Of a DNA stretch of 64,000 nucleotides, positions 1 through 64,000 are shown one piece after another; the first letter of the stretch is position 1; the number at the start of each line of letters is the position of its first letter. Source of the stretch: Crocinitomicaceae bacterium (lineage in GTDB: Bacteria; Bacteroidota; Bacteroidia; Flavobacteriales_D; Crocinitomicaceae); the NCBI GenBank assembly GCA_022447585.1, contig JAKVAR010000006.1, positions 124,001 to 188,000 on the forward strand. Reading direction: 5' to 3'. Position numbers and translations under genes: made by a program. The notes beneath the pieces are model-generated. The model had not been told where the DNA came from. It was given only the letters and a program-made list of their open reading frames with translations, and made no database searches.

Positions 1-129
1 TCCATTTGAGGTTTGTTCTGCCTGAACAGTTTTTGGTGTAAGTACATTTCCTAAAAACAACCCTACAGCCAAACAAACGGCCATAATAATTGGAATCCAA
101 TACGAAGTGCTTTTGTGATTATTTTCCAT
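1..129 (-). CDS. S41-family (carboxyl-terminal processing) peptidase, N-terminal fragment running off the window
   Basis: Reverse-strand frame begins MENNHKSTSYWIPIIMAVCLAVGLFLGNVLTPKTVQAEQTSNG: signal anchor typical of Bacteroidota S41 peptidases; overlaps the dCMP deaminase stop by 11 nt. No catalytic part visible. Confidence 0.5.
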   Translation of the reverse strand, partial: MENNHKSTSYWIPIIMAVCLAVGLFLGNVLTPKTVQAEQTSNG

Positions 130-550
130 CAAATGGGTTTTCAATTTGTACTACTTCTATGCCAGCTTCTTTCAAGAAATCAATTCCACTGGTATCTTTA
201 TAATTATCAATATATACGACTCGACTTATTCCAGACTGAACGACAAGTTTACTACAATCTTTACAGGGAGAAAGCGTCAAGTACAGGGTTGCATCTTGAC
301 AGTTATGCGTTGACTTAGCAACTTTCAATATTGCATTTGCTTCGGCGTGTAGAACATACCATAACGTTTCGCCCTCTTCAGATTCACAACAATTATCGAA
401 ACCGCTCGGCGTACCGTTAAATCCATCGGAAATAATCATCCCGTCTTTAACTATTATTGCGCCAACTTGCTTTCGAGAACAATGAGAAAGTTCAGACCAA
501 GTCTTTGCCATTCTCAAGTAAGCTTTATCGTATCGTAATTGCTTCAACAT
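119..550 (-). CDS. dCMP deaminase (ComEB-like cytidine/deoxycytidylate deaminase)
   Basis: HAEANAI and SPCKDCSKLVVQSGI zinc-binding motifs; VGAIIVKDGMIISDGFNGTPSG. Confidence 0.93.
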   Translation of the reverse strand: MLKQLRYDKAYLRMAKTWSELSHCSRKQVGAIIVKDGMIISDGFNGTPSGFDNCCESEEGETLWYVLHAEANAILKVAKSTHNCQDATLYLTLSPCKDCSKLVVQSGISRVVYIDNYKDTSGIDFLKEAGIEVVQIENPFDGK

Positions 551-575
551 TGCATTTATTGTATAGTGTAACCCT

Positions 576-583
576 CAAAATTA
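576..583 (-). promoter_or_regulatory. Bacteroidota -7 box (TAATTTTG) for dCMP deaminase
   Basis: Reverse-strand TAATTTTG matches TAnnTTTG about 25 nt upstream of the ATG at 550. Confidence 0.4.
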
Positions 584-636
584 AGAAAAAGCAAGCGTTC
601 GCTTAACTTGTTTGTGAATTAGACGTTCTTCTTAAC

Positions 637-1320
637 TCAATTTGTGAATTTATAACCTACTCCGCGAATCGAATGAAAGAATTCCGGACGCTTTGGATCC
701 GACTCAAAAATCTTTCTAAAATTCAAAATATAATTGTCGATGGTCCTTGTTGTCGGGAATTGATCTTTACCCCAAACTCTATCTAGAATTTCAGTTCTTG
801 AAACAACCTCTCCATTTTTCTCGATAAACAATTGTATTAATGCTACTTCTTTCTTAGATAAACTATGTGTTTCATTTACTTCTTGATTGATTACCTCAAA
901 GGTTTTGAAATTCACTGTACACTTACCAATAGTTGCTTCAAGAATTTCTTGATCAACCGTTTCTGGTCCAATTAATATTCCAACACGTAAAAGAAGTTCT
1001 TCCAAATCAAAAGGTTTAGGCAAATAATCATTTCCTCCTGCTTTCAATCCTTCTATACGATCTGAAGTAGTTCCCTTAGCTGAAAGGAATAAGATAGGCA
1101 CTTGCGATGTTTCTCTAATTTGTTTACACAAGTCAACTCCGCTAAATCCAGGAAGCATCACATCCAAAAGAATTAAGTCAAAAGTAATTGGGCCGGAAAA
1201 CCATTCATGCGCTTCCGTTCCTGTGCTAAAAACAGTGACATCATAACCTTCAAGCTCTAGGTTTAAACGTATCATCTCTGATAAACTAGACTCATCTTCT
1301 ACCACACAAATTCTTCGCAT
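637..1320 (-). CDS. OmpR-family response regulator transcription factor
   Basis: Receiver domain RRICVVEDESSLSEMI...LILLDVMLPGFSG...LPKPFDLEELLLRV plus winged-helix C-terminus (GEVVSRTEILDRVWG...IRGVGYKF). Start set at internal Met (MRRICVVED); ORF track extends to 1362. Confidence 0.9.
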   Translation of the reverse strand: MRRICVVEDESSLSEMIRLNLELEGYDVTVFSTGTEAHEWFSGPITFDLILLDVMLPGFSGVDLCKQIRETSQVPILFLSAKGTTSDRIEGLKAGGNDYLPKPFDLEELLLRVGILIGPETVDQEILEATIGKCTVNFKTFEVINQEVNETHSLSKKEVALIQLFIEKNGEVVSRTEILDRVWGKDQFPTTRTIDNYILNFRKIFESDPKRPEFFHSIRGVGYKFTN

Positions 1321-1453
1321 TCTTAATCTCTTTGAAGTTAAAAATAAGGAATCAAAATACATTTATAATTAATGAACACTAAAATTAGAAACTTAGTGGA
1401 AAACTAAAACGATTTTATTAACAATAAAAGCCGTTGATTTTTAAAATTTCAAG

Positions 1454-1461
1454 TACTTTCG
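1454..1461 (+). promoter_or_regulatory. Putative -7 box (TACTTTCG) upstream of purH, with TTG at 1434-1436
   Basis: TTG-N17-TACTTTCG about 33 nt upstream of ATG 1495; near-match to TAnnTTTG. Confidence 0.35.
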
Positions 1462-1494
1462 CATCTTCAAATTAATTTCAAAATTTCAACCGAA

Positions 1495-3024
1495 ATGAGC
1501 GGTACTAAAAAGATTAAATCAGCACTAATTTCAGTATTCGATAAAACTGGACTTGAACCTATAATCAAGGAGTTACACAAAAATGAAGTAGTTATTTATT
1601 CTACAGGAGGAACTCAAGCTTTTATTGAAGAGCACAATATCCCTGTAGTTCGTGTTGAAGACTTAACTTCTTACCCTTCAATTTTAGGTGGAAGAGTGAA
1701 AACTTTACACCCAAAAGTATTTGGTGGAATTTTAAATAGAAGAGATTTAGCCTCTGATCAAGAACAAATCAAAGAGTTTGATATTCCAGAATTGGATTTG
1801 GTCATTGTTGATTTATATCCTTTCGAAGATACTGTTGCTTCTGGAGCGGATCACAGCGCAATTATTGAGAAGATTGATATTGGTGGTATTTCTCTAATTC
1901 GAGCTGCTGCCAAGAATTATAAAGATGTTGTAATTATTCCTTCAAAGAATCAATACGAACCATTCTTGAATATTATTTCTGCAACTAAGTGCGAAACTAC
2001 AATTGAAGACCGTAAAGTCTTTTCAAGAGACGCATTTGAAGTATCCTCTCATTATGATACTCATATCTTCAACTATTTCAATGCGGGTGAGAAAGAAATC
2101 TTTAAACATAGCATCACTGAATCAAAAACATTACGATACGGAGAGAACCCTCATCAAAAAGGTATTTTCCACGGAAACATGGATGAGATTTTTGACAAAT
2201 TACACGGTAAAGAATTGTCTTACAATAATTTATTAGACATTGACGCTGCTGTTAACTTAATGGGTGAATTTAAAAATGATGGCCCTACCTTCGCTATTCT
2301 TAAGCACAATAATGCATGTGGGCTAGCAACAAGAGATACATTACACCAAGCATATAAAGATGCTTTAGCTGGTGATCCAGTTTCCGCATTCGGTGGAATT
2401 TTAATTAGTAACCGTAAAATTGACATGGCAACTGCTGAAGAAATTAACTCACTATTCTGTGAGGTTGTCATTGCTCCAGGCTATGAAAATGATGCTCTTG
2501 ACATACTGAAAAGTAAGAAAAATAGAGTATTGTTAGTTCAGAAAGAAATTGATTTACCAAAACGTCAATTTAGAACAATTTTGAATGGTGTATTAGAGCA
2601 AGACAAAGATTTAATCACAGAAGCTAAATCAGATTTAGAAAGCAGAACGAATGTTAAACCGACTGAAGCAGAAATCGAAGATTTACTTTTCGCAAATAAA
2701 TTGGTTAAACACACAAAGTCAAATACAATCATCTTAGCCAAAAACAAACAACTTTTAGCAGGTGGTACAGGACAGACTTCTCGTGTAGATGCTTTGGTTC
2801 AATCGATCCACAAAGCGAAGTCATTTAACTTTGATTTAAACGGTGCTGTGATGGCTTCTGATGCATTTTTCCCTTTTCCTGATTGTGTTGAAATTGCGGG
2901 CAATGAAGGCATCAAAGTTGTGATTCAACCAGGAGGATCAATTAAAGATCAATTGTCTATTGATTATTGCAACGAAAACGACATCGCAATGGTATTTACA
3001 GGAAATCGTCACTTTAAGCACTAA
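1495..3024 (+). CDS. purH: Bifunctional AICAR formyltransferase/IMP cyclohydrolase
   Basis: ALISVFDKTGLEPI, STGGTQAFIEE, GGRVKTLHPKVFGGIL, LRYGENPHQKG, ILKHNNACGLA; full length. Confidence 0.97.
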   Translation: MSGTKKIKSALISVFDKTGLEPIIKELHKNEVVIYSTGGTQAFIEEHNIPVVRVEDLTSYPSILGGRVKTLHPKVFGGILNRRDLASDQEQIKEFDIPELDLVIVDLYPFEDTVASGADHSAIIEKIDIGGISLIRAAAKNYKDVVIIPSKNQYEPFLNIISATKCETTIEDRKVFSRDAFEVSSHYDTHIFNYFNAGEKEIFKHSITESKTLRYGENPHQKGIFHGNMDEIFDKLHGKELSYNNLLDIDAAVNLMGEFKNDGPTFAILKHNNACGLATRDTLHQAYKDALAGDPVSAFGGILISNRKIDMATAEEINSLFCEVVIAPGYENDALDILKSKKNRVLLVQKEIDLPKRQFRTILNGVLEQDKDLITEAKSDLESRTNVKPTEAEIEDLLFANKLVKHTKSNTIILAKNKQLLAGGTGQTSRVDALVQSIHKAKSFNFDLNGAVMASDAFFPFPDCVEIAGNEGIKVVIQPGGSIKDQLSIDYCNENDIAMVFTGNRHFKH

Positions 3025-3120
3025 TTAACGCAACCTTTTTGATAAAAAGTAGTAGAATATGTTCTATTTCAACCAGAAATAAAGTATTATTACAATTCAT
3101 CTAGCAGCGCAAGGGAAAAA

Positions 3121-4146
3121 ATGGGATTATTTAGCTTTTTAACGCAAGAAATTGCAATTGATTTAGGTACAGCAAACACGTTAATTATCATGAACGACAA
3201 AGTTGTCGTTGATGAACCGTCAATTGTAGCCAAAGACATTCAAACGGGAAAAGTAGTAGCAATAGGCAAACGTGCCCAGCAAATGCATGGGAAAACGCAT
3301 AAGCTCATTGAAACTGTTCGCCCATTAAGAGATGGTGTAATTGCAGATTTTCAAGCGGCAGAGCAAATGATTCGTGGTATGATCAAAATGATCGGAACCG
3401 GAAAAAGCCTATTCAACCCCTCTTTAAGAATGGTAATTTGTATTCCTTCAGGGATTACGGAGGTTGAAAAGCGTGCCGTTCGTGATTCTGCCGAACACGC
3501 TGGAGCGAAAGAAGTTTATCTTATCCATGAGCCAATGGCCGCTGCAATTGGTATTGGTATCGACGTTGAAGAGCCAATGGGTAATATGATCATTGATATT
3601 GGAGGTGGTACTTCTGAAATTGCAGTCATTGCTTTAGGAGGTATTGTTTGCGATAAATCTATTCGTGTGGCCGGTGATGATTTTACAAAAGATATTGAAG
3701 AGTACATGCGTCGTCAGCATAACATTCTTGTTGGTGAGCGTACTGCCGAAGAAATTAAAATTAATGTCGGTGCAGCTTTACCAGAATTAGAAAACCCTCC
3801 AGCAGATTATGCTGTTCAAGGTCGTGATTTAATGACGGGTATTCCTAAAGAAATTGTTATCTCTTACGTTGAGGTTGCCCATGCTTTAGATAAAACAATC
3901 TCAAAAATTGAAGAGGCTATTTTAAGTGCCCTTGAAATGACTCCACCAGAACTTTCTGCAGACATTTACAAAACGGGAATCTACTTAGCTGGCGGTGGTT
4001 CAATGCTGCGGGGGCTAGATCATAGAATTTCTATGAAGACTAAACTTCCTGTTCATATTGCCGAGGACCCATTAAGAGCTGTGGCAAGAGGAACTAGCAT
4101 TGCCCTTAAGAATATAGGTAAATTCCAGTTCTTGATTAACGATTAA
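3121..4146 (+). CDS. mreB: Rod shape-determining protein MreB
   Basis: EIAIDLGTANTLI, DIGGGTSEIAVI, GIYLAGGGSMLRGLD. Confidence 0.98.
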   Translation: MGLFSFLTQEIAIDLGTANTLIIMNDKVVVDEPSIVAKDIQTGKVVAIGKRAQQMHGKTHKLIETVRPLRDGVIADFQAAEQMIRGMIKMIGTGKSLFNPSLRMVICIPSGITEVEKRAVRDSAEHAGAKEVYLIHEPMAAAIGIGIDVEEPMGNMIIDIGGGTSEIAVIALGGIVCDKSIRVAGDDFTKDIEEYMRRQHNILVGERTAEEIKINVGAALPELENPPADYAVQGRDLMTGIPKEIVISYVEVAHALDKTISKIEEAILSALEMTPPELSADIYKTGIYLAGGGSMLRGLDHRISMKTKLPVHIAEDPLRAVARGTSIALKNIGKFQFLIND

Positions 4147-4187
4147 ACAAAACTCCTTGATGATTCAAGGAAATACTAACTTGAAAA

Positions 4188-5027
4188 ATGCGCAATTTTC
4201 TTGCATTTATTAGACGTTTCCGTGTTCTTCTATTTTTTGCATTATTGCAAGGGTTAGCCCTTTCCTTGTATTTCAGTTTTGTTCGTTTTCCAAGATCTCA
4301 ATACCTGACAACTGCGTCCGCAGTGTCTGGTTCTTTAATGAAAGTGCGAAATGATGTCACAAAGCATTTCGACCTTAGTGAGAACAACTATAACTTGCAG
4401 AAAGAGAATATTGAGCTTAGATACCAATTACCTTCAAGTTTCATAAAGCTTCAAAATGGAAAAGTAAAAATTGATGATACTTTGTATAATCAACAATACG
4501 AATATATTCCAGGCATAGTAATTAACTCTACCCATGATAAAAGAAATAACTATTTCACACTGAATATTGGTTCAGAACAAGGTATAAAAAGAGGAATGGG
4601 CGTGTTTTCGAGCAACGGCGTTGTTGGAGTAATACACAACACAAGCAAACATTATTCTGTAGTTAAATCCTGCCTTACAGAAGCCATCAATATTGATGTT
4701 ATGATTCAAAAAACGGGTCAATTCGGTCTTTTAAAATGGAATGGTAAAAACGCAAGATTAGGCACTATGTGGGGAGTATCTAATGATACTGAAGTAAAAA
4801 AGTGGTCTAAAATTGTGACTCGTGGAGGCGGAGGAATATTTCCTAGAGGAATTCCTGTGGGCATGGTTCAAAACACCTCGGTAGTTGAAGGCAAACCGCT
4901 ATGGGACATCACCCTTAAATTTGCAGAAAACTTTACCTCTACACAACGCGTCTACGTTGTTCAAAACTTGTTGCTTTCGGAGCAAGAAGATCTAGAAGCA
5001 TTAATACCAAACGACCCTCTACAATGA
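4188..5027 (+). CDS. mreC: Rod shape-determining protein MreC
   Basis: N-terminal TM, coiled coil, NYFTLNIGSEQGIKRGMGVFSSNGVVGVI; position after mreB. Confidence 0.93.
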   Translation: MRNFLAFIRRFRVLLFFALLQGLALSLYFSFVRFPRSQYLTTASAVSGSLMKVRNDVTKHFDLSENNYNLQKENIELRYQLPSSFIKLQNGKVKIDDTLYNQQYEYIPGIVINSTHDKRNNYFTLNIGSEQGIKRGMGVFSSNGVVGVIHNTSKHYSVVKSCLTEAINIDVMIQKTGQFGLLKWNGKNARLGTMWGVSNDTEVKKWSKIVTRGGGGIFPRGIPVGMVQNTSVVEGKPLWDITLKFAENFTSTQRVYVVQNLLLSEQEDLEALIPNDPLQ

Positions 5028-5536
5028 ATACATTCTTAAAATTTGGGGTTCGGTTTATATTCGTAGTACTTATTCAAGTGCTAGTTCTAAATCAGATTGA
5101 ATTCGGATTTGGTATTCAATTAATGATTTACCCTTTGTTTATCCTGCTACTTCCAGTTGAACTTGGGATTTTCCCTTTGCTTGGTTTGGCTTTTTTAATG
5201 GGCATGTCGATTGACGCTATGTCAAATACATACGGATTACACACATCAGCACTATTGACATTTGCTTATGCGCGGCCTTTGGTGTTTAAGTTATTTGCTC
5301 CAAGAGATGGATATGACACCCATCTGGAAACCAACATTTTTAACATGGGTAATATGTGGTTTCTGAAAACATTCGGAATCCTAATCATTATTCATCACTT
5401 TTGGTTTTTCTTGATGGAGATCTTCAAGCTGAATGAATTGTTATTTATATTCCAAAAGGTAATTCTTAGCGTGCCAATCTCATTTTTAGTTTGTATACTA
5501 TTACAATACTTATTCGTTAAAAAGTCAGGTGAGTAA
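5024..5536 (+). CDS. mreD: Rod shape-determining protein MreD
   Basis: Small multi-TM protein between mreC and mrdA; 4-nt overlap with mreC. Confidence 0.85.
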   Translation: MNTFLKFGVRFIFVVLIQVLVLNQIEFGFGIQLMIYPLFILLLPVELGIFPLLGLAFLMGMSIDAMSNTYGLHTSALLTFAYARPLVFKLFAPRDGYDTHLETNIFNMGNMWFLKTFGILIIIHHFWFFLMEIFKLNELLFIFQKVILSVPISFLVCILLQYLFVKKSGE

Positions 5537-7410
5537 TGAAGTTTGACGGTCGTAAATATGTGATCATAGTCATTTTCGTTCTCATCGGAATACTATATGC
5601 TTTCAAGTTATTTTATATGCAGGTTGTTGATGAGACCTGGAAATTAAGAGCTCAACAAATTGCCGAAAAACGGAGGGAAATTACCCCCCCTCGTGCTGTA
5701 GTTTTCGACAGAGATGGTAACAAAATTGTATCCAACAAAACATATTACAACCTTATGATGGTTGAAAAAGAAATGGACAATTTGGATACACTTGCTTTCG
5801 CTAAACTTATCGGTTGGACAAAAGAAGAAGTTGAAGATCGCTTCAAAACAATTGTGGCTGGAGAAGGAAAGTATTACAATCGTCATACAGGAAAAACCAC
5901 CTCTAACTACCAAAGTATACGAGCCTATCCATTTATAAAAGAATTGACAGCAGAAGAAATGTCGCGCATTGCACCTCATCTAGAAAACTTCAAAGGGTTC
6001 TATGAAGAAGTTTCAAGTATGCGCGATTATCCATACGGTAACGGCGCGAATATTCTAGGATATTTAGCTGAAGTAACTCAACCAGAAATTGATAAGGACA
6101 AGTTCTACAAGCCTGGTGCTCGAATTGGTCGAGCGGGAATTGAACGATATTATGAAAAGCAATTTCGCGGTGAAAAAGGCGTACGGTACATCGTAACTTC
6201 TGCAATGAATAATACGGTAGGATCATTCGAAAATGGGAAGTATGACACAATTGCAAAACAAGCTCCTCCAATTCATTTAGGTCTAGATGTTGAACTTCAA
6301 GCCTACGGTGAAAAATTACTTAAAAATAAGAAAGGCTGTATTGTGGCAATTGAACCGAGCACAGGAGAAATTCTCGCTATGGTATCATCTCCCAATTATG
6401 ATCCAAACCTACTTGTGGGAAATCGTAAGATCCGTGAAAACTACCCTGCACTGCTCAAAAATAAAGATAAACCGTTATTTCCGCGACCTTTAGCTTCGGA
6501 GTATATGCCAGGCTCTACCTTTAAGTTGATTCAATCTCTAATCGGGATGCAAGAAGGGGTGATTACCAAAGATTCTGGGTTCCCTTGTAATAAAAGTGTC
6601 GTTGGTTGCCACAATCATCCATCGGCACAAAACGTTTCTCAAGCGGTTCAAATGTCTTGTAATCCATATTACTATGCTGTAGTTCGAAGAATTGTGCAAC
6701 AAGGAAAAAAGAAAAGTAGTTTTGAAGATGCTGAAATAGGACTAAATCGTTGGGCTGAGTATATGCACAGCTTTGGTTTAGGCGTTCGTTTAGAAACAGA
6801 CATTACCGGACTAAGGTCAGGTGTTATTCCAGACTCAAAATACTATGATAAGTGGTATGGTCATCATCAATGGAAATTCTCTACAATTCGATCAATCTCA
6901 ATTGGTCAGGGCGAGGTTCAATTAACACCGTTACAACTGGCCAACTTGGCGGCCATTATGGCGAATAGAGGTTGGTACTATACTCCTCATTTCGTTAAAT
7001 CTATTGGAAATGACGGCCCTTTAGAAAAATTCCGCGTTAAACACAGAACAATGGTTGATCGAATCCATTTTGACCCAGTTGTTGAAGGTATGAGGCGTGT
7101 AGTTCATGAAGCTGGAGGTACCGCAAGACGAGCGCGTATTGATAGCGTGATCGTTTGCGGCAAAACAGGTACAGTTGAAAATTATATCGGTAGTGTAAAA
7201 CAAAAAAATCACTCCGTATTTATCGCATTCGCACCGATGAATAATCCAAAAATTGCGATATCTGTATTTATCGAAAATGCAGGAGGCGGCGGTGGAACTT
7301 GGGCTGCACCAACTGCTAGCTTAATGATGGAACAATATTTAAAAGGTGAAGTGACTAGCACTGCAAAAGAAAAAAGAATTTTAGACGCTGTATTATCTAC
7401 ACCTAAATGA
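5536..7410 (+). CDS. mrdA: Penicillin-binding protein 2 (peptidoglycan transpeptidase)
   Basis: YMPGSTFKLIQSL (SxxK), SCN motif (MSCNPYYY), CGKTGT; follows mreD. Confidence 0.95.
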   Translation: MKFDGRKYVIIVIFVLIGILYAFKLFYMQVVDETWKLRAQQIAEKRREITPPRAVVFDRDGNKIVSNKTYYNLMMVEKEMDNLDTLAFAKLIGWTKEEVEDRFKTIVAGEGKYYNRHTGKTTSNYQSIRAYPFIKELTAEEMSRIAPHLENFKGFYEEVSSMRDYPYGNGANILGYLAEVTQPEIDKDKFYKPGARIGRAGIERYYEKQFRGEKGVRYIVTSAMNNTVGSFENGKYDTIAKQAPPIHLGLDVELQAYGEKLLKNKKGCIVAIEPSTGEILAMVSSPNYDPNLLVGNRKIRENYPALLKNKDKPLFPRPLASEYMPGSTFKLIQSLIGMQEGVITKDSGFPCNKSVVGCHNHPSAQNVSQAVQMSCNPYYYAVVRRIVQQGKKKSSFEDAEIGLNRWAEYMHSFGLGVRLETDITGLRSGVIPDSKYYDKWYGHHQWKFSTIRSISIGQGEVQLTPLQLANLAAIMANRGWYYTPHFVKSIGNDGPLEKFRVKHRTMVDRIHFDPVVEGMRRVVHEAGGTARRARIDSVIVCGKTGTVENYIGSVKQKNHSVFIAFAPMNNPKIAISVFIENAGGGGGTWAAPTASLMMEQYLKGEVTSTAKEKRILDAVLSTPK

Positions 7411-8810
7411 GACAAAATAAATCTTTAACGGGAAGCATTGATTGGCCATTATTACTCGTATACATAGTACTTTTAATGATGGGATTGTCTACTGTTTATT
7501 CTGTAGCATTTGACCCCGAACACCCTAATATTTTTGATTTTTCTCAAAAATATGGAAAACAAGTCATGTGGATAGGAGTTTCTCTATTCCTTGGGCTTTG
7601 TGTCTTTCTAATAGACTCAGATATTTACCGAAAATTTGCCTTACCAATATATCTTTTTGTAATTACACTTTTGATTATTGTACTCTTTATGCCAGCCGTA
7701 AATGGAGCGCGAGCATGGCTCGGTATTGGATCAATGGGTATACAACCCGCCGAGTTTGCCAAAATTGGAACGGCCATAATCCTTGCGCGTTACTTGAGTT
7801 CTGTGAATCTTAAGCAGCAGAACACTAAAACTGTTTTAATTGCCAATGCGGTAATTTTATTACCAATGGCGCTAATTCTATTACAACCAGATGCCGGAAC
7901 TTTTGTCGTATTTACTTCATTTTTATTTGTGTTATATCGTGAAGGTGTTTCATATGACCCAATCATACTTTCTTTATTAAATATAATACCGATAAGAGCA
8001 CTTCATTTCAAACAAACTTGGCTAGGAACCCACTTTATACCCATCCTATTCGTTGTGATATTCTTGAGTATCACTACTCTATTAGTGAGCAATGAATCGA
8101 TTACATTGAGCCTCTTTCCCGGAATGGAAATTCCGGGGTATTGGGGAATGTTCTTTTTCCTATTTGTCTTTTGTATAATCGCATACTTCTTTATGCGTTC
8201 TATTTTTTCAAAGAGAGATAAAAAACGAGCGTTATCAATCGCTATCATCGGTTTCGTTCTAGCCGCGATGCTCACCTCAATCGTTAACTATACATTTCAA
8301 AAATTAGCAGGTCACCAGAAAGAAAGAATCGAATTAGTTCTGGGACTTCGTGAAGATCCAGATGGCGACGACTACAATAGGAACAGAGCCATGGCAGCAG
8401 TAGGATCTGGTGGGATGTTTGGGAAAGGATATCGTAAAGCATCCGTTTCGAGTGTACAAACCAACCATGTGCCTGAAAGTGAAACGGATTTTATATTCTG
8501 TCCTTATGCAGAAGAATGGGGCTTTATGGGAACCTTTGTTTTAGTGGGGTTATATCTGTTCATGATTCTTCGGATTGTATTCATTGCCGAAAGACAAAAA
8601 TCCAGCTATAATAGGGTCTACGCATATGCCGTCGCTATGATTCTCTTTTATCACTTTACCATTAACATAGGTATGAGTATTGAGTTTGCCCCGGTAATTG
8701 GCATACCGCTTCCATTTTTCAGTTATGGCGGTTCTTCCATGATGTCATTTTCTATCATGATGTTCATTCTCTTAAAGCTTGACAGTCAGCGTAAAGACGT
8801 ACTTAATTAA
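7407..8810 (+). CDS. rodA: Rod shape-determining protein RodA (SEDS family)
   Basis: Multi-TM; VNGARAWLGIGSMGIQPAEFAKIG, IGIPLPFFSYGGSSMMSF; ATGA overlap with mrdA. Confidence 0.95.
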   Translation: MRQNKSLTGSIDWPLLLVYIVLLMMGLSTVYSVAFDPEHPNIFDFSQKYGKQVMWIGVSLFLGLCVFLIDSDIYRKFALPIYLFVITLLIIVLFMPAVNGARAWLGIGSMGIQPAEFAKIGTAIILARYLSSVNLKQQNTKTVLIANAVILLPMALILLQPDAGTFVVFTSFLFVLYREGVSYDPIILSLLNIIPIRALHFKQTWLGTHFIPILFVVIFLSITTLLVSNESITLSLFPGMEIPGYWGMFFFLFVFCIIAYFFMRSIFSKRDKKRALSIAIIGFVLAAMLTSIVNYTFQKLAGHQKERIELVLGLREDPDGDDYNRNRAMAAVGSGGMFGKGYRKASVSSVQTNHVPESETDFIFCPYAEEWGFMGTFVLVGLYLFMILRIVFIAERQKSSYNRVYAYAVAMILFYHFTINIGMSIEFAPVIGIPLPFFSYGGSSMMSFSIMMFILLKLDSQRKDVLN

Positions 8811-8909
8811 TTAGTAATTATTAACTTGTAATTCAGGTTGAAAATTTGAACTTTGTAACTAATTAATTAACCTCTGCTTTTTCGTATTTTTACCACAATA
8901 GAACCAAGA

Positions 8910-11399
8910 ATGAAAGAAAAAAAGCCAGTCAAACAAACATTTACCCCAAAGACTAGTCGACTACTTATCCTTGTATTATGGTTAGGTGCACTATCTCCTA
9001 TTCTTGCTTTGTTCTTATTATTTATAACACAGCCTGAGGATGAACTGCCATCGGTTGAAATGCTTGAAAACCCACCAGAATTATTAGCATCTGTAGTGTT
9101 AGCAGATGACGGCAAAACTGAATTAGGAAGATACTGGAGTGTAAACAGAACAAATGTTGAATACAAAGATATTTCTCCTTATGTATTCGATGCATTAATT
9201 GCAACTGAAGATGAGCGTTATTTAGACCATGCTGGTGTCGATCTAAAAGCCGTTGGTAGAGCAATAACCAAAATGGGGGCCGCGGGGGGAGCCTCTACTA
9301 TTAGCCAGCAATTAGCGAAATTGCTTTTTACATTGCAAGAAAGAGCAAGAAAAGCAGAGCTAAAAGCAAAAGGCGAAACTGAACCAGCACCTTCAGGGAG
9401 GCTTGGTAGAATTCAAAAACGATTAGACGAAAAAGTAAAAGAGAATATCATTGCGGTTCGCCTAGAATCAAGATATACTAAAGAAGAAATAATCACCATG
9501 TACTTGAATCAATTCGACTTCTTGTACAACGCTGTAGGTATTGAAAATGCAGCAAAAGTTTACTTCAATAAAAAGCCAATCGACCTTACAAAATCCGAAG
9601 CAGCAATGCTTGTTGGAATGTGTAAGAACCCTGGTTTATATAATCCCTATACATATCAAATAAAGGATTACAGAGCTAAAGCAGCTAAAAGACACGGGAT
9701 TCAAAAAGATCAGGTTACCGCTGAACAAATGCAAGAGTTCCGTGCCAAGGATAGTATACGCGCCTTGAGTAGGAGAAACCAAGTTCTTTTCCAATGGAAA
9801 CGAAATACAATTAAAGAAAATGTTGCACTCAAAAACCATATGCCTCAAGCTGAATATGATTCACTGATTAAAACTCCTATCGTTACAGATTACCAAGTGG
9901 TTGATCATAAAGAAGGACTCGCACCATACTTTAGAGAGTCTTTAAGGTCTCAATTATCGGAATTATTCAAATCTACTGATGAAAATGGTGAGTTGATCTA
10001 TCAAAATGAAGATGGCGAGGCGTACAATGTATACAAAGATGGTCTTAAAATTTATACAACAATTAACGTGCGTATGCAACAGCATGCCGAAAACGCAATG
10101 AAGAGACACCTCAGTGAAGACCTTCAACCCGAATTTGATAAAAACAATAGAAACCTAAGAAATTTCCCTTTTACTAATCGAATTTCAGATGAAGTTGCTG
10201 AAACGTTAATGAACTCAGGAAGAAAAAATTCTGAACGCTACCGTGTAATGAAAGCTAGAGGTGTTTCAACTGCAGAAATAGAAAAAAGTTTCGAATTAGA
10301 GGTGCCAATGCGCATCTTCTCTTGGGGCGGAGATATTGATACAGTAATGACACCAAACGATTCAATTCGTTACTACAAAGGTGTTTTAAGAGCAGGCTTA
10401 GTTTCAATGGAACCAAGCACTGGATTCGTTAAAGCGTGGGTAGGAGGTGCAGATTTTAATCACTTCGCATATGATCATGTTAAACAAGGAACGAGACAAG
10501 TAGGTTCGACGATTAAGCCTTTCGTTTATGCCACAGCTATTACTATGGGAGTCGTTAAACCATGCACTAAATTCCCTTTTGGTTCTTCTGCTTGCGTTGA
10601 TGTGTTTGAAAATGAAAAAATCACAAAACAATGGTGTCCAAAAGGTGCTTTAACTCCTAAATCAGGAATAGATCCTTCCGTTGCATGGTGTTTAGCAAAT
10701 TCAAATAATCCTGGAACTGTATTAGTAATGTCGAAAATGGGTGGTCAAGCAGGGCCCAAAAACATTTCAAAATTGTTGAAAGACCTTGATATCAACTTGC
10801 GTCCTGAAGATGAAGTGCCATCGATGTGCTTAGGTGTGATGGATTTATCATTATATCAAATGGTTGGAGCCCAATCTATGTTTGTTAATCAAGGTATTTA
10901 TGTGCGGCCATCAACGATTTTAAGAATTGAAGATAGAAACGGAAATGTAATATATGGAGCTGACCCATACTCCAAAGAAGTTCTTAATTCAGGTGATGCT
11001 CATGCCACACTGCAAATGATGAGAGGATGTGTTCAGTTTGGCACTGGAGCAAGTCTTAGAGGAGGCAGAAAATGGGGAGGAATCTCTCAACCAACTGCTG
11101 GTAAAACAGGTACAACCCAGAATAACTCAGATGGATGGTTTATGGGATTAACCCCAGACCTGGTAACAGGTGTATGGGTAGGAGCTGAAGATAGAGCCGT
11201 TCGGTTTAGGTCAATGACTTGGGGACAAGGTGCACGCATGGCGCTTCCAATTTATGGATACTATATGCAGAAAGTATACAAAGACCCTAAGTTAAAAATA
11301 TCAACAGAAGAGTTTGAAGCACCTATCGGATATGACCCTAGTCGTTACGAATGTGACGGATCGGAAAACATACCTAATGGTGAAATACCGCAATTTTAA
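8910..11399 (+). CDS. Penicillin-binding protein 1A-type transglycosylase/transpeptidase
   Basis: GT51 motifs ([26 protein letters not shown]), transpeptidase [27 protein letters not shown]. Confidence 0.95.
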
Positions 11400-11407
11400 T
11401 TAGCACT

Positions 11408-12103
11408 ATGAACAAAGTAGTAAAGAACAAAGAAGCAGCTTTAGCTGGAGTTGAAAGCAACATGACGATCATGCTTGGTGGTTTTGGTTTATGTGGAATT
11501 CCTGAAAATTCAATTTCTCAATTAGTGACTTTAGGAGTTGAAGGGTTGACGTGTATTTCAAACAATGCCGGTGTTGATGATTTTGGTTTAGGCCTATTAT
11601 TGCAAGGAAAACAAATCAAGAAAATGATTTCTTCCTATGTAGGTGAAAACGATGAATTTGAAAGACAAATGCTTTCCGGTGAACTAGAGGTAGATTTAAT
11701 TCCTCAAGGATCTTTAGCTGAAAGATGTCGCGCTGGTGGTGCCGGTATACCTGCTTTTTTTACACCTGCTGGATATGGAACAGAAGTAGCTGAAGGAAAA
11801 GAAGTAAGGGAATATAATGGTAAGCCGCATATTTTAGAAACAGCACTGACAGCCGATTATGCTATTGTTAAAGCCTGGAAAGGTGATACTGAAGGAAATT
11901 TAGTTTACAAAGCAACTGCGCGAAACTTTAACCCTATGATGGCTATGGCAGGTAAAATTACGATTGCTGAAGTCGAAGAGTTAGTGCCAGCTGGAGAAAT
12001 AGATCCTAATGAAATTCACACACCAGGAATATTCGTTCAACGTATTTTCCAAGGAGAAACATTCGAGAAAAGAATCGAACAACGCACAACTAGACAAAAA
12101 TAA
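11408..12103 (+). CDS. scoA: CoA transferase (3-oxoacid CoA-transferase) subunit A
   Basis: [50 protein letters not shown]. Confidence 0.92.
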
Positions 12104-12120
12104 TTAACACCATTTCTTAA

Positions 12121-13932
12121 ATGCTTCCAAGCACCAATGATAAGATTTATAAAGGAGTTTCGATACTCCTTTTTTCATTTGTGTTCATTTATTTATTGTT
12201 GCGCATCATATTTAATGAAACACTTCATGATGAAGTTGCCACTTATATATTCTTTTTTTATCATGGGAATTATATTGGAGAGGAAATTGTTTGGGATGCG
12301 AATAATCACTTGTTAAATTCATTTATTGGTAACATACTGTATCAATTTGTAGGAGACAACATTCCGGTGTTACGACTTCCCAATTTGCTTGCTTTTGTCG
12401 CTTATTTCTTTGGAACGATTCAGCTGACAAAATTTTTCAAAACATCGCTTTTAAAATCAACCTCACTTATCGCATTGAACTCTATACCATTCATCATGGA
12501 GTACTTTGGAAATGCTCGCGGTTATGGTTTATCCTTAGGGTTCTTTGTTTGGGGCTTAGTTCATCTACACCGCTATTTCAACGCACGCAAGCTAAAATCT
12601 CTTTGCTACACCTATCTATTTCTTTTACTCGCGGTTTCAGCTAACCTAACATTCGTAAATTCGAGTTTATTGATACTCGTAGCGGTAATAATTGCGCCTT
12701 TCATTAACACAACAAAACGCACAATATCCGTGCTAAGAAAAGAATGGGGCTTGCATGCCTTGTTCTTACTAAGTCTAATCCCATTTATAGCATTCGGAAT
12801 GGCATTAAGGCACACGGGAGCTTTGTATTATGGGAGTCTCGACGGTTTGTGGAAAGTAACCGGAAAAACCTTAAGTCAATATGTGCTCTTTTTCCAGGAA
12901 GACTGGCTTCAATTCGTCTACCTCGGTATTTTCATTTGCTTTATATTTCTCGTAATCGTCACATTAAAATCGATTCACAAAAACGAATGGTTTCAGAAAA
13001 AATACCTAATCTATGCGTATTTATTTTTCGGAAATCTAATCGGCATTTTAGTCCTCGCTAATTTAATGGAAGTCAATTACCCAGAAGATAGAACAGGTAT
13101 GTATTTAGTCATACTATTTCTACTAATGACCTTTCATGTTTTAGAAAAATTTTCATTTGGAAATTGGTTACAGATCAGCTTACTGTTCTTTCCAATTACA
13201 CTATTTACTCATTTAAGCCTACACACTTCTGTCTTCTCTCCTGATGATAGAATGAACAATGAATTTTTCGCTAAAGTAAAAGCGGAGATACAACCAGAAC
13301 ATTCCATTATGATCTATAGAATAATGAACTGGAACTGGCCATATCATGAATCACATGAAGAGAAAAAATCAAGTGTAGGATTATTCTACAACGAAAACAC
13401 AACCCTCACTGATATCATCGTAACAAAAACAACGATGCTAAAAAATCCAAGAATTCCTGAATTATATGATACAATTGCAGTTCATGAACCTTCCACTTAC
13501 ATCGCTTTTAAAAGAAAGCAACCTTTAGATAAAGTAGTTATAGACTCAACAAATTTTATAACTGAATCAACAAACGGAGCGTATTTAAACGTTGGTGCTA
13601 TCTCGTGTGATTCACTCACTGGAAAAAATGTTCAATTTACTGTTGAAGGTCATTTGAAAACCAAAGAATTAAAGAATAAAATAGTTCTTGTTTTGGAGAC
13701 AAAAACGGCAGATAATGCAACAGAACGATATCTATATTATCCAATTGAAACAATCTTTCAGGGTCAATTAATCGATGATGATTTACTTCTTCATTTTGTA
13801 TTAGAAGACATACAAGAAGAGGAAAAGGAAATAAAAGTTTATCTTTGGAATAGAGGGTTTAATTCAATGGAATTGAAGCGATCAAGATGTACATTAACCG
13901 AACTAAAAACACCAAAAAATGAGTCTAGATAA
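12121..13932 (+). CDS. Polytopic membrane protein with soluble C-terminal domain (GT39/ArnT-like glycosyltransferase candidate) between scoA and scoB
   Basis: 603 aa, about 10 hydrophobic segments, early LHDEVATY acidic motif and [11 protein letters not shown] motif as in membrane GTs, ~200-aa soluble tail. Overlaps scoB start by 14 nt. Confidence 0.7.
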
Positions 13933-14575
13933 GACAGGTATAGCTAAACGAATTGCGCAAGAATTACGTGATGGATGGTACGTAAACCTTGGAATAGGCA
14001 TTCCAACATTAGTTGCAAACTACATTCCAGAAGGAATTGAAGTCGAGTTTCAGTCGGAAAATGGAATTCTTGGAATGGGTCCCTTCCCGTTTGACGGAGA
14101 TGAAGATGCAGATTTGATCAACGCGGGTAAACAAACAATTACAGCAACAAAAGGAGCTGTTTATTTCGACTCAGCAACTTCCTTCGCAATGATACGTGGT
14201 CAACACGTTCAATTGACCGTTTTAGGCGCTATGGAAGTTTCTCAGAATGGTGATATCGCCAACTGGAAAATCCCAGGAAAAATGGTTAAAGGAATGGGAG
14301 GAGCAATGGACTTAGTTGCTTCAGCTGACAATATTATTGTAGCGATGATGCACTCCAACAAAAAGGGTGTTTCTAAAATTTTAAAAGAATGTTCTTTACC
14401 TCTAACTGGTGTAGGTTGTGTTAAGAAAATCGTAACTAACCTGGCTGTATTGGATGTTAAAGATGGACAGTTTCATTTGATTGAACGTGCTCCCGGTGTA
14501 TCTGTTGAAGATATTGTAGCTGCAACTGAAGGAGATCTAGTGGTTCCGGATAACGTTCCAGAAATGAGCCTATAA
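13919..14575 (+). CDS. scoB: CoA transferase (3-oxoacid CoA-transferase) subunit B
   Basis: [49 protein letters not shown]. Confidence 0.92.
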
Positions 14576-16382
14576 GTTAAATTGAATCTAAGCGTTTTTT
14601 TCTAGATCAGAACTGTACTCGATGTAATTATTTGCAGTGTTTATGGTTACTCTTTTTTAGGAAGTGAACAGCCACCAAATACAGGTGATGGACTAATACA
14701 CTTTTATATTTCTGAAGCCTCATGGTCAAATCCCATTTTATTCTTTCATCATTGGGATAAACCATTTTTCACTTTATTATCTTCTTCCTTCGCTCAATTT
14801 GGATATGGTGGAATAGTATTTTTCAACTGCCTTGTTTTTTCCGGAATTAGCTTCTATGGATGGAAAATTCTTGATCATTTCCAGGTGAATAAATCTCTTT
14901 CACTGATATTCCCTGTTCTTTTATTCTCTATACCTGATATATATGAAACAACTTTATCTGGATTAACGGAACCCTTGTTCAATTTAATACTAACCGCTTC
15001 TTTTTTTACACTAATTAAAAAGCGATTCGTTTCATTCGCAATCTTAGTTTCTTTCCTCCCCTTTTGCCGGAGCGAAGGTCAATTAGTTATAATTTTAGCG
15101 ATTGCAGTGCTTGCCATGATGAAGGAATACAAATCAATTTCTATTCTTCAGCTTTCTAATATATGCTATTCTTGGCGCCACATTCCTAGGTGATTTTTTG
15201 TGGTATTTTAACAATAGCCCATATGAAATGTCAAACGACATTTATGGCGCTGGAACCTGGAAACATTACTTTTCAGCGTATAATCAATATCTAGGAACTC
15301 CTGGTTTAATTATAGCGGGGTTAGGCAAAATATCTGTATTAATTGTTGTAATTCGTAAACAATTTTCTCGGATTCAAGTTGTTCCGAGTCTTTTCGGAAT
15401 TGCAGTATATCTTGGAATAATTGGTGCTCATAGTTACTTTTGGGCAACTGGACAAAATGGATCATTAGGATTAACACGAGTTGCAACACAAGGAATGCCA
15501 CTGTTTCTAATTATTTCTATTGCGTATATTAGCCAACTCCAGTTTTCACAGAACAAATACTTTTCAGCTAGCTCAATTCTTATCACGGTGACTTTGCTTA
15601 TTGTCTCTATTCCCCTTAATAGTATACAAATAAAAGCTAAAAATTTGGATCTTTCAATACATCAAACCGCTGAGTTCTTAAAGTCAAAACCTCATAGAAT
15701 ACAATACGACCACCCTCTTTTAGCATTCGCTCTAAACGAGAATCCATTTGATGAAACCGAAAGCAATTTGATTCGAAACGAAAGTGAACTAGCCTTATCA
15801 AAGCAACTACAAAGCAGTTTCCAACCTGGAGATCTACTTGTAAGAGATTCATACTACAGTCGGGAAGGTAACGTATTAACATTAAATGCAATTGAGCGCG
15901 AGGAATCATTAGTTTTAATTGAAGAATTTCCGTCAGAATACCAATATGCGGATCCGGAAAATGGTGTTGAGGGTGTGCGTATCTATCAGTATTTACCCGA
16001 TAGTAGTTCAAGGATTCCAATAGGGAATACAAATAAGATTCTTAAACAAAATGAAGTAATCGAAATAAAATCTACTGACGAATTTATTGGAATAATTGAT
16101 ACGATCTGTGAAGGAATAAATTATTTTCAAACATCCTTAACGTCAACTTAAAAAGAATTAAAATTAGTTCTGGATTTATTTGATAGCGAGCGTATTCACT
16201 ACTATGAACTAACAGAAGGGGTACCGTTGAATGAAGATTTTGCAATTGGATCAGCTGGTCATCTTAAATACTTTATCTGGAATCCAAACAGAATAAAAGC
16301 ACAAATATTGGTAAACAGAATTAGTAATAATTTGCCGAAAAAATACATTCTGCAAAAAAAAGAAGTATATTCAAAACATTAA
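14576..16382 (+). pseudogene. Decayed polytopic membrane protein gene (GT39-like) with nonsense codons and a frameshift
   Basis: Continuous coding potential: ...IRTVLDVIICSVYGYSFLGSEQPPNTGDGLIHFYISEASWSNPILFFHHWDKPFFTLLSS... into ORF 14885-15193, then a frame change near 15140-15165 (FSFLIYAILGATFLGDFLWYFNNSPYEM) into ORF 15198-16151. In-frame TAA at 16149 is followed in the same frame by KELKLVLDLFDSERIHYYELTEGVPLNEDFAIGSAGHLKYFIWNPNRIKAQILVNRISNNLPKKYILQKKEVYSKH* ending at 16382. TAG at 14603 interrupts the 5' end. Confidence 0.8.
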
Positions 16383-16399
16383 ATTAAAAATCAATCACT

Positions 16400-16996
16400 A
16401 TGAAAAAATCAATCTTACTATTAAGCTTATTTGCACTTATTGGATTATCTGCAACTGCACAAAGATCTACACCTGCAAAAGATGCTGACTATTCTTTCTT
16501 AAAATCTGAAAAAAGTATTAATCTACTTTTTGATTACGAAGGCATGACTATTGGTAAAAACCAAACTGAGGTTGATTATGTAGAAGCACAAGTGGCTGAA
16601 AGAAATGAGAAAAAAGCTGGTACCGGAGATGAATGGAGAAAGTCTTGGGAAAAAGGTAAGTTAAATATTTATGAGCCTTCTTTTAGAGCTGGTTTTAGTA
16701 AAAAAGTAGAAAAGGTTGGTGTTAAAGTAACAGAAGGAGATGAAGCACCTGTTACTTTAATTATACGTCCGACTCGTATTGAGCCAGGGTTCAACATTGG
16801 AATTACTAGAATGAATGCTCAGGTTGATTTCGAATTTGTTTTCGTTGAAACTGCAAATCATGATAATATCATCGCTCAGGTAATTTTACCTAAAGTTTAT
16901 GGAAGTGATGCATTCGCCGTTTCTGATAGAGTTAAAATTGCATTCTTAGGAGGTGGTAAAAGACTATCTGGATATATTGCTAAGCAATTAAAATAA
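16400..16996 (+). CDS. Exported protein of unknown function (198 aa)
   Basis: Signal peptide MKKSILLLSLFALIGLSATAQ; full-length ORF followed by a terminator. Confidence 0.75.
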   Translation: MKKSILLLSLFALIGLSATAQRSTPAKDADYSFLKSEKSINLLFDYEGMTIGKNQTEVDYVEAQVAERNEKKAGTGDEWRKSWEKGKLNIYEPSFRAGFSKKVEKVGVKVTEGDEAPVTLIIRPTRIEPGFNIGITRMNAQVDFEFVFVETANHDNIIAQVILPKVYGSDAFAVSDRVKIAFLGGGKRLSGYIAKQLK

Positions 16997-17010
16997 TTCA
17001 ATAAAATTAT

Positions 17011-17041
17011 GGGCGTATATCCAATGGATATGCGCCTTTTT
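17011..17041 (+). terminator. Rho-independent terminator
   Basis: ggcgtatatcc-aat-ggatatgcgcc stem followed by TTTTT. Confidence 0.8.
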
Positions 17042-17055
17042 ATATCATTACTGTT

Positions 17056-17676
17056 ATGAAATTAATCGTTCTATTTATTACAATTCTTTCCTTTCAAACA
17101 GCTTGGACACAAGAAACGATGGAGGATTTTTTTACAAATAAAACTCAGGTAGTTTTATTAGGTTTAGATTTTAGTCAAGCCAAATTTATTGGAAAAGACG
17201 GGTTCAAAAATCCAGATGGATTAAAAAACCATTCGATTAAAGGATGGAATCGATTTTTCGCCTCTGAACCAGTAAAGTATTCTCTACAAGATGCATTCGG
17301 GTTGAAAGACAAATATTACTATAATAGTATTAATTACTTTATCAAACGCAATAACGAAGTTGTTAACACTTACAGAAACATTACCAACGAGGACCATACA
17401 ATTACAGAAGAAGAAATTGCTGCAAACGTAGCAACTTATACTACTTTCGAAAAAGAAGGGCTTGCTGTTTCTTTTGTTGTTGAAAGCTTTAATAAGCTTA
17501 CAAATGAAGCCATTATTTATGTGACTTTCATTAACCTTCCAGAAAATGAAATTATACATATAGAACGAATGGTAGGAAAACCAGGTGGTGGAGGTCAACT
17601 GAATTATTGGGCCAGAGCAGTTTATGATATCGTAAATCAAATAGAGAAGCGTGCTGATGAATTCAAAAAAATGTAG
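17056..17676 (+). CDS. Exported protein of unknown function, paralogue of the next gene
   Basis: Signal peptide; VVLLGLDFSQAKF...GLAVSFVVESFNK...NEIIHIERMVGKPGGGG. Confidence 0.7.
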   Translation: MKLIVLFITILSFQTAWTQETMEDFFTNKTQVVLLGLDFSQAKFIGKDGFKNPDGLKNHSIKGWNRFFASEPVKYSLQDAFGLKDKYYYNSINYFIKRNNEVVNTYRNITNEDHTITEEEIAANVATYTTFEKEGLAVSFVVESFNKLTNEAIIYVTFINLPENEIIHIERMVGKPGGGGQLNYWARAVYDIVNQIEKRADEFKKM

Positions 17677-17688
17677 CACAAGGGAATA

Positions 17689-18381
17689 ATGAAAATATTA
17701 TTTATATTACTATTTACAACACCCCTTATTTCTCTTGCCCAGGCAGAAAATAAAGCCGGAGTATCTGAAGTATATGCCTCAGATACAATTGTTTGGTTCG
17801 GTGCGGACTTTAGTCTTTTTAATCTTTGTAACCATAGAAAAGTTGGTCAAGAAGAAGAACTATTTGTCTACATAAAGGCCTGGAAACAACAATACGATAA
17901 CATATCAAATACGAAACTTGCTTCTCTTTTACAGCGTAAAAAAGTAATTAATGATAAAGAATATACTACTCAGCTCAATTATTCGCTTAAAGACAGGAAA
18001 TGGATTAAAGGCATAGACAAAAAGCCTCGTGTTACTCCAAGTGACATAGCAGATCATATTCAAGATTATGATTCTGAGCAAATTGAAGGATTAGGATTGG
18101 TGTTCATTCTAGAGTCGTTTTATAAGGCTAAACCAACAAACGTTTTCGGTTACTTTGTTTGGTTCGATATTGAGTCAAAAGAAATCTTACATATCTACAA
18201 TGCAAAAGGAAAACCATCTACAGGCCATATAAATTCCTGGGGCGTTGAAATAACTTGGGACAAAAGTTTACCCGCTAGTAAAGGTATGACGGGATATTGG
18301 TATCAAGGGATGTTAGATGCAACTTTAAACTTTACCTTAGATTTCAAATTGGCAATTCCCAAGAAGGAAAAACAATACTAA
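17689..18381 (+). CDS. Exported protein of unknown function, paralogue of the preceding gene
   Basis: Signal peptide; IVWFGADFSLFNL...GLGLVFILESFYK...KEILHIYNAKGKPSTGH aligns with the previous ORF. Confidence 0.7.
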   Translation: MKILFILLFTTPLISLAQAENKAGVSEVYASDTIVWFGADFSLFNLCNHRKVGQEEELFVYIKAWKQQYDNISNTKLASLLQRKKVINDKEYTTQLNYSLKDRKWIKGIDKKPRVTPSDIADHIQDYDSEQIEGLGLVFILESFYKAKPTNVFGYFVWFDIESKEILHIYNAKGKPSTGHINSWGVEITWDKSLPASKGMTGYWYQGMLDATLNFTLDFKLAIPKKEKQY

Positions 18382-18382
18382 C

Positions 18383-18415
18383 AAAACTCCCTGTTGAAAT
18401 TCAACAGGGAGTTTT
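18383..18415. terminator. Bidirectional terminator between convergent genes
   Basis: aaaactccctgttgaa-a-ttcaacagggagtttt near-perfect inverted repeat exactly filling the gap between converging stop codons. Confidence 0.88.
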
Positions 18416-19024
18416 CTATTTATAAAAATTCATTTCATCTAAATACTCATATACTTTTTCAGTTAGAAGGTAACTGACGTCTTTTTTCTGAGCAATTGCT
18501 TTTCGAATAAAACTAGAAGATACTTTCATCACCGGAACCTCAGCACAAAAAGTGATGTTTTCATGATTTAAGATCTCGCTTTTAACTATTAAAGGTTCCG
18601 CTTTTGCCTCTTCCTGAATTGTCATAACCCGTGGATAAACATAAATCTTATGTTGAGCTAAAATCGCTTCATAATTAAACCACTTATGGAAACTACGCAA
18701 ATTATCCTCGCCCATCATCAAAGCAAATTCCTTTTCAGGATATTTTCCCTTTAAATAAGCTAAAGTTGTGGCCGTATAACTTGGTTTAGGCAGACTAAAC
18801 TCAATGTCACTCGCTTTCAATTTTGAGTTTCCTTCAACAGCAATATTTACCATTGCCAATCGGTGGTAATCCTCCAATAAAGTTTTCTTTTCTTTATGCG
18901 GGTTGTGCGGAGATATCACCAACCATACTTCGTCTAAATCTGTGTATTCAGCCATATAATTGGCGATAACCAAATGGCCTACATGAATTGGGTTGAATGT
19001 TCCGAAATAGAGTCCTACTCGCAT
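18416..19024 (-). CDS. nadD: Nicotinate-nucleotide adenylyltransferase
   Basis: VGLYFGTFNPIHVGHLVIA, SSSFIRKAI. Confidence 0.95.
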   Translation of the reverse strand: MRVGLYFGTFNPIHVGHLVIANYMAEYTDLDEVWLVISPHNPHKEKKTLLEDYHRLAMVNIAVEGNSKLKASDIEFSLPKPSYTATTLAYLKGKYPEKEFALMMGEDNLRSFHKWFNYEAILAQHKIYVYPRVMTIQEEAKAEPLIVKSEILNHENITFCAEVPVMKVSSSFIRKAIAQKKDVSYLLTEKVYEYLDEMNFYK

Positions 19025-19599
19025 TATTTTTTTAAAAAATCAGCTATCAAGTCTTCTGCTTTGTCGCATGCTTCAGCTAAATCATCATTAATCAATATGT
19101 AATCAAACTCAGGAGCAAAAGACAATTCTTTCTTTGCCTTACTCATTCTTTGGTTGATTTTATCTTCTGTTTCTGTACTTCTGCCTCTCAATCTTTTTTC
19201 TAGTTCCTCATAACTCGGAGGTTTAACAAAAATAGCGAAAGCATTCTCTTGAAATTGTTTCTTCAAATTCAATCCTCCAATAACATCAACATCAAAAATA
19301 ACAGTTTTACCCGCGCTCCAGATGCGTTGCATTTCAAATTTTAAAGTCCCATAAAAGTTATTTGTATAAACCTCTTCCCATTCCACAAATGCATCTTGAT
19401 CAATGCGATTCTTGAATTCTTCAAGGCCCAAAAAGTAATAATCGCTTCCATCAACTTCATTTCCTCTAGGCTCTCTACTGCATGCTGAAACTGAAAACTC
19501 AAGTCCCAAATCTTGCTTCAATAAATGATGAACAATTGTTGTTTTACCCGCGCCCGATGGCGCTGAAAAAATAACGCATTTACCCTTAACTTCTTCCAT
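19024..19599 (-). CDS. gmk: Guanylate kinase
   Basis: FSAPSGAGKTTIVHHLL, SACSREPRGNEVDGSDYYFL. Confidence 0.96.
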   Translation of the reverse strand: MEEVKGKCVIFSAPSGAGKTTIVHHLLKQDLGLEFSVSACSREPRGNEVDGSDYYFLGLEEFKNRIDQDAFVEWEEVYTNNFYGTLKFEMQRIWSAGKTVIFDVDVIGGLNLKKQFQENAFAIFVKPPSYEELEKRLRGRSTETEDKINQRMSKAKKELSFAPEFDYILINDDLAEACDKAEDLIADFLKK

Positions 19600-19602
19600 C
19601 GA

Positions 19603-20469
19603 TTAAAGTGTATTTAGAACTTGTTCTTTTATTTTCTCTAAGTTATCCTTCATTGCGATTACTAACTTTTGCATTTCTGCATGATTGCTCTTACTTCCGA
19701 GTGTATTAATCTCACGACCAATTTCCTGACCAATAAACCCAAGCTTCTTGCCTGCCTGTTCGGTTTTCATCGTTTCTAAGAAATAATCAAGATGATTCAA
19801 TAGTCTCATTTTCTCCTCCGCAACATCTAATTTCTCAATGTAGAAAATCATTTCTTGTTCAAGGCGATTATCATCGTATGTTCCAGACTGAATATCCTCA
19901 AGCCCTTTTTTCATTCGTTCTCTAATCACCTCGATTCTTTCGTCTTCATACTTAGGAACTTCCAATAAAAAAGATCTAATATCTTGAATACGCTCCTTAA
20001 ATTCCCTTTCTAAATCTACTCCTTCTTTACGACGGAAATCATTAATATTTACCACTGCTTCTGTTACCACTTCCAAGACTACTGACTTTTCCTCATCGGT
20101 TAAATCTTCTTTGGAGTGGCTATAAACCTCAGGCATTTTAAGAATCAATGAAAGGTAATCTTCTGTAGTTTCACCAAGTTCATCATTCAAAGACTTGAGC
20201 TCTTTGTAATATGTTTTCACTAATGCCTTATTAATTGAAACGGGTGAGCTCTCTCCACTGGCTTCAACGTTTATTGAGATGTCAACTTTTCCACGTCCCA
20301 ATCCTGCAGATATAATCTTACGTATTTGACCGTCGATCTCTTTGTATTGAGAAGGAATTCGCGTGTTTAAATCCATCGATTTACTGTTTAAAGAGCGAAC
20401 CTCTACAGTAATTTTTTTCGATTGGAAATTTCCAGAAGCCTTTCCAAAGCCAGTCATTGATTTTAGCAT
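19603..20469 (-). CDS. YicC-family endoribonuclease/stress protein
   Basis: MLKSMTGFGKA...VEVRSLNSKSMDLNTRIP...GKKLGFIGQEIGREINTLGSKSNHAEMQ. Confidence 0.95.
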   Translation of the reverse strand: MLKSMTGFGKASGNFQSKKITVEVRSLNSKSMDLNTRIPSQYKEIDGQIRKIISAGLGRGKVDISINVEASGESSPVSINKALVKTYYKELKSLNDELGETTEDYLSLILKMPEVYSHSKEDLTDEEKSVVLEVVTEAVVNINDFRRKEGVDLEREFKERIQDIRSFLLEVPKYEDERIEVIRERMKKGLEDIQSGTYDDNRLEQEMIFYIEKLDVAEEKMRLLNHLDYFLETMKTEQAGKKLGFIGQEIGREINTLGSKSNHAEMQKLVIAMKDNLEKIKEQVLNTL

Positions 20470-20520
20470 AATCGCAATTTTTTATAAAATTAGGAGAAAT
20501 CTCCATTAAATCCGAAGAAC

Positions 20521-21453
20521 CTAGCTCTTCTTCTTTAGTTTAATCTGAAACGAACTCGATGAAGTAATATAGACCCCAAGAAATATAATTAGCATATAAA
20601 TCACCTTTTCCAAGGTAATCGTATCTGTATAGTCGTCTACAATTCCAACTGCACTTAATGTAAACGCAAAGAACATGACTAAAACAGGCTGCAAATATAT
20701 ATAGGCACTTGACACTGATGGGCTCAAGTATTTAAGGCCATACATTGTTAATAAGTATGTAAAGAAGGTTACACCGACTACCACATAAACTATTTTAATA
20801 ATCACATCTTGCGTTAATATTGAGAAATCCGTTTCGGAAAAGTCGGTTAATGTTGGAGGGAACAATAAGATAAATACTAAACCAAATGTGAATACATACG
20901 TAATCATAGTTAAGGGAGAATATTTATTCATCAATGGTTTAGCAATTACCAAATAAACAGCGTAACTCACAGCATTAATAAATAAGAATAGATCTCCAAG
21001 TATTGAATCTCCACTCCCCGTTCCTGCGGTTAAGGTCAATAATATTGCTCCAGTTGCGCCTAATGCAATACCAACAGACTTGCGCCAAGTAACAGATTCT
21101 TTGAGAATTAAAAAGGATAGAATTACCACTAAAATAGGATTTACCGTCATGATAATTCCAGAGTTAATAGCAGAAGATAAATTCAATCCATGAAAGAAAA
21201 ACAACTGATTCATTGCAACTCCAAAAACACCGCAAACTGCAAGCAAGAACAAATCTTTTCTTTCCACTTTTTCTTTTGGACGAAACATCTTCACCATCCA
21301 GAAAAGGATTGTTGCACCAAGTGCGCGAAACATTATAAATACATTCGGCGAAAGAAAATCAGGCATTACCCCTTTTGCAATAATATGGCTTGCACCATAT
21401 AACGCGTTTACTAAAAAAAGTGCAACATGAGCACGCAATAAATTAGACTTCAA
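20521..21453 (-). CDS. EamA/DMT-family transporter
   Basis: Ten TM segments in two repeats; LYGASHIIAKG, AYIYLQPVLVMFFAF. Confidence 0.9.
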   Translation of the reverse strand: MKSNLLRAHVALFLVNALYGASHIIAKGVMPDFLSPNVFIMFRALGATILFWMVKMFRPKEKVERKDLFLLAVCGVFGVAMNQLFFFHGLNLSSAINSGIIMTVNPILVVILSFLILKESVTWRKSVGIALGATGAILLTLTAGTGSGDSILGDLFLFINAVSYAVYLVIAKPLMNKYSPLTMITYVFTFGLVFILLFPPTLTDFSETDFSILTQDVIIKIVYVVVGVTFFTYLLTMYGLKYLSPSVSSAYIYLQPVLVMFFAFTLSAVGIVDDYTDTITLEKVIYMLIIFLGVYITSSSSFQIKLKKKS

Positions 21454-21455
21454 GA

Positions 21456-21809
21456 CTATTTGTTAAACGATGCCACAGCATCAGCTACAACGCTTTTAGA
21501 ATTGCCAATAAAAACCTCATCGCCATTAATCATATATGGCCTTTTGATAAAGGTGTATTCTTCCAAAATGTATTTCCGGAAATCAGCTTCTGTTAAACTC
21601 ATTTCATTCAAGCCCATAGAGCGATATTTCATCGCCTTTTTCGAGAAAAGTGCTTCGTAGGAACCAACTTTATCCTTTAACATGTCTAAGGTTTTTTCAT
21701 CGATGTTTTGCTCTTTGATGTTCTGTAATTCAACATCTGAACCCGGATTAATTTCCTTTAGAATTCGTTGATTAGTACTACAACTTTTCAAATAAAAAAT
21801 CTTCTTCAT
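21456..21809 (-). CDS. ArsC/Spx-family protein (arsenate reductase-like)
   Basis: FYLKSCSTNQRIL...TFIKRPYMINGDEVFIG; size and fold signature. Confidence 0.8.
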   Translation of the reverse strand: MKKIFYLKSCSTNQRILKEINPGSDVELQNIKEQNIDEKTLDMLKDKVGSYEALFSKKAMKYRSMGLNEMSLTEADFRKYILEEYTFIKRPYMINGDEVFIGNSKSVVADAVASFNK

Positions 21810-21811
21810 GA

Positions 21812-22717
21812 TTAACGATTGCGTTGAGTTTCTTTATCCTGATCATTCGTAATTCCTGGAGCACAACCTTTCGTTTTCTTTTCGAAAATGAACATGTACT
21901 TAATGTGGAACAAAATTGGCCAATATCTTGAAGAGAACCAATGTAGAGATGGTTTGCCAAACACCGTTTGAGAAGATCCTGCTCCCGCAGTAGACTGATA
22001 TCCTAAGATAGGAGTTCGAACCCCTGGGATTAAGTACGACCCTCTTTTCAATTTAAAACCAAACCCAAGACCGTAATGCAATTGAACATGCAATGGATTA
22101 TAATTAACAGAGGCTAAGCTAGCTGGGTGTGCATAAGCATCTGACTGATCTAAAATTCTATAATCAACATTAATTCCTAGACTATTATCTAAAAAGAAGT
22201 TGGACTTATCTCTACCACCATTTTTCTTAAAGTGGATGTTTTTGTGAATTGAGAATCTACCGTAAACATTTCCATGCCCCAATTTAAAGTCTGCCGATTC
22301 TGGTGCCGAATTTGCAATTGAACTTGTTGATTCGACAAGCTCTCCACCTCTAAAATATTTGAAGCCAAGACCCCAGTCATAATAACTGATAAGTACCGTT
22401 TTCAATTTAAGAGAAAGACCAGATCTTTTCTTTGGAAAATGCATCAACCCAATTTCTCCAAATGCTCCTATTTTTCCATATTGATCATTCAAGTAAGCAA
22501 CAGGTTGATGACCAGAAGCATTCGGAATCTCGACCAATTCATTTTTTCTATTCGTCATCAAATACGTTGGACCCAGCTGAACTTGAAGACCAAAATTTCT
22601 CAAGTTTCTAAAATCTCTTTTTCCAAAAACCTTCCCACGCTTACTTGGAGTCAAATCTCTTTGACTAAAGGCACACATTGAAAAAATCAATACTACTAAT
22701 CCACAAATCCATTTCAT
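21812..22717 (-). CDS. Exported outer-membrane beta-barrel-like protein
   Basis: Signal peptide MKWICGLVVLIFSMCAFSQ; alternating beta-strand pattern with Gly/aromatic residues. Confidence 0.65.
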   Translation of the reverse strand: MKWICGLVVLIFSMCAFSQRDLTPSKRGKVFGKRDFRNLRNFGLQVQLGPTYLMTNRKNELVEIPNASGHQPVAYLNDQYGKIGAFGEIGLMHFPKKRSGLSLKLKTVLISYYDWGLGFKYFRGGELVESTSSIANSAPESADFKLGHGNVYGRFSIHKNIHFKKNGGRDKSNFFLDNSLGINVDYRILDQSDAYAHPASLASVNYNPLHVQLHYGLGFGFKLKRGSYLIPGVRTPILGYQSTAGAGSSQTVFGKPSLHWFSSRYWPILFHIKYMFIFEKKTKGCAPGITNDQDKETQRNR

Positions 22718-22720
22718 AAC

Positions 22721-24085
22721 CTAAATCTTTGCTAAGATTAATTCCATCACTTCATCGGAGTCCCATTTCGATTCGATATCTGGTGTTTGCATTACTTCTT
22801 TCATAATTTTATCCTGACGTTTTCCATTCTCATGAGCAACACTGTATCTAATGTTACTGAAGGTAACTTGAGAATATAACGGCATCCACTTGTCGGGGTA
22901 CATCTTTGAAAACTTTGCTTCTATTTTCTTTTGAAGTAGGAACTCTGGATCTGCCACGAAATCGCGCATAACATGATAGTTATACAGCGAAAGATCTTGT
23001 AATGCATCACCATCTGGCTTGCGCACCTCAGAATATTCCGCAAAGATCACATCCCAGTCTTCATTGTGCTTTTGAAGCAACTCCCACATTACAGTGCAGT
23101 CTTCAAAAGCACCATTCATTCCTTGTCCATAAAATGGAACCGTAGCATGCGCTGCATCACCCATTAAGGCAAATTTACCATCATGCCAAGGGTAAGAACG
23201 CATAATTGCAAGCGAAGATAGTGGGTGATCTTCCCATGCGTCTGCAATGTTTGGCATCATTTCGTAAAAATCTGGAAATATTTTTTTGAAGAAATCATCC
23301 ACCTTCTCTTTTGAATTTAACTTATCAAAAGAATTTTCGTATCCAGAATGAGGCATAAATAGCGTTCCTGTAAAAGAGCCATCTTCATTTGCCAACGCAA
23401 TCATCATGAAGCGACCTCTAGGCCAAATGTGCAGTGCGTTTTTGTCTAATTTATAAGAACCATCTTCATTTGCCGGTAAAAGAATTTCTCTATACCCATC
23501 AGCAATAAAGTTTTGACTATAGTTAAACCTATCTAACTTCTGCATTGCAGAATATCTAACTGCAGAAAAAGCACCATCGCAAGCAAAAACAACATCAGCA
23601 GAATCCTCAATGATTTCGTCCGTTTTGTAATTCTTCAATGTAACCGTTCCTGATTTTGTGTCAGCATCAATACATTTCATGTTATAATGAATTGTAGCAC
23701 CACCAACTTTCTCAGCAATATCCATCATTCTAGCATTTACACCCCCTCTTGAAACTGAATATATTGCTTCACCCTCTTTACCATATGCTTGTTCTGAAAG
23801 GTTTCCTTCAATATCATGCATAATTCTTCCATACATGGGGATTGCAATCTCTCTCACGGCATCTCCAACACCCACGGTATCTAATGCTTTCCAGCCTCTT
23901 GTAGAAAGGGCAAGGTTAATTGATTTTCCAGCCGAAATTTCAGCATTACGAATATCTGACCTCCTTTCGTAAATAGTCACTTTGTATCCTGCTTTTGACA
24001 AATAAACAGCCCAAAGCGAACCAACTAATCCAGCTCCAACGATAATTGCACTTTTATTCTTTTCCATACTTACTTTCTTTTCCAA
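22721..24085 (-). CDS. kmo: Kynurenine 3-monooxygenase (FAD-dependent)
   Basis: AIIVGAGLVGSLWAVYLSKAGYKVTIYERR, GKSINLALSTRGW, LMGDAAHATVPFYGQGMNGAFEDC. Confidence 0.95.
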   Translation of the reverse strand: MEKKVSMEKNKSAIIVGAGLVGSLWAVYLSKAGYKVTIYERRSDIRNAEISAGKSINLALSTRGWKALDTVGVGDAVREIAIPMYGRIMHDIEGNLSEQAYGKEGEAIYSVSRGGVNARMMDIAEKVGGATIHYNMKCIDADTKSGTVTLKNYKTDEIIEDSADVVFACDGAFSAVRYSAMQKLDRFNYSQNFIADGYREILLPANEDGSYKLDKNALHIWPRGRFMMIALANEDGSFTGTLFMPHSGYENSFDKLNSKEKVDDFFKKIFPDFYEMMPNIADAWEDHPLSSLAIMRSYPWHDGKFALMGDAAHATVPFYGQGMNGAFEDCTVMWELLQKHNEDWDVIFAEYSEVRKPDGDALQDLSLYNYHVMRDFVADPEFLLQKKIEAKFSKMYPDKWMPLYSQVTFSNIRYSVAHENGKRQDKIMKEVMQTPDIESKWDSDEVMELILAKI

Positions 24086-24291
24086 CCTTTAGAATAAGGT
24101 GTTTCAAAATATGAGTTTCGCGCTCTTTGCGCCAATTTTCTTTTATGTAACGCTACACTGCCTCTCCAGAGAACAATACCTCCAATGATAACAGCAGTTG
24201 CTTGAATAGCTAAATTAACATACATCGACGTTTCAGCTATACCGCCCGAGTATTTCGCCTTAATTAAAGTCTGTATTGTTAATTCATCCAT
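24070..24291 (-). CDS. Small single/two-TM protein between kynU and kmo
   Basis: MDELTIQTLIKAKYSGGIAETSMYVNLAIQATAVIIGGIVLWRGSVALHKRKLAQRARNSYFETPYSKGWKRK; overlaps kmo start by 16 nt and abuts kynU stop. Start at internal Met, not 24336. Confidence 0.65.
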   Translation of the reverse strand: MDELTIQTLIKAKYSGGIAETSMYVNLAIQATAVIIGGIVLWRGSVALHKRKLAQRARNSYFETPYSKGWKRK

Positions 24292-24293
24292 GT

Positions 24294-25571
24294 TTATTGA
24301 ATTGCTCCTTCTAAATATGCACCAAATCTGAAACAATCTTCATACGAATTGTATAAAGGTGCAGGTGCGATACGAATTACATTTGGCTCTCTCCAATCTG
24401 CAATAACTCCTTTCTTTGTAATTGCATCGAATAAGTCTTTGCCTTGACCATGGGCCAAAATAGATAACTGAGCACCACGTTTAGCTTTATCTTTTGGTGT
24501 GATAATTTCAAAGGTACAGCGGTCTGAATTACGCGCAGAAATGTCTTCAATAACAAACTCCAAATAGGCTGTAATTTTATCTCTTTTCTCACCAATTCGA
24601 TCCATTCCCGCCTCATCAAAAATATCTAACGATGCTAAATGTGCAGCCATCCCTAAAACCGGAGCATTACTTAATTGCCAACCTTCTGCACCGCGCATTG
24701 GGTTAAAACCTGGTTCCATTTGGAAGCGCGTTTCTTTATCATAACCCCACCAACCAGCAAAACGAGGAAGTCCCGGATTGTAGGCGTGTCTTTCGTGAAC
24801 AAAGATTCCTGAAACTCCACCTGGTGAAGAATTCAAATATTTATATCCACACCATGCAGCAAAATCAACACCCCAATCATGTAATTTCAAATTAATATTT
24901 CCGGCAGCATGCGCTAAATCAAAACCAACTTTTGCTCCAACATCATGACCGGCTTTCGTAATTGCTTCCATATCGAATAATTGACCAGTATAATAATTTA
25001 CACCACCAATCATGACCATTGCAAGTTCATCTCCAACTTCCGCAATTTTATCTAAAATATCTTCTTCTCTAATTAAGTGCTCACCTTCCCTTGGTTCAAT
25101 TTCAACCAAGTCCGTTTCAAGATTTAGACCGTGAAATTTGACTTGAGACTCTAAGGCATATTGATCACTTGGAAATGCTTTTGCTTCGCAAATGATTTTT
25201 GTTCTTTTTCCTTCTGGCTTGAAGAAAGAAACCATCAATAAATGAAGATTGGTTGTAAGGGAATGCGTCACTACAACTTCTTCTGGATTTGCTCCAACAA
25301 TTCTTGCTGCTTTTTCCGTTAAAAATTCGTGATAAGCGAACCAAGGTTTTTCAGCTAAAAAATGCCCTTCTACGCCATACTTTGCCCAAGCATCTAATTC
25401 CTCTTGAATATAACTTCCAGCAGATTTTGGTTGTAATCCAAGTGAATTACCAGTGAAGTAAACCATTTCAGTATCCATAAAGTTTGGAAAGTGAAATTTA
25501 TCTCTGAAAGATCTTAATGGGTCCTTTTCATCTAATTGCTGAGCAAATTCAAGTGTATTCTGATGTTTCAT
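24294..25571 (-). CDS. kynU: Kynureninase
   Basis: [60 protein letters not shown]. Confidence 0.95.
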
Positions 25572-25593
25572 GTTCTTCGAAAAATTATCTTTT

Positions 25594-25601
25594 CAAAGAT
25601 A
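25594..25601 (-). promoter_or_regulatory. Bacteroidota -7 box (TATCTTTG) for kynU operon
   Basis: Exact TAnnTTTG on the minus strand, 22 nt upstream of the kynU ATG. Confidence 0.5.
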
Positions 25602-26224
25602 ATAATAACATCGAATTATATACTACCAAATTAAGCTTACACTTCCATTCTAAACTATAGTTGAACCATCGTGGGAATAAGCCGAATTTATAGAAATATA
25701 CCCCTTCTGCACATTCCTTTCCTTGATTATTCCTGTCATCCCACATGTTAACTCCAGAATGATTTAAACATCCATAACTGGGTTATCCCAACGATTTAAT
25801 ATTACATAATCGTAACTCTTAAATACATCGATTTCTATACTAAAAAAGTCATTCATGGCATCTCCATTCTGAGTAAAACATAAGTATAACCTGCACGAGA
25901 ACTAGAATTATTCGTAAAATTTGCATAAAATGGCATTGTATATTCACCTCACTGTCTGAAGTTCCAGTCTAAATTGCACATGCACAGTTAATGTAATTAT
26001 TATATGTTTATGCAAAAGCATGCTGTTGATTTTGATCTGTTGAAGAGTTTTCATCTCCAAAAGCCCAATTCCAAGTTTGTATTGGAGAAGTTCCAATTGT
26101 ACTTAAATCAGTGAATTGAATCTCCTACACACCCGGATAAAGGATCAGCTGAAAAATCAGCTTTAGCCTGGCCATGAACGAAGAAATTCAAAAGTAAGGT
26201 GAAAAAGATCGCGGTTGCTCTCAT
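25602..26224 (-). pseudogene. Remnant of a PKD-domain, CHU_C/gliding-motility-type C-terminal (T9SS type B) secreted protein
   Basis: Reverse-strand fragments in shifting frames: MRATAIFFTLLLNFFVHGQAKADFSADPLSGCVGD / QFTDLSTIGTSPIQTWNWAFGDENSSTDQNQQHAFA / FYANFTNNSSSRAGYTY / QNGDAMNDFFSIEIDVFKSYDYVILNRWDNPVMDV / LNHSGVNMWDDRNNQGKECAEGVYFYKF. Confidence 0.85.
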
Positions 26225-26388
26225 TTTGCTTTAGTCGTTTTAGTCGTTAAAGAATATAAAGATTCAATGATGCAAAAAACTGACGTTCATAATTTAATAT
26301 TCTTATTTTCATGTAGTTTGGTAATAGTGGCAACACCATTATCATTCATTTCCTAGGTTCAATAGCGTAAATGATTCAACCTTATTCG

Positions 26389-26396
26389 TATCTTTG
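26389..26396 (+). promoter_or_regulatory. -7 box (TATCTTTG) for hemL
   Basis: Exact TAnnTTTG; lies inside the over-extended ORF and supports the downstream start at 26428. Confidence 0.5.
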
Positions 26397-26427
26397 TAAA
26401 CGATTTTTTAGCTCAAACCAAACGATA

Positions 26428-27735
26428 ATGGACACTAAAACAACAATTGACAGGTCATCCTCAGAAGCGCTTTTCAACAAAGCAAAAACATACTTTCCTG
26501 GGGGAGTAAATTCTCCGGTTAGAGCGTTTAAATCGGTTGATGGAGGACCATTGTTCATGAAGAGGGGTGATGGATGTTATATTTGGGACGAAGATAATAA
26601 TCAATTCATCGATTTCTGCTGTAGCTGGGGCCCATTAATTTTAGGACACAACAATCAGAAGGTATATAATAGTATTGTTAATGCACTTCAAAACGGAGCT
26701 AGTTTTGGCGCTCCAACCGTTTTAGAAAATGAATTGGCAGAACTAATTCTTTCTAGAAATCCATACATTGATAAAATCAGATTTGTAAGTTCAGGAACTG
26801 AAGCGGTGATGTCTGCATTAAGACTAGCCAGAGGATACACGGGTAAAAAGAAGATATTAAAATTCGAAGGATGCTATCATGGTCATGTTGATTCAATGTT
26901 AGTTAAAGCTGGAAGTGGATTGGCGACATTTGGGGAATCGTCAAGCGCTGGTGTACCAGAAGAATATGCAAATGAAACATTGGTTCTGCCATTAAATGAC
27001 GTTGATGCATTAAAAGCGTGCATTAGGGAATATAAAGATGAATTAGCTTGTGCCATTATCGAACCAATGCCTGCGAACAACGGACTATTGCTACAAGAAA
27101 GGACATTCTTGCTTGAACTAAGAAAACTATGCACTGAAAACGGTGTTTTGCTCCTCTTTGATGAAGTAATCTCTGGTTTTAGAGTAGGCTTTAATGGAGC
27201 AGCTGAAAAGTACAACATCAAACCAGACATCATTACTTACGGTAAAATTATTGGTGGAGGTTTACCAGTTGGTGCTTATGGAGCAAGTAATGAAATTATG
27301 GCTTGCGTTTCTCCAGATGGACCAGTTTACCAAGCGGGAACACTTTCAGGAAATCCTGTTGCTATGGCAGCTGGCATTGCTCAATTAACAGAGTGTGCAA
27401 AGCCTGGTTTTTACGAAGATCAAGAAGAAAGAACACGTTTCTTCGTAGATAAAATTAATGATCACGCTAACTCGCAAGGGTATAACTTTGAGCTAATCAC
27501 GGTTGGATCAATCTTCTGGTTGTCATTCGACGGAAAGAAAAAAATCCGAAGAGCAGATGAGATTGATGCAGATATGACTGGATTCAAAAACTTATTCAAG
27601 GCATTATTAAACCGAGGGGTTTATATCGGGCCAAGTGGGTATGAAGTTGGATTTATTTCTCAAGCTCACACTAAAGAGCATTTGATTACAGCAGCTAATG
27701 CGATGTGTGAAGCTCTTGATGAGGTCTATAGTTGA
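26428..27735 (+). CDS. hemL: Glutamate-1-semialdehyde 2,1-aminomutase
   Basis: FPGGVNSPVRAFKSVDG, GRITYGKIIGGGLPVGAYG-type PLP lysine motif, YQAGTLSGNPVAMAAG. Start chosen at MDTKTTIDRS. Confidence 0.95.
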   Translation: MDTKTTIDRSSSEALFNKAKTYFPGGVNSPVRAFKSVDGGPLFMKRGDGCYIWDEDNNQFIDFCCSWGPLILGHNNQKVYNSIVNALQNGASFGAPTVLENELAELILSRNPYIDKIRFVSSGTEAVMSALRLARGYTGKKKILKFEGCYHGHVDSMLVKAGSGLATFGESSSAGVPEEYANETLVLPLNDVDALKACIREYKDELACAIIEPMPANNGLLLQERTFLLELRKLCTENGVLLLFDEVISGFRVGFNGAAEKYNIKPDIITYGKIIGGGLPVGAYGASNEIMACVSPDGPVYQAGTLSGNPVAMAAGIAQLTECAKPGFYEDQEERTRFFVDKINDHANSQGYNFELITVGSIFWLSFDGKKKIRRADEIDADMTGFKNLFKALLNRGVYIGPSGYEVGFISQAHTKEHLITAANAMCEALDEVYS

Positions 27736-27749
27736 TCGTTTAGCAAAGA

Positions 27750-28043
27750 ATCATCTCGCGAACATTCTTCTCGCAATTCCTACTGAGGATTGCATGAATT
27801 CCCCATGCCATAGCTAGGCCTAATTTTAATGACATAAGACCTAAAATTGCGTCTGACATTTCGAATATACTATCCTATTGAACGAGTACGGCAAGTATTC
27901 CAATCAGAAATCCAGCAAGAATAACTCCGCCGTAATAAGGCAAGATTCCAATTACAACGTACAACCATTTATTTTTGTAGTGTTTTTCTGCTAAACTGAA
28001 AAGCTATTTCCCGAGAAAGAATAATCAGTACTAATTCGAACAT
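27750..28043 (-). pseudogene. Remnant of a small membrane protein gene
   Basis: Reverse strand: MFELVLIILSREIAFQFS..., then a shifted frame LAEKHYKNKWLYVVIGILPYYGGVILAGFLIGILAVLVQ* followed in frame by DSIFEMSDAILGLMSLKLGLAMAWGIHAIL. Confidence 0.6.
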
Positions 28044-28048
28044 AATTT

Positions 28049-28300
28049 TTATTTTTCACATTCAGCCTTCTTCTGACGCATTTTATCGCCTGCCATCATT
28101 TGATAATCTTTACACGCTTCTGTTTTCTTCGCTTTCAAGTCAAAAATTTTAATTTCATCCTCTTTGGTGGGTTCCTTTTCGAAGAACTGTTGTGTATATT
28201 CATTTAATTCTTTCCCCGCGCTTAAGCATGTACAGAATTGTTCATCTTTATGCGAGCAAGATGCCAAAATCAAAATGGCTACGATCATAGGTTGTTTCAT
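28049..28300 (-). CDS. Small putative lipoprotein (83 aa)
   Basis: MKQPMIVAILILASCSHKDEQF with LASC lipobox; intact ORF. Confidence 0.6.
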   Translation of the reverse strand: MKQPMIVAILILASCSHKDEQFCTCLSAGKELNEYTQQFFEKEPTKEDEIKIFDLKAKKTEACKDYQMMAGDKMRQKKAECEK

Positions 28301-28540
28301 GGTTTCAATATAAGAATAACAAGGGTCTAACGCTTATACTTTTTCTTTTCTTCATTTTATTGATTACTATTTCCTGGACAACCATTTTCTCTCGAGTCAT
28401 TTCAATAGCGGAACAAATTATATTTTAGTTTTTCGCAATGCTCTTATATAGTGCAAGGATAATACTTTATGCTGAATATATAAAATATAACTCAAGCGCA
28501 TGCGAACAAAGATTCTTAGTATTTTTAAAAGAAAAAACCG

Positions 28541-29668
28541 ATGTCCAAACTTCCGAATGTAGGTACAACAATATTCACAACCATGTCAAAGTTGGCCAAC
28601 GATACTGGTGCTATTAATCTTTCACAGGGATTTCCTAATTTTCCTGTAGATTCTAAACTAGTAGAAATTCTTCGTCAAAAAGCAAATGAGAATGTTCATC
28701 AATATATGCCGATGACAGGATTTCCTGAGTTGATGATAAAAATTAGAGGACTGGTTGAATCTTCATATGGTAGAAAAGTAAATACAAGCAAAGAGCTACT
28801 AGTAGCTGCTGGAGCAACCCAAGCAATTTTTACAACAATACTGGCTTTAGTGGATAAGGGAGAAGAGGTGATTGTTTTAGATCCAAGTTATGACTGTTAC
28901 GAACCAGCAATCATTCTAGCCGGAGGAAAATCGACAAGAATTTCATTGAATGAAGAATTCTTACCAGACTGGGATTTGATAAACTCGACAGTTACAAATA
29001 AAACCAGAATGCTCATCATTAATTCTCCGCACAACCCGTCTGGTCGTGTTTGGAAAAATGAAGACATTAAGCAGCTTGAATTATTAATGGAGCGTTATCC
29101 TCAACTATTACTTCTGTCGGATGAGGTTTATGAATACATTTCATTTGAGCAAAAGCACATTTCAATTCATTCTATCCCTTCACTTCGTGAGCGTTCAATT
29201 ATAGTTTCATCCTTTGGGAAAACGTTTCACATAACTGGCTGGAAAATGGGTTGTTTAGTAGCTCCTGAAAACTTAATGATTGAAATAAATAAAGTGCATC
29301 AATTCAATGTTTTTAGCGTTAATAGTGTTGCTCAAGCGACCTTAAGTACATACTTAGAGCATGTTAATGTTCAAGAGTTGGGGAGTTTTTATCAAACGAA
29401 ACGTGACTTGTTCCGCAAGCTGATGAGCAAATCAAAATTTCAATTACTCCCTTGTGAAGGAACCTATTTTCAAACTGTTGATTATTCCGCCATTTCTAAA
29501 ATGAATGATGTTGAATTTTGTAAACAATTGACTACAGACCACGGAGTAGCAGCTATCCCTGTTTCAGTTTTCAACGATTCAGGAAAAGATCAAAATATTA
29601 TCCGATTCTGTTTCGCTAAAGACGATGAAACAATTATAAAAGCCACAGACTTATTATGCAAAATTTAA
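28541..29668 (+). CDS. Pyridoxal-phosphate aminotransferase (methionine aminotransferase / YbdL-like)
   Basis: GAINLSQGFPNFPVD, NSPHNPSGRVW, SSFGKTFHITGWKMGCLVAP. Confidence 0.92.
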   Translation: MSKLPNVGTTIFTTMSKLANDTGAINLSQGFPNFPVDSKLVEILRQKANENVHQYMPMTGFPELMIKIRGLVESSYGRKVNTSKELLVAAGATQAIFTTILALVDKGEEVIVLDPSYDCYEPAIILAGGKSTRISLNEEFLPDWDLINSTVTNKTRMLIINSPHNPSGRVWKNEDIKQLELLMERYPQLLLLSDEVYEYISFEQKHISIHSIPSLRERSIIVSSFGKTFHITGWKMGCLVAPENLMIEINKVHQFNVFSVNSVAQATLSTYLEHVNVQELGSFYQTKRDLFRKLMSKSKFQLLPCEGTYFQTVDYSAISKMNDVEFCKQLTTDHGVAAIPVSVFNDSGKDQNIIRFCFAKDDETIIKATDLLCKI

Positions 29669-30426
29669 AAGTCACTTTAGTTCAAGCGGATCAAATTTGG
29701 GAGGATAAAGAGGCCAACTGTAGAAATTACGATCGCCTGTTGACTGGTATTGATACTGACCTCATTGTTCTTCCTGAAATGTTTCAGACGGGGTTTAGTA
29801 TGAATGTAAATAGTCTTTCAGAAGATTACGGATCAAGTAATAGTATAGAATGGTTACAAGGTATTTCTAAAGAAAAAGACGCTGCAATCTATACATCTTT
29901 AATACTAAAAGACGGTTCAGATATATATAATCGCGGTGTGTTTATAAAGCCATCGGGAGAAATTGAGACATATGATAAAAGAAAGTCTTTTGGACTCGCT
30001 GGAGAAGATCATTTTTTTTCTGCAGGAAAATCTGAAACGATTGTAAACTACAAAGGTTGGAACATACAACTTCAGATTTGTTATGATCTGAGATTCCCCG
30101 AAATAGTAAGAAATCGTATTCTTTCCAACCAAAAGCCTGCTTATGACGTTATCCTTTATGTTGCTAACTGGCCAGCTAAACGAAGCCTACATTGGAATAC
30201 ACTGTTAAACGCTAGAGCGATTGAGAATCAATCTTTTGTGATTGGTGTAAATAGGGTTGGACAAGATCAAAAAGGTCATCAATATACGGGAGATTCCAAA
30301 ATGATTAGTCCTTTAGGTGAAGAACAACCTTTGACAAAAAATAATGAAGAGATTAAAACATTTGTTCTAGAAATGAATGTTTTAGAAGAAATCCGTGAAA
30401 TGTTACCGTTTTTAAAGGATCGGTAG
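29656..30426 (+). CDS. Nitrilase-superfamily amidohydrolase (omega-amidase / YafV-like)
   Basis: LIVLPEMFQTGFSM, KRKSFGLAGEDHFFSAG, QICYDLRFPEIVRN; overlaps aminotransferase by 13 nt. Confidence 0.92.
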   Translation: MQNLKVTLVQADQIWEDKEANCRNYDRLLTGIDTDLIVLPEMFQTGFSMNVNSLSEDYGSSNSIEWLQGISKEKDAAIYTSLILKDGSDIYNRGVFIKPSGEIETYDKRKSFGLAGEDHFFSAGKSETIVNYKGWNIQLQICYDLRFPEIVRNRILSNQKPAYDVILYVANWPAKRSLHWNTLLNARAIENQSFVIGVNRVGQDQKGHQYTGDSKMISPLGEEQPLTKNNEEIKTFVLEMNVLEEIREMLPFLKDR

Positions 30427-30469
30427 AAAACACTGTTTTAACTGTAGTGACATTGTTCTCAGTTTCATG

Positions 30470-30477
30470 TATATTTG
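30470..30477 (+). promoter_or_regulatory. -7 box (TATATTTG) for the T9SS protein at 30499
   Basis: Exact TAnnTTTG, 21 nt upstream of ATG. Confidence 0.5.
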
Positions 30478-30498
30478 TATCACTTAATAAATTAAATT

Positions 30499-32376
30499 AT
30501 GAAAAAAATCTACTTAAGTTTAGTACTTGGAGGTCTTTGTTTCGGTACTGCTACCGCACAAAATGCTACTCCAACAAATTTACTAAACAACTTTTCAACT
30601 GAACTGAACCCTGTAACTACTCCAAATTATGGGGTAAAAGCTGGTGTTGAGATTTGGTCTAACGACTTCGACACTCCTACTGACTGGACTATTGACAACG
30701 ATGGTATTACTGGAGCTGATCACGGATGGGACATTGGTTCTACAAGTCAAGGATGGTGGTCTGCTAACGGTATTACTTCTACTTCAGGTGGTAACTATGC
30801 TGAAGTTCAAAATGGTGATCCAACAGTTACTCCAGGAACGCAAGAATTAGGTGTAGCTTATACGTTAACTTTAGCTTCTCCTATTGATATTCCTAACTTA
30901 CCAGGAAACACTTCTGGTGATGCGGTAACTCTACAATTCGAAGAGTTTGGTGCGCGTTTCTACGATAACCAAGAAGTTCAAGTTTCTACTGATGGAACTA
31001 CATGGACTACTGTTCGTAACAACTCTGCATACTCTCAATTAACTAATTCTGGTGGTGCTGCATACGCGAACCCTGAAACAGTTCAAGTTAACCTTGCACC
31101 TTTCATCGCAGGTAATGCAAACTCTGTATGGATCCGTTTCTCTTGGACTTCTGAGTTCCCAGCTGAAACTAACCCTAATGCATGGGTAGCTTACGGTTGG
31201 TACATTGACGATGTTAAACTTTTCACAAACCCGGATGATGATTTAGCTTTGTGGTCTGCTTACATTGCTGGTGAAAACAACTCTGGTTCTGAGTATGGTA
31301 TTACTCCTGCTGACCAAGTTGATGCTAACTGGGCTATTGGTGGTAGAGCATTTAACAATGGTGTTAATGATCAAACTAACTTAGATTTAACTGCTGATTT
31401 TACAGCGTTTACAGCTACAGCAACTGAAGCTTCTTTAGTTTCTGGAGATACTGTTGATATGGAAACTATTGATCCATTAACTTTAACTCCTGCTGTATAT
31501 ACTGGTACTTACACATTAACTTCTGATGGTGAGACTGGTGGTACAGAGTTCGCAAACAACACTTTAACTAGAACTTTCGAAATTTCTCAAGCTTGGGATC
31601 AAACTGCTGACCAAACTGGTGTTTACGCACTAGATGGTATTGGTGTTTACCCAAATCCTAGTGTTTCTTCTCTAGGTTCTGCCTCTTTTACAGGTGCTGA
31701 AGATGGATTAGTTTTAGCTACGTTATACCACATTAAAAATACAACACCTATTTCAGGGGTTCGTTTAATGTTAAATGCTAACTCTGTAGCCGGCGGAGAA
31801 ATTTATGGTTCTATTAAAGATACTACAACTTTCTGGGCGAATGACATGACTTCATTGTTTAATACAGCTCCTGTTGTTTTAACAGCTGCTGATATTTCTG
31901 CTGGTTATGTAGATGCTTTATTTCCTGCTGTAGCTACATTAAACCCTGGTGTTTATTATGCTGCTGCTGAATTATACAGTAATGCTGGTGCATCTCACAT
32001 TAGAATTGCTGATGATGAAACAGTTGATCAACCATTTGATGCTTCTGCTATCTACATCCCAGGTGATCAATCTTATACTAACGGTACTGCTATCGGTATT
32101 AGATTATTAACGGGTAACGGTGTTATTGGTTTAGACGAAAACACATTAGAAGGTGTTTCTGTATACCCTAACCCATCAGAAGGTATGCTAAACATTTCTA
32201 ACGAGAACAACACAACTAACACAATTACTGTTTACAACATGGTTGGTAAAGTTGTTTTATCTAGAACTGCTAATGCATCAACTACTATTAACTTAGCTGC
32301 TCAAGGAACAGGAGTTTATATGGTAGAGGTTGCAAATGAAAACGGATCTTTCGTAGAAAGAGTTGTTATCAAATAA
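30499..32376 (+). CDS. Secreted protein with T9SS type A C-terminal sorting domain
   Basis: Signal peptide; C-terminus GVSVYPNPSEGMLNISNENNTTNTITVYNMVGKVVLSRTANASTTINLAAQGTGVYMVEVANENGSFVERVVIK. Confidence 0.9.
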   Translation: MKKIYLSLVLGGLCFGTATAQNATPTNLLNNFSTELNPVTTPNYGVKAGVEIWSNDFDTPTDWTIDNDGITGADHGWDIGSTSQGWWSANGITSTSGGNYAEVQNGDPTVTPGTQELGVAYTLTLASPIDIPNLPGNTSGDAVTLQFEEFGARFYDNQEVQVSTDGTTWTTVRNNSAYSQLTNSGGAAYANPETVQVNLAPFIAGNANSVWIRFSWTSEFPAETNPNAWVAYGWYIDDVKLFTNPDDDLALWSAYIAGENNSGSEYGITPADQVDANWAIGGRAFNNGVNDQTNLDLTADFTAFTATATEASLVSGDTVDMETIDPLTLTPAVYTGTYTLTSDGETGGTEFANNTLTRTFEISQAWDQTADQTGVYALDGIGVYPNPSVSSLGSASFTGAEDGLVLATLYHIKNTTPISGVRLMLNANSVAGGEIYGSIKDTTTFWANDMTSLFNTAPVVLTAADISAGYVDALFPAVATLNPGVYYAAAELYSNAGASHIRIADDETVDQPFDASAIYIPGDQSYTNGTAIGIRLLTGNGVIGLDENTLEGVSVYPNPSEGMLNISNENNTTNTITVYNMVGKVVLSRTANASTTINLAAQGTGVYMVEVANENGSFVERVVIK

Positions 32377-32414
32377 GAATGAAACACTGACGTAAAGTCA
32401 ATTCATTAATATTG

Positions 32415-32448
32415 AAACCGGGAAGATTAGTCTTTCCGGTTTTTTTTT
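32415..32448 (+). terminator. Rho-independent terminator
   Basis: aaaccgggaaga-ttag-tctttccggttt plus T tract. Confidence 0.85.
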
Positions 32449-32464
32449 GCCTTACTTTGTTTGA

Positions 32465-32893
32465 ATGGATTATTTGGAGTTCGGGTATTTTGGATTGTTT
32501 GCCGTTTGCTTTCTAGCAGCGACTATCCTCCCGTTCACTTCAGAAGGAATTCTTTTGTTGTTTCTAGCTTCGGGTTTTGACCCAACTACTTCTTTTATTG
32601 TTGCCACCATTGGAAACACACTGGGAGGGTTGACCAACTACCTGTTGGGGATGATAGGTAATCCTAAACGCATTGAATCTCTTTTCAAAAACAAAAAACG
32701 CCATGCCCGTTTTGAGCAGCTCATTGAACAATATGGATATTGGCTTGGACTTATTTCTTGGGTGCCAATAATTGGTGATCCATTGACTGTTTTACTTGGA
32801 TTCTTCCGTGTGAAATTTTGGCCTTTTTTAATATTAATGATACTTGCCAAATTCTTAAGATACTTCCTCATTATTTTTATTTGGAATTCTTAG
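32465..32893 (+). CDS. YqaA-family (SNARE-associated/DedA-like) membrane protein
   Basis: TILPFTSEGILLLFLASGFDP...ATIGNTLGGLTNYLLGMIG...WVPIIGDPLTVLLGFFRVKFWPFL. Confidence 0.88.
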   Translation: MDYLEFGYFGLFAVCFLAATILPFTSEGILLLFLASGFDPTTSFIVATIGNTLGGLTNYLLGMIGNPKRIESLFKNKKRHARFEQLIEQYGYWLGLISWVPIIGDPLTVLLGFFRVKFWPFLILMILAKFLRYFLIIFIWNS

Positions 32894-32951
32894 ATTTCAG
32901 ATTGCCCTCAACTAATTCATTTTACCGATATTTGTCAAAAAATTAAGCTTT

Positions 32952-33956
32952 ATGTCAAAACTTACGACCCTGCATGAATTTATCATGGACAGACAATCTG
33001 AATTCAAATATGCAACGGGTGAACTCTCCAGGTTATTGAGTGATATTGCTGTCGCCTCTAAATTGGTTAGTAAGGATGTGCGTAGAGCTGGGTTAATGGA
33101 AGATATTTTAGGTGCTCATGGCAGTACTAATATCCAAGGGGAAGAGCAACAAAACTTAGATGTTATTGCTGATAACGCATTTATCAATATTTTTAAAGCT
33201 GGTGGTGAAGTTTGTGGAATTGCTTCTGAAGAGAACGATGATTTCATGCCTTTTACTTCTGAATTCTCTAAAAAAGGGAAATACGTTGTTCTTTTCGATC
33301 CTTTAGATGGTTCTTCAAACATTGATGTAAACGTTTCAATCGGAACTATTTTCTCTATTTACAGAAGAAAAAGTGAAATCGGAACAGAAGCTACAATCGA
33401 TGATATGTTACAACCTGGTGATGATCAAATTGCTGCTGGTTATGTGCTCTACGGTTCATCTACTATGCTAGTTTATACGACTGGAAAAGGAGTTAATGGA
33501 TTTACATTAGACCCATCCATTGGTGAGTTTTGCTTATCTCATCCTGACATGAAAATGCCAGAAAAAGGTCGTATTTATGCCATGAACGAAGGAAACGTGA
33601 ACATTTGCGAACCTGGAATTAAACAATACATCGAAACCTATTGCCAACAAACGTTACCTGGTGCTAGTCGTCCATACTCTGGAAGATACATCGGTTCTTT
33701 AGTAGCAGATTTCCATAGAAACCTAATCAAAGGTGGAATTTACATCTACCCAGATACAACTACGGATCCAGAAGGAAAATTACGTTTGTTATACGAATGT
33801 AATCCTTTAGCTTTCATCGCTGAACAAGCTGGTGGATTGGCAACAAACGGTCGTGAGCGTGTATTGAGTATTAAGCCAGAAAGATTGCACCAACGTGTTT
33901 CTTACTTCGTAGGTTCTAAAACGATGATGGAGCAAGCAATGAGCTTCATGAAATAA
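32952..33956 (+). CDS. fbp: Class 1 fructose-1,6-bisphosphatase
   Basis: [75 protein letters not shown]. Confidence 0.97.
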
Positions 33957-33961
33957 AATCA

Positions 33962-36900
33962 ATGGACGTAAAAGAGTTAAAATCAGTCTTTTCAAAGTCC
34001 GAACAAATTGATTCGACAGCGAACAAGCTGCAAATTATTGGTTCAAAAATTAAATGGTCTGGCCAAGTCGGATCTTCTAAATCTATTTGTGCGTCTTGCG
34101 TTGCTGAACAAGCTCCTGGAAATCATGTTTTTATTCTTGAAGACAAAGAACAGGCCGCTTATTTTTTAAATGACATTGAAGGTTTAAATCCTTCCAACCC
34201 GAACGTACTTTTTTACCCGGCATCTTATCGAGTTCCTTATGAACTGGAAAAGACAGACAACGCAAATGTTGTTGCGCGTGCTGAGGTTCTCGAGAAAATA
34301 AGTAAAGGAAGAAATACATGGGTTGTGACATACCCCAAAGCACTTTTTGAAAAGGTTCCTTCTGAAAAGAACTTAGTTAAGAGTACGCTAAAAGTAGAAG
34401 TCTCGAAAGCCTATTCGATTGATTTTATCAACGAGACACTTCAAGAAGAAGGGTTTGAACGCGTAGATTTTGTTTATGAGCCAGGACAATTTTCCATTCG
34501 TGGTGGAATCGTAGATGTATTCTCATTTTCAAACGACCATCCGTACAGAATTGAATTTTTTGGGGATGAAGTAGAAAGTATTCGAACGTTTGATGCGAGT
34601 ACACAATTGTCAATCAATACCCATAAACACTTCAACATCGTTCCGAATATCCAAGGCGACATGATTCGTCAAGGGAACGTTTCAATCTTTGACTTTGTTG
34701 GAGAAAACGTCACAGTTTGGGTTTCATCAGTAGACCAGATTAAGAGTCAAATTGACAAGGAATATAAGAAAGCCGTTAAAATTTACGATAAGTTAGATAC
34801 CGCAACGGTTCCGACAATTCCAGCTGATTTATTCTTGCACCCTTCGGATTTAGACAAGACATTAGAGGCTTATTCGGTTATTGAGTTTGGATCAGATCAG
34901 TATTTCAAAAATGCCGATGTAATTGACTTCAATTTTACACCACAGCCAAGTTTTAACAAGAACTTTGACATTCTAGCTGAGGATTTAGTGAATCGCAAAA
35001 AAGCAGGTTCAACGAATTTAATTTTCTCGAATCAGCCAAAACAAATAGATCGTTTAGAGCAAATATTTGCTGACATCAATAAAGAAGTAAACTTCCAGCC
35101 AATTCACATTGCTTTGCATGAAGGTTTTATTTCAAAAGACAATAAACTTGTTTGCTATACAGACCATCAAATCTTTGAGCGTTACCATCGCTTTAGATTA
35201 AAAGAAGGGTTTCGTCAGGCAAAACAGGCAATTACACTTAAAGAGCTTTACGATTTACAACGAGGGGATTATGTAACGCATATTGACCATGGAGTCGGTA
35301 AATTCTCTGGATTGGAAACAATTGATGTGAATGGAAAACCGCAAGAGGCTATTCGTTTACTTTATCGCGACAATGATGTTTTATACGTAGGTATTCACTC
35401 TCTGCACCGTATCTCTAAGTTTACAAGTAAAGATGGTGTTGCTCCAAAAATGAACAAGCTTGGTACTCAGACTTGGGCCAACCTTAAGAAAAAGACTAAA
35501 AATAAGATTAAGGAACTTGCTTTCGATCTTATCAAATTATACGCTAAACGTAAATCTCAACCTGGATTTGCTTATAGCGAAGATTCTTATTTACAGAATG
35601 AACTAGAAGCTTCATTTATGTATGAGGATACTCCGGATCAATTGAAAGCAACAATTGCCGTTAAGGAAGACATGGAGTCGAAAACTCCAATGGATCGATT
35701 GGTATGTGGTGATGTTGGATTCGGTAAAACTGAAATTGCGATTCGTGCAGCATTTAAAGCGGTTGCCGATAATAAGCAAGTTGCGATGTTGGTTCCAACT
35801 ACGATTCTTTCACTTCAACACTACAGAAGTTTCAAAGAACGATTGAAAGATTTCCCTTGCACTGTGGATTACATCAATCGTTTTAAAACAGCAAAGCAAG
35901 TAACCGAGACTTTAAAGAAACTTGCCGCTGGAGAAATAGACATCTTAATTGGTACGCATGCGATTGTAGCAAATCGGGTAAAGTTCAATGACCTTGGACT
36001 AATGATTATTGATGAGGAGCAAAAATTTGGTGTTTCGGTCAAAGATAAATTAAAGACCCTAAGAGCAACGGTGGACACATTAACGCTTACGGCAACTCCT
36101 ATTCCAAGAACACTCCAGTTTTCATTGATGGGTGCAAGAGATTTAAGTATCATCAATACACCCCCACCAAATAGACAACCTGTTTTAACGGAAGTTGTAA
36201 CCTTTGATGAAGAAATGATTCGAGATGCCGTTTCGTATGAAGTAAGTCGTGGTGGACAAGTATTTTTCGTTCACAACAGACTTCAAAACATCATGGAAAT
36301 TTCGGGAATGCTACAACGTTTGTGTCCTGGAATTCGCGTTGGAATTGGTCATGGTCAAATGGACGGGAAAGAGCTAGAGAAAATCATGATGGGATTCATT
36401 AATCATGAGTACGATGTACTTCTAGCTACAACAATTATTGAATCTGGAATTGATATTTCAAACGCAAATACGATTATCATTAATCAAGCTAACAATTTTG
36501 GAATTAGCGATTTACACCAGCTAAGAGGTCGTGTTGGTAGATCCAATAAGAAAGGATTCTGTTACCTCATTGCACCTTCACAAAGCACAATGACTTCGGA
36601 AGCGAGAAAGCGATTAGACGCCTTGGTTCAATTTTCAGATTTAGGGTCTGGCTTCAATATCGCCATGAAGGATTTAGATATTCGTGGAGCTGGAAACATG
36701 CTTGGTGGAGAACAAAGCGGGTTCATTGCAGATATCGGATTTGAAATGTATCAGAAAATTCTGAACGAAGCAATTGATGAACTTCGTGAAGGTGAATTCA
36801 AAGAATTATTTGAAGATCGAAACAGTGATAACCTTACTTCATTCGTGAAGGATTGTATCCTTGAAACAGATTTAGAAGTTCGTATTCCAGATGATTACGT

Positions 36901-37303
36901 GAATAGTGTTGCTGAACGATTGAGTCTATATCAACAAATGGATAACGTTAAAAACGAAGAAGAACTTACTGTTTTCGTTCAGCAATTGGAAGATCGATTT
37001 GGTCCTATTCCTAAACCAGTTGAAGAATTAATTCTTTCTTTCAAGTTGCGTTGGTTAGCTCAAGAAATTGGAGTTGAAAAATTGGTGCTGAAATCGAATA
37101 AAATGATTGGTTACTTCATTGCGAACCCGCAATCTAAATATTACGAGTCACCGGTTTTCACAAAAGTCTTAGACTTCATGCAAAAGCATCCAATGGAAGT
37201 TAAGTTGAGCGAGAAGAACGATCGTTTAAGAATCATCTATTCTGACGTACTTTCCTTAACCGATGCCTTCAGCAGGTTAGATCGTGTGTTAAAACCAAGT
37301 TAA
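33962..37303 (+). CDS. mfd: Transcription-repair coupling factor
   Basis: CarD-like RGDYVTHIDHGVGKFSGLE, VCGDVGFGKTEIAIRAAFKA, IDEEQKFGV, ATPIPRTLQFSLMGARDLS, RGRVGRSNKKGFCYL. Confidence 0.97.
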   Translation: MDVKELKSVFSKSEQIDSTANKLQIIGSKIKWSGQVGSSKSICASCVAEQAPGNHVFILEDKEQAAYFLNDIEGLNPSNPNVLFYPASYRVPYELEKTDNANVVARAEVLEKISKGRNTWVVTYPKALFEKVPSEKNLVKSTLKVEVSKAYSIDFINETLQEEGFERVDFVYEPGQFSIRGGIVDVFSFSNDHPYRIEFFGDEVESIRTFDASTQLSINTHKHFNIVPNIQGDMIRQGNVSIFDFVGENVTVWVSSVDQIKSQIDKEYKKAVKIYDKLDTATVPTIPADLFLHPSDLDKTLEAYSVIEFGSDQYFKNADVIDFNFTPQPSFNKNFDILAEDLVNRKKAGSTNLIFSNQPKQIDRLEQIFADINKEVNFQPIHIALHEGFISKDNKLVCYTDHQIFERYHRFRLKEGFRQAKQAITLKELYDLQRGDYVTHIDHGVGKFSGLETIDVNGKPQEAIRLLYRDNDVLYVGIHSLHRISKFTSKDGVAPKMNKLGTQTWANLKKKTKNKIKELAFDLIKLYAKRKSQPGFAYSEDSYLQNELEASFMYEDTPDQLKATIAVKEDMESKTPMDRLVCGDVGFGKTEIAIRAAFKAVADNKQVAMLVPTTILSLQHYRSFKERLKDFPCTVDYINRFKTAKQVTETLKKLAAGEIDILIGTHAIVANRVKFNDLGLMIIDEEQKFGVSVKDKLKTLRATVDTLTLTATPIPRTLQFSLMGARDLSIINTPPPNRQPVLTEVVTFDEEMIRDAVSYEVSRGGQVFFVHNRLQNIMEISGMLQRLCPGIRVGIGHGQMDGKELEKIMMGFINHEYDVLLATTIIESGIDISNANTIIINQANNFGISDLHQLRGRVGRSNKKGFCYLIAPSQSTMTSEARKRLDALVQFSDLGSGFNIAMKDLDIRGAGNMLGGEQSGFIADIGFEMYQKILNEAIDELREGEFKELFEDRNSDNLTSFVKDCILETDLEVRIPDDYVNSVAERLSLYQQMDNVKNEEELTVFVQQLEDRFGPIPKPVEELILSFKLRWLAQEIGVEKLVLKSNKMIGYFIANPQSKYYESPVFTKVLDFMQKHPMEVKLSEKNDRLRIIYSDVLSLTDAFSRLDRVLKPS

Positions 37304-37479
37304 CTTTCTTCAATACTTTTTCCAGCAGATGAAAAAGAGAGAAGGTAAAACATTCGATTAGCAAGCGATAGTGCAGCGGCTAAAAATCTTGCGCTGCGAA
37401 TCTCATGATGCCTTCCACTTCTGAAAATTGACCTCTGCAATGATCGCTTCGCGCTTTTTTGATGTTCCCAATTTTTCAT
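37300..37479 (-). other. Compositionally distinct intergenic block with a 59-aa ORF; candidate dispersed repeat
   Basis: Reverse-strand MKNWEHQKSAKRSLQRSIFRSGRHHEIRSARFLAAALSLANRMFYLLSFSSAGKSIEES*; GC-richer than neighbours, contains gcagcg...cgctgc hairpin. Confidence 0.35.
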
Positions 37480-37596
37480 CTCGTTACAGTTTCACTCGGT
37501 TCAATGCGCAGTCAATTCATGAAAAATCCATTCGTTTGATATAGTAATCGATAATTGAATAGAAAATGAAGGCTAGCAACAGTCTACTTTTTCTGT

Positions 37597-37604
37597 TAAT
37601 TTTG
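37597..37604 (+). promoter_or_regulatory. -7 box (TAATTTTG) 4 nt before the glycosyltransferase ATG
   Basis: Exact TAnnTTTG; ATG at 37609. Confidence 0.45.
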
Positions 37605-37608
37605 AAAG

Positions 37609-38730
37609 ATGTCAAAAACGCCAAGGGCAATTATTTCTGTAACCAATGACTTGTACACCGATAATCGTGTACACAAAGTATGTCTATTCTTGTTAGATCA
37701 AGGCTATGATGTTTTGTTAGTTGGTAGAAAACGAAAATCGAGCGTAGAATTAGATCCAAGACCTTACCAAACCAAACGTATTAAGTTGAGATTTGAAACG
37801 GGAGCAAAATTTTATGCCTTCTTTAATTTAAGATTGTTCTTCTTCCTTTTATTCAAGAAAGCAGATATTTTAGTGGCTAATGATCTGGACACATTGTTGG
37901 CAAATTTTCTGGCGAAGAAGTTCAAATCAAAATGTCAATTGGCTTATGATTCTCACGAATATTTTACGGAAGTTCCAGAGCTCACAAGTCGACCAAAAAT
38001 TCAAACTATTTGGTTAAAAATTGAGCAATTCATCTTTCCAAAATTGAAAGATATTTACACCGTTAATAATTCAATTGCGAAAATATATTCAGATAAATAC
38101 AACAAGCAAATTAAGGTTGTTCGCAACATTTCAAAACTGTGGAAACCTTCATCCATTCAATCCAAAACCGAACTTGGGATTCCAGAAAACAAGAATTTAA
38201 TTATACTTCAAGGAGCTGGAATTAATGTTGATCGCGGCGCTGAAGAAGCAGTGGATGCCATGCAAAATGTTGATGGTGTTTTAATGATTGTTGGAGACGG
38301 AGATGTTGTTTCTGAGCTTAAAATTCGTGTAAAAGAGCTGAATATTGCGGAAAAAGTGATTTTTTATGGTAAAAAGCCATACAACGTGATGATGAATTAC
38401 ACGTATCATGCTGACATTGGACTAACGTTAGACAAGCCCTCCAACTTGAATTACCAGTTATCACTTCCGAATAAGGTTTTTGATTATATGCACACAGAAA
38501 CAGCTATAGTTGCCACTGAAATAAAAGAAGTCGCAGCGGTTGTTCGCCGACATAAAATTGGTCGTGTTTTAGAAGAGTTCACTCCGGAAGGATTAGCCAA
38601 AACGATTAATGATATTTTTAGCAATCAAGAAGAATTGAACCAATATAAATCAAACTGTAAGGCAGCCGCTCAACTGGAAAATTGGGAGACAGAAACGGAG
38701 GTTTTAAAATCAATTTATCCGCATGTCTAA
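37609..38730 (+). CDS. Glycosyltransferase (GT4-like)
   Basis: VANDLDTLLANFLAKK, AYDSHEYFTEVPEL, LIILQGAGINVDRGAEEAV, GDGDVVSELK, LPNKVFDYMHTETAIVAT. Confidence 0.9.
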   Translation: MSKTPRAIISVTNDLYTDNRVHKVCLFLLDQGYDVLLVGRKRKSSVELDPRPYQTKRIKLRFETGAKFYAFFNLRLFFFLLFKKADILVANDLDTLLANFLAKKFKSKCQLAYDSHEYFTEVPELTSRPKIQTIWLKIEQFIFPKLKDIYTVNNSIAKIYSDKYNKQIKVVRNISKLWKPSSIQSKTELGIPENKNLIILQGAGINVDRGAEEAVDAMQNVDGVLMIVGDGDVVSELKIRVKELNIAEKVIFYGKKPYNVMMNYTYHADIGLTLDKPSNLNYQLSLPNKVFDYMHTETAIVATEIKEVAAVVRRHKIGRVLEEFTPEGLAKTINDIFSNQEELNQYKSNCKAAAQLENWETETEVLKSIYPHV

Positions 38731-39844
38731 ATCAATTCACATCGTTGCATTAGACATTCCTTATCCATTGGATTATGGTGGAGCAATTGATATGTTTTAT
38801 CGTATTAAAGCATTACATGAATTGGGGTATAAAATCACTCTTCATTGTTTTGAATATGGCCGAGGAAAGCAATCCGAATTAGAAAAATATTCAGACAACA
38901 TTATCTATTACCCGAGAAAGAAAAGCGTGTTAGATTGGCTGAGCAAAACACCTTTCATCGTTAAATCAAGATCGTCAGAAACACTCCTTGCGAATTTATT
39001 GAAAGACAATTCTCCTATTCTTTTTGAAGGAATTCATTGTACCGCACATTTGAATAATCCAAAACTTAAGGATAGCATAAAATTCGTTCGTTGTCATAAT
39101 ATCGAACACGATTATTACAACTCATTAGCAAAAAGAGCCAAAGGATTAAAAAGACTATTCTATTCTTCTGAAGCGAAAAAATTACGGGCATATGAATCAA
39201 AATTGTCTGAAGCAACAGCATTATTAGCCATTCAAAAGAAAGACTTAGATCACTTCAAAGGAATCAATCCAAATACGGTTTTACTTCCTGCATCTCTTCC
39301 TGAATTAGAAATTAAAAACAATATTCAAACTGAAGATTTTGGACTATTCCATGGCAACTTATCTGTCTCAGAAAATGATGCAGCCGCAACTTGGATCGTC
39401 GAAAATGTGATTTCAAAAATTGCTGACTTCGACTTTAGAATTGCAGGTAAAAATCCATCTGATACTTTAATCGAATTGTGTGAAAAACACAAGGTTAAAT
39501 TAATTACAAGCCCTTCTCATGAAGAGATGAGTCATTTAATCTCCACAGCAAAGGTTCACGTTCAATACACAGATCAACCCACAGGGTTAAAACTAAAATT
39601 GCTCAATGCGTTGTTATCAAACGGTGCTGTTATTGCAAATTCAGTTATGGTTTATGGATCAGGTTTAGATGAACACTGCACAATTACAGATTCTCCTAAA
39701 GCATTTATTGATGCCATTGCTGTAGCTCGAAAATCAGAACAAACAAAAGCAATTCAAAAGAGAAGAAATGCTATTCTAGCACAATTCAATACCTTAAATA
39801 ACTGTAAAGTAATTGAAGAATTAATCCAAAAGGAAGTTACTTAA
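38723..39844 (+). CDS. Glycosyltransferase family protein
   Basis: DIPYPLDYGGAIDMFYRIKALHELGYKITLHCFEYG, HGNLSVSENDAAATWI, GLKLKLLNALLSNGAVIAN; overlaps preceding GT by 8 nt. Confidence 0.85.
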   Translation: MSKSIHIVALDIPYPLDYGGAIDMFYRIKALHELGYKITLHCFEYGRGKQSELEKYSDNIIYYPRKKSVLDWLSKTPFIVKSRSSETLLANLLKDNSPILFEGIHCTAHLNNPKLKDSIKFVRCHNIEHDYYNSLAKRAKGLKRLFYSSEAKKLRAYESKLSEATALLAIQKKDLDHFKGINPNTVLLPASLPELEIKNNIQTEDFGLFHGNLSVSENDAAATWIVENVISKIADFDFRIAGKNPSDTLIELCEKHKVKLITSPSHEEMSHLISTAKVHVQYTDQPTGLKLKLLNALLSNGAVIANSVMVYGSGLDEHCTITDSPKAFIDAIAVARKSEQTKAIQKRRNAILAQFNTLNNCKVIEELIQKEVT

Positions 39845-41426
39845 TTACCGAAATACTTCTCCTTACTTGAATGTTATCTTGACTCAAAAACAAATTGTAT
39901 AATCCATGCGATAATTCATTGATGTTCAATTCAACTTGAGCATTCGCTGCGGAAACAATTTCACTTAACACAAGCTCACCAAGGTTGTTGTAAACTGAAA
40001 TTGACACATCAGAATTACTTGAAGGTAAACCTGCAATAAATACGACTTCGCCAGCCGGAACCGGGTATATCAAAAGATTTTCTTCATTGAACTCACCCAA
40101 TCCATTCGAAGCACTTAAGATATCATTGGCAATACAAAAATCAGGAATTCCATATCCTTTAAATTCATCTGGATTATTGAACTGACTAGAAGACGCACGA
40201 ATAGCATCCATAACCTCCTGAACTGTTCTGTTTGGGTTTGCTTGAATCAAACATGCTGTAGCACCAGCCAATACAGGAGAGGAAAAAGATGTACCGTTAC
40301 TTTGTCCCAACTGACCCGATTGACCAATTAACCAAGTATCTCGACCTCTAGCAACCACATCAGGCTTTACTCTTCCATCAGCAGCAGGACCTAATGATGA
40401 AAAACCAGCTAAATCTCCAACTTCATTTACCGCACCTACACAAAACGAACCGATGGCATCGCACGGAGTAGATATGTTACTTGGCCCCGAGTTTCCCGCA
40501 GAATTCGCTACGAAAATACCTTTAGTTGCAGCAATATTTACACCAACCGCAGATATTGTCGATAATCCATCCAAATCTGAGTACAAATGCGTTTCTAATG
40601 AATCATCATATTCAAAATAACCTAAGGAAATATTAACCACATCGATTCCAACTGAATCAGCTCGCTCAAGCGCAGTTACAAGATAAAACTCTTCTATTTC
40701 AGTTTCAGACCCCACATCTTCAGAAAGATATAAAGCTAAGTCAACATCTACTCCAGTTCCCCCATACTCTGCGGGAGCAAGCTTCTCTCCGGCTATGCAA
40801 GAACTAACAGCAGTTCCATGCCCGCTAAAACCATAAACCGTTGCATTATTATCAACAAAGTTATATTCATCTAATAATCTATTCTCTATGTAAACAGAAT
40901 CGAAGTAAGCTATCGTATCCATGTTCCGAAAACCAGCATCAATTACTCCAACATAAATTCCAGCGCCAGTAAAGCCTAAATCATGCAAGCAATCTAAATT
41001 TAGCTGCTCTACCTGATCAATGGCCATACCATAATTGAGTGATTTTGTTTCATTCGCGAATTTATCAGTAGACGATTTTGAATGTTTAACAACTTGAATG
41101 CGTTCAATGAAATCGTATTTAGCCATCAATTGATCAACAGAAGAAAACGTAATCAATGCAACAGCGTTTAACCATCTTGATACATTCTTCAATTCACCCT
41201 CTGAACTCAACAAGGATAGGATTTCTTTATTCACTGGAGCATCTAATTCATCAAACCCAATACCCTGTCGCTCTCTTCTAGCAATAGACCTTGGAGATAC
41301 AAATTGTGAATAATCTATTGTTTGAACTTGTTTTGATCCTTCTTTTAAGAACACAATTTTAGTGTCTTGTGCTGAAGAAATAAAAGCTACGCTTATTGTA
41401 AAGAGGACTATAGAGAGAATTTTCAT
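39837..41426 (-). CDS. S8 (subtilisin-like) serine peptidase with T9SS type A sorting domain
   Basis: VGVIDAGF (Asp), GHGTAVSSCIAGE (His), NGTSFSSPVLAG (Ser); C-terminus LIYPVPAGEVVFIAGLPSS...RRSISVIK. Confidence 0.94.
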   Translation of the reverse strand: MKILSIVLFTISVAFISSAQDTKIVFLKEGSKQVQTIDYSQFVSPRSIARRERQGIGFDELDAPVNKEILSLLSSEGELKNVSRWLNAVALITFSSVDQLMAKYDFIERIQVVKHSKSSTDKFANETKSLNYGMAIDQVEQLNLDCLHDLGFTGAGIYVGVIDAGFRNMDTIAYFDSVYIENRLLDEYNFVDNNATVYGFSGHGTAVSSCIAGEKLAPAEYGGTGVDVDLALYLSEDVGSETEIEEFYLVTALERADSVGIDVVNISLGYFEYDDSLETHLYSDLDGLSTISAVGVNIAATKGIFVANSAGNSGPSNISTPCDAIGSFCVGAVNEVGDLAGFSSLGPAADGRVKPDVVARGRDTWLIGQSGQLGQSNGTSFSSPVLAGATACLIQANPNRTVQEVMDAIRASSSQFNNPDEFKGYGIPDFCIANDILSASNGLGEFNEENLLIYPVPAGEVVFIAGLPSSNSDVSISVYNNLGELVLSEIVSAANAQVELNINELSHGLYNLFLSQDNIQVRRSISVIK

Positions 41427-41499
41427 GCATACAATGTACGCTTTTAGAGCGGTTTAAAAGCATACGTTGACTAAAAAGGGCTAATGGTTTAGTTTACTG

Positions 41500-42762
41500 C
41501 TAATTCTCTTTATCGTCAATTTTGTTTTCAATGAACGCCGATGGAATCAAGTCTGGAATGATTTTTAGGACAACAGGCAGTAATAATGCTCCTCCAGGCA
41601 AGATGAATATCGCTAGCGCTGGTATCGATTTAGCGATGTCCTTAAATTGTGATTTGATCAAGTCTTTTTCTTCTGAAGTTAACTCTTCAGAAGTTGATTT
41701 TTTAACCAATTGAACAAGCTCTTTACTTTGTTTCAATTCAACTGACAGCTTTTCCTTATTTCGAAGTATAATTTTCGACCAACGTTTGTAAAGACTAGAA
41801 TACACTTTTTTATAGGAAGGCGAGTCTTGAAAGAAGACAACTTCATCTTGCGTCTTCAAAAGAAAGTTCTCAATCAAACTTAAATTTTCCTCAAGTTCAT
41901 GTTCAGGTATTTCAAGATGATGGACCAATTCTTCTAAGAAGTTCATTTCAGAATCTGCTAATTCTTCGTCGGAAAAAACAGTCAAAATAGCAACGTCGAG
42001 TATGAACCTTTTTAAGAGCCAATGATCTTTCACGAATGTCGAAAAATCGGCTAGTTGGGCACCACTCTTAAATCTTGATTTAATCTCAGCACGATCATCG
42101 TCGTTGAGGTTCGCCGAAGCCAAAAACACATTAAACAAATCCTTTTCTTCTTCTTCAAGAAAACCATCAGAATATGCAGCCAACGTAATCGCAGTAAGCA
42201 CATTTTTCGCGTATAAACTATAGCCCTTAAGTGCTTGATCTTTCTGCTTATGAATAAAATCATCAAATAAAACAATATCGAGGTAAGCAAAAGAATTACT
42301 TAAGGAATTGACCCACCATTTGTTTTCAAGATAATTCACTTTAATATCAACACGTTTCGCTAAAATGCTTTCAATTTGCTCCTCTCTTGTTTCTTTTAAG
42401 AAAAACTTAAACACCTTACGAATTGAACTGGCATTGTGCTCAGTATAAAATGCATGTAAATATGCGATGAACTCTTCTTTGTCCAGTAGCTTATCCTTAT
42501 GAGTTTGCATGAAAACAAAAAGATGCGACTCAAATAACAAGAGTTTTAACTTCTCTTCATTTGTCCAGTCTGAATCGTCTAGATTTTTCCCAAAAATAAG
42601 TTCGTTCGCAAACCCGAAAACAATACCACTTTGAGACAACTTTAAATGAATAAAGTGAAGTTTACGCAAACCATCAGGGCGATTCACAAGCAATGAAATT
42701 TCATTATTGCCAACTAAATCAAAATATTTATTTATCCAACCTTTTGAACCTGGTGATAACAT
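41500..42762 (-). CDS. LETM1-like domain protein with TerB-like segments
   Basis: C-terminal SEEKDLIKSQFKDIAKSIPALAIFILPGGALLLPVVLKIIPDLIPSAF (LETM1-like); central ITLAAYSDGFLEEEEKDLFNVFLASANLNDDDRAEI (TerB-like). Confidence 0.75.
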   Translation of the reverse strand: MLSPGSKGWINKYFDLVGNNEISLLVNRPDGLRKLHFIHLKLSQSGIVFGFANELIFGKNLDDSDWTNEEKLKLLLFESHLFVFMQTHKDKLLDKEEFIAYLHAFYTEHNASSIRKVFKFFLKETREEQIESILAKRVDIKVNYLENKWWVNSLSNSFAYLDIVLFDDFIHKQKDQALKGYSLYAKNVLTAITLAAYSDGFLEEEEKDLFNVFLASANLNDDDRAEIKSRFKSGAQLADFSTFVKDHWLLKRFILDVAILTVFSDEELADSEMNFLEELVHHLEIPEHELEENLSLIENFLLKTQDEVVFFQDSPSYKKVYSSLYKRWSKIILRNKEKLSVELKQSKELVQLVKKSTSEELTSEEKDLIKSQFKDIAKSIPALAIFILPGGALLLPVVLKIIPDLIPSAFIENKIDDKEN

Positions 42763-42765
42763 AAT

Positions 42766-42940
42766 TTACATATATCTATAAGTGTAACGGAAGGAAACTT
42801 CAACCATCCAACCAAATTTTACATCCGGATAAACCCTAAGTGCTAATCCTAATATCAATCACTAAGTTAATAGGAACTTCCTAGAATGTATAATCTAGAT
42901 CCATCGTTCCGGCTATTCCATCTGAAAATAATGAGTTTAC
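42766..42940 (-). pseudogene. Remnant C-terminus of an outer-membrane beta-barrel protein
   Basis: Reverse strand: NSLFSDGIAGTMDLDYTF* then shifted frame ILGLALRVYPDVKFGWMVEVSFRYTYRYM*; alternating strands with aromatic C-terminus. Confidence 0.5.
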
Positions 42941-43062
42941 TTAACGTCAATTAAACCTTTGACACCCGACAGCAGCAAATTAAATGGTTTATTGCACTAC
43001 ACAAAATTTTTAAAATAGAGTTCAGACGTTTATCTTCAAATGGCACTAAATCATATTGATTC

Positions 43063-45633
43063 TTACAATGAACCCGCAACCACAAAAGCTTTCCTTCCCA
43101 CAAAAACGATTGCACCAGAAATATCAATAGCTTCAAAGATGGCAACATATGTTCCAATAGTCGCTTTCGTCCCATCTTCACGAATACCGTCCCACGTAAA
43201 AACGCCTTCACTCGCTAACAACTCTGATGAAAAAACCTCTTTTACCAGCCTACCGCGATCATCATAGATAACGAATTTACCAATCATGCCTTCCGATTCC
43301 ATTTGATAGTTCACTTGAAGTACATCTTCATAACCATCATTATCTGGAGAAACGGTCTGCGATTCAAAAGTAAAATTACCTGAGTTTACGACTGGGTTGA
43401 ATTGAGAATTTTCTCCACCCGGAGTTCCAAAGCCGATAGCTTCTGCTGCAGTATGCCAATTATTTGCATCAGTGGACAAGCCATCAGGATCGATACGCTC
43501 CAATGATTTACCATCTGTGTTATCTAATAATTGAAAATGCCAGTCAGCTGTATAAGCTACTCGATCAATAACCGTTAAACCATCAATTAAATAAACCGTA
43601 CTTGAATCATTCGTTAAGGATGGAACATCACTCGTAACAAAACGACCAACAACAGCAGATGGATAATTTTGAATAATTTGATTTTCATCTTCCGTTATCA
43701 CGACGTACTCACCTGGGTAAAGTAAAAAATGAACATCAATCATTGCATTTCCACCAATCGTGTCATCATCAAAATTCGCAAGCTCCATTTGATAAAGATC
43801 AATCAGTTTATTGGAATTGTTGTACAGTTCAACCCAATCACTTCCGCCTGTTAAAGGGTCAAATAGTATCTCATTAATAACTACATCTCCAGGTTCAGGT
43901 GTTTCCGGCAATGCAAATTCTCCATTTAAGGTAGCAAAGTTCATCCAACAATCCGCCACGTCTTCAAGTTGCATAGAATACACTTGAGAATTTGACAGGT
44001 TCTCAACAAATTGTATGGTAAACATTGAAGGATAAGCCTCCAAAACATAAGTGTTCAGAATCGTCAAACTGGGGTTAGCCGTGATGTTTGAATTCACTAG
44101 AGATAATGAATCCATTCCTTCAGTAAAATAAACCTCAACATAATTTGGAGCTAAAGCCACCATTTGATCAATTTGAGGTAAGTCTGTATCCGGTGTTATA
44201 TCAAAAATTGAATTTTGCAACCCTGGTGTTCCTCCTAAGACTGAATTACTGGCTTTCCAATCAGAAAAATCGGAGCAAGGATCATTTGGGTTAATTCGTT
44301 CTATGGTATACCCCCCGCCATCTTTATCCTCATCATTATACCAGTCGATTGTATAAGAAATTGAATCAAGCAAAACTCCATTATTATCCCGTATCACGAT
44401 GTTATCTCCAGAATTATTCAAACTTGGGAAACTAGTCACTCCAGTTGCAATAGCGAAAGAATCCACATTTGCTGTAGAGGATAATACGATATATTCTCCT
44501 GGCAATAACCATCCATTTTGCAAGGTTCCATTTGAAGATGCATCCGCCAAAGTCCAATCTTGAACATTCAAGATCTTATTACTTCTATTGTATAACTCAA
44601 CAAATTCCGCATCTGCTAATCCCAATTGTGGGGTTGGGTCACAAAAGAATTCATTAATCACAATATCACCTGGTACTGCCATTTCAGCAATCAAATACAT
44701 AAATTCTACCGACTGAGAAAAAGAAGCATTTCCTGAAATATCTTGAATCAAATTTGAAAACAGTGTATATGAATTCCCATTCGTTAATGGAGCAGATGGA
44801 ACTAAATGGACTAAGGCAGGGTTAGTACCATCTAGTGTTGCTGATACTGCAGATAAGAATGGTTGAATATCATAATTACCAATTGTTTCAGCAGTCGTTT
44901 GATCAACTGCTTCGTCAAAAAGAACATCAATTTGATTTGCATTAATCGCCGTTGCCGAGATTAATGCTGGGGGTGTCGTGTCCACAATTTCATCACCAAC
45001 ATAAATCGAATCATAAAAGAAATTATCAGCGTTACTGACTGTATACTCGCTCAAAAATCCGAAATGAGACCCCAGTATAGCTGTTGCGTCATTCACGCTG
45101 CCGGCCAAGGTATAATTTACACCTCCGGCATCATCAATATATAACGACCAATTCGCAGAAGCATCTCTTACCACTCGAATACCAATAGCGAAACTAGTAG
45201 CAATTTGGCCAGTTGGCCCAGCAATCATTTCTGTATGTATACCGCCATCAACTTTAAATAAGCGCACGGCATCACCTGTTCCAGCCTCACCAAGTTGTAC
45301 ATAAAAACCATCTGGATCTGTACTTAGGTCAGTTGAATTAGATGTCAAATACACACGACCATAATTTCCTGAAGAAGGGGAAAATGACTGTTTCACCCAA
45401 AATGACCACTCTTTTGAGTCTAAGCTTGCAAGACCATGATTTGTAGATAAATATGAAGTTGAAGCCACTGTATTGGCTAATTGAAGCTCCATTGCAGGGT
45501 TCACAATATAGTCCGCAGTAGTACCTGTCCAAGTTGGGTTCGTGGTGAAATTTCCATCAGTAAAGTTTTCAATAAACTGTGCAAATAGCATTGTATTCGT
45601 TAAAAACACCACAAACAATAAAAAGTACTTCAT
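43063..45633 (-). CDS. Secreted multidomain protein with two lamin-tail domains and FlgD-like Ig C-terminus
   Basis: Signal peptide; GDIVINEFFCDPTPQLGLADAEFVELYNRSN and GDVVINEILFDPLTGGSDWVELYNNSN (LTD); TVSPDNDGYEDVLQVNYQM...FTWDGIREDGTKATIGTYVAIFEA. Confidence 0.85.
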   Translation of the reverse strand: MKYFLLFVVFLTNTMLFAQFIENFTDGNFTTNPTWTGTTADYIVNPAMELQLANTVASTSYLSTNHGLASLDSKEWSFWVKQSFSPSSGNYGRVYLTSNSTDLSTDPDGFYVQLGEAGTGDAVRLFKVDGGIHTEMIAGPTGQIATSFAIGIRVVRDASANWSLYIDDAGGVNYTLAGSVNDATAILGSHFGFLSEYTVSNADNFFYDSIYVGDEIVDTTPPALISATAINANQIDVLFDEAVDQTTAETIGNYDIQPFLSAVSATLDGTNPALVHLVPSAPLTNGNSYTLFSNLIQDISGNASFSQSVEFMYLIAEMAVPGDIVINEFFCDPTPQLGLADAEFVELYNRSNKILNVQDWTLADASSNGTLQNGWLLPGEYIVLSSTANVDSFAIATGVTSFPSLNNSGDNIVIRDNNGVLLDSISYTIDWYNDEDKDGGGYTIERINPNDPCSDFSDWKASNSVLGGTPGLQNSIFDITPDTDLPQIDQMVALAPNYVEVYFTEGMDSLSLVNSNITANPSLTILNTYVLEAYPSMFTIQFVENLSNSQVYSMQLEDVADCWMNFATLNGEFALPETPEPGDVVINEILFDPLTGGSDWVELYNNSNKLIDLYQMELANFDDDTIGGNAMIDVHFLLYPGEYVVITEDENQIIQNYPSAVVGRFVTSDVPSLTNDSSTVYLIDGLTVIDRVAYTADWHFQLLDNTDGKSLERIDPDGLSTDANNWHTAAEAIGFGTPGGENSQFNPVVNSGNFTFESQTVSPDNDGYEDVLQVNYQMESEGMIGKFVIYDDRGRLVKEVFSSELLASEGVFTWDGIREDGTKATIGTYVAIFEAIDISGAIVFVGRKAFVVAGSL

Positions 45634-45662
45634 AGTTGATCAATCAATGAAGCTAAATATAC

Positions 45663-45670
45663 TAAATTTG
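45663..45670 (+). promoter_or_regulatory. -7 box (TAAATTTG) for asd
   Basis: Exact TAnnTTTG 26 nt upstream of ATG 45697. Confidence 0.4.
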
Positions 45671-45696
45671 AAGCTTTAAATACTAAATCTAAGAGA

Positions 45697-46683
45697 ATGA
45701 GGGTAGCTATAGTTGGTGCGACAGGAATGGTTGGAGGAGTAATGCTTAAGGTATTACGTGAAATGAACTTTCCTATTACTGAAATGATACCCGTAGCATC
45801 ACAGACATCCGTTGGAAAAGTGTTAGACTTTGGTGGACTAAAGTGCACGGTAGTTGGTATGCAAACCGCTGTGAACATGAAACCAGATCTCGCTATATTT
45901 TCTGCTGGCGGTGGAACATCTCTTGATTGGGCACCAAAATTTGCCGACGCTGGTATTACCGTTATTGATAACTCATCCGCATGGAGAATGGACCCAACTA
46001 AAAAGTTGGTTGTTCCTGAAATCAACGGTGATACTCTGACGGCTGATGATAAAATCATTGCAAATCCAAACTGCAGTACAATTCAGCTTGTTTTAGCACT
46101 TAAACCTTTACATGAAAAATTTAACGTTAAGCGCGTTGTAGTATCAACATACCAATCAATAACTGGAACTGGAGTTAAAGCAACGACGCAACTATCTAAT
46201 GAGCGCGCTGGTGTAAAAGGTGAAATGGCCTACCCGTATACAATTGATAATAACTGTCTTCCTCACTGTGATGATTTTACAGATAATGGTTACACTAAAG
46301 AGGAGATGAAGTTAACAAATGAAACAAAAAAAATTCTCGACCCAGGCATTAATGTTACGGCAACGGCTGTTCGTATACCAGTTATGGGAGGCCACTCAGA
46401 ATCACTAAACATTGAATTCAAAAATGAATTTGAGTTAAGTGAAATACGATCTTTATTGCACGATCAAGAAGGAGTTACATTGAAAGATGACCCAACGACA
46501 AACACTTATCCAATGCCTCTGTATTCAGCAGGAAAGAATGATGTTTTCGTGGGGCGAATTCGTAGAGATGAGTCTCAGCCAAACACACTAAACATGTGGG
46601 TTGTTTCTGATAATTTAAGAAAAGGCGCAGCAACAAACGCGGTGCAAATTGCACAATTACTGCTTGAAAAAGGGTTGATTTAA
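45697..46683 (+). CDS. asd: Aspartate-semialdehyde dehydrogenase
   Basis: VAIVGATGMVGGVMLKVL, ANPNCSTIQLVLALKPLHE, VMGGHSESLNIEF. Confidence 0.96.
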   Translation: MRVAIVGATGMVGGVMLKVLREMNFPITEMIPVASQTSVGKVLDFGGLKCTVVGMQTAVNMKPDLAIFSAGGGTSLDWAPKFADAGITVIDNSSAWRMDPTKKLVVPEINGDTLTADDKIIANPNCSTIQLVLALKPLHEKFNVKRVVVSTYQSITGTGVKATTQLSNERAGVKGEMAYPYTIDNNCLPHCDDFTDNGYTKEEMKLTNETKKILDPGINVTATAVRIPVMGGHSESLNIEFKNEFELSEIRSLLHDQEGVTLKDDPTTNTYPMPLYSAGKNDVFVGRIRRDESQPNTLNMWVVSDNLRKGAATNAVQIAQLLLEKGLI

Positions 46684-48587
46684 TAATTGCCTCCTATTTT
46701 TCTTAGGTTTAATTCCTCTTTGCTAAAACTTGGAAGGCTCGATGGAACAAACGTTAAATCTGATGTATCCGTCAATGCTTTCATGAAATTTATTATGTCC
46801 TCAATTTCGGCATCACTAAGAGATAGTGAATCTGCCGGTAAGGTTTGATTAGGTACATCTAAATTTATCCCTGTTCCTCCTCCATTATTATAAAACTCCA
46901 TTACGTCTTCAAGTGTTTCGAATTGACCATTATGCATATATGGAGCAGTCAAGGCAACATTGCGTAAACTTGGCGTTTTAATTGATCCGTTATAAAAAGA
47001 AACACGTTCTTTTAATAATCCATTCATAAATCTTCCTGGATCATCATCTAAGACATAAGGCTTAGTATTCTTGGCAGGTACACCTAGAACCTCAGATTCA
47101 GATTCATTGTAAAGTGGTGGAACTAAACCAGCAAATGTTGGAGCAAAATGGCAAGTAGCACATCCAGCCTTTCCAGCAAATAAGTTATATCCATTCACGA
47201 CTGAATTAGAGATTGATTCACTCTCATCTCGTATGAATTTATCAAAATCAGAATTGAACGAATTCAACCTAGCAATATAACTTGTAACTGCATTCGTGAC
47301 GGTATTTCGAGAGATTCCTTCTGCTCCATAAACTTCATCGAATAATTCTACATAATCCTCAGACAATTTAAGTTTTTTTACTATTTCAAAATAATTCGAG
47401 GCAAATTCAGTAGGATCAAGGACCACGTGATCCATTTGCGAAGAAAGTTTATCTGCTCTCATATCATGAAAATATCGATCAGCAAAAACAGCATTAATCA
47501 ATGTAGGAGAATTCCTTAATCCACTAGATTGTTTATCTAAATTTAATGGTGTGATTTTACCATCCGCAAAAGCCTTTTTCGGATCATGACATGATGCACA
47601 AGCACGTTGATTATTTAAAGAAAGAATCGGATCGAAAAAGAGTAATTTCCCGAGTTCAAATTGTAAATCAGATTTAGTTTCATCTTGGTATTCAGCAAAA
47701 TATTCCATCCTTAAAAAATCATTGGAAAACATACTTTTACTTTCGTAATTCACTGCTCCAAGGTTGCGTTTATAATGTTTTGGTAACTCAATATTCATCT
47801 TGTTTTGAAACTCAAGCAATATTCGCCATAAAGCGTCAAGATTGGTTTTTATAAACTCAACTCGGTTCAAGTCATCAAACTTTGTGGTTCTTAATTTCGA
47901 AATAGAATTAGTACAAAGACGCTCAAACTCTATCCATTCTTCTTTCGTCAGATAGTTCGAATATAAACGACCTACTTTCAATATTCCATCAATCGTATAA
48001 CTTGACTCTAAAAGACCATTCTCAGCACTTACTGGCAAATCGAAACCAGAAAGTCCCATTGTATTAATTCTTACAACACCATACCTCATGCCTTCAAAGA
48101 TGAAAGCATCTGAAATTTGACTCTGCATTGATTTGGTTAGCAATGACTCCAGCGACTTTATTAAACCATTGGTGATCGTCAAGGAACTATCATAATTCAA
48201 TTCTTCTTCTGCCAATAATTCCTCTAAACGCTGAAATCCTTTCGGATCTATGATTGAAATTTCCGGCACTTTCTTCATCAATTTTGGTAAAGGCGCTCCA
48301 TTAATTTCAAGGTTAAATTGTTCTATATCAAAATGACTTAATACCCATTCTATTTTCTTGAAATGACGTCTTGCTTCGTTTTTTTTCCGAACTATTTCAC
48401 TTTGAGTTTTTTTTGAGGCAATTAGGTTTTTTGTAGACTTCAATTCAATCAAACAACTTTCTAATTCAGTAAAAACCCATTGTCGCACCTCAACTATAGG
48501 CAGTTGCTCAATATCTTGATGTCCGGAATTAGAATTAAACCGGAGGAGGCTTATTGAAAGTCCAAAAAATAGAAGAATAAGTTTCAT
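46680..48587 (-). CDS. Di-heme cytochrome c peroxidase family protein
   Basis: CASCH and CATCH heme sites; LGKLLFFDPILSLNNQRACASCHDPKKAFADG; TPSLRNVALTAPYMHNGQFETLEDVMEFYN. Confidence 0.93.
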   Translation of the reverse strand: MKLILLFFGLSISLLRFNSNSGHQDIEQLPIVEVRQWVFTELESCLIELKSTKNLIASKKTQSEIVRKKNEARRHFKKIEWVLSHFDIEQFNLEINGAPLPKLMKKVPEISIIDPKGFQRLEELLAEEELNYDSSLTITNGLIKSLESLLTKSMQSQISDAFIFEGMRYGVVRINTMGLSGFDLPVSAENGLLESSYTIDGILKVGRLYSNYLTKEEWIEFERLCTNSISKLRTTKFDDLNRVEFIKTNLDALWRILLEFQNKMNIELPKHYKRNLGAVNYESKSMFSNDFLRMEYFAEYQDETKSDLQFELGKLLFFDPILSLNNQRACASCHDPKKAFADGKITPLNLDKQSSGLRNSPTLINAVFADRYFHDMRADKLSSQMDHVVLDPTEFASNYFEIVKKLKLSEDYVELFDEVYGAEGISRNTVTNAVTSYIARLNSFNSDFDKFIRDESESISNSVVNGYNLFAGKAGCATCHFAPTFAGLVPPLYNESESEVLGVPAKNTKPYVLDDDPGRFMNGLLKERVSFYNGSIKTPSLRNVALTAPYMHNGQFETLEDVMEFYNNGGGTGINLDVPNQTLPADSLSLSDAEIEDIINFMKALTDTSDLTFVPSSLPSFSKEELNLRKIGGNY

Positions 48588-48601
48588 TTTAATACGAAAG
48601 T

Positions 48602-48628
48602 AGTCCCTCGAGAAAAACCCGAGGGACT
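48602..48628 (-). terminator. Hairpin downstream of the PhoX-like gene (candidate terminator or processing site)
   Basis: agtccctcg-agaaaaacc-cgagggact perfect 9-bp stem between two same-strand genes; no strong T tract. Confidence 0.5.
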
Positions 48629-48652
48629 TATGATTGATATACTAATAGTTAA

Positions 48653-51600
48653 TTATTGGATAACTAGCCTTTTTCTTTGACCAGCACTATTTTGAATGTA
48701 ATATACACCTGGGTTTAAATCCATAATGTCTAATTGACTAGCGTTCCTTTGAACACGAATCAACTTACCATTGAAATCATAAAGAGCAACATCCATTACC
48801 TCATTGAAATAAACGATTCTAGAAGTTGGGTTAGGATAAACACTGAACGCGCTATTATCTTCACTTAACTCATCAATTCCAGCTTGGTTTAGGTAATCCC
48901 AACCCGTAAGAGCAATAGTCAATGAATTATTGTAAGGAAAAGGATTGCTTGAATTTGGGTGTTGAGAATTGAAGAACAATGTCTTTCCATCTGGTGTTGC
49001 CCGAACTCCGGTAACCTCAGCTCCAAAAGGAACTTGCGCAATTCTAACCAAATCATCAATTGAAGGATTAGCGATTGTCATGTCTAGAATAAACAACTCA
49101 CAAGCCCTGTTTGAAACCCCAGCAGGCATTCTACCATGAGAAGTTCCATTCAAATCTTCACATATAACCATATACGGATTTCCATTGACATTCATAAAAG
49201 TCAAACCATCCGGGTTTGATAAATGAACATCCGGATAAGATCCCATCGTTACATTTGGCGTGTCATGAAACTCAGGGCCTGCTTCTAAAGTGCTCATGAT
49301 ACTATCGTTAGCAACATCCAACTTTAATATTCTTCCATAATAATCTACATAATCAGATGCAAAAGGGTCAGTCCCCTGAGTATTTGCGCGTTCAATATGA
49401 TGATTTGCAACAACTCCACCATTATACATATGACCTCTCCATCTTGAAGCCGGATTATCTCTACCTGTTTCAGTGATGTAAATATTGTTATCATCGCTAT
49501 TGAAAGCCACCCACTCTAACCTATTAAACATTGTTGCGCCAGCATTAATTGCCTCTGCTTGGTAGTCTAACATTTTATCCATTCTTGAATTATCAATTTC
49601 GATCCACTTTTTACCGTCAAATCCATTCACGTTATATGCTGAAATCGATCCATTGTATCCAGAAAAAGACTCATTTGTAGAAATCAAGTATGGAAGTCCT
49701 GTTGGGCTATTTACGGCATCAACAAAAACCAAACCTTCTGGACTTTGATCCGTTCCATTCTCATTGAAGTAATTTACAAATTTTGAGTTAGCTGGATCAC
49801 TAATATCATAAACCATTACCCCCGCAGCTCTTTCTAATCCAATGTATGCAAAGGTTTTTCCTCCAACATGTCCAAAGGTGATTGACTCAGGTTCAGATCC
49901 TTTATCATCATCTCTGTTGTCTGCATAATTATCACCAAATCTTTCCGCTAAAATCTTTCCTATTTCATTGCCACTATCAAACACTTGGTTTCCATTTAAA
50001 TCCCAGATTGAGAAAGAACGCGCGCCATAAGAATACAATACGTCGAAGTCACCATCATTATCAATATCACCTTGAGAAGTTGTAATTTTCAGTCTTCCTA
50101 AATTCTCATCTAATTGAAGTGTTGCAGGATTAGGGAAAACCGTAGGATCAAGAATGACATCAGCAACTCGCTCTTCTTCAGAATAACCGTTATAATCTCT
50201 AGCGTCACCTTCATTCGCTGTTAAAATATACTCAACACCACCAATTTCTACAATTGATATTGCATCCGGTTGATACATACCATAAACGTTATCCCATTGT
50301 TGGAAATTTCCAATTATTCCATCATCATCTGATGCATCGATGTGATTCTCTGATAAACTGTAATCTTTATAACCAAGGCTAATTACATCTTCTATTGTAG
50401 CAGTAGCAATATCTAAAACAGCGATTGCGTTATTCTCTTGTAATGCTACATATGCTTTAGTTGATGCTCCATTAACGGCTATATATTCTGGTTCTAAATC
50501 AGCAGAAACATCTGTTGTGTTATTTCCAAAAACTCTAACATCCGGAATTAAAGCAGTAGTGAAAGCATTGAAGTCAGCAGTTTGAACTGTAGCAGATGCA
50601 ACGCCTGAAGTTAAGTCAATCACTGAAACTGTTCCATCAGGATCAATTGTATAATCATCATTTGGTTCGCCTTCATTTGCAACTAGCAAGAAATCCCCAT
50701 TTGGAGTATAAGTTACCATATCAGGCAGAGCTCCAACGGTTATCGTATTTAAGATTGTAAAGCTATTATCAAAGAATATAACTTGTCCAGCGTTTTGCGC
50801 AATTGCATCAGGAATAGAAACGGCAACTATCCCGTTATGAACAGCTACAGAAGTTGGTTTACCGTATAAACTCAGATCAACAAAACCGACACTATCAATC
50901 GATGAAGCATTTACGAATTCGGTAACAAGAATACCATTATCTTCACTATTTGTAGAGTAGATTCTGTTGTTAACTTCGTCATAAGCTGAAATTTCCGAAA
51001 ACGCATTTTCAAAGGACGCTTGATGAGATAATCTCATTTGTTTATCATCTTCTCTATACGCATAAAGTTTTCCTGATGTGAAGTCTCCTTCCGTATCAGC
51101 AATAAACTTAGATAGAATACCTGGAGTGTTGTCCGCACCAGTATATACCGTTTTATTATCTGGCATAACGACACCTCCTTCAAAAGGCTGTCTTCCCCAA
51201 TTATATTGTTTTCTGATAGCCACGGCCTCTTTTGGGTCAACCTCAACCATCCAATTAAAGTTTTCGTATTTCTTAATGGTCTTACCATCAGCCATTGGAA
51301 TCCCAGAACCACTTATTGTGAAATCTAATGTATCAAGAACACCCAATCCGTCAGCATAAATAGAAGCATTATCACTTCTAAACCACTCCTCTGCGGACCA
51401 AATTCTGCCATCGTACTCAGAAGTTATACCACCACAATTCATTCCTGTTTCGCCTACAGTATTTGCGAAGTCTACATTAAAATAAAGCCCTGTTCTACCA
51501 TCCGCTAATGTTTGCTCAACAACTTCAATCGAATCAGTATCTGCGTTCCTTCGAATTTTAAAAACAGTCATTCCACCACCGTCACCAATATTCGGGTCGC

Positions 51601-51925
51601 TTGTTACCATTTCATGATTAATTGTAATCCAACCTAAATCAGGCGTTCCTGGCGTTAGATCTGGAGTAAACCCAATGAAGTCATGCCATTGTTTAGCTGG
51701 ATACTCTCCTGCTGGATTACCATAGGTCTCTGTTGTTTGCACAACATCATGTCCTCCAATAAAAATAACTTGTTTCTGAATTGGCGAAGCAGGCACTACT
51801 ACTTCATCAGGAATAACATTGAAATCAATCGAAGGATCGAAACCAATCTGACCAAAACTAACGTTCGAAATGCATAACAATCCAAAGGCCAGAGAGGACA
51901 ATTTTGCGCTTTTAATAGATACCAT
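48653..51925 (-). CDS. PhoX-like (DUF839) secreted protein with inserted choice-of-anchor-I propeller and T9SS type A sorting domain
   Basis: N-term GFTPDLTPGTPDLGWITINHEM; middle PTSVAVHNGIVAVSIPDAI...LVANEGEPNDDYTIDPDGTVSVIDL; later AEVTGVRATPDGKTLFFNSQHPNSSNP; C-term FSVYPNPTSRIVYF...GVYYIQNSAGQRKRLVIQ. Confidence 0.85.
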   Translation of the reverse strand: MVSIKSAKLSSLAFGLLCISNVSFGQIGFDPSIDFNVIPDEVVVPASPIQKQVIFIGGHDVVQTTETYGNPAGEYPAKQWHDFIGFTPDLTPGTPDLGWITINHEMVTSDPNIGDGGGMTVFKIRRNADTDSIEVVEQTLADGRTGLYFNVDFANTVGETGMNCGGITSEYDGRIWSAEEWFRSDNASIYADGLGVLDTLDFTISGSGIPMADGKTIKKYENFNWMVEVDPKEAVAIRKQYNWGRQPFEGGVVMPDNKTVYTGADNTPGILSKFIADTEGDFTSGKLYAYREDDKQMRLSHQASFENAFSEISAYDEVNNRIYSTNSEDNGILVTEFVNASSIDSVGFVDLSLYGKPTSVAVHNGIVAVSIPDAIAQNAGQVIFFDNSFTILNTITVGALPDMVTYTPNGDFLLVANEGEPNDDYTIDPDGTVSVIDLTSGVASATVQTADFNAFTTALIPDVRVFGNNTTDVSADLEPEYIAVNGASTKAYVALQENNAIAVLDIATATIEDVISLGYKDYSLSENHIDASDDDGIIGNFQQWDNVYGMYQPDAISIVEIGGVEYILTANEGDARDYNGYSEEERVADVILDPTVFPNPATLQLDENLGRLKITTSQGDIDNDGDFDVLYSYGARSFSIWDLNGNQVFDSGNEIGKILAERFGDNYADNRDDDKGSEPESITFGHVGGKTFAYIGLERAAGVMVYDISDPANSKFVNYFNENGTDQSPEGLVFVDAVNSPTGLPYLISTNESFSGYNGSISAYNVNGFDGKKWIEIDNSRMDKMLDYQAEAINAGATMFNRLEWVAFNSDDNNIYITETGRDNPASRWRGHMYNGGVVANHHIERANTQGTDPFASDYVDYYGRILKLDVANDSIMSTLEAGPEFHDTPNVTMGSYPDVHLSNPDGLTFMNVNGNPYMVICEDLNGTSHGRMPAGVSNRACELFILDMTIANPSIDDLVRIAQVPFGAEVTGVRATPDGKTLFFNSQHPNSSNPFPYNNSLTIALTGWDYLNQAGIDELSEDNSAFSVYPNPTSRIVYFNEVMDVALYDFNGKLIRVQRNASQLDIMDLNPGVYYIQNSAGQRKRLVIQ

Positions 51926-52080
51926 ATTTTGTTTATTTTATATATGGCAAAGATCATTTTCATTTAAAATCTAATCGTTAAGGGAAAGTTGTATCTCCTT
52001 TACTTTTATTTTAAACAAGGTGTGTTGGTTTGTTTCTAATTTGTTAAAATTATTATCCTAATGTTAATAAATGGAAGGGT

Positions 52081-52698
52081 TTAACCTCTAAAACGCCATT
52101 TACTTTTAGTAATTGGTTCTCTGAAGTCATCTAGCAATTCTGAAACACCTTTTGTAATCATTTTACGGACAAATTTTAACGTTCCACGAGATTGCTTATA
52201 TTCGAATTCTTTCAAAAAAATAGGAACGATTGCCAAAAAATTAATGGTTTTATCATCCAATTTCATCTCAGCCATTTCTTGTTCCAATAGCATTGGTCTG
52301 GTCAAAAAAAAGTGATTTTGTTTCATGGTAGGTGACAGCGATTTCATTTCAGCACCGCAAGGCATAGTATGTCCATGACCGAACCAAGATTCTTTTTCAA
52401 CCACGTACTTTGATAAACGTTGGATCCATTCAAAAACCCAGTTCATTTGTGGGTTATCCATATCTTCCCATTGCCAGTAACTTGGCAAGCAAAAATAGAG
52501 TTCATTGAATTCTTCACCAATTAACTTTTCTGGGACAGGCATGCAATAATCGCTTAAACCATTAGTTACAATAACCGTAACCGGAGATCTTAACTCTAGA
52601 TCTAATATGAGCAGTGGTATATCACCTTTCTTTCTAGGTAGCTCAGAAACCCTATGCTCCCCGAATCTTTCCGTAAAGATTTCTTTTATCTTAGACAT
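52081..52698 (-). CDS. Suppressor of fused (SUFU)-domain protein
   Basis: VTVIVTNGLSDYCMPVPE...ELYFCLPSYWQWEDMDNPQMNWVFEWIQRLSKYVVEKESWFGHGHTMP. Start at MSKIKEIF rather than 52728. Confidence 0.78.
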   Translation of the reverse strand: MSKIKEIFTERFGEHRVSELPRKKGDIPLLILDLELRSPVTVIVTNGLSDYCMPVPEKLIGEEFNELYFCLPSYWQWEDMDNPQMNWVFEWIQRLSKYVVEKESWFGHGHTMPCGAEMKSLSPTMKQNHFFLTRPMLLEQEMAEMKLDDKTINFLAIVPIFLKEFEYKQSRGTLKFVRKMITKGVSELLDDFREPITKSKWRFRG

Positions 52699-52702
52699 GC
52701 AT

Positions 52703-53548
52703 TTACTTCTTCTTTCTCCAAGCCTCAATTGACTCTTCGTTCATTTTTACATAACTCTGATAATCCGCTTTCTTAGCTCCATCTAGAGAAACCTTAGCAC
52801 TTTCTATGGCACCCTTATAATCACCTAATTCAGCTTGAATTAATGATTTCTTTCGAAACATCCAGAATGGTTCCCCTCCTCTTAGTTCAATCGCTTTGTT
52901 TATCCATTCCAAGGCCAGTTTCATATCCTTTTTTTCAGAGAGGTAGTAATCAGCTGCATTGTAATAATCGGAAGACGAAGGCCCACCCATTACTTTTTCA
53001 ATTCCAGACATGACTAATTCATTTGTTGGAACTGAAAAGTCAACACTCGCTTTTGTGTCATCCCAAGAAAAAGTAATTGAAGCATCAACTGTAGAAACAT
53101 TTTCTATAGCAATAGTGAAAGACTCAATGTTTTTCTCTAGTTCCGAAACTTTGGCTTTTGTAGATAAGGCTACTTGATCTTCATTCCATGTTTCAGGAGT
53201 TCCCCAATTATCATGCTTATTGTAAAAGATAACTTCCCACTCAGAGGCAGACGGTTTCGTAAAAATTGCATACGTCCCTTTAGGTAAAGTATCATTTCCA
53301 AAAACTAAAGCATCTGAAGTTTCAATAGTAGAGTTTTCATTAGCGCCAGTTCTCCAAATTTCATTCAAAGGAACAACATCAGGAAAAATATCACGATCTC
53401 TTTTTGCTGGTCTAGAATACTTGATCACCACATCCGTTAAACCAACAACTTGATGAATTTCAGCTGCAGGACTTAATTTTGGCAGTTTTACTTGTCCATT
53501 AACATTTAAGGCACAAAGGCTAAGTATACTTGCTACGATTAATTTCAT
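52703..53548 (-). CDS. DUF2911-family exported protein with TPR-like tail
   Basis: VKLPKLSPAAEIHQVVGLTDVVIKYSRPAKRDRDIFPDVVPLNEIWRTGANENSTIETSDALVFG. Start at MKLIVASILSLCALNVNGQ. Confidence 0.85.
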   Translation of the reverse strand: MKLIVASILSLCALNVNGQVKLPKLSPAAEIHQVVGLTDVVIKYSRPAKRDRDIFPDVVPLNEIWRTGANENSTIETSDALVFGNDTLPKGTYAIFTKPSASEWEVIFYNKHDNWGTPETWNEDQVALSTKAKVSELEKNIESFTIAIENVSTVDASITFSWDDTKASVDFSVPTNELVMSGIEKVMGGPSSSDYYNAADYYLSEKKDMKLALEWINKAIELRGGEPFWMFRKKSLIQAELGDYKGAIESAKVSLDGAKKADYQSYVKMNEESIEAWRKKK

Positions 53549-53596
53549 GTCTCTAATTTTCACTAAAGATACACAAAGATTAACTCTCAAAAAGTA

Positions 53597-55633
53597 TTAG
53601 TTCATTGCCTTCACAACAAATTTTTCTTGTTGCAATACACCGTCTCTTTCAATTATAACGAAATAAAGGCCTGAGGAAAAACCCCTTAGATTAACAACTG
53701 CCTTTCCATTAAGATATTGAATATCCACAGGAATTTCTTTTCCAATACTATTTCGAATAGAAAATGATGTTTGTTCTTCCTCTCCGAATTCAATTGTAAT
53801 TTGATCCGAAGCTGGATTTGGATAAACACTAATATCAAATAAAGTCTTGTTATTAATCGCTTTAACTGCAGAGTATGTGTATTCACCGTTAAAATCAGTT
53901 TGTTTCAATCTGTAATATGAAACTCCATAAAAAGGTCTCAAGTCCCAATCTTGATATTGTATTACCTGAGAACTGTTACCCGCACCTTGCACGTATTTAA
54001 TCTCTTCCCAATCTTGACCATTCTGAGAGCGCTCAATTGTAAAATAGTCATTGTCTTTTTCAGAACCGGTCAACCATGAAATTAACACTTCATCAACATT
54101 TATTAATTCAGCATCAAACTGAAATAATTCAATTGGTAAAGGCGCGTTACCAAGGAAGTCCGTAAAAATCCAATCACACTCAGCTCCCGCATTCCCATCT
54201 ACAACAACGATATAATTACCTACTGGTAATGATGCAACTGATAATTGAACAGCACCCTGTCCTACAGAGCAGCCCCACCCCGTTTCAGTAGCCAAGTCAC
54301 ATGTTACATTATCCGGTGTCCCAGAATTTGTAAATATTCCAACTTGTGCCGTTGCGGCACCACCCGTGCAAGACATATTATCAATAGCTAAATTAAAATC
54401 GCCACCAGAGTGCGTATAAGAATACCAAACCATATTTTCGTTAGACGCCCAAATCGTGTTAGTTGCCGGATCAGAGTCGCCATCTTGACAACCACCTGGA
54501 TGAGCACCAGAAGTCCAAGAGCTATTATCAGGTTCAGCATAAGTCCCAGAAGTTGGTGATGTTGCCTGATAATTACATCCTGTAGCACCTAGAGGTAAGG
54601 CTGTGTAACAATGATCCGCTGGCGCCGTTGGTGTTATTTGATTAATAACAATGTTGTGTCCTTGATCATCTTCTTCCCAAATACGCACCCAAACATCTTG
54701 TCCTGCTATTCCATCTACCTGAATTTCTCCATCATTGCACCCCAAGAAGCAACTCACAGCGCCACAACCTCGATATTCTAGGCCGTTGCATGTTCCATCA
54801 GAACTCGTATACCATGCATATGAAATATTTGTAAAGCAAGCGAAACCTGTACACCCCCCTAAATTTTCAAACTGAATTGTAACACCACCGGTATTCGGAG
54901 GAATTGTTGTTTGCACCCAAACATCTTCCGGAGAAGAACCTTGAATTATCCCCGCTCCACATTCTGCAATAATCAATGGGTCAGAAGCGTGCCCTGGCTC
55001 CGAAGCATCGGCTGGTTCCGTGGCATTAATTGGAATATTTAAAGTCGTACTTGTTTGCACAGGTCCGCAAACATACTCTTGAACCGTTGGCAATACGTAC
55101 GGATCTATACATTCATCATGACATAATGATGATCCGAGTACTCGATATTGTAATTGTATTCTCCAAGTAACTGTTCCACCTGCGCCACACGGATCCCCAC
55201 TTGCAAATGCTGTTTGATAAGCGATTGCATTGGTCCATGTCGTTTGGTTTGGATTTATTGACAAGCCCGAAAAATTGACAATTTGGTCACCAGTATTCGC
55301 GTCTGTTCCAATTGCATCATCTTCAAAACCGCTCCAAATAAATCTATAACTAGAAGGAAGTTCACAATCAAAAGATTCAGAATAAAACAGATCATTTAAT
55401 GATAGCGTCCCTGGACAATTTGTATTTCCTAACTCAGTGCTTCCATCATCACTTGTTCCAAATGTTAAATCAATAATTTCATAATCCCATTGAGGATCAC
55501 TATCACCTGATCCAAAACCATCCATATCATCCACGTCTGAATAAACGATAGAAGTTCGAAATTGAACTATTTTTTGAGATAATGAGGTTTTCGCAACAAT
55601 TAGTGCAGCAAAAATAAGTAGGAATTTTGACAT
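53597..55633 (-). CDS. Large Cys-rich secreted protein with T9SS type A sorting domain
   Basis: Signal peptide; LPIELFQFDAELINVDEVLISWLTGSEKDNDYFTIERSQNG; FDISVYPNPASDQITIEFG...GLYFVIIERDGVLQQEKFVVKAMN. Confidence 0.9.
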   Translation of the reverse strand: MSKFLLIFAALIVAKTSLSQKIVQFRTSIVYSDVDDMDGFGSGDSDPQWDYEIIDLTFGTSDDGSTELGNTNCPGTLSLNDLFYSESFDCELPSSYRFIWSGFEDDAIGTDANTGDQIVNFSGLSINPNQTTWTNAIAYQTAFASGDPCGAGGTVTWRIQLQYRVLGSSLCHDECIDPYVLPTVQEYVCGPVQTSTTLNIPINATEPADASEPGHASDPLIIAECGAGIIQGSSPEDVWVQTTIPPNTGGVTIQFENLGGCTGFACFTNISYAWYTSSDGTCNGLEYRGCGAVSCFLGCNDGEIQVDGIAGQDVWVRIWEEDDQGHNIVINQITPTAPADHCYTALPLGATGCNYQATSPTSGTYAEPDNSSWTSGAHPGGCQDGDSDPATNTIWASNENMVWYSYTHSGGDFNLAIDNMSCTGGAATAQVGIFTNSGTPDNVTCDLATETGWGCSVGQGAVQLSVASLPVGNYIVVVDGNAGAECDWIFTDFLGNAPLPIELFQFDAELINVDEVLISWLTGSEKDNDYFTIERSQNGQDWEEIKYVQGAGNSSQVIQYQDWDLRPFYGVSYYRLKQTDFNGEYTYSAVKAINNKTLFDISVYPNPASDQITIEFGEEEQTSFSIRNSIGKEIPVDIQYLNGKAVVNLRGFSSGLYFVIIERDGVLQQEKFVVKAMN

Positions 55634-55742
55634 AAAGATAGTAATTGGTAGTGGTACAAAACTATATAATTATGCTCTTAAAATCAACCACAAATTGTTA
55701 CGAACCAGTCATTTAATTATTCACAAAATAACTTCTCTATAC

Positions 55743-56210
55743 TTAAACGGTTTTGTGAAGCGCATCCCAAAATTCTTTTGTTGAATTAACGCATCCCTGT
55801 TCCAACATTTCATGAATTTCTAATTCTCTTTCTTTAGAATAATTCTTCTCGGACTTGAAAATTGTCAGGCTGTCTGAATCATTAATTAAGGCACTATGAA
55901 TCGATTCTGGTGTTGACAAATCAACATCAGAATTATGCTTTGCATTTAATGATATTAGTTCGATTTTATCTTTATTCAAACTAAAGACCATGCACGATGT
56001 TTCAGTTCTATGCTCGATATATCTAATTTTCTCATATACTTTTTGAAGTACCGTATCAGAAAAAAGCTCGACGAGACTTGTTGCTTTTGGAACATCCGAA
56101 AGATTCATTTCTCTCCACTCCTCATCATGAACACCATTTACAATTAAAAAGTGTTTCAAGTCTTCAGCTAAAACTTCTAATTCTTCCCCCGTAAGCATGC
56201 GATATTTCAT
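55743..56210 (-). CDS. Conserved hypothetical protein (DUF6495-like)
   Basis: MKYRMLTGEELEVLAEDLKHFLIVNGV...LVELFSDTVLQKVYEKIRYIEHR; resembles a Bacteroidota-specific family. Confidence 0.6.
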   Translation of the reverse strand: MKYRMLTGEELEVLAEDLKHFLIVNGVHDEEWREMNLSDVPKATSLVELFSDTVLQKVYEKIRYIEHRTETSCMVFSLNKDKIELISLNAKHNSDVDLSTPESIHSALINDSDSLTIFKSEKNYSKERELEIHEMLEQGCVNSTKEFWDALHKTV

Positions 56211-56222
56211 GCCTCAAAATTA

Positions 56223-57254
56223 CTAATACTTCGCATATTCATAAGTGAAAACTGAGTTCAATTTACCTTTATACGAGTATTGTTTCGTTTTTACAGTCCC
56301 ATCTTCATTGTATACAGTTACCGTTTTACTTCCTTTATCTATCTTCCCTTTACTTGCGTAAATTTGTTCAATTGGACGATGCTCAGAATCATACGTTGTT
56401 TTCCATAAATAACTGATTTTTCCCTTGTCCGTGTATTGAGTACTTATTTTTTCATTTTCAGAATATGCTCCAGAAGCAACCAAAATCGTATCATTTTTAA
56501 ATGTCTCTGATTTATACATCACTGAATCCTTCGAGTAATAATACTTATATAAACGTTCTTTTTTCTCTTGTATTCTTCTGACATACTCTATGTAAGAACC
56601 ATCATTACTTTCTTCAGAAAACTTGCATATATTAGTTAGATTCTTTGAAGATTTCTCTTCTCCCTCAGGTTTGCATTTAAAATCCCATTGCTTCAATATT
56701 CTATTGTTTTTAATGAATTCTTGATGTCGAACTTTGTCATTTTCATAGGCATACTTCATTACGTATGTGTTCTTTAATTTCCTCCCATTTTGAAACATAC
56801 TTAATTCGACATTATTGTCTGTGTCATAGTTTACCAATAATCGAGAAGTCAATTTTCCTTTAGCGTAGATCTCTTTTAGTTCAATGTTCGAATTGTTGTA
56901 GGCGTAATTCACTTGAGATGACCTTTTTCCTGTTGTTTGTATTTGAACTAAATCGCCTTCATTATAGTGATAAAATGTATTTTTATCTTCACGGTTAACT
57001 TCGGAAATATCGCCGGACTCATTAAATTTCACTTGGTATTTTGACCTTTCTTTTCCTTTGTAAGATCTCTTAACATTAATGAATTTAATATTGTTTTCCT
57101 TGACACCTATAGTGTCGTATGCGTAACTATAACTTCGATCATCCTTCTTGTTGAATTTGATTCTATTTAAGTAGTATTCAGCATAATTAGAATTGCCATT
57201 TTGGGCTAGAGTAAATAGTGGAAATAGAACTGCAATTAAAATAATAGTTTTCAT
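56223..57254 (-). CDS. Exported protein with YD/MORN-like short repeats
   Basis: Signal peptide MKTIILIAVLFPLFTLAQ; repeated Y..N/K-G-K.. units (NYAYNNSNIELKEIYAKGKL, YDTDNNVELSMFQNGRKL, YDSEHRPIEQIYASKGKI). Confidence 0.65.
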   Translation of the reverse strand: MKTIILIAVLFPLFTLAQNGNSNYAEYYLNRIKFNKKDDRSYSYAYDTIGVKENNIKFINVKRSYKGKERSKYQVKFNESGDISEVNREDKNTFYHYNEGDLVQIQTTGKRSSQVNYAYNNSNIELKEIYAKGKLTSRLLVNYDTDNNVELSMFQNGRKLKNTYVMKYAYENDKVRHQEFIKNNRILKQWDFKCKPEGEEKSSKNLTNICKFSEESNDGSYIEYVRRIQEKKERLYKYYYSKDSVMYKSETFKNDTILVASGAYSENEKISTQYTDKGKISYLWKTTYDSEHRPIEQIYASKGKIDKGSKTVTVYNEDGTVKTKQYSYKGKLNSVFTYEYAKY

Positions 57255-57320
57255 TTGAATAGTTTTGAGTTACAATCATAAGATAGTTTTGAATAATTGG
57301 TTACAAACTTTTTGAAATCT

Positions 57321-57328
57321 TATTTTTG
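57321..57328 (+). promoter_or_regulatory. -7 box (TATTTTTG) 4 nt before the dxr ATG, TTG at 57297-57299
   Basis: TTG-N21-TATTTTTG; ATG at 57333. Confidence 0.45.
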
Positions 57329-57332
57329 TGTC

Positions 57333-58487
57333 ATGCAACAGAAGAAAGGAATCGCAATTTTAGGCTCAACAGGTTCAATTGGAACCCAAGCGTTAGATGT
57401 TATTGAATCTCACCCAAAGCACTTTGATTTACAGGTAATAACAGCAAATCGTAGCGCTGAACTACTTATTGAACAAGCCATTAAATTCAAGCCTAATACT
57501 GTTGTCATAGTTGACGAAAGTAAATTTGAACAAGTAAAAGATGCACTTTGGGATCATGATATCCATGTTTACACCGGACAAGATGCACTTGCTCAAGTTG
57601 TTGAGTCGAATGAAATAAATACTGTTTTAACCGCCATGGTTGGTTATGCCGGTTTAAGACCTACACTGTCTGCGATTAGAGCAAAGAAAAACATTGCCTT
57701 AGCAAACAAAGAAACATTGGTTGTTGCCGGAGAGATTGTTACGAAAGAAGCCATGGAAAATGGAGTGAACATTTACCCTGTTGATTCCGAACATTCTGCC
57801 ATATTTCAATGTTTGGCAGGAGAATTCCACAATAAAATTGAAAAGATTTATCTTACCGCTTCTGGAGGGCCATTTAGAGGGTATACCAAAAAACAATTAA
57901 TGGAGGTCACTAAAGCACAAGCTTTAAAACATCCAAATTGGGAAATGGGAGCAAAGATCACTATAGACTCTGCAACTCTTATGAATAAAGGTTTGGAAGT
58001 TATTGAGGCAAAATGGTTATTCAACTTAAAACCAGAGCAAATTGATGTTATTGTTCACCCTCAGTCAATTATACACTCTATTGTTCAATTTGAAGATGGT
58101 AGTATGAAAGCGCAAATGGGTCTGCCTGACATGAAACTTCCAATTCAATATTCTTTCACTTACCCGGACAGGATTTCTTCTGAATTCCCTCGTTTTAATT
58201 TTTTAGATTACCCTCAACTCACCTTTGAAAAGCCAGATCAGAAAACATTCACAAATCTACAATTAGCTTTTGATGTTCTGAAAACAGGAGGAACTGCGGC
58301 ATGTACTTTAAACGCTGCAAACGAAGTGGCGGTGGAAGCATTTTTGAACGAGAAAATTACATTTTTAGATATCCCAAGAATAAATGCTGAAACATTAAAA
58401 CGAGTTGAGGTAATTCAAAATCCAACCATCGAAGATTACATCTCAACAGATGCTAAATCAAGAGAAGTCGCTACAGGTCTAATCTAA
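57333..58487 (+). CDS. dxr: 1-deoxy-D-xylulose-5-phosphate reductoisomerase
   Basis: IAILGSTGSIGTQALDVIE, LANKETLVVAGEIV, PVDSEHSAIFQCL, TASGGPFRGY. Start at MQQKKGIAIL rather than 57297. Confidence 0.96.
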   Translation: MQQKKGIAILGSTGSIGTQALDVIESHPKHFDLQVITANRSAELLIEQAIKFKPNTVVIVDESKFEQVKDALWDHDIHVYTGQDALAQVVESNEINTVLTAMVGYAGLRPTLSAIRAKKNIALANKETLVVAGEIVTKEAMENGVNIYPVDSEHSAIFQCLAGEFHNKIEKIYLTASGGPFRGYTKKQLMEVTKAQALKHPNWEMGAKITIDSATLMNKGLEVIEAKWLFNLKPEQIDVIVHPQSIIHSIVQFEDGSMKAQMGLPDMKLPIQYSFTYPDRISSEFPRFNFLDYPQLTFEKPDQKTFTNLQLAFDVLKTGGTAACTLNAANEVAVEAFLNEKITFLDIPRINAETLKRVEVIQNPTIEDYISTDAKSREVATGLI

Positions 58488-58526
58488 AAAAATTAGCATT
58501 ATAGTTCTAATTCAAAAATATTTGCA

Positions 58527-58534
58527 TAGATTTG
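58527..58534 (+). promoter_or_regulatory. -7 box (TAGATTTG) for the his operon
   Basis: Exact TAnnTTTG about 18 nt before the leader-peptide ATG. Confidence 0.5.
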
Positions 58535-58552
58535 AAGTCAAGAAAAAAAGAA

Positions 58553-58615
58553 ATGAATTTTACACAATTACATCATCATCATTTTCATACTGCCTCTCAG
58601 GTGTGTAGAAGATGA
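58553..58615 (+). CDS. his operon leader peptide MNFTQLHHHHFHTASQVCRR
   Basis: 20-codon ORF with HHHHFH run immediately upstream of a terminator and hisG. Confidence 0.88.
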   Translation: MNFTQLHHHHFHTASQVCRR

Positions 58616-58641
58616 GCTATGTAATTACATGAAATAATCTA

Positions 58642-58674
58642 AAACCCGTCTGAGTAAATCAGACGGGTTTTTTT
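58642..58674 (+). terminator. his operon attenuator terminator
   Basis: aaacccgtctga-gtaaa-tcagacgggttt perfect 12-bp stem followed by T tract, 36 nt before hisG. Confidence 0.92.
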
Positions 58675-58710
58675 ATTTCGTATTGGTTTACTCAGTCAAC
58701 AATTGTAAAT

Positions 58711-59568
58711 ATGAGTAAACTAAAAATCGCAATTCAAAAAAGCGGCAGACTAAATGAATATTCGCTAAAACTTCTTAAAAGTTGCGGTATTAGGGTGGAT
58801 AATGGTAAAGATCAGTTAAAAGTAACCGTTCCCAACTTCCCATTAGAAATACTTTACTTACGTAATTCAGATATCCCCCAATACCTGGAAGATGGAGTTG
58901 CAGACATTGCAATTGTAGGTGAAAACCTCCTGATTGAAAAGAACAAAGATGTGGAAATTTTACGCCCTTTAGGATTTTCAAAATGTAATGTATCACTTGC
59001 TGTTCCAAAAGAAGTGGAGACAAATTCCATTGAATACTTTAACGGAAAGAAAATTGCGACCTCTTATCCAAATACCCTTGCTTCTTTTTTAAGCGAAAAA
59101 AATATTGATGCAGAAATCCATGTCATTTCTGGATCCGTCGAAATTGCGCCGAATATTGGATTAGCAGATGGAGTTTGCGATATTGTTAGTACCGGAAGCA
59201 CACTTTTTAAAAATGGTTTAAGAGAAACCGAAGTGATTCTAAAATCACAAGCTGTTTTGGCTAAATCCAAAAGCCTATCCGATGACAAAAAAGCTGTTTT
59301 AGACAAGTTGTTATTTAGAATTCAAGCCGTAATCAAAGCCAAGAACACCAAGTATATCTTAATGAATGTTCCTAACGATAGAATTAAAGAAGTGAGCCGA
59401 ATTCTGCCTGTACTAAAAAGCCCCACTGTTTTACCTCTGGCTGAAGAAGGATGGAGTTCAGTTCACTCCGTAATTGATGAAGACCAATTCTGGGATGTCA
59501 TTGACGAACTAAAGCAAACTGGTGCAGAAGACATTTTAATAATTCCAATTGATAAAATCGTGCTATAA
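58711..59568 (+). CDS. hisG: ATP phosphoribosyltransferase
   Basis: LKIAIQKSGRLNEYSLKLLKSCGI, VADIAIVGENLL, ADGVCDIVSTGSTL. Confidence 0.95.
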   Translation: MSKLKIAIQKSGRLNEYSLKLLKSCGIRVDNGKDQLKVTVPNFPLEILYLRNSDIPQYLEDGVADIAIVGENLLIEKNKDVEILRPLGFSKCNVSLAVPKEVETNSIEYFNGKKIATSYPNTLASFLSEKNIDAEIHVISGSVEIAPNIGLADGVCDIVSTGSTLFKNGLRETEVILKSQAVLAKSKSLSDDKKAVLDKLLFRIQAVIKAKNTKYILMNVPNDRIKEVSRILPVLKSPTVLPLAEEGWSSVHSVIDEDQFWDVIDELKQTGAEDILIIPIDKIVL

Positions 59569-60857
59569 TGAAGATCTACAAATACCCAAACAATGATACG
59601 TGGAAAACACTATCAGAAAGACCTGTAATTAAACAAAATACATTAGATGAAATCGTTTCAGGTATTTTATACGAAGTTAAATCAAGTAAGGATAAAGCAA
59701 TTAAAAATCTAACGAAGCGCTTTGACGGAATAACAATTGAAAATCTCAAAGTATCACGTTCAGAAATAGAAAATGCTGAATCTCTAGTATGTACAGACTT
59801 GAAAAATGCCATTACAGTGGCAAAATCAAACATTGAAACTTTTCACCTAACTCAAAACACGAATGAGGCAATCTCGGAAACAATGGAGGGTATACAATGT
59901 TGGAGAAAAAATATTGGTATAGAAAAAGTAGGTTTATACATTCCTGGTGGTTCGGCGCCTTTATTTTCTACTGTTCTTATGCTCGGTATTCCAGCAATAA
60001 TTGCTGAGTGTAAAGAAATTGTATTATGTTCTCCACCTGATAAAAATGGAAAAATAAACCCTGCTATTCTTTACGCGGCCAACTTAATTGGAATTTCTAA
60101 GATATTTAAAGTTGGAGGAGCTCAGGCCATTGCTGCAATGGCCTATGGTACTGAGACCATTCCTCAAGTGTATAAAATATTCGGACCCGGAAATCAATTC
60201 GTTACGAAAGCAAAGGAGTTAGTACAACAATCTGGAATAGCCATCGATATGCCCGCAGGTCCAAGTGAAGTTCTAATCATAGCTGATAATACTGGCAACC
60301 CAGAGTTTATAGCAGCAGATTTACTTTCTCAAGCAGAACATGGAGCAGATAGTCAAGTCATTCTTATCTCAGACAATGAAGATATTATCAATCAAACAAG
60401 TAAAGCTCTAGAAAAACAACTCAGTGAATTACCTCGAAAAGAAATAGCAACAAAAGCATTAGAAAATAGTCGCTCAATTCTATTAGAAAACTTAGAGTCG
60501 TGTTTTGAATTTAGTAATACGTATGCTCCCGAACACCTCATTCTTGCCTCAGATAATGGCGAACAATTTATTAGTTCTATCACCAATGCTGGATCAGTAT
60601 TTATTGGTAATTATAGTTGTGAAAGCGCGGGTGATTACGCAAGTGGAACAAACCACACGCTACCTACAAATGGGTTTGCAAAAAACTATAGTGGTGTTTC
60701 TGTTGATAGTTTTGTAAAAAAAATCACTTTTCAAAAATTGACAGCTAAGGGAATTTCAAATATAGGACCAGCGATCGAAATTATGGCAGAAGCAGAAGAA
60801 TTGTATGCGCACAAGAACGCGGTAACGCTTCGTTTAAAATCACTACAAAATGTTTAA
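59568..60857 (+). CDS. hisD: Histidinol dehydrogenase
   Basis: GLYIPGGSAPLFSTVLMLGIPA, GGAQAIAAMAYGTETIP, GPGNQFVTKAKELV, DMPAGPSEVLIIAD. Confidence 0.96.
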   Translation: MKIYKYPNNDTWKTLSERPVIKQNTLDEIVSGILYEVKSSKDKAIKNLTKRFDGITIENLKVSRSEIENAESLVCTDLKNAITVAKSNIETFHLTQNTNEAISETMEGIQCWRKNIGIEKVGLYIPGGSAPLFSTVLMLGIPAIIAECKEIVLCSPPDKNGKINPAILYAANLIGISKIFKVGGAQAIAAMAYGTETIPQVYKIFGPGNQFVTKAKELVQQSGIAIDMPAGPSEVLIIADNTGNPEFIAADLLSQAEHGADSQVILISDNEDIINQTSKALEKQLSELPRKEIATKALENSRSILLENLESCFEFSNTYAPEHLILASDNGEQFISSITNAGSVFIGNYSCESAGDYASGTNHTLPTNGFAKNYSGVSVDSFVKKITFQKLTAKGISNIGPAIEIMAEAEELYAHKNAVTLRLKSLQNV

Positions 60858-61875
60858 TTTAAATTCAATTATTCGCCCAAATATTTTGGCGCTAAAAGCA
60901 TATTCGAGTGCAAGGGATGAATACAAAGGCTCGGAAGGAATATTTTTAGATGCGAATGAAAATCCTTATGGATCTTTAAATAGATATCCCGACCCTAATC
61001 AGCTCACTTTAAAATCAATGTTGGCAGAAAGGAGTGCCGTCAAAAAAGAAAATGTTTTCATTGGAAACGGCAGTGATGAATTAATTGATTTAGCTTTTAG
61101 AATTTTTTGTATCCCAGGAAAAGATAAAGCTTTTACATTCAGTCCTACGTATGGAATGTATAATGTTTCAGCAGCGATTAATGACGTTGAACTTATAGAA
61201 AGTCCTTTGGATTCAGAATTTCAAATTAATCTAAATTTAGCTCTTGCAACTATTAATAAGAATAAACCGAAGTTGATTTTCATTTGTTCTCCAAATAACC
61301 CAACAGGAAATACACTTCGAATTAGTGATATAGAATCAATTCTTAATTCAACGAACGGAATTGTCATAATTGATGAAGCATATATAGATTTTAGTAACTC
61401 CCCTTCATGGCTTACTCGTTTAAATAAATTTCCCAATCTAATTATACTCCAAACTTTTAGTAAAGCTCGAGGATTAGCATCTGCCCGTATTGGTATAGGT
61501 TACTCAACCCCTGAAATAATTGCATTATTAAATAAAGCTAAACCGCCATACAATGTAAGTCAATTGAATCAAAAAGCGGCAATTCAATCCTTGAATAATG
61601 AAGCACAATATCAAACGAATCTAAAACTTATAATAGCGGGTAAGAAGCAATTAGAATTAGCGTTCCGACAAATTCGTTCTATCAAAAAAATATATCCAAG
61701 TGAAGCAAACTTTATACTGATCAAAATTGACAATGCAGAGTTGGTTTATAACTCGCTTTGCAATATGAATATTATTACTCGAAACCGATCAGCAATAATA
61801 GCAAACACCTTGAGAATAAGCATTGGTAGCAAAGAAGAAAATGAAGAGCTCATTAACGCATTAAAAACACTTTAA
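60850..61875 (+). CDS. hisC: Histidinol-phosphate aminotransferase
   Basis: [47 protein letters not shown]. Confidence 0.95.
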
Positions 61876-61876
61876 C

Positions 61877-62968
61877 ATGAAAAAAGTACTATTTATAGAC
61901 AGAGACGGAACATTAGTTATAGAGCCTCCGTTAGATTATCAACTGGATAGTTTAGAGAAACTCCAATTCTACCCTGGAGTATTCCAGTGGTTGTCAAGAA
62001 TAGCAGTTGAACTCGATTTCGAATTAGTGATGGTTACCAATCAAGATGGTTTGGGAACTAGCTCTTTTCCCGAAGAAACTTTTTGGCCTGCACAAAACAA
62101 AATCATAGAAGCATTCAAAAATGAAGGGGTTTTGTTTTCAGAGATCCTAATTGACAAGAGTTTTCCGATAGACATGGCCCCTACTAGAAAACCAAGAACT
62201 GGATTGCTAAATAAATACATTTACGGTGACTACAATTTAGCTGATTCATACGTAATTGGAGACCGCCTTACGGATGTTGAGCTCGCAACAAACTTGAAAG
62301 CAAAAAGCATTTATATTAGCAGTGAAAATGAAGGTCAAGCAGATTTGGTAACTCAGAATTGGGCAGAAATTTATTCTTATTTAAAAAAAGAACCGAGAAA
62401 AGCTATAAACTCTAGAAACACAAATGAAACTCAAATTGAAATTCAGTTAAATCTGGATGGTTCTGGTTCAAGCGATATCAATACCGGCCTTGGATTCTTC
62501 GATCATATGTTAGAACAAATTTCGAAACATGGAAATATTGATTTACAGGTAAAGGTTCAAGGAGATTTGGATATTGATGAGCACCACACCATTGAAGATG
62601 TTGCCATAACATTAGGTGAAGTTTTTCTAAAAGCATTAGGAAGCAAAAAAGCAATTCAACGTTATGGTTTCCTTCTACCAATGGATGACTGTTTATCTCA
62701 AGTCGCCTTAGATTTTGGTGGAAGACCATGGTTAGTCTGGGATGTTGAATTCAAAAGAGAAATGGTTGGAGATATGCCTACAGAAATGTTCATGCACTTT
62801 TTTAAGTCTTTCAGCGATGCGTCAAAATGTAACTTGAACATCAAATCAGAAGGAGATAACGAACACCACAAAATAGAGTCCATTTTTAAAGCGTTTGCAA
62901 AAGCAATTCGAATGGCCGTTTCAAAAACAGAAAATTACGCCATTCCAAGCACAAAAGGAACATTATGA
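61877..62968 (+). CDS. hisB: Bifunctional histidinol-phosphatase/imidazoleglycerol-phosphate dehydratase
   Basis: HAD domain [14 protein letters not shown] plus IGPD domain [34 protein letters not shown]. Confidence 0.96.
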
Positions 62969-63543
62969 TAGCAATTATAGATTACAACGCAGGAAATGTG
63001 AAATCAGTTCAAAATGCCTTAACGAGACTTGGTTATGAAAGTAAGATTACCAATAACGTTAATGAAATTAAATCTGCGAAAAAAGTCATATTCCCTGGAG
63101 TTGGAGAAGCAAAATCGGCAATGCAATCTTTAAAAACGAACGGTATAGATAGACTAATTCCAACGCTCAAGCAGCCGGTATTAGGTATTTGTCTTGGTCA
63201 ACAATTAATGTGTAAATACAGTGAAGAAGGAAACACAAATTGTTTATCAATATTCGATGTACACGTAAAGCGTTTCCCACCCAAAGATGTAGTGCCTCAC
63301 ATGGGTTGGAACAACCTCTCAATTCTCAAAAATGAATTATTTGAAGATTGGGTAATTGGAAGTAATGTCTATTTCGTTCACAGCTATTATGTTGAGTTAT
63401 GCGAATACACTTCAGCTACGACAGATTACATCATTCCTTTTAGCGCAGCCTTGCAAAAAGACAATTTTTACGCAACTCAGTTTCACCCTGAAAAATCATC
63501 AAGTATCGGGTCTAAAATCCTTCAAAACTTTTTAAAATTATGA
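62965..63543 (+). CDS. hisH: Imidazole glycerol phosphate synthase subunit HisH
   Basis: [41 protein letters not shown]. Confidence 0.95.
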
Positions 63544-64000
63544 GAATAATACCAGCAATAGATATCATAGACGGTAAATGTGTTCGTCTTACAAAAGGTG
63601 ATTACGCGACTAAAAAAATATACAACGAAAGCCCACTCGATGTTGCACTTGAGTTTGAAGCAAACGGCATTCAAAACCTACACTTAGTTGATCTAGATGG
63701 TGCAAAATCGAAACAAATAGTAAACTATGATGTCCTTGAACAAATTGCATCAAAGACCTCATTATCTATAGATTTTGGTGGGGGAATAAAATCTAACAAT
63801 GACATTCGTATTGCCTTTGAATCAGGCGCCCGACAAATAACAGGAGGAAGTATCGCCGTTTCTAACCCTCAAACATTTGAAGGGTGGATTAATCTATATG
63901 GGCGAAACAAAATTATCCTTGGAGCAGATTGTCTAGATCGAAAAATTGCTACGCAAGGATGGTTAGACGATTCTGAAATTGACGTTCTTGATTTTATAAA
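63540..64000 (+). CDS. hisA: Phosphoribosylformimino-5-aminoimidazole carboxamide ribotide isomerase, partial (runs off window)
   Basis: [23 protein letters not shown]...[10 protein letters not shown]...[14 protein letters not shown] overlap with hisH. Confidence 0.93.

Follow-up and report, generated by a model that had tools for sequence, protein, structure and literature searches.

A probable histidine leader-peptide attenuator ahead of hisG in Bacteroidota, with a conserved pairing segment downstream of its terminator

The window (the whole 64,000-nucleotide stretch of Crocinitomicaceae DNA analysed here) contains a his operon in which a promoter box, a short open reading frame rich in His codons and an intrinsic terminator are followed by genes in the order hisGDCBH. 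The features of this locus are as follows.

58527–58534, forward strand: promoter box of the Bacteroidota -7 type, TAGATTTG, with transcription probably starting near 58541
58553–58615, forward strand: His leader peptide reading frame of 20 codons, MNFTQLHHHHFHTASQVCRR, with its stop codon at 58613–58615
58571–58588, forward strand: putative regulatory His codons, CAT CAT CAT CAT TTT CAT (His at codons 7–10 and 12)
58566–58626, forward strand: predicted 1:2 hairpin, outer arms 58566–58573 and 58619–58626, with segment A in its apical part
58596–58603, forward strand: segment A, CUCAGGUG, left strand of the antiterminator, inside the leader reading frame and covarying with T5
58641–58653, forward strand: T5, left arm of the terminator, AAAACCCGUCUGA, covarying with A, T3 and D
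58654–58658, forward strand: terminator loop, GUAAA, covarying with D
58659–58674, forward strand: T3, right arm of the terminator (stem 58659–58671), and T tract (to 58674)
58685–58697, forward strand: segment D, GGUUUACUCAGUC, downstream of the terminator and complementary to T5 plus the loop (58648–58660; 12 of 13 pairs in the window)
58711–59568, forward strand: hisG, ATP phosphoribosyltransferase, long form (Pfam HisG and HisG_C)
59568–63543, forward strand: hisD, hisC, bifunctional hisB (HAD and IGPD domains) and hisH, the remainder of the operon inside the window

The sequence-only reading of this region had described a -7 box, a 20-codon leader in which five of six consecutive codons are His, and a 12-bp terminator stem with a T tract ahead of hisG. 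The box and the leader lie where it placed them, and the terminator and T tract are present, with a stem of 13 bp (58641–58653 / 58659–58671) instead of 12 bp. Across all six frames of the 64-kb window, the leader is the only place with at least five His codons in six (about 0.02 expected). Upstream, dxr ends on the same strand at 58487, 39 nt ahead of the his promoter box, and no terminator was called between dxr and the his leader (window 58481–58526).

A protein search with HisG returned 80 related loci, with organism titles that include Winogradskyella, Ulvibacter, Tenacibaculum, Maribacter, Brumimicrobium, Reichenbachiella and Marinifilum, and with many others from metagenome-assembled genomes (MAGs) that may be loosely labelled. 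These hisG relatives make a place in the order Flavobacteriales plausible. Nearly all of the 80 loci carry a short reading frame with a His run, which ends about 85–125 nt upstream of hisG, and most have a terminator of the type CCCGTYTGAGTAAATCARACGGG after it, such that leader, terminator and the spacing between them are kept. The small number of loci that deviate lie on cut contigs, have imperfect stems that a simple scan missed or, in one case (L034), lack a leader. Two hallmarks of leader-peptide attenuators are thus found here, namely a short reading frame rich in the relevant codons upstream of the operon and an intrinsic terminator between that frame and hisG. The promoter box is likewise kept: 36 of 54 relatives have TAnnTTTG somewhere between -45 and -12 relative to the leader ATG (1.4 expected by shuffling), and 35 of the 54 have it at -29 to -24.

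Covariation was analysed in an alignment of 54 leaders that were chosen partly for their architecture, including segment D. In this alignment, A (ACUCAGGCG, CUCAGGYG) and T5 (CGUCUGAGU) form an antiterminator helix of 8–9 bp in which 90.7% of cells are paired and 21 cells are changed on both sides (7.4 in shuffles), and sliding the two strands out of register lowers pairing to only 25.6–44.2%. For the terminator itself (T5:T3), 94.6% of cells are paired and 41 are changed on both sides. A coordinated switch of the antiterminator to AATAGGTG with CGCCTATT is found in a Flavobacteriales MAG (L061). The pairing of CTCAG (58596–58600) with CTGAG (58650–58654), pointed out from the window sequence, is therefore real in the comparative sense of having compensatory changes in relatives, where it grows to the 8–9 bp helix (CUCAGGUG, 58596–58603 / CGUCUGAG, 58647–58654). 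Within T5, CGUCUGAG (58647–58654) is the partner of A, and GUCUGA is the partner of D. The conserved C-terminal peptide motif 'CxQA(S/N/R)' is probably explained by its coding for segment A.

Folding predictions show how these pairings could compete. Free leader RNA of the window folds into the 1:2 hairpin (probability 1.00 without a ribosome), followed by the terminator. Masking RNA before 58592, to mimic a ribosome stalled at the His codons, gives A:T5 at 0.99 until the transcript is exposed to 58662, and masking RNA before 58628, to mimic one at the stop codon, gives the terminator (T5:T3 at 0.93–1.00 for free RNA or from 58628). Once T3 is fully exposed, T5:T3 wins at equilibrium in every state, the stalled ribosome included, so the termination decision would be kinetic, as in classic attenuators. 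Taken together, covariation and masked folding describe an antiterminator that excludes the terminator, becomes available when a ribosome sits on the regulatory codons and is hidden when the ribosome is at the stop codon. Mean stabilities are -18.0 kcal/mol for the terminator hairpin, -16.9 kcal/mol for T5:D and -12.1 kcal/mol for A:T5. The 1:2 region has a folding z-score below -2 in 44 of the 54 leaders (mean -3.1; window -4.4), and its outer arms are formed by the pairing of AATTACAT (58566–58573) with ATGTAATT (58619–58626), which the sequence-only reading had also proposed; the palindrome atgtaattacat noted with it is present in the window and is not conserved among relatives. RNAalifold recovered the terminator alone from the alignment, the 1:2 hairpin aligning poorly and not emerging from column covariation.

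A covariance search of hisG upstream regions in relatives had been proposed as a check, and we ran a covariance model of the leader on 398 sampled genomes of the phylum, counting only matches directly upstream of hisG because some weaker matches were ordinary, leaderless terminators after coding genes (L131, L136, L137, L138). Such matches were found in 40 of 40 genomes of family f16 and 7 of 7 of family f15 that have hisG, families that are probably Flavobacteriaceae and Weeksellaceae. The upstream regions of hisG were also fetched from 80 genomes of 21 further families, and a short reading frame with at least four His in seven codons was present in 60 of these 80 regions, compared to 0.19% of shuffled sequences and none on the reverse strand. 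Among the 55 other-family regions with a called terminator, 32 have an A:T5-like pairing at p ≤ 0.05 with unrelated sequences (e.g., GGTAAGCC:GGCTTACC and GGCGCCGG:CCGGCGCT). All six sampled regions of family f13 (L172–L177) have a His leader, ending about 65–90 nt upstream of hisG, and in none of the six was a terminator found in the interval from leader to hisG, suggesting another output such as translational control. No His leader was seen in some of the sampled families (f29, f58, f25). Leader and terminator upstream of hisG, on the conservation of which the attenuator had been made to depend, thus recur in nearly all close loci and phylum-wide. As far as sequence can tell, these data indicate that His-codon leaders ahead of hisG are widespread in Bacteroidota. 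Initiation in this phylum is mostly without Shine-Dalgarno sequences, so co-transcriptional sensing by ribosomes would have to work there too.

Several other observations were made in the sampled genomes. About half of the genomes of the window's own genus (g1) have no hisG match, which suggests histidine auxotrophy or incomplete assemblies. The genome of the window has a second attenuator (L128:3003–3108; G000:C158, about 487002–487107), in which a leader with three Tyr codons, MMISTTYYYPELTCELDM, and a terminator precede a Biopterin_H gene (phenylalanine hydroxylase, the Tyr-making step); the corresponding position encodes MQMHKTYYYYRIHQGELDM and MMSTNTYYTYAYFPNRK in two relatives (L223, L224). 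This Tyr leader resembles the His leader in having a leader peptide, an antiterminator-like segment and a terminator, and is matched by the same covariance model, whereas its codons and target gene differ and no D was seen in it by eye. In another genome (G094), whose hisG likewise follows a His leader (L133), an Ile-rich leader, MYKTNSHIIISIIIIVIIGIIDG, and a terminator (L134) stand before a branched-chain aminotransferase-like gene followed by an ilvD-like gene.

Between the terminator and hisG, most of the close relatives carry a further conserved segment, D, with 13 nt of complementarity to T5 plus the loop (GUCUGAGUAAAUC). In the 54-leader alignment, 94.4% of T5+loop:D cells are paired and 36 are changed on both sides (10.7 in shuffles), 8 of the 13 pairs have changes on both sides, none of 500 shuffles reaches the score, and slides drop pairing to 20–43%. 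D was also detected at p ≤ 0.01 in 39 of 42 newly fetched analysable loci, a set of relatives and covariance-model matches in sampled genomes that includes the window's own locus (at least one other record, L083, is apparently the same as L003). The loop positions are free of the constraint of the terminator stem, and 367 of 375 loop:D pairs are standard (98%), compared to a maximum of 334 in 2000 shuffles. In this count D of the newly fetched loci is whichever 13-mer beyond the terminator pairs best, a choice that favours pairing, and the shuffles ignore relatedness. Loop and D change together between types (GUAAA/UUUAC, GUACA/UGUAC, AUAAA/UUUAU and GACAA/UUGUU), and they do so more than once; one of these switches separates the Brumimicrobium loci L022 and L029. 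Where the terminator stem is imperfect (L008, L020, L022, L030, L060), D keeps 11–13 of its 13 pairs. Its end lies 13–17 nt upstream of the hisG ATG in 45 of the 54 leaders, over a range of T-to-D distances of 11–39 nt, and 24–34 nt ahead of the ATG in many loci of genus g18. D is a new element that was absent from the sequence-only reading. It also poses a testable anomaly, since its conservation and covariation match those of the terminator, yet it is made too late for termination.

The comparative evidence (i.e., conservation, compensatory changes in A:T5, and folding with a masked leader) supports the proposal that an attenuator operates in this lineage, and we consider that the his operon in the window is very probably controlled by ribosome-mediated transcription attenuation. 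With little charged His-tRNA available, a ribosome would stall at the His codons (58571–58588) and unwind the 1:2 hairpin, freeing A (58596–58603) to pair with T5 (58647–58654) ahead of the emergence of T3, and RNA polymerase would continue into hisGDCBH. With ample His-tRNA, the ribosome would reach the stop codon (58613–58615) and mask A, so that T5:T3 could form and transcription would stop at the T tract; if the leader were untranslated, A would be held by the 1:2 hairpin and termination would be expected as well. There is next to no chance that the structure is a mere transcription terminator of dxr beside a chance His run: the position of dxr directly upstream, and the lack of another called terminator before the leader, would fit such a role, whereas the separate conserved promoter after dxr, the conserved leader, the antiterminator covariation and the His leaders of many families contradict it, and conservation already refutes it. 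Control by a T-box riboswitch or another Rfam-listed element is equally hard to credit, since every listed Rfam match is below threshold, including the weak one to RF00514 His_leader (32 bits versus a gathering score of 49), and the Rfam search of the window element gave no match to the T-box covariance model up to E = 1.

The role of D is less clear-cut. Because it is transcribed only after the T tract, D should be unable to join the termination decision, and its action would fall after that point: in read-through RNA, D can pair with T5 plus the loop, and would thereby influence translation of the hisG mRNA or its fate. We tentatively propose that part of the Bacteroidota has such a second control layer, in which D captures T5 plus the loop in read-through RNA (or, in trans, in terminated RNA) and adjusts hisG expression after the decision. 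If true, this would be an attenuator with three competing partners for the terminator arm, versus the usual two. One form that this could take, possible though short of an even chance, is a cis element that alters hisG translation or mRNA stability by pairing with the terminator arm and loop after read-through. The tight D-to-ATG spacing in the first set of leaders, held despite the variable T-to-D distance, suggested a link with hisG translation, and the pairing kept with imperfect terminator stems agrees with it, whereas the longer g18 distances and a predicted openness of the hisG start region that is independent of D speak against it; the g18 distances leave the role between cis and trans. 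The trans form, rather unlikely in our estimate, is that terminated leader RNA, which would accumulate under ample histidine, uses its exposed loop to bind D on full-length his transcripts, reducing hisG expression. The near-complete loop:D complementarity and the coordinated loop changes are consistent with this; that the identical pairing is possible in cis speaks against it. It is improbable that D is a DNA-level site (for protein binding or a promoter) that only by chance repeats the terminator: D is indeed an inverted repeat of T5 at the DNA level, although the coordinated loop and stem changes and the tolerated G:U pairs fit RNA pairing. Given the g18 loci, we rejected a role of D as a steric block set at constant spacing from the start codon. 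We also rejected an explanation by thermodynamic folding, given that T5:T3 beats D:T5 at equilibrium in the read-through RNA of most sequences and that start-region openness is unchanged. An H-type pseudoknot with the loop alone, considered by hand, was set aside because pairing of the stem part is also conserved, and D is not a general feature of Bacteroidota his leaders, as 0 of the 55 other-family hisG upstream regions with a called terminator have a D-like segment.

His attenuation by ribosome stalling is classic in Enterobacteria. The literature that we found places his attenuators in Proteobacteria and Firmicutes, and histidine T-boxes in some Firmicutes and Actinobacteria, although a 2010 survey by Lopatovskaya et al. 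(cited in PMC4833913) may include Bacteroidota predictions. Another attenuator survey of 2010 lists leader-peptide systems from Proteobacteria, Actinobacteria and, newly, Firmicutes only (PMC2965389), and a 2022 study of His leader-peptide attenuators covers Gram-positive bacteria (PMC9413887). In a 2021 paper on his genes in the Bacteroidota superphylum, E. coli and Salmonella are the only organisms for which a term search turned up attenuation (PMC8305728). The Firmicutes attenuators (PMC9413887; PMC2965389) are similar to the window element in having a short peptide with 3–5 His codons and alternative hairpins, and differ in phylum and in that the passages describing them mention no D. Closest to our case is a 2021 transcriptome paper on Flavobacterium psychrophilum, which reports that hisG is preceded by a structured 5' element with no Rfam match and with conservation in further genera of the Flavobacteriaceae, as well as clues to leader-peptide attenuation for amino-acid operons generally (PMC9723704). 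This element and the one in the window are almost certainly the same; the passages of that paper on hisG give no leader peptide, antiterminator, D or wider distribution. Compared to enterobacterial hisL (RF00514), the window element shares a leader with His codons, a predicted pause or protector hairpin, an antiterminator and a terminator before hisG, a layout that aligns at 32 bits, whereas its score is below gathering, its sequence is unrelated and its promoter is of the Bacteroidota type. Its antiterminator strand lies inside the last codons of the leader, and it has the extra post-terminator D. Judged from these features of sequence and layout, the element belongs in kind to the ribosome-mediated his attenuators and not to the Rfam His_leader family, and D makes it a new variant.
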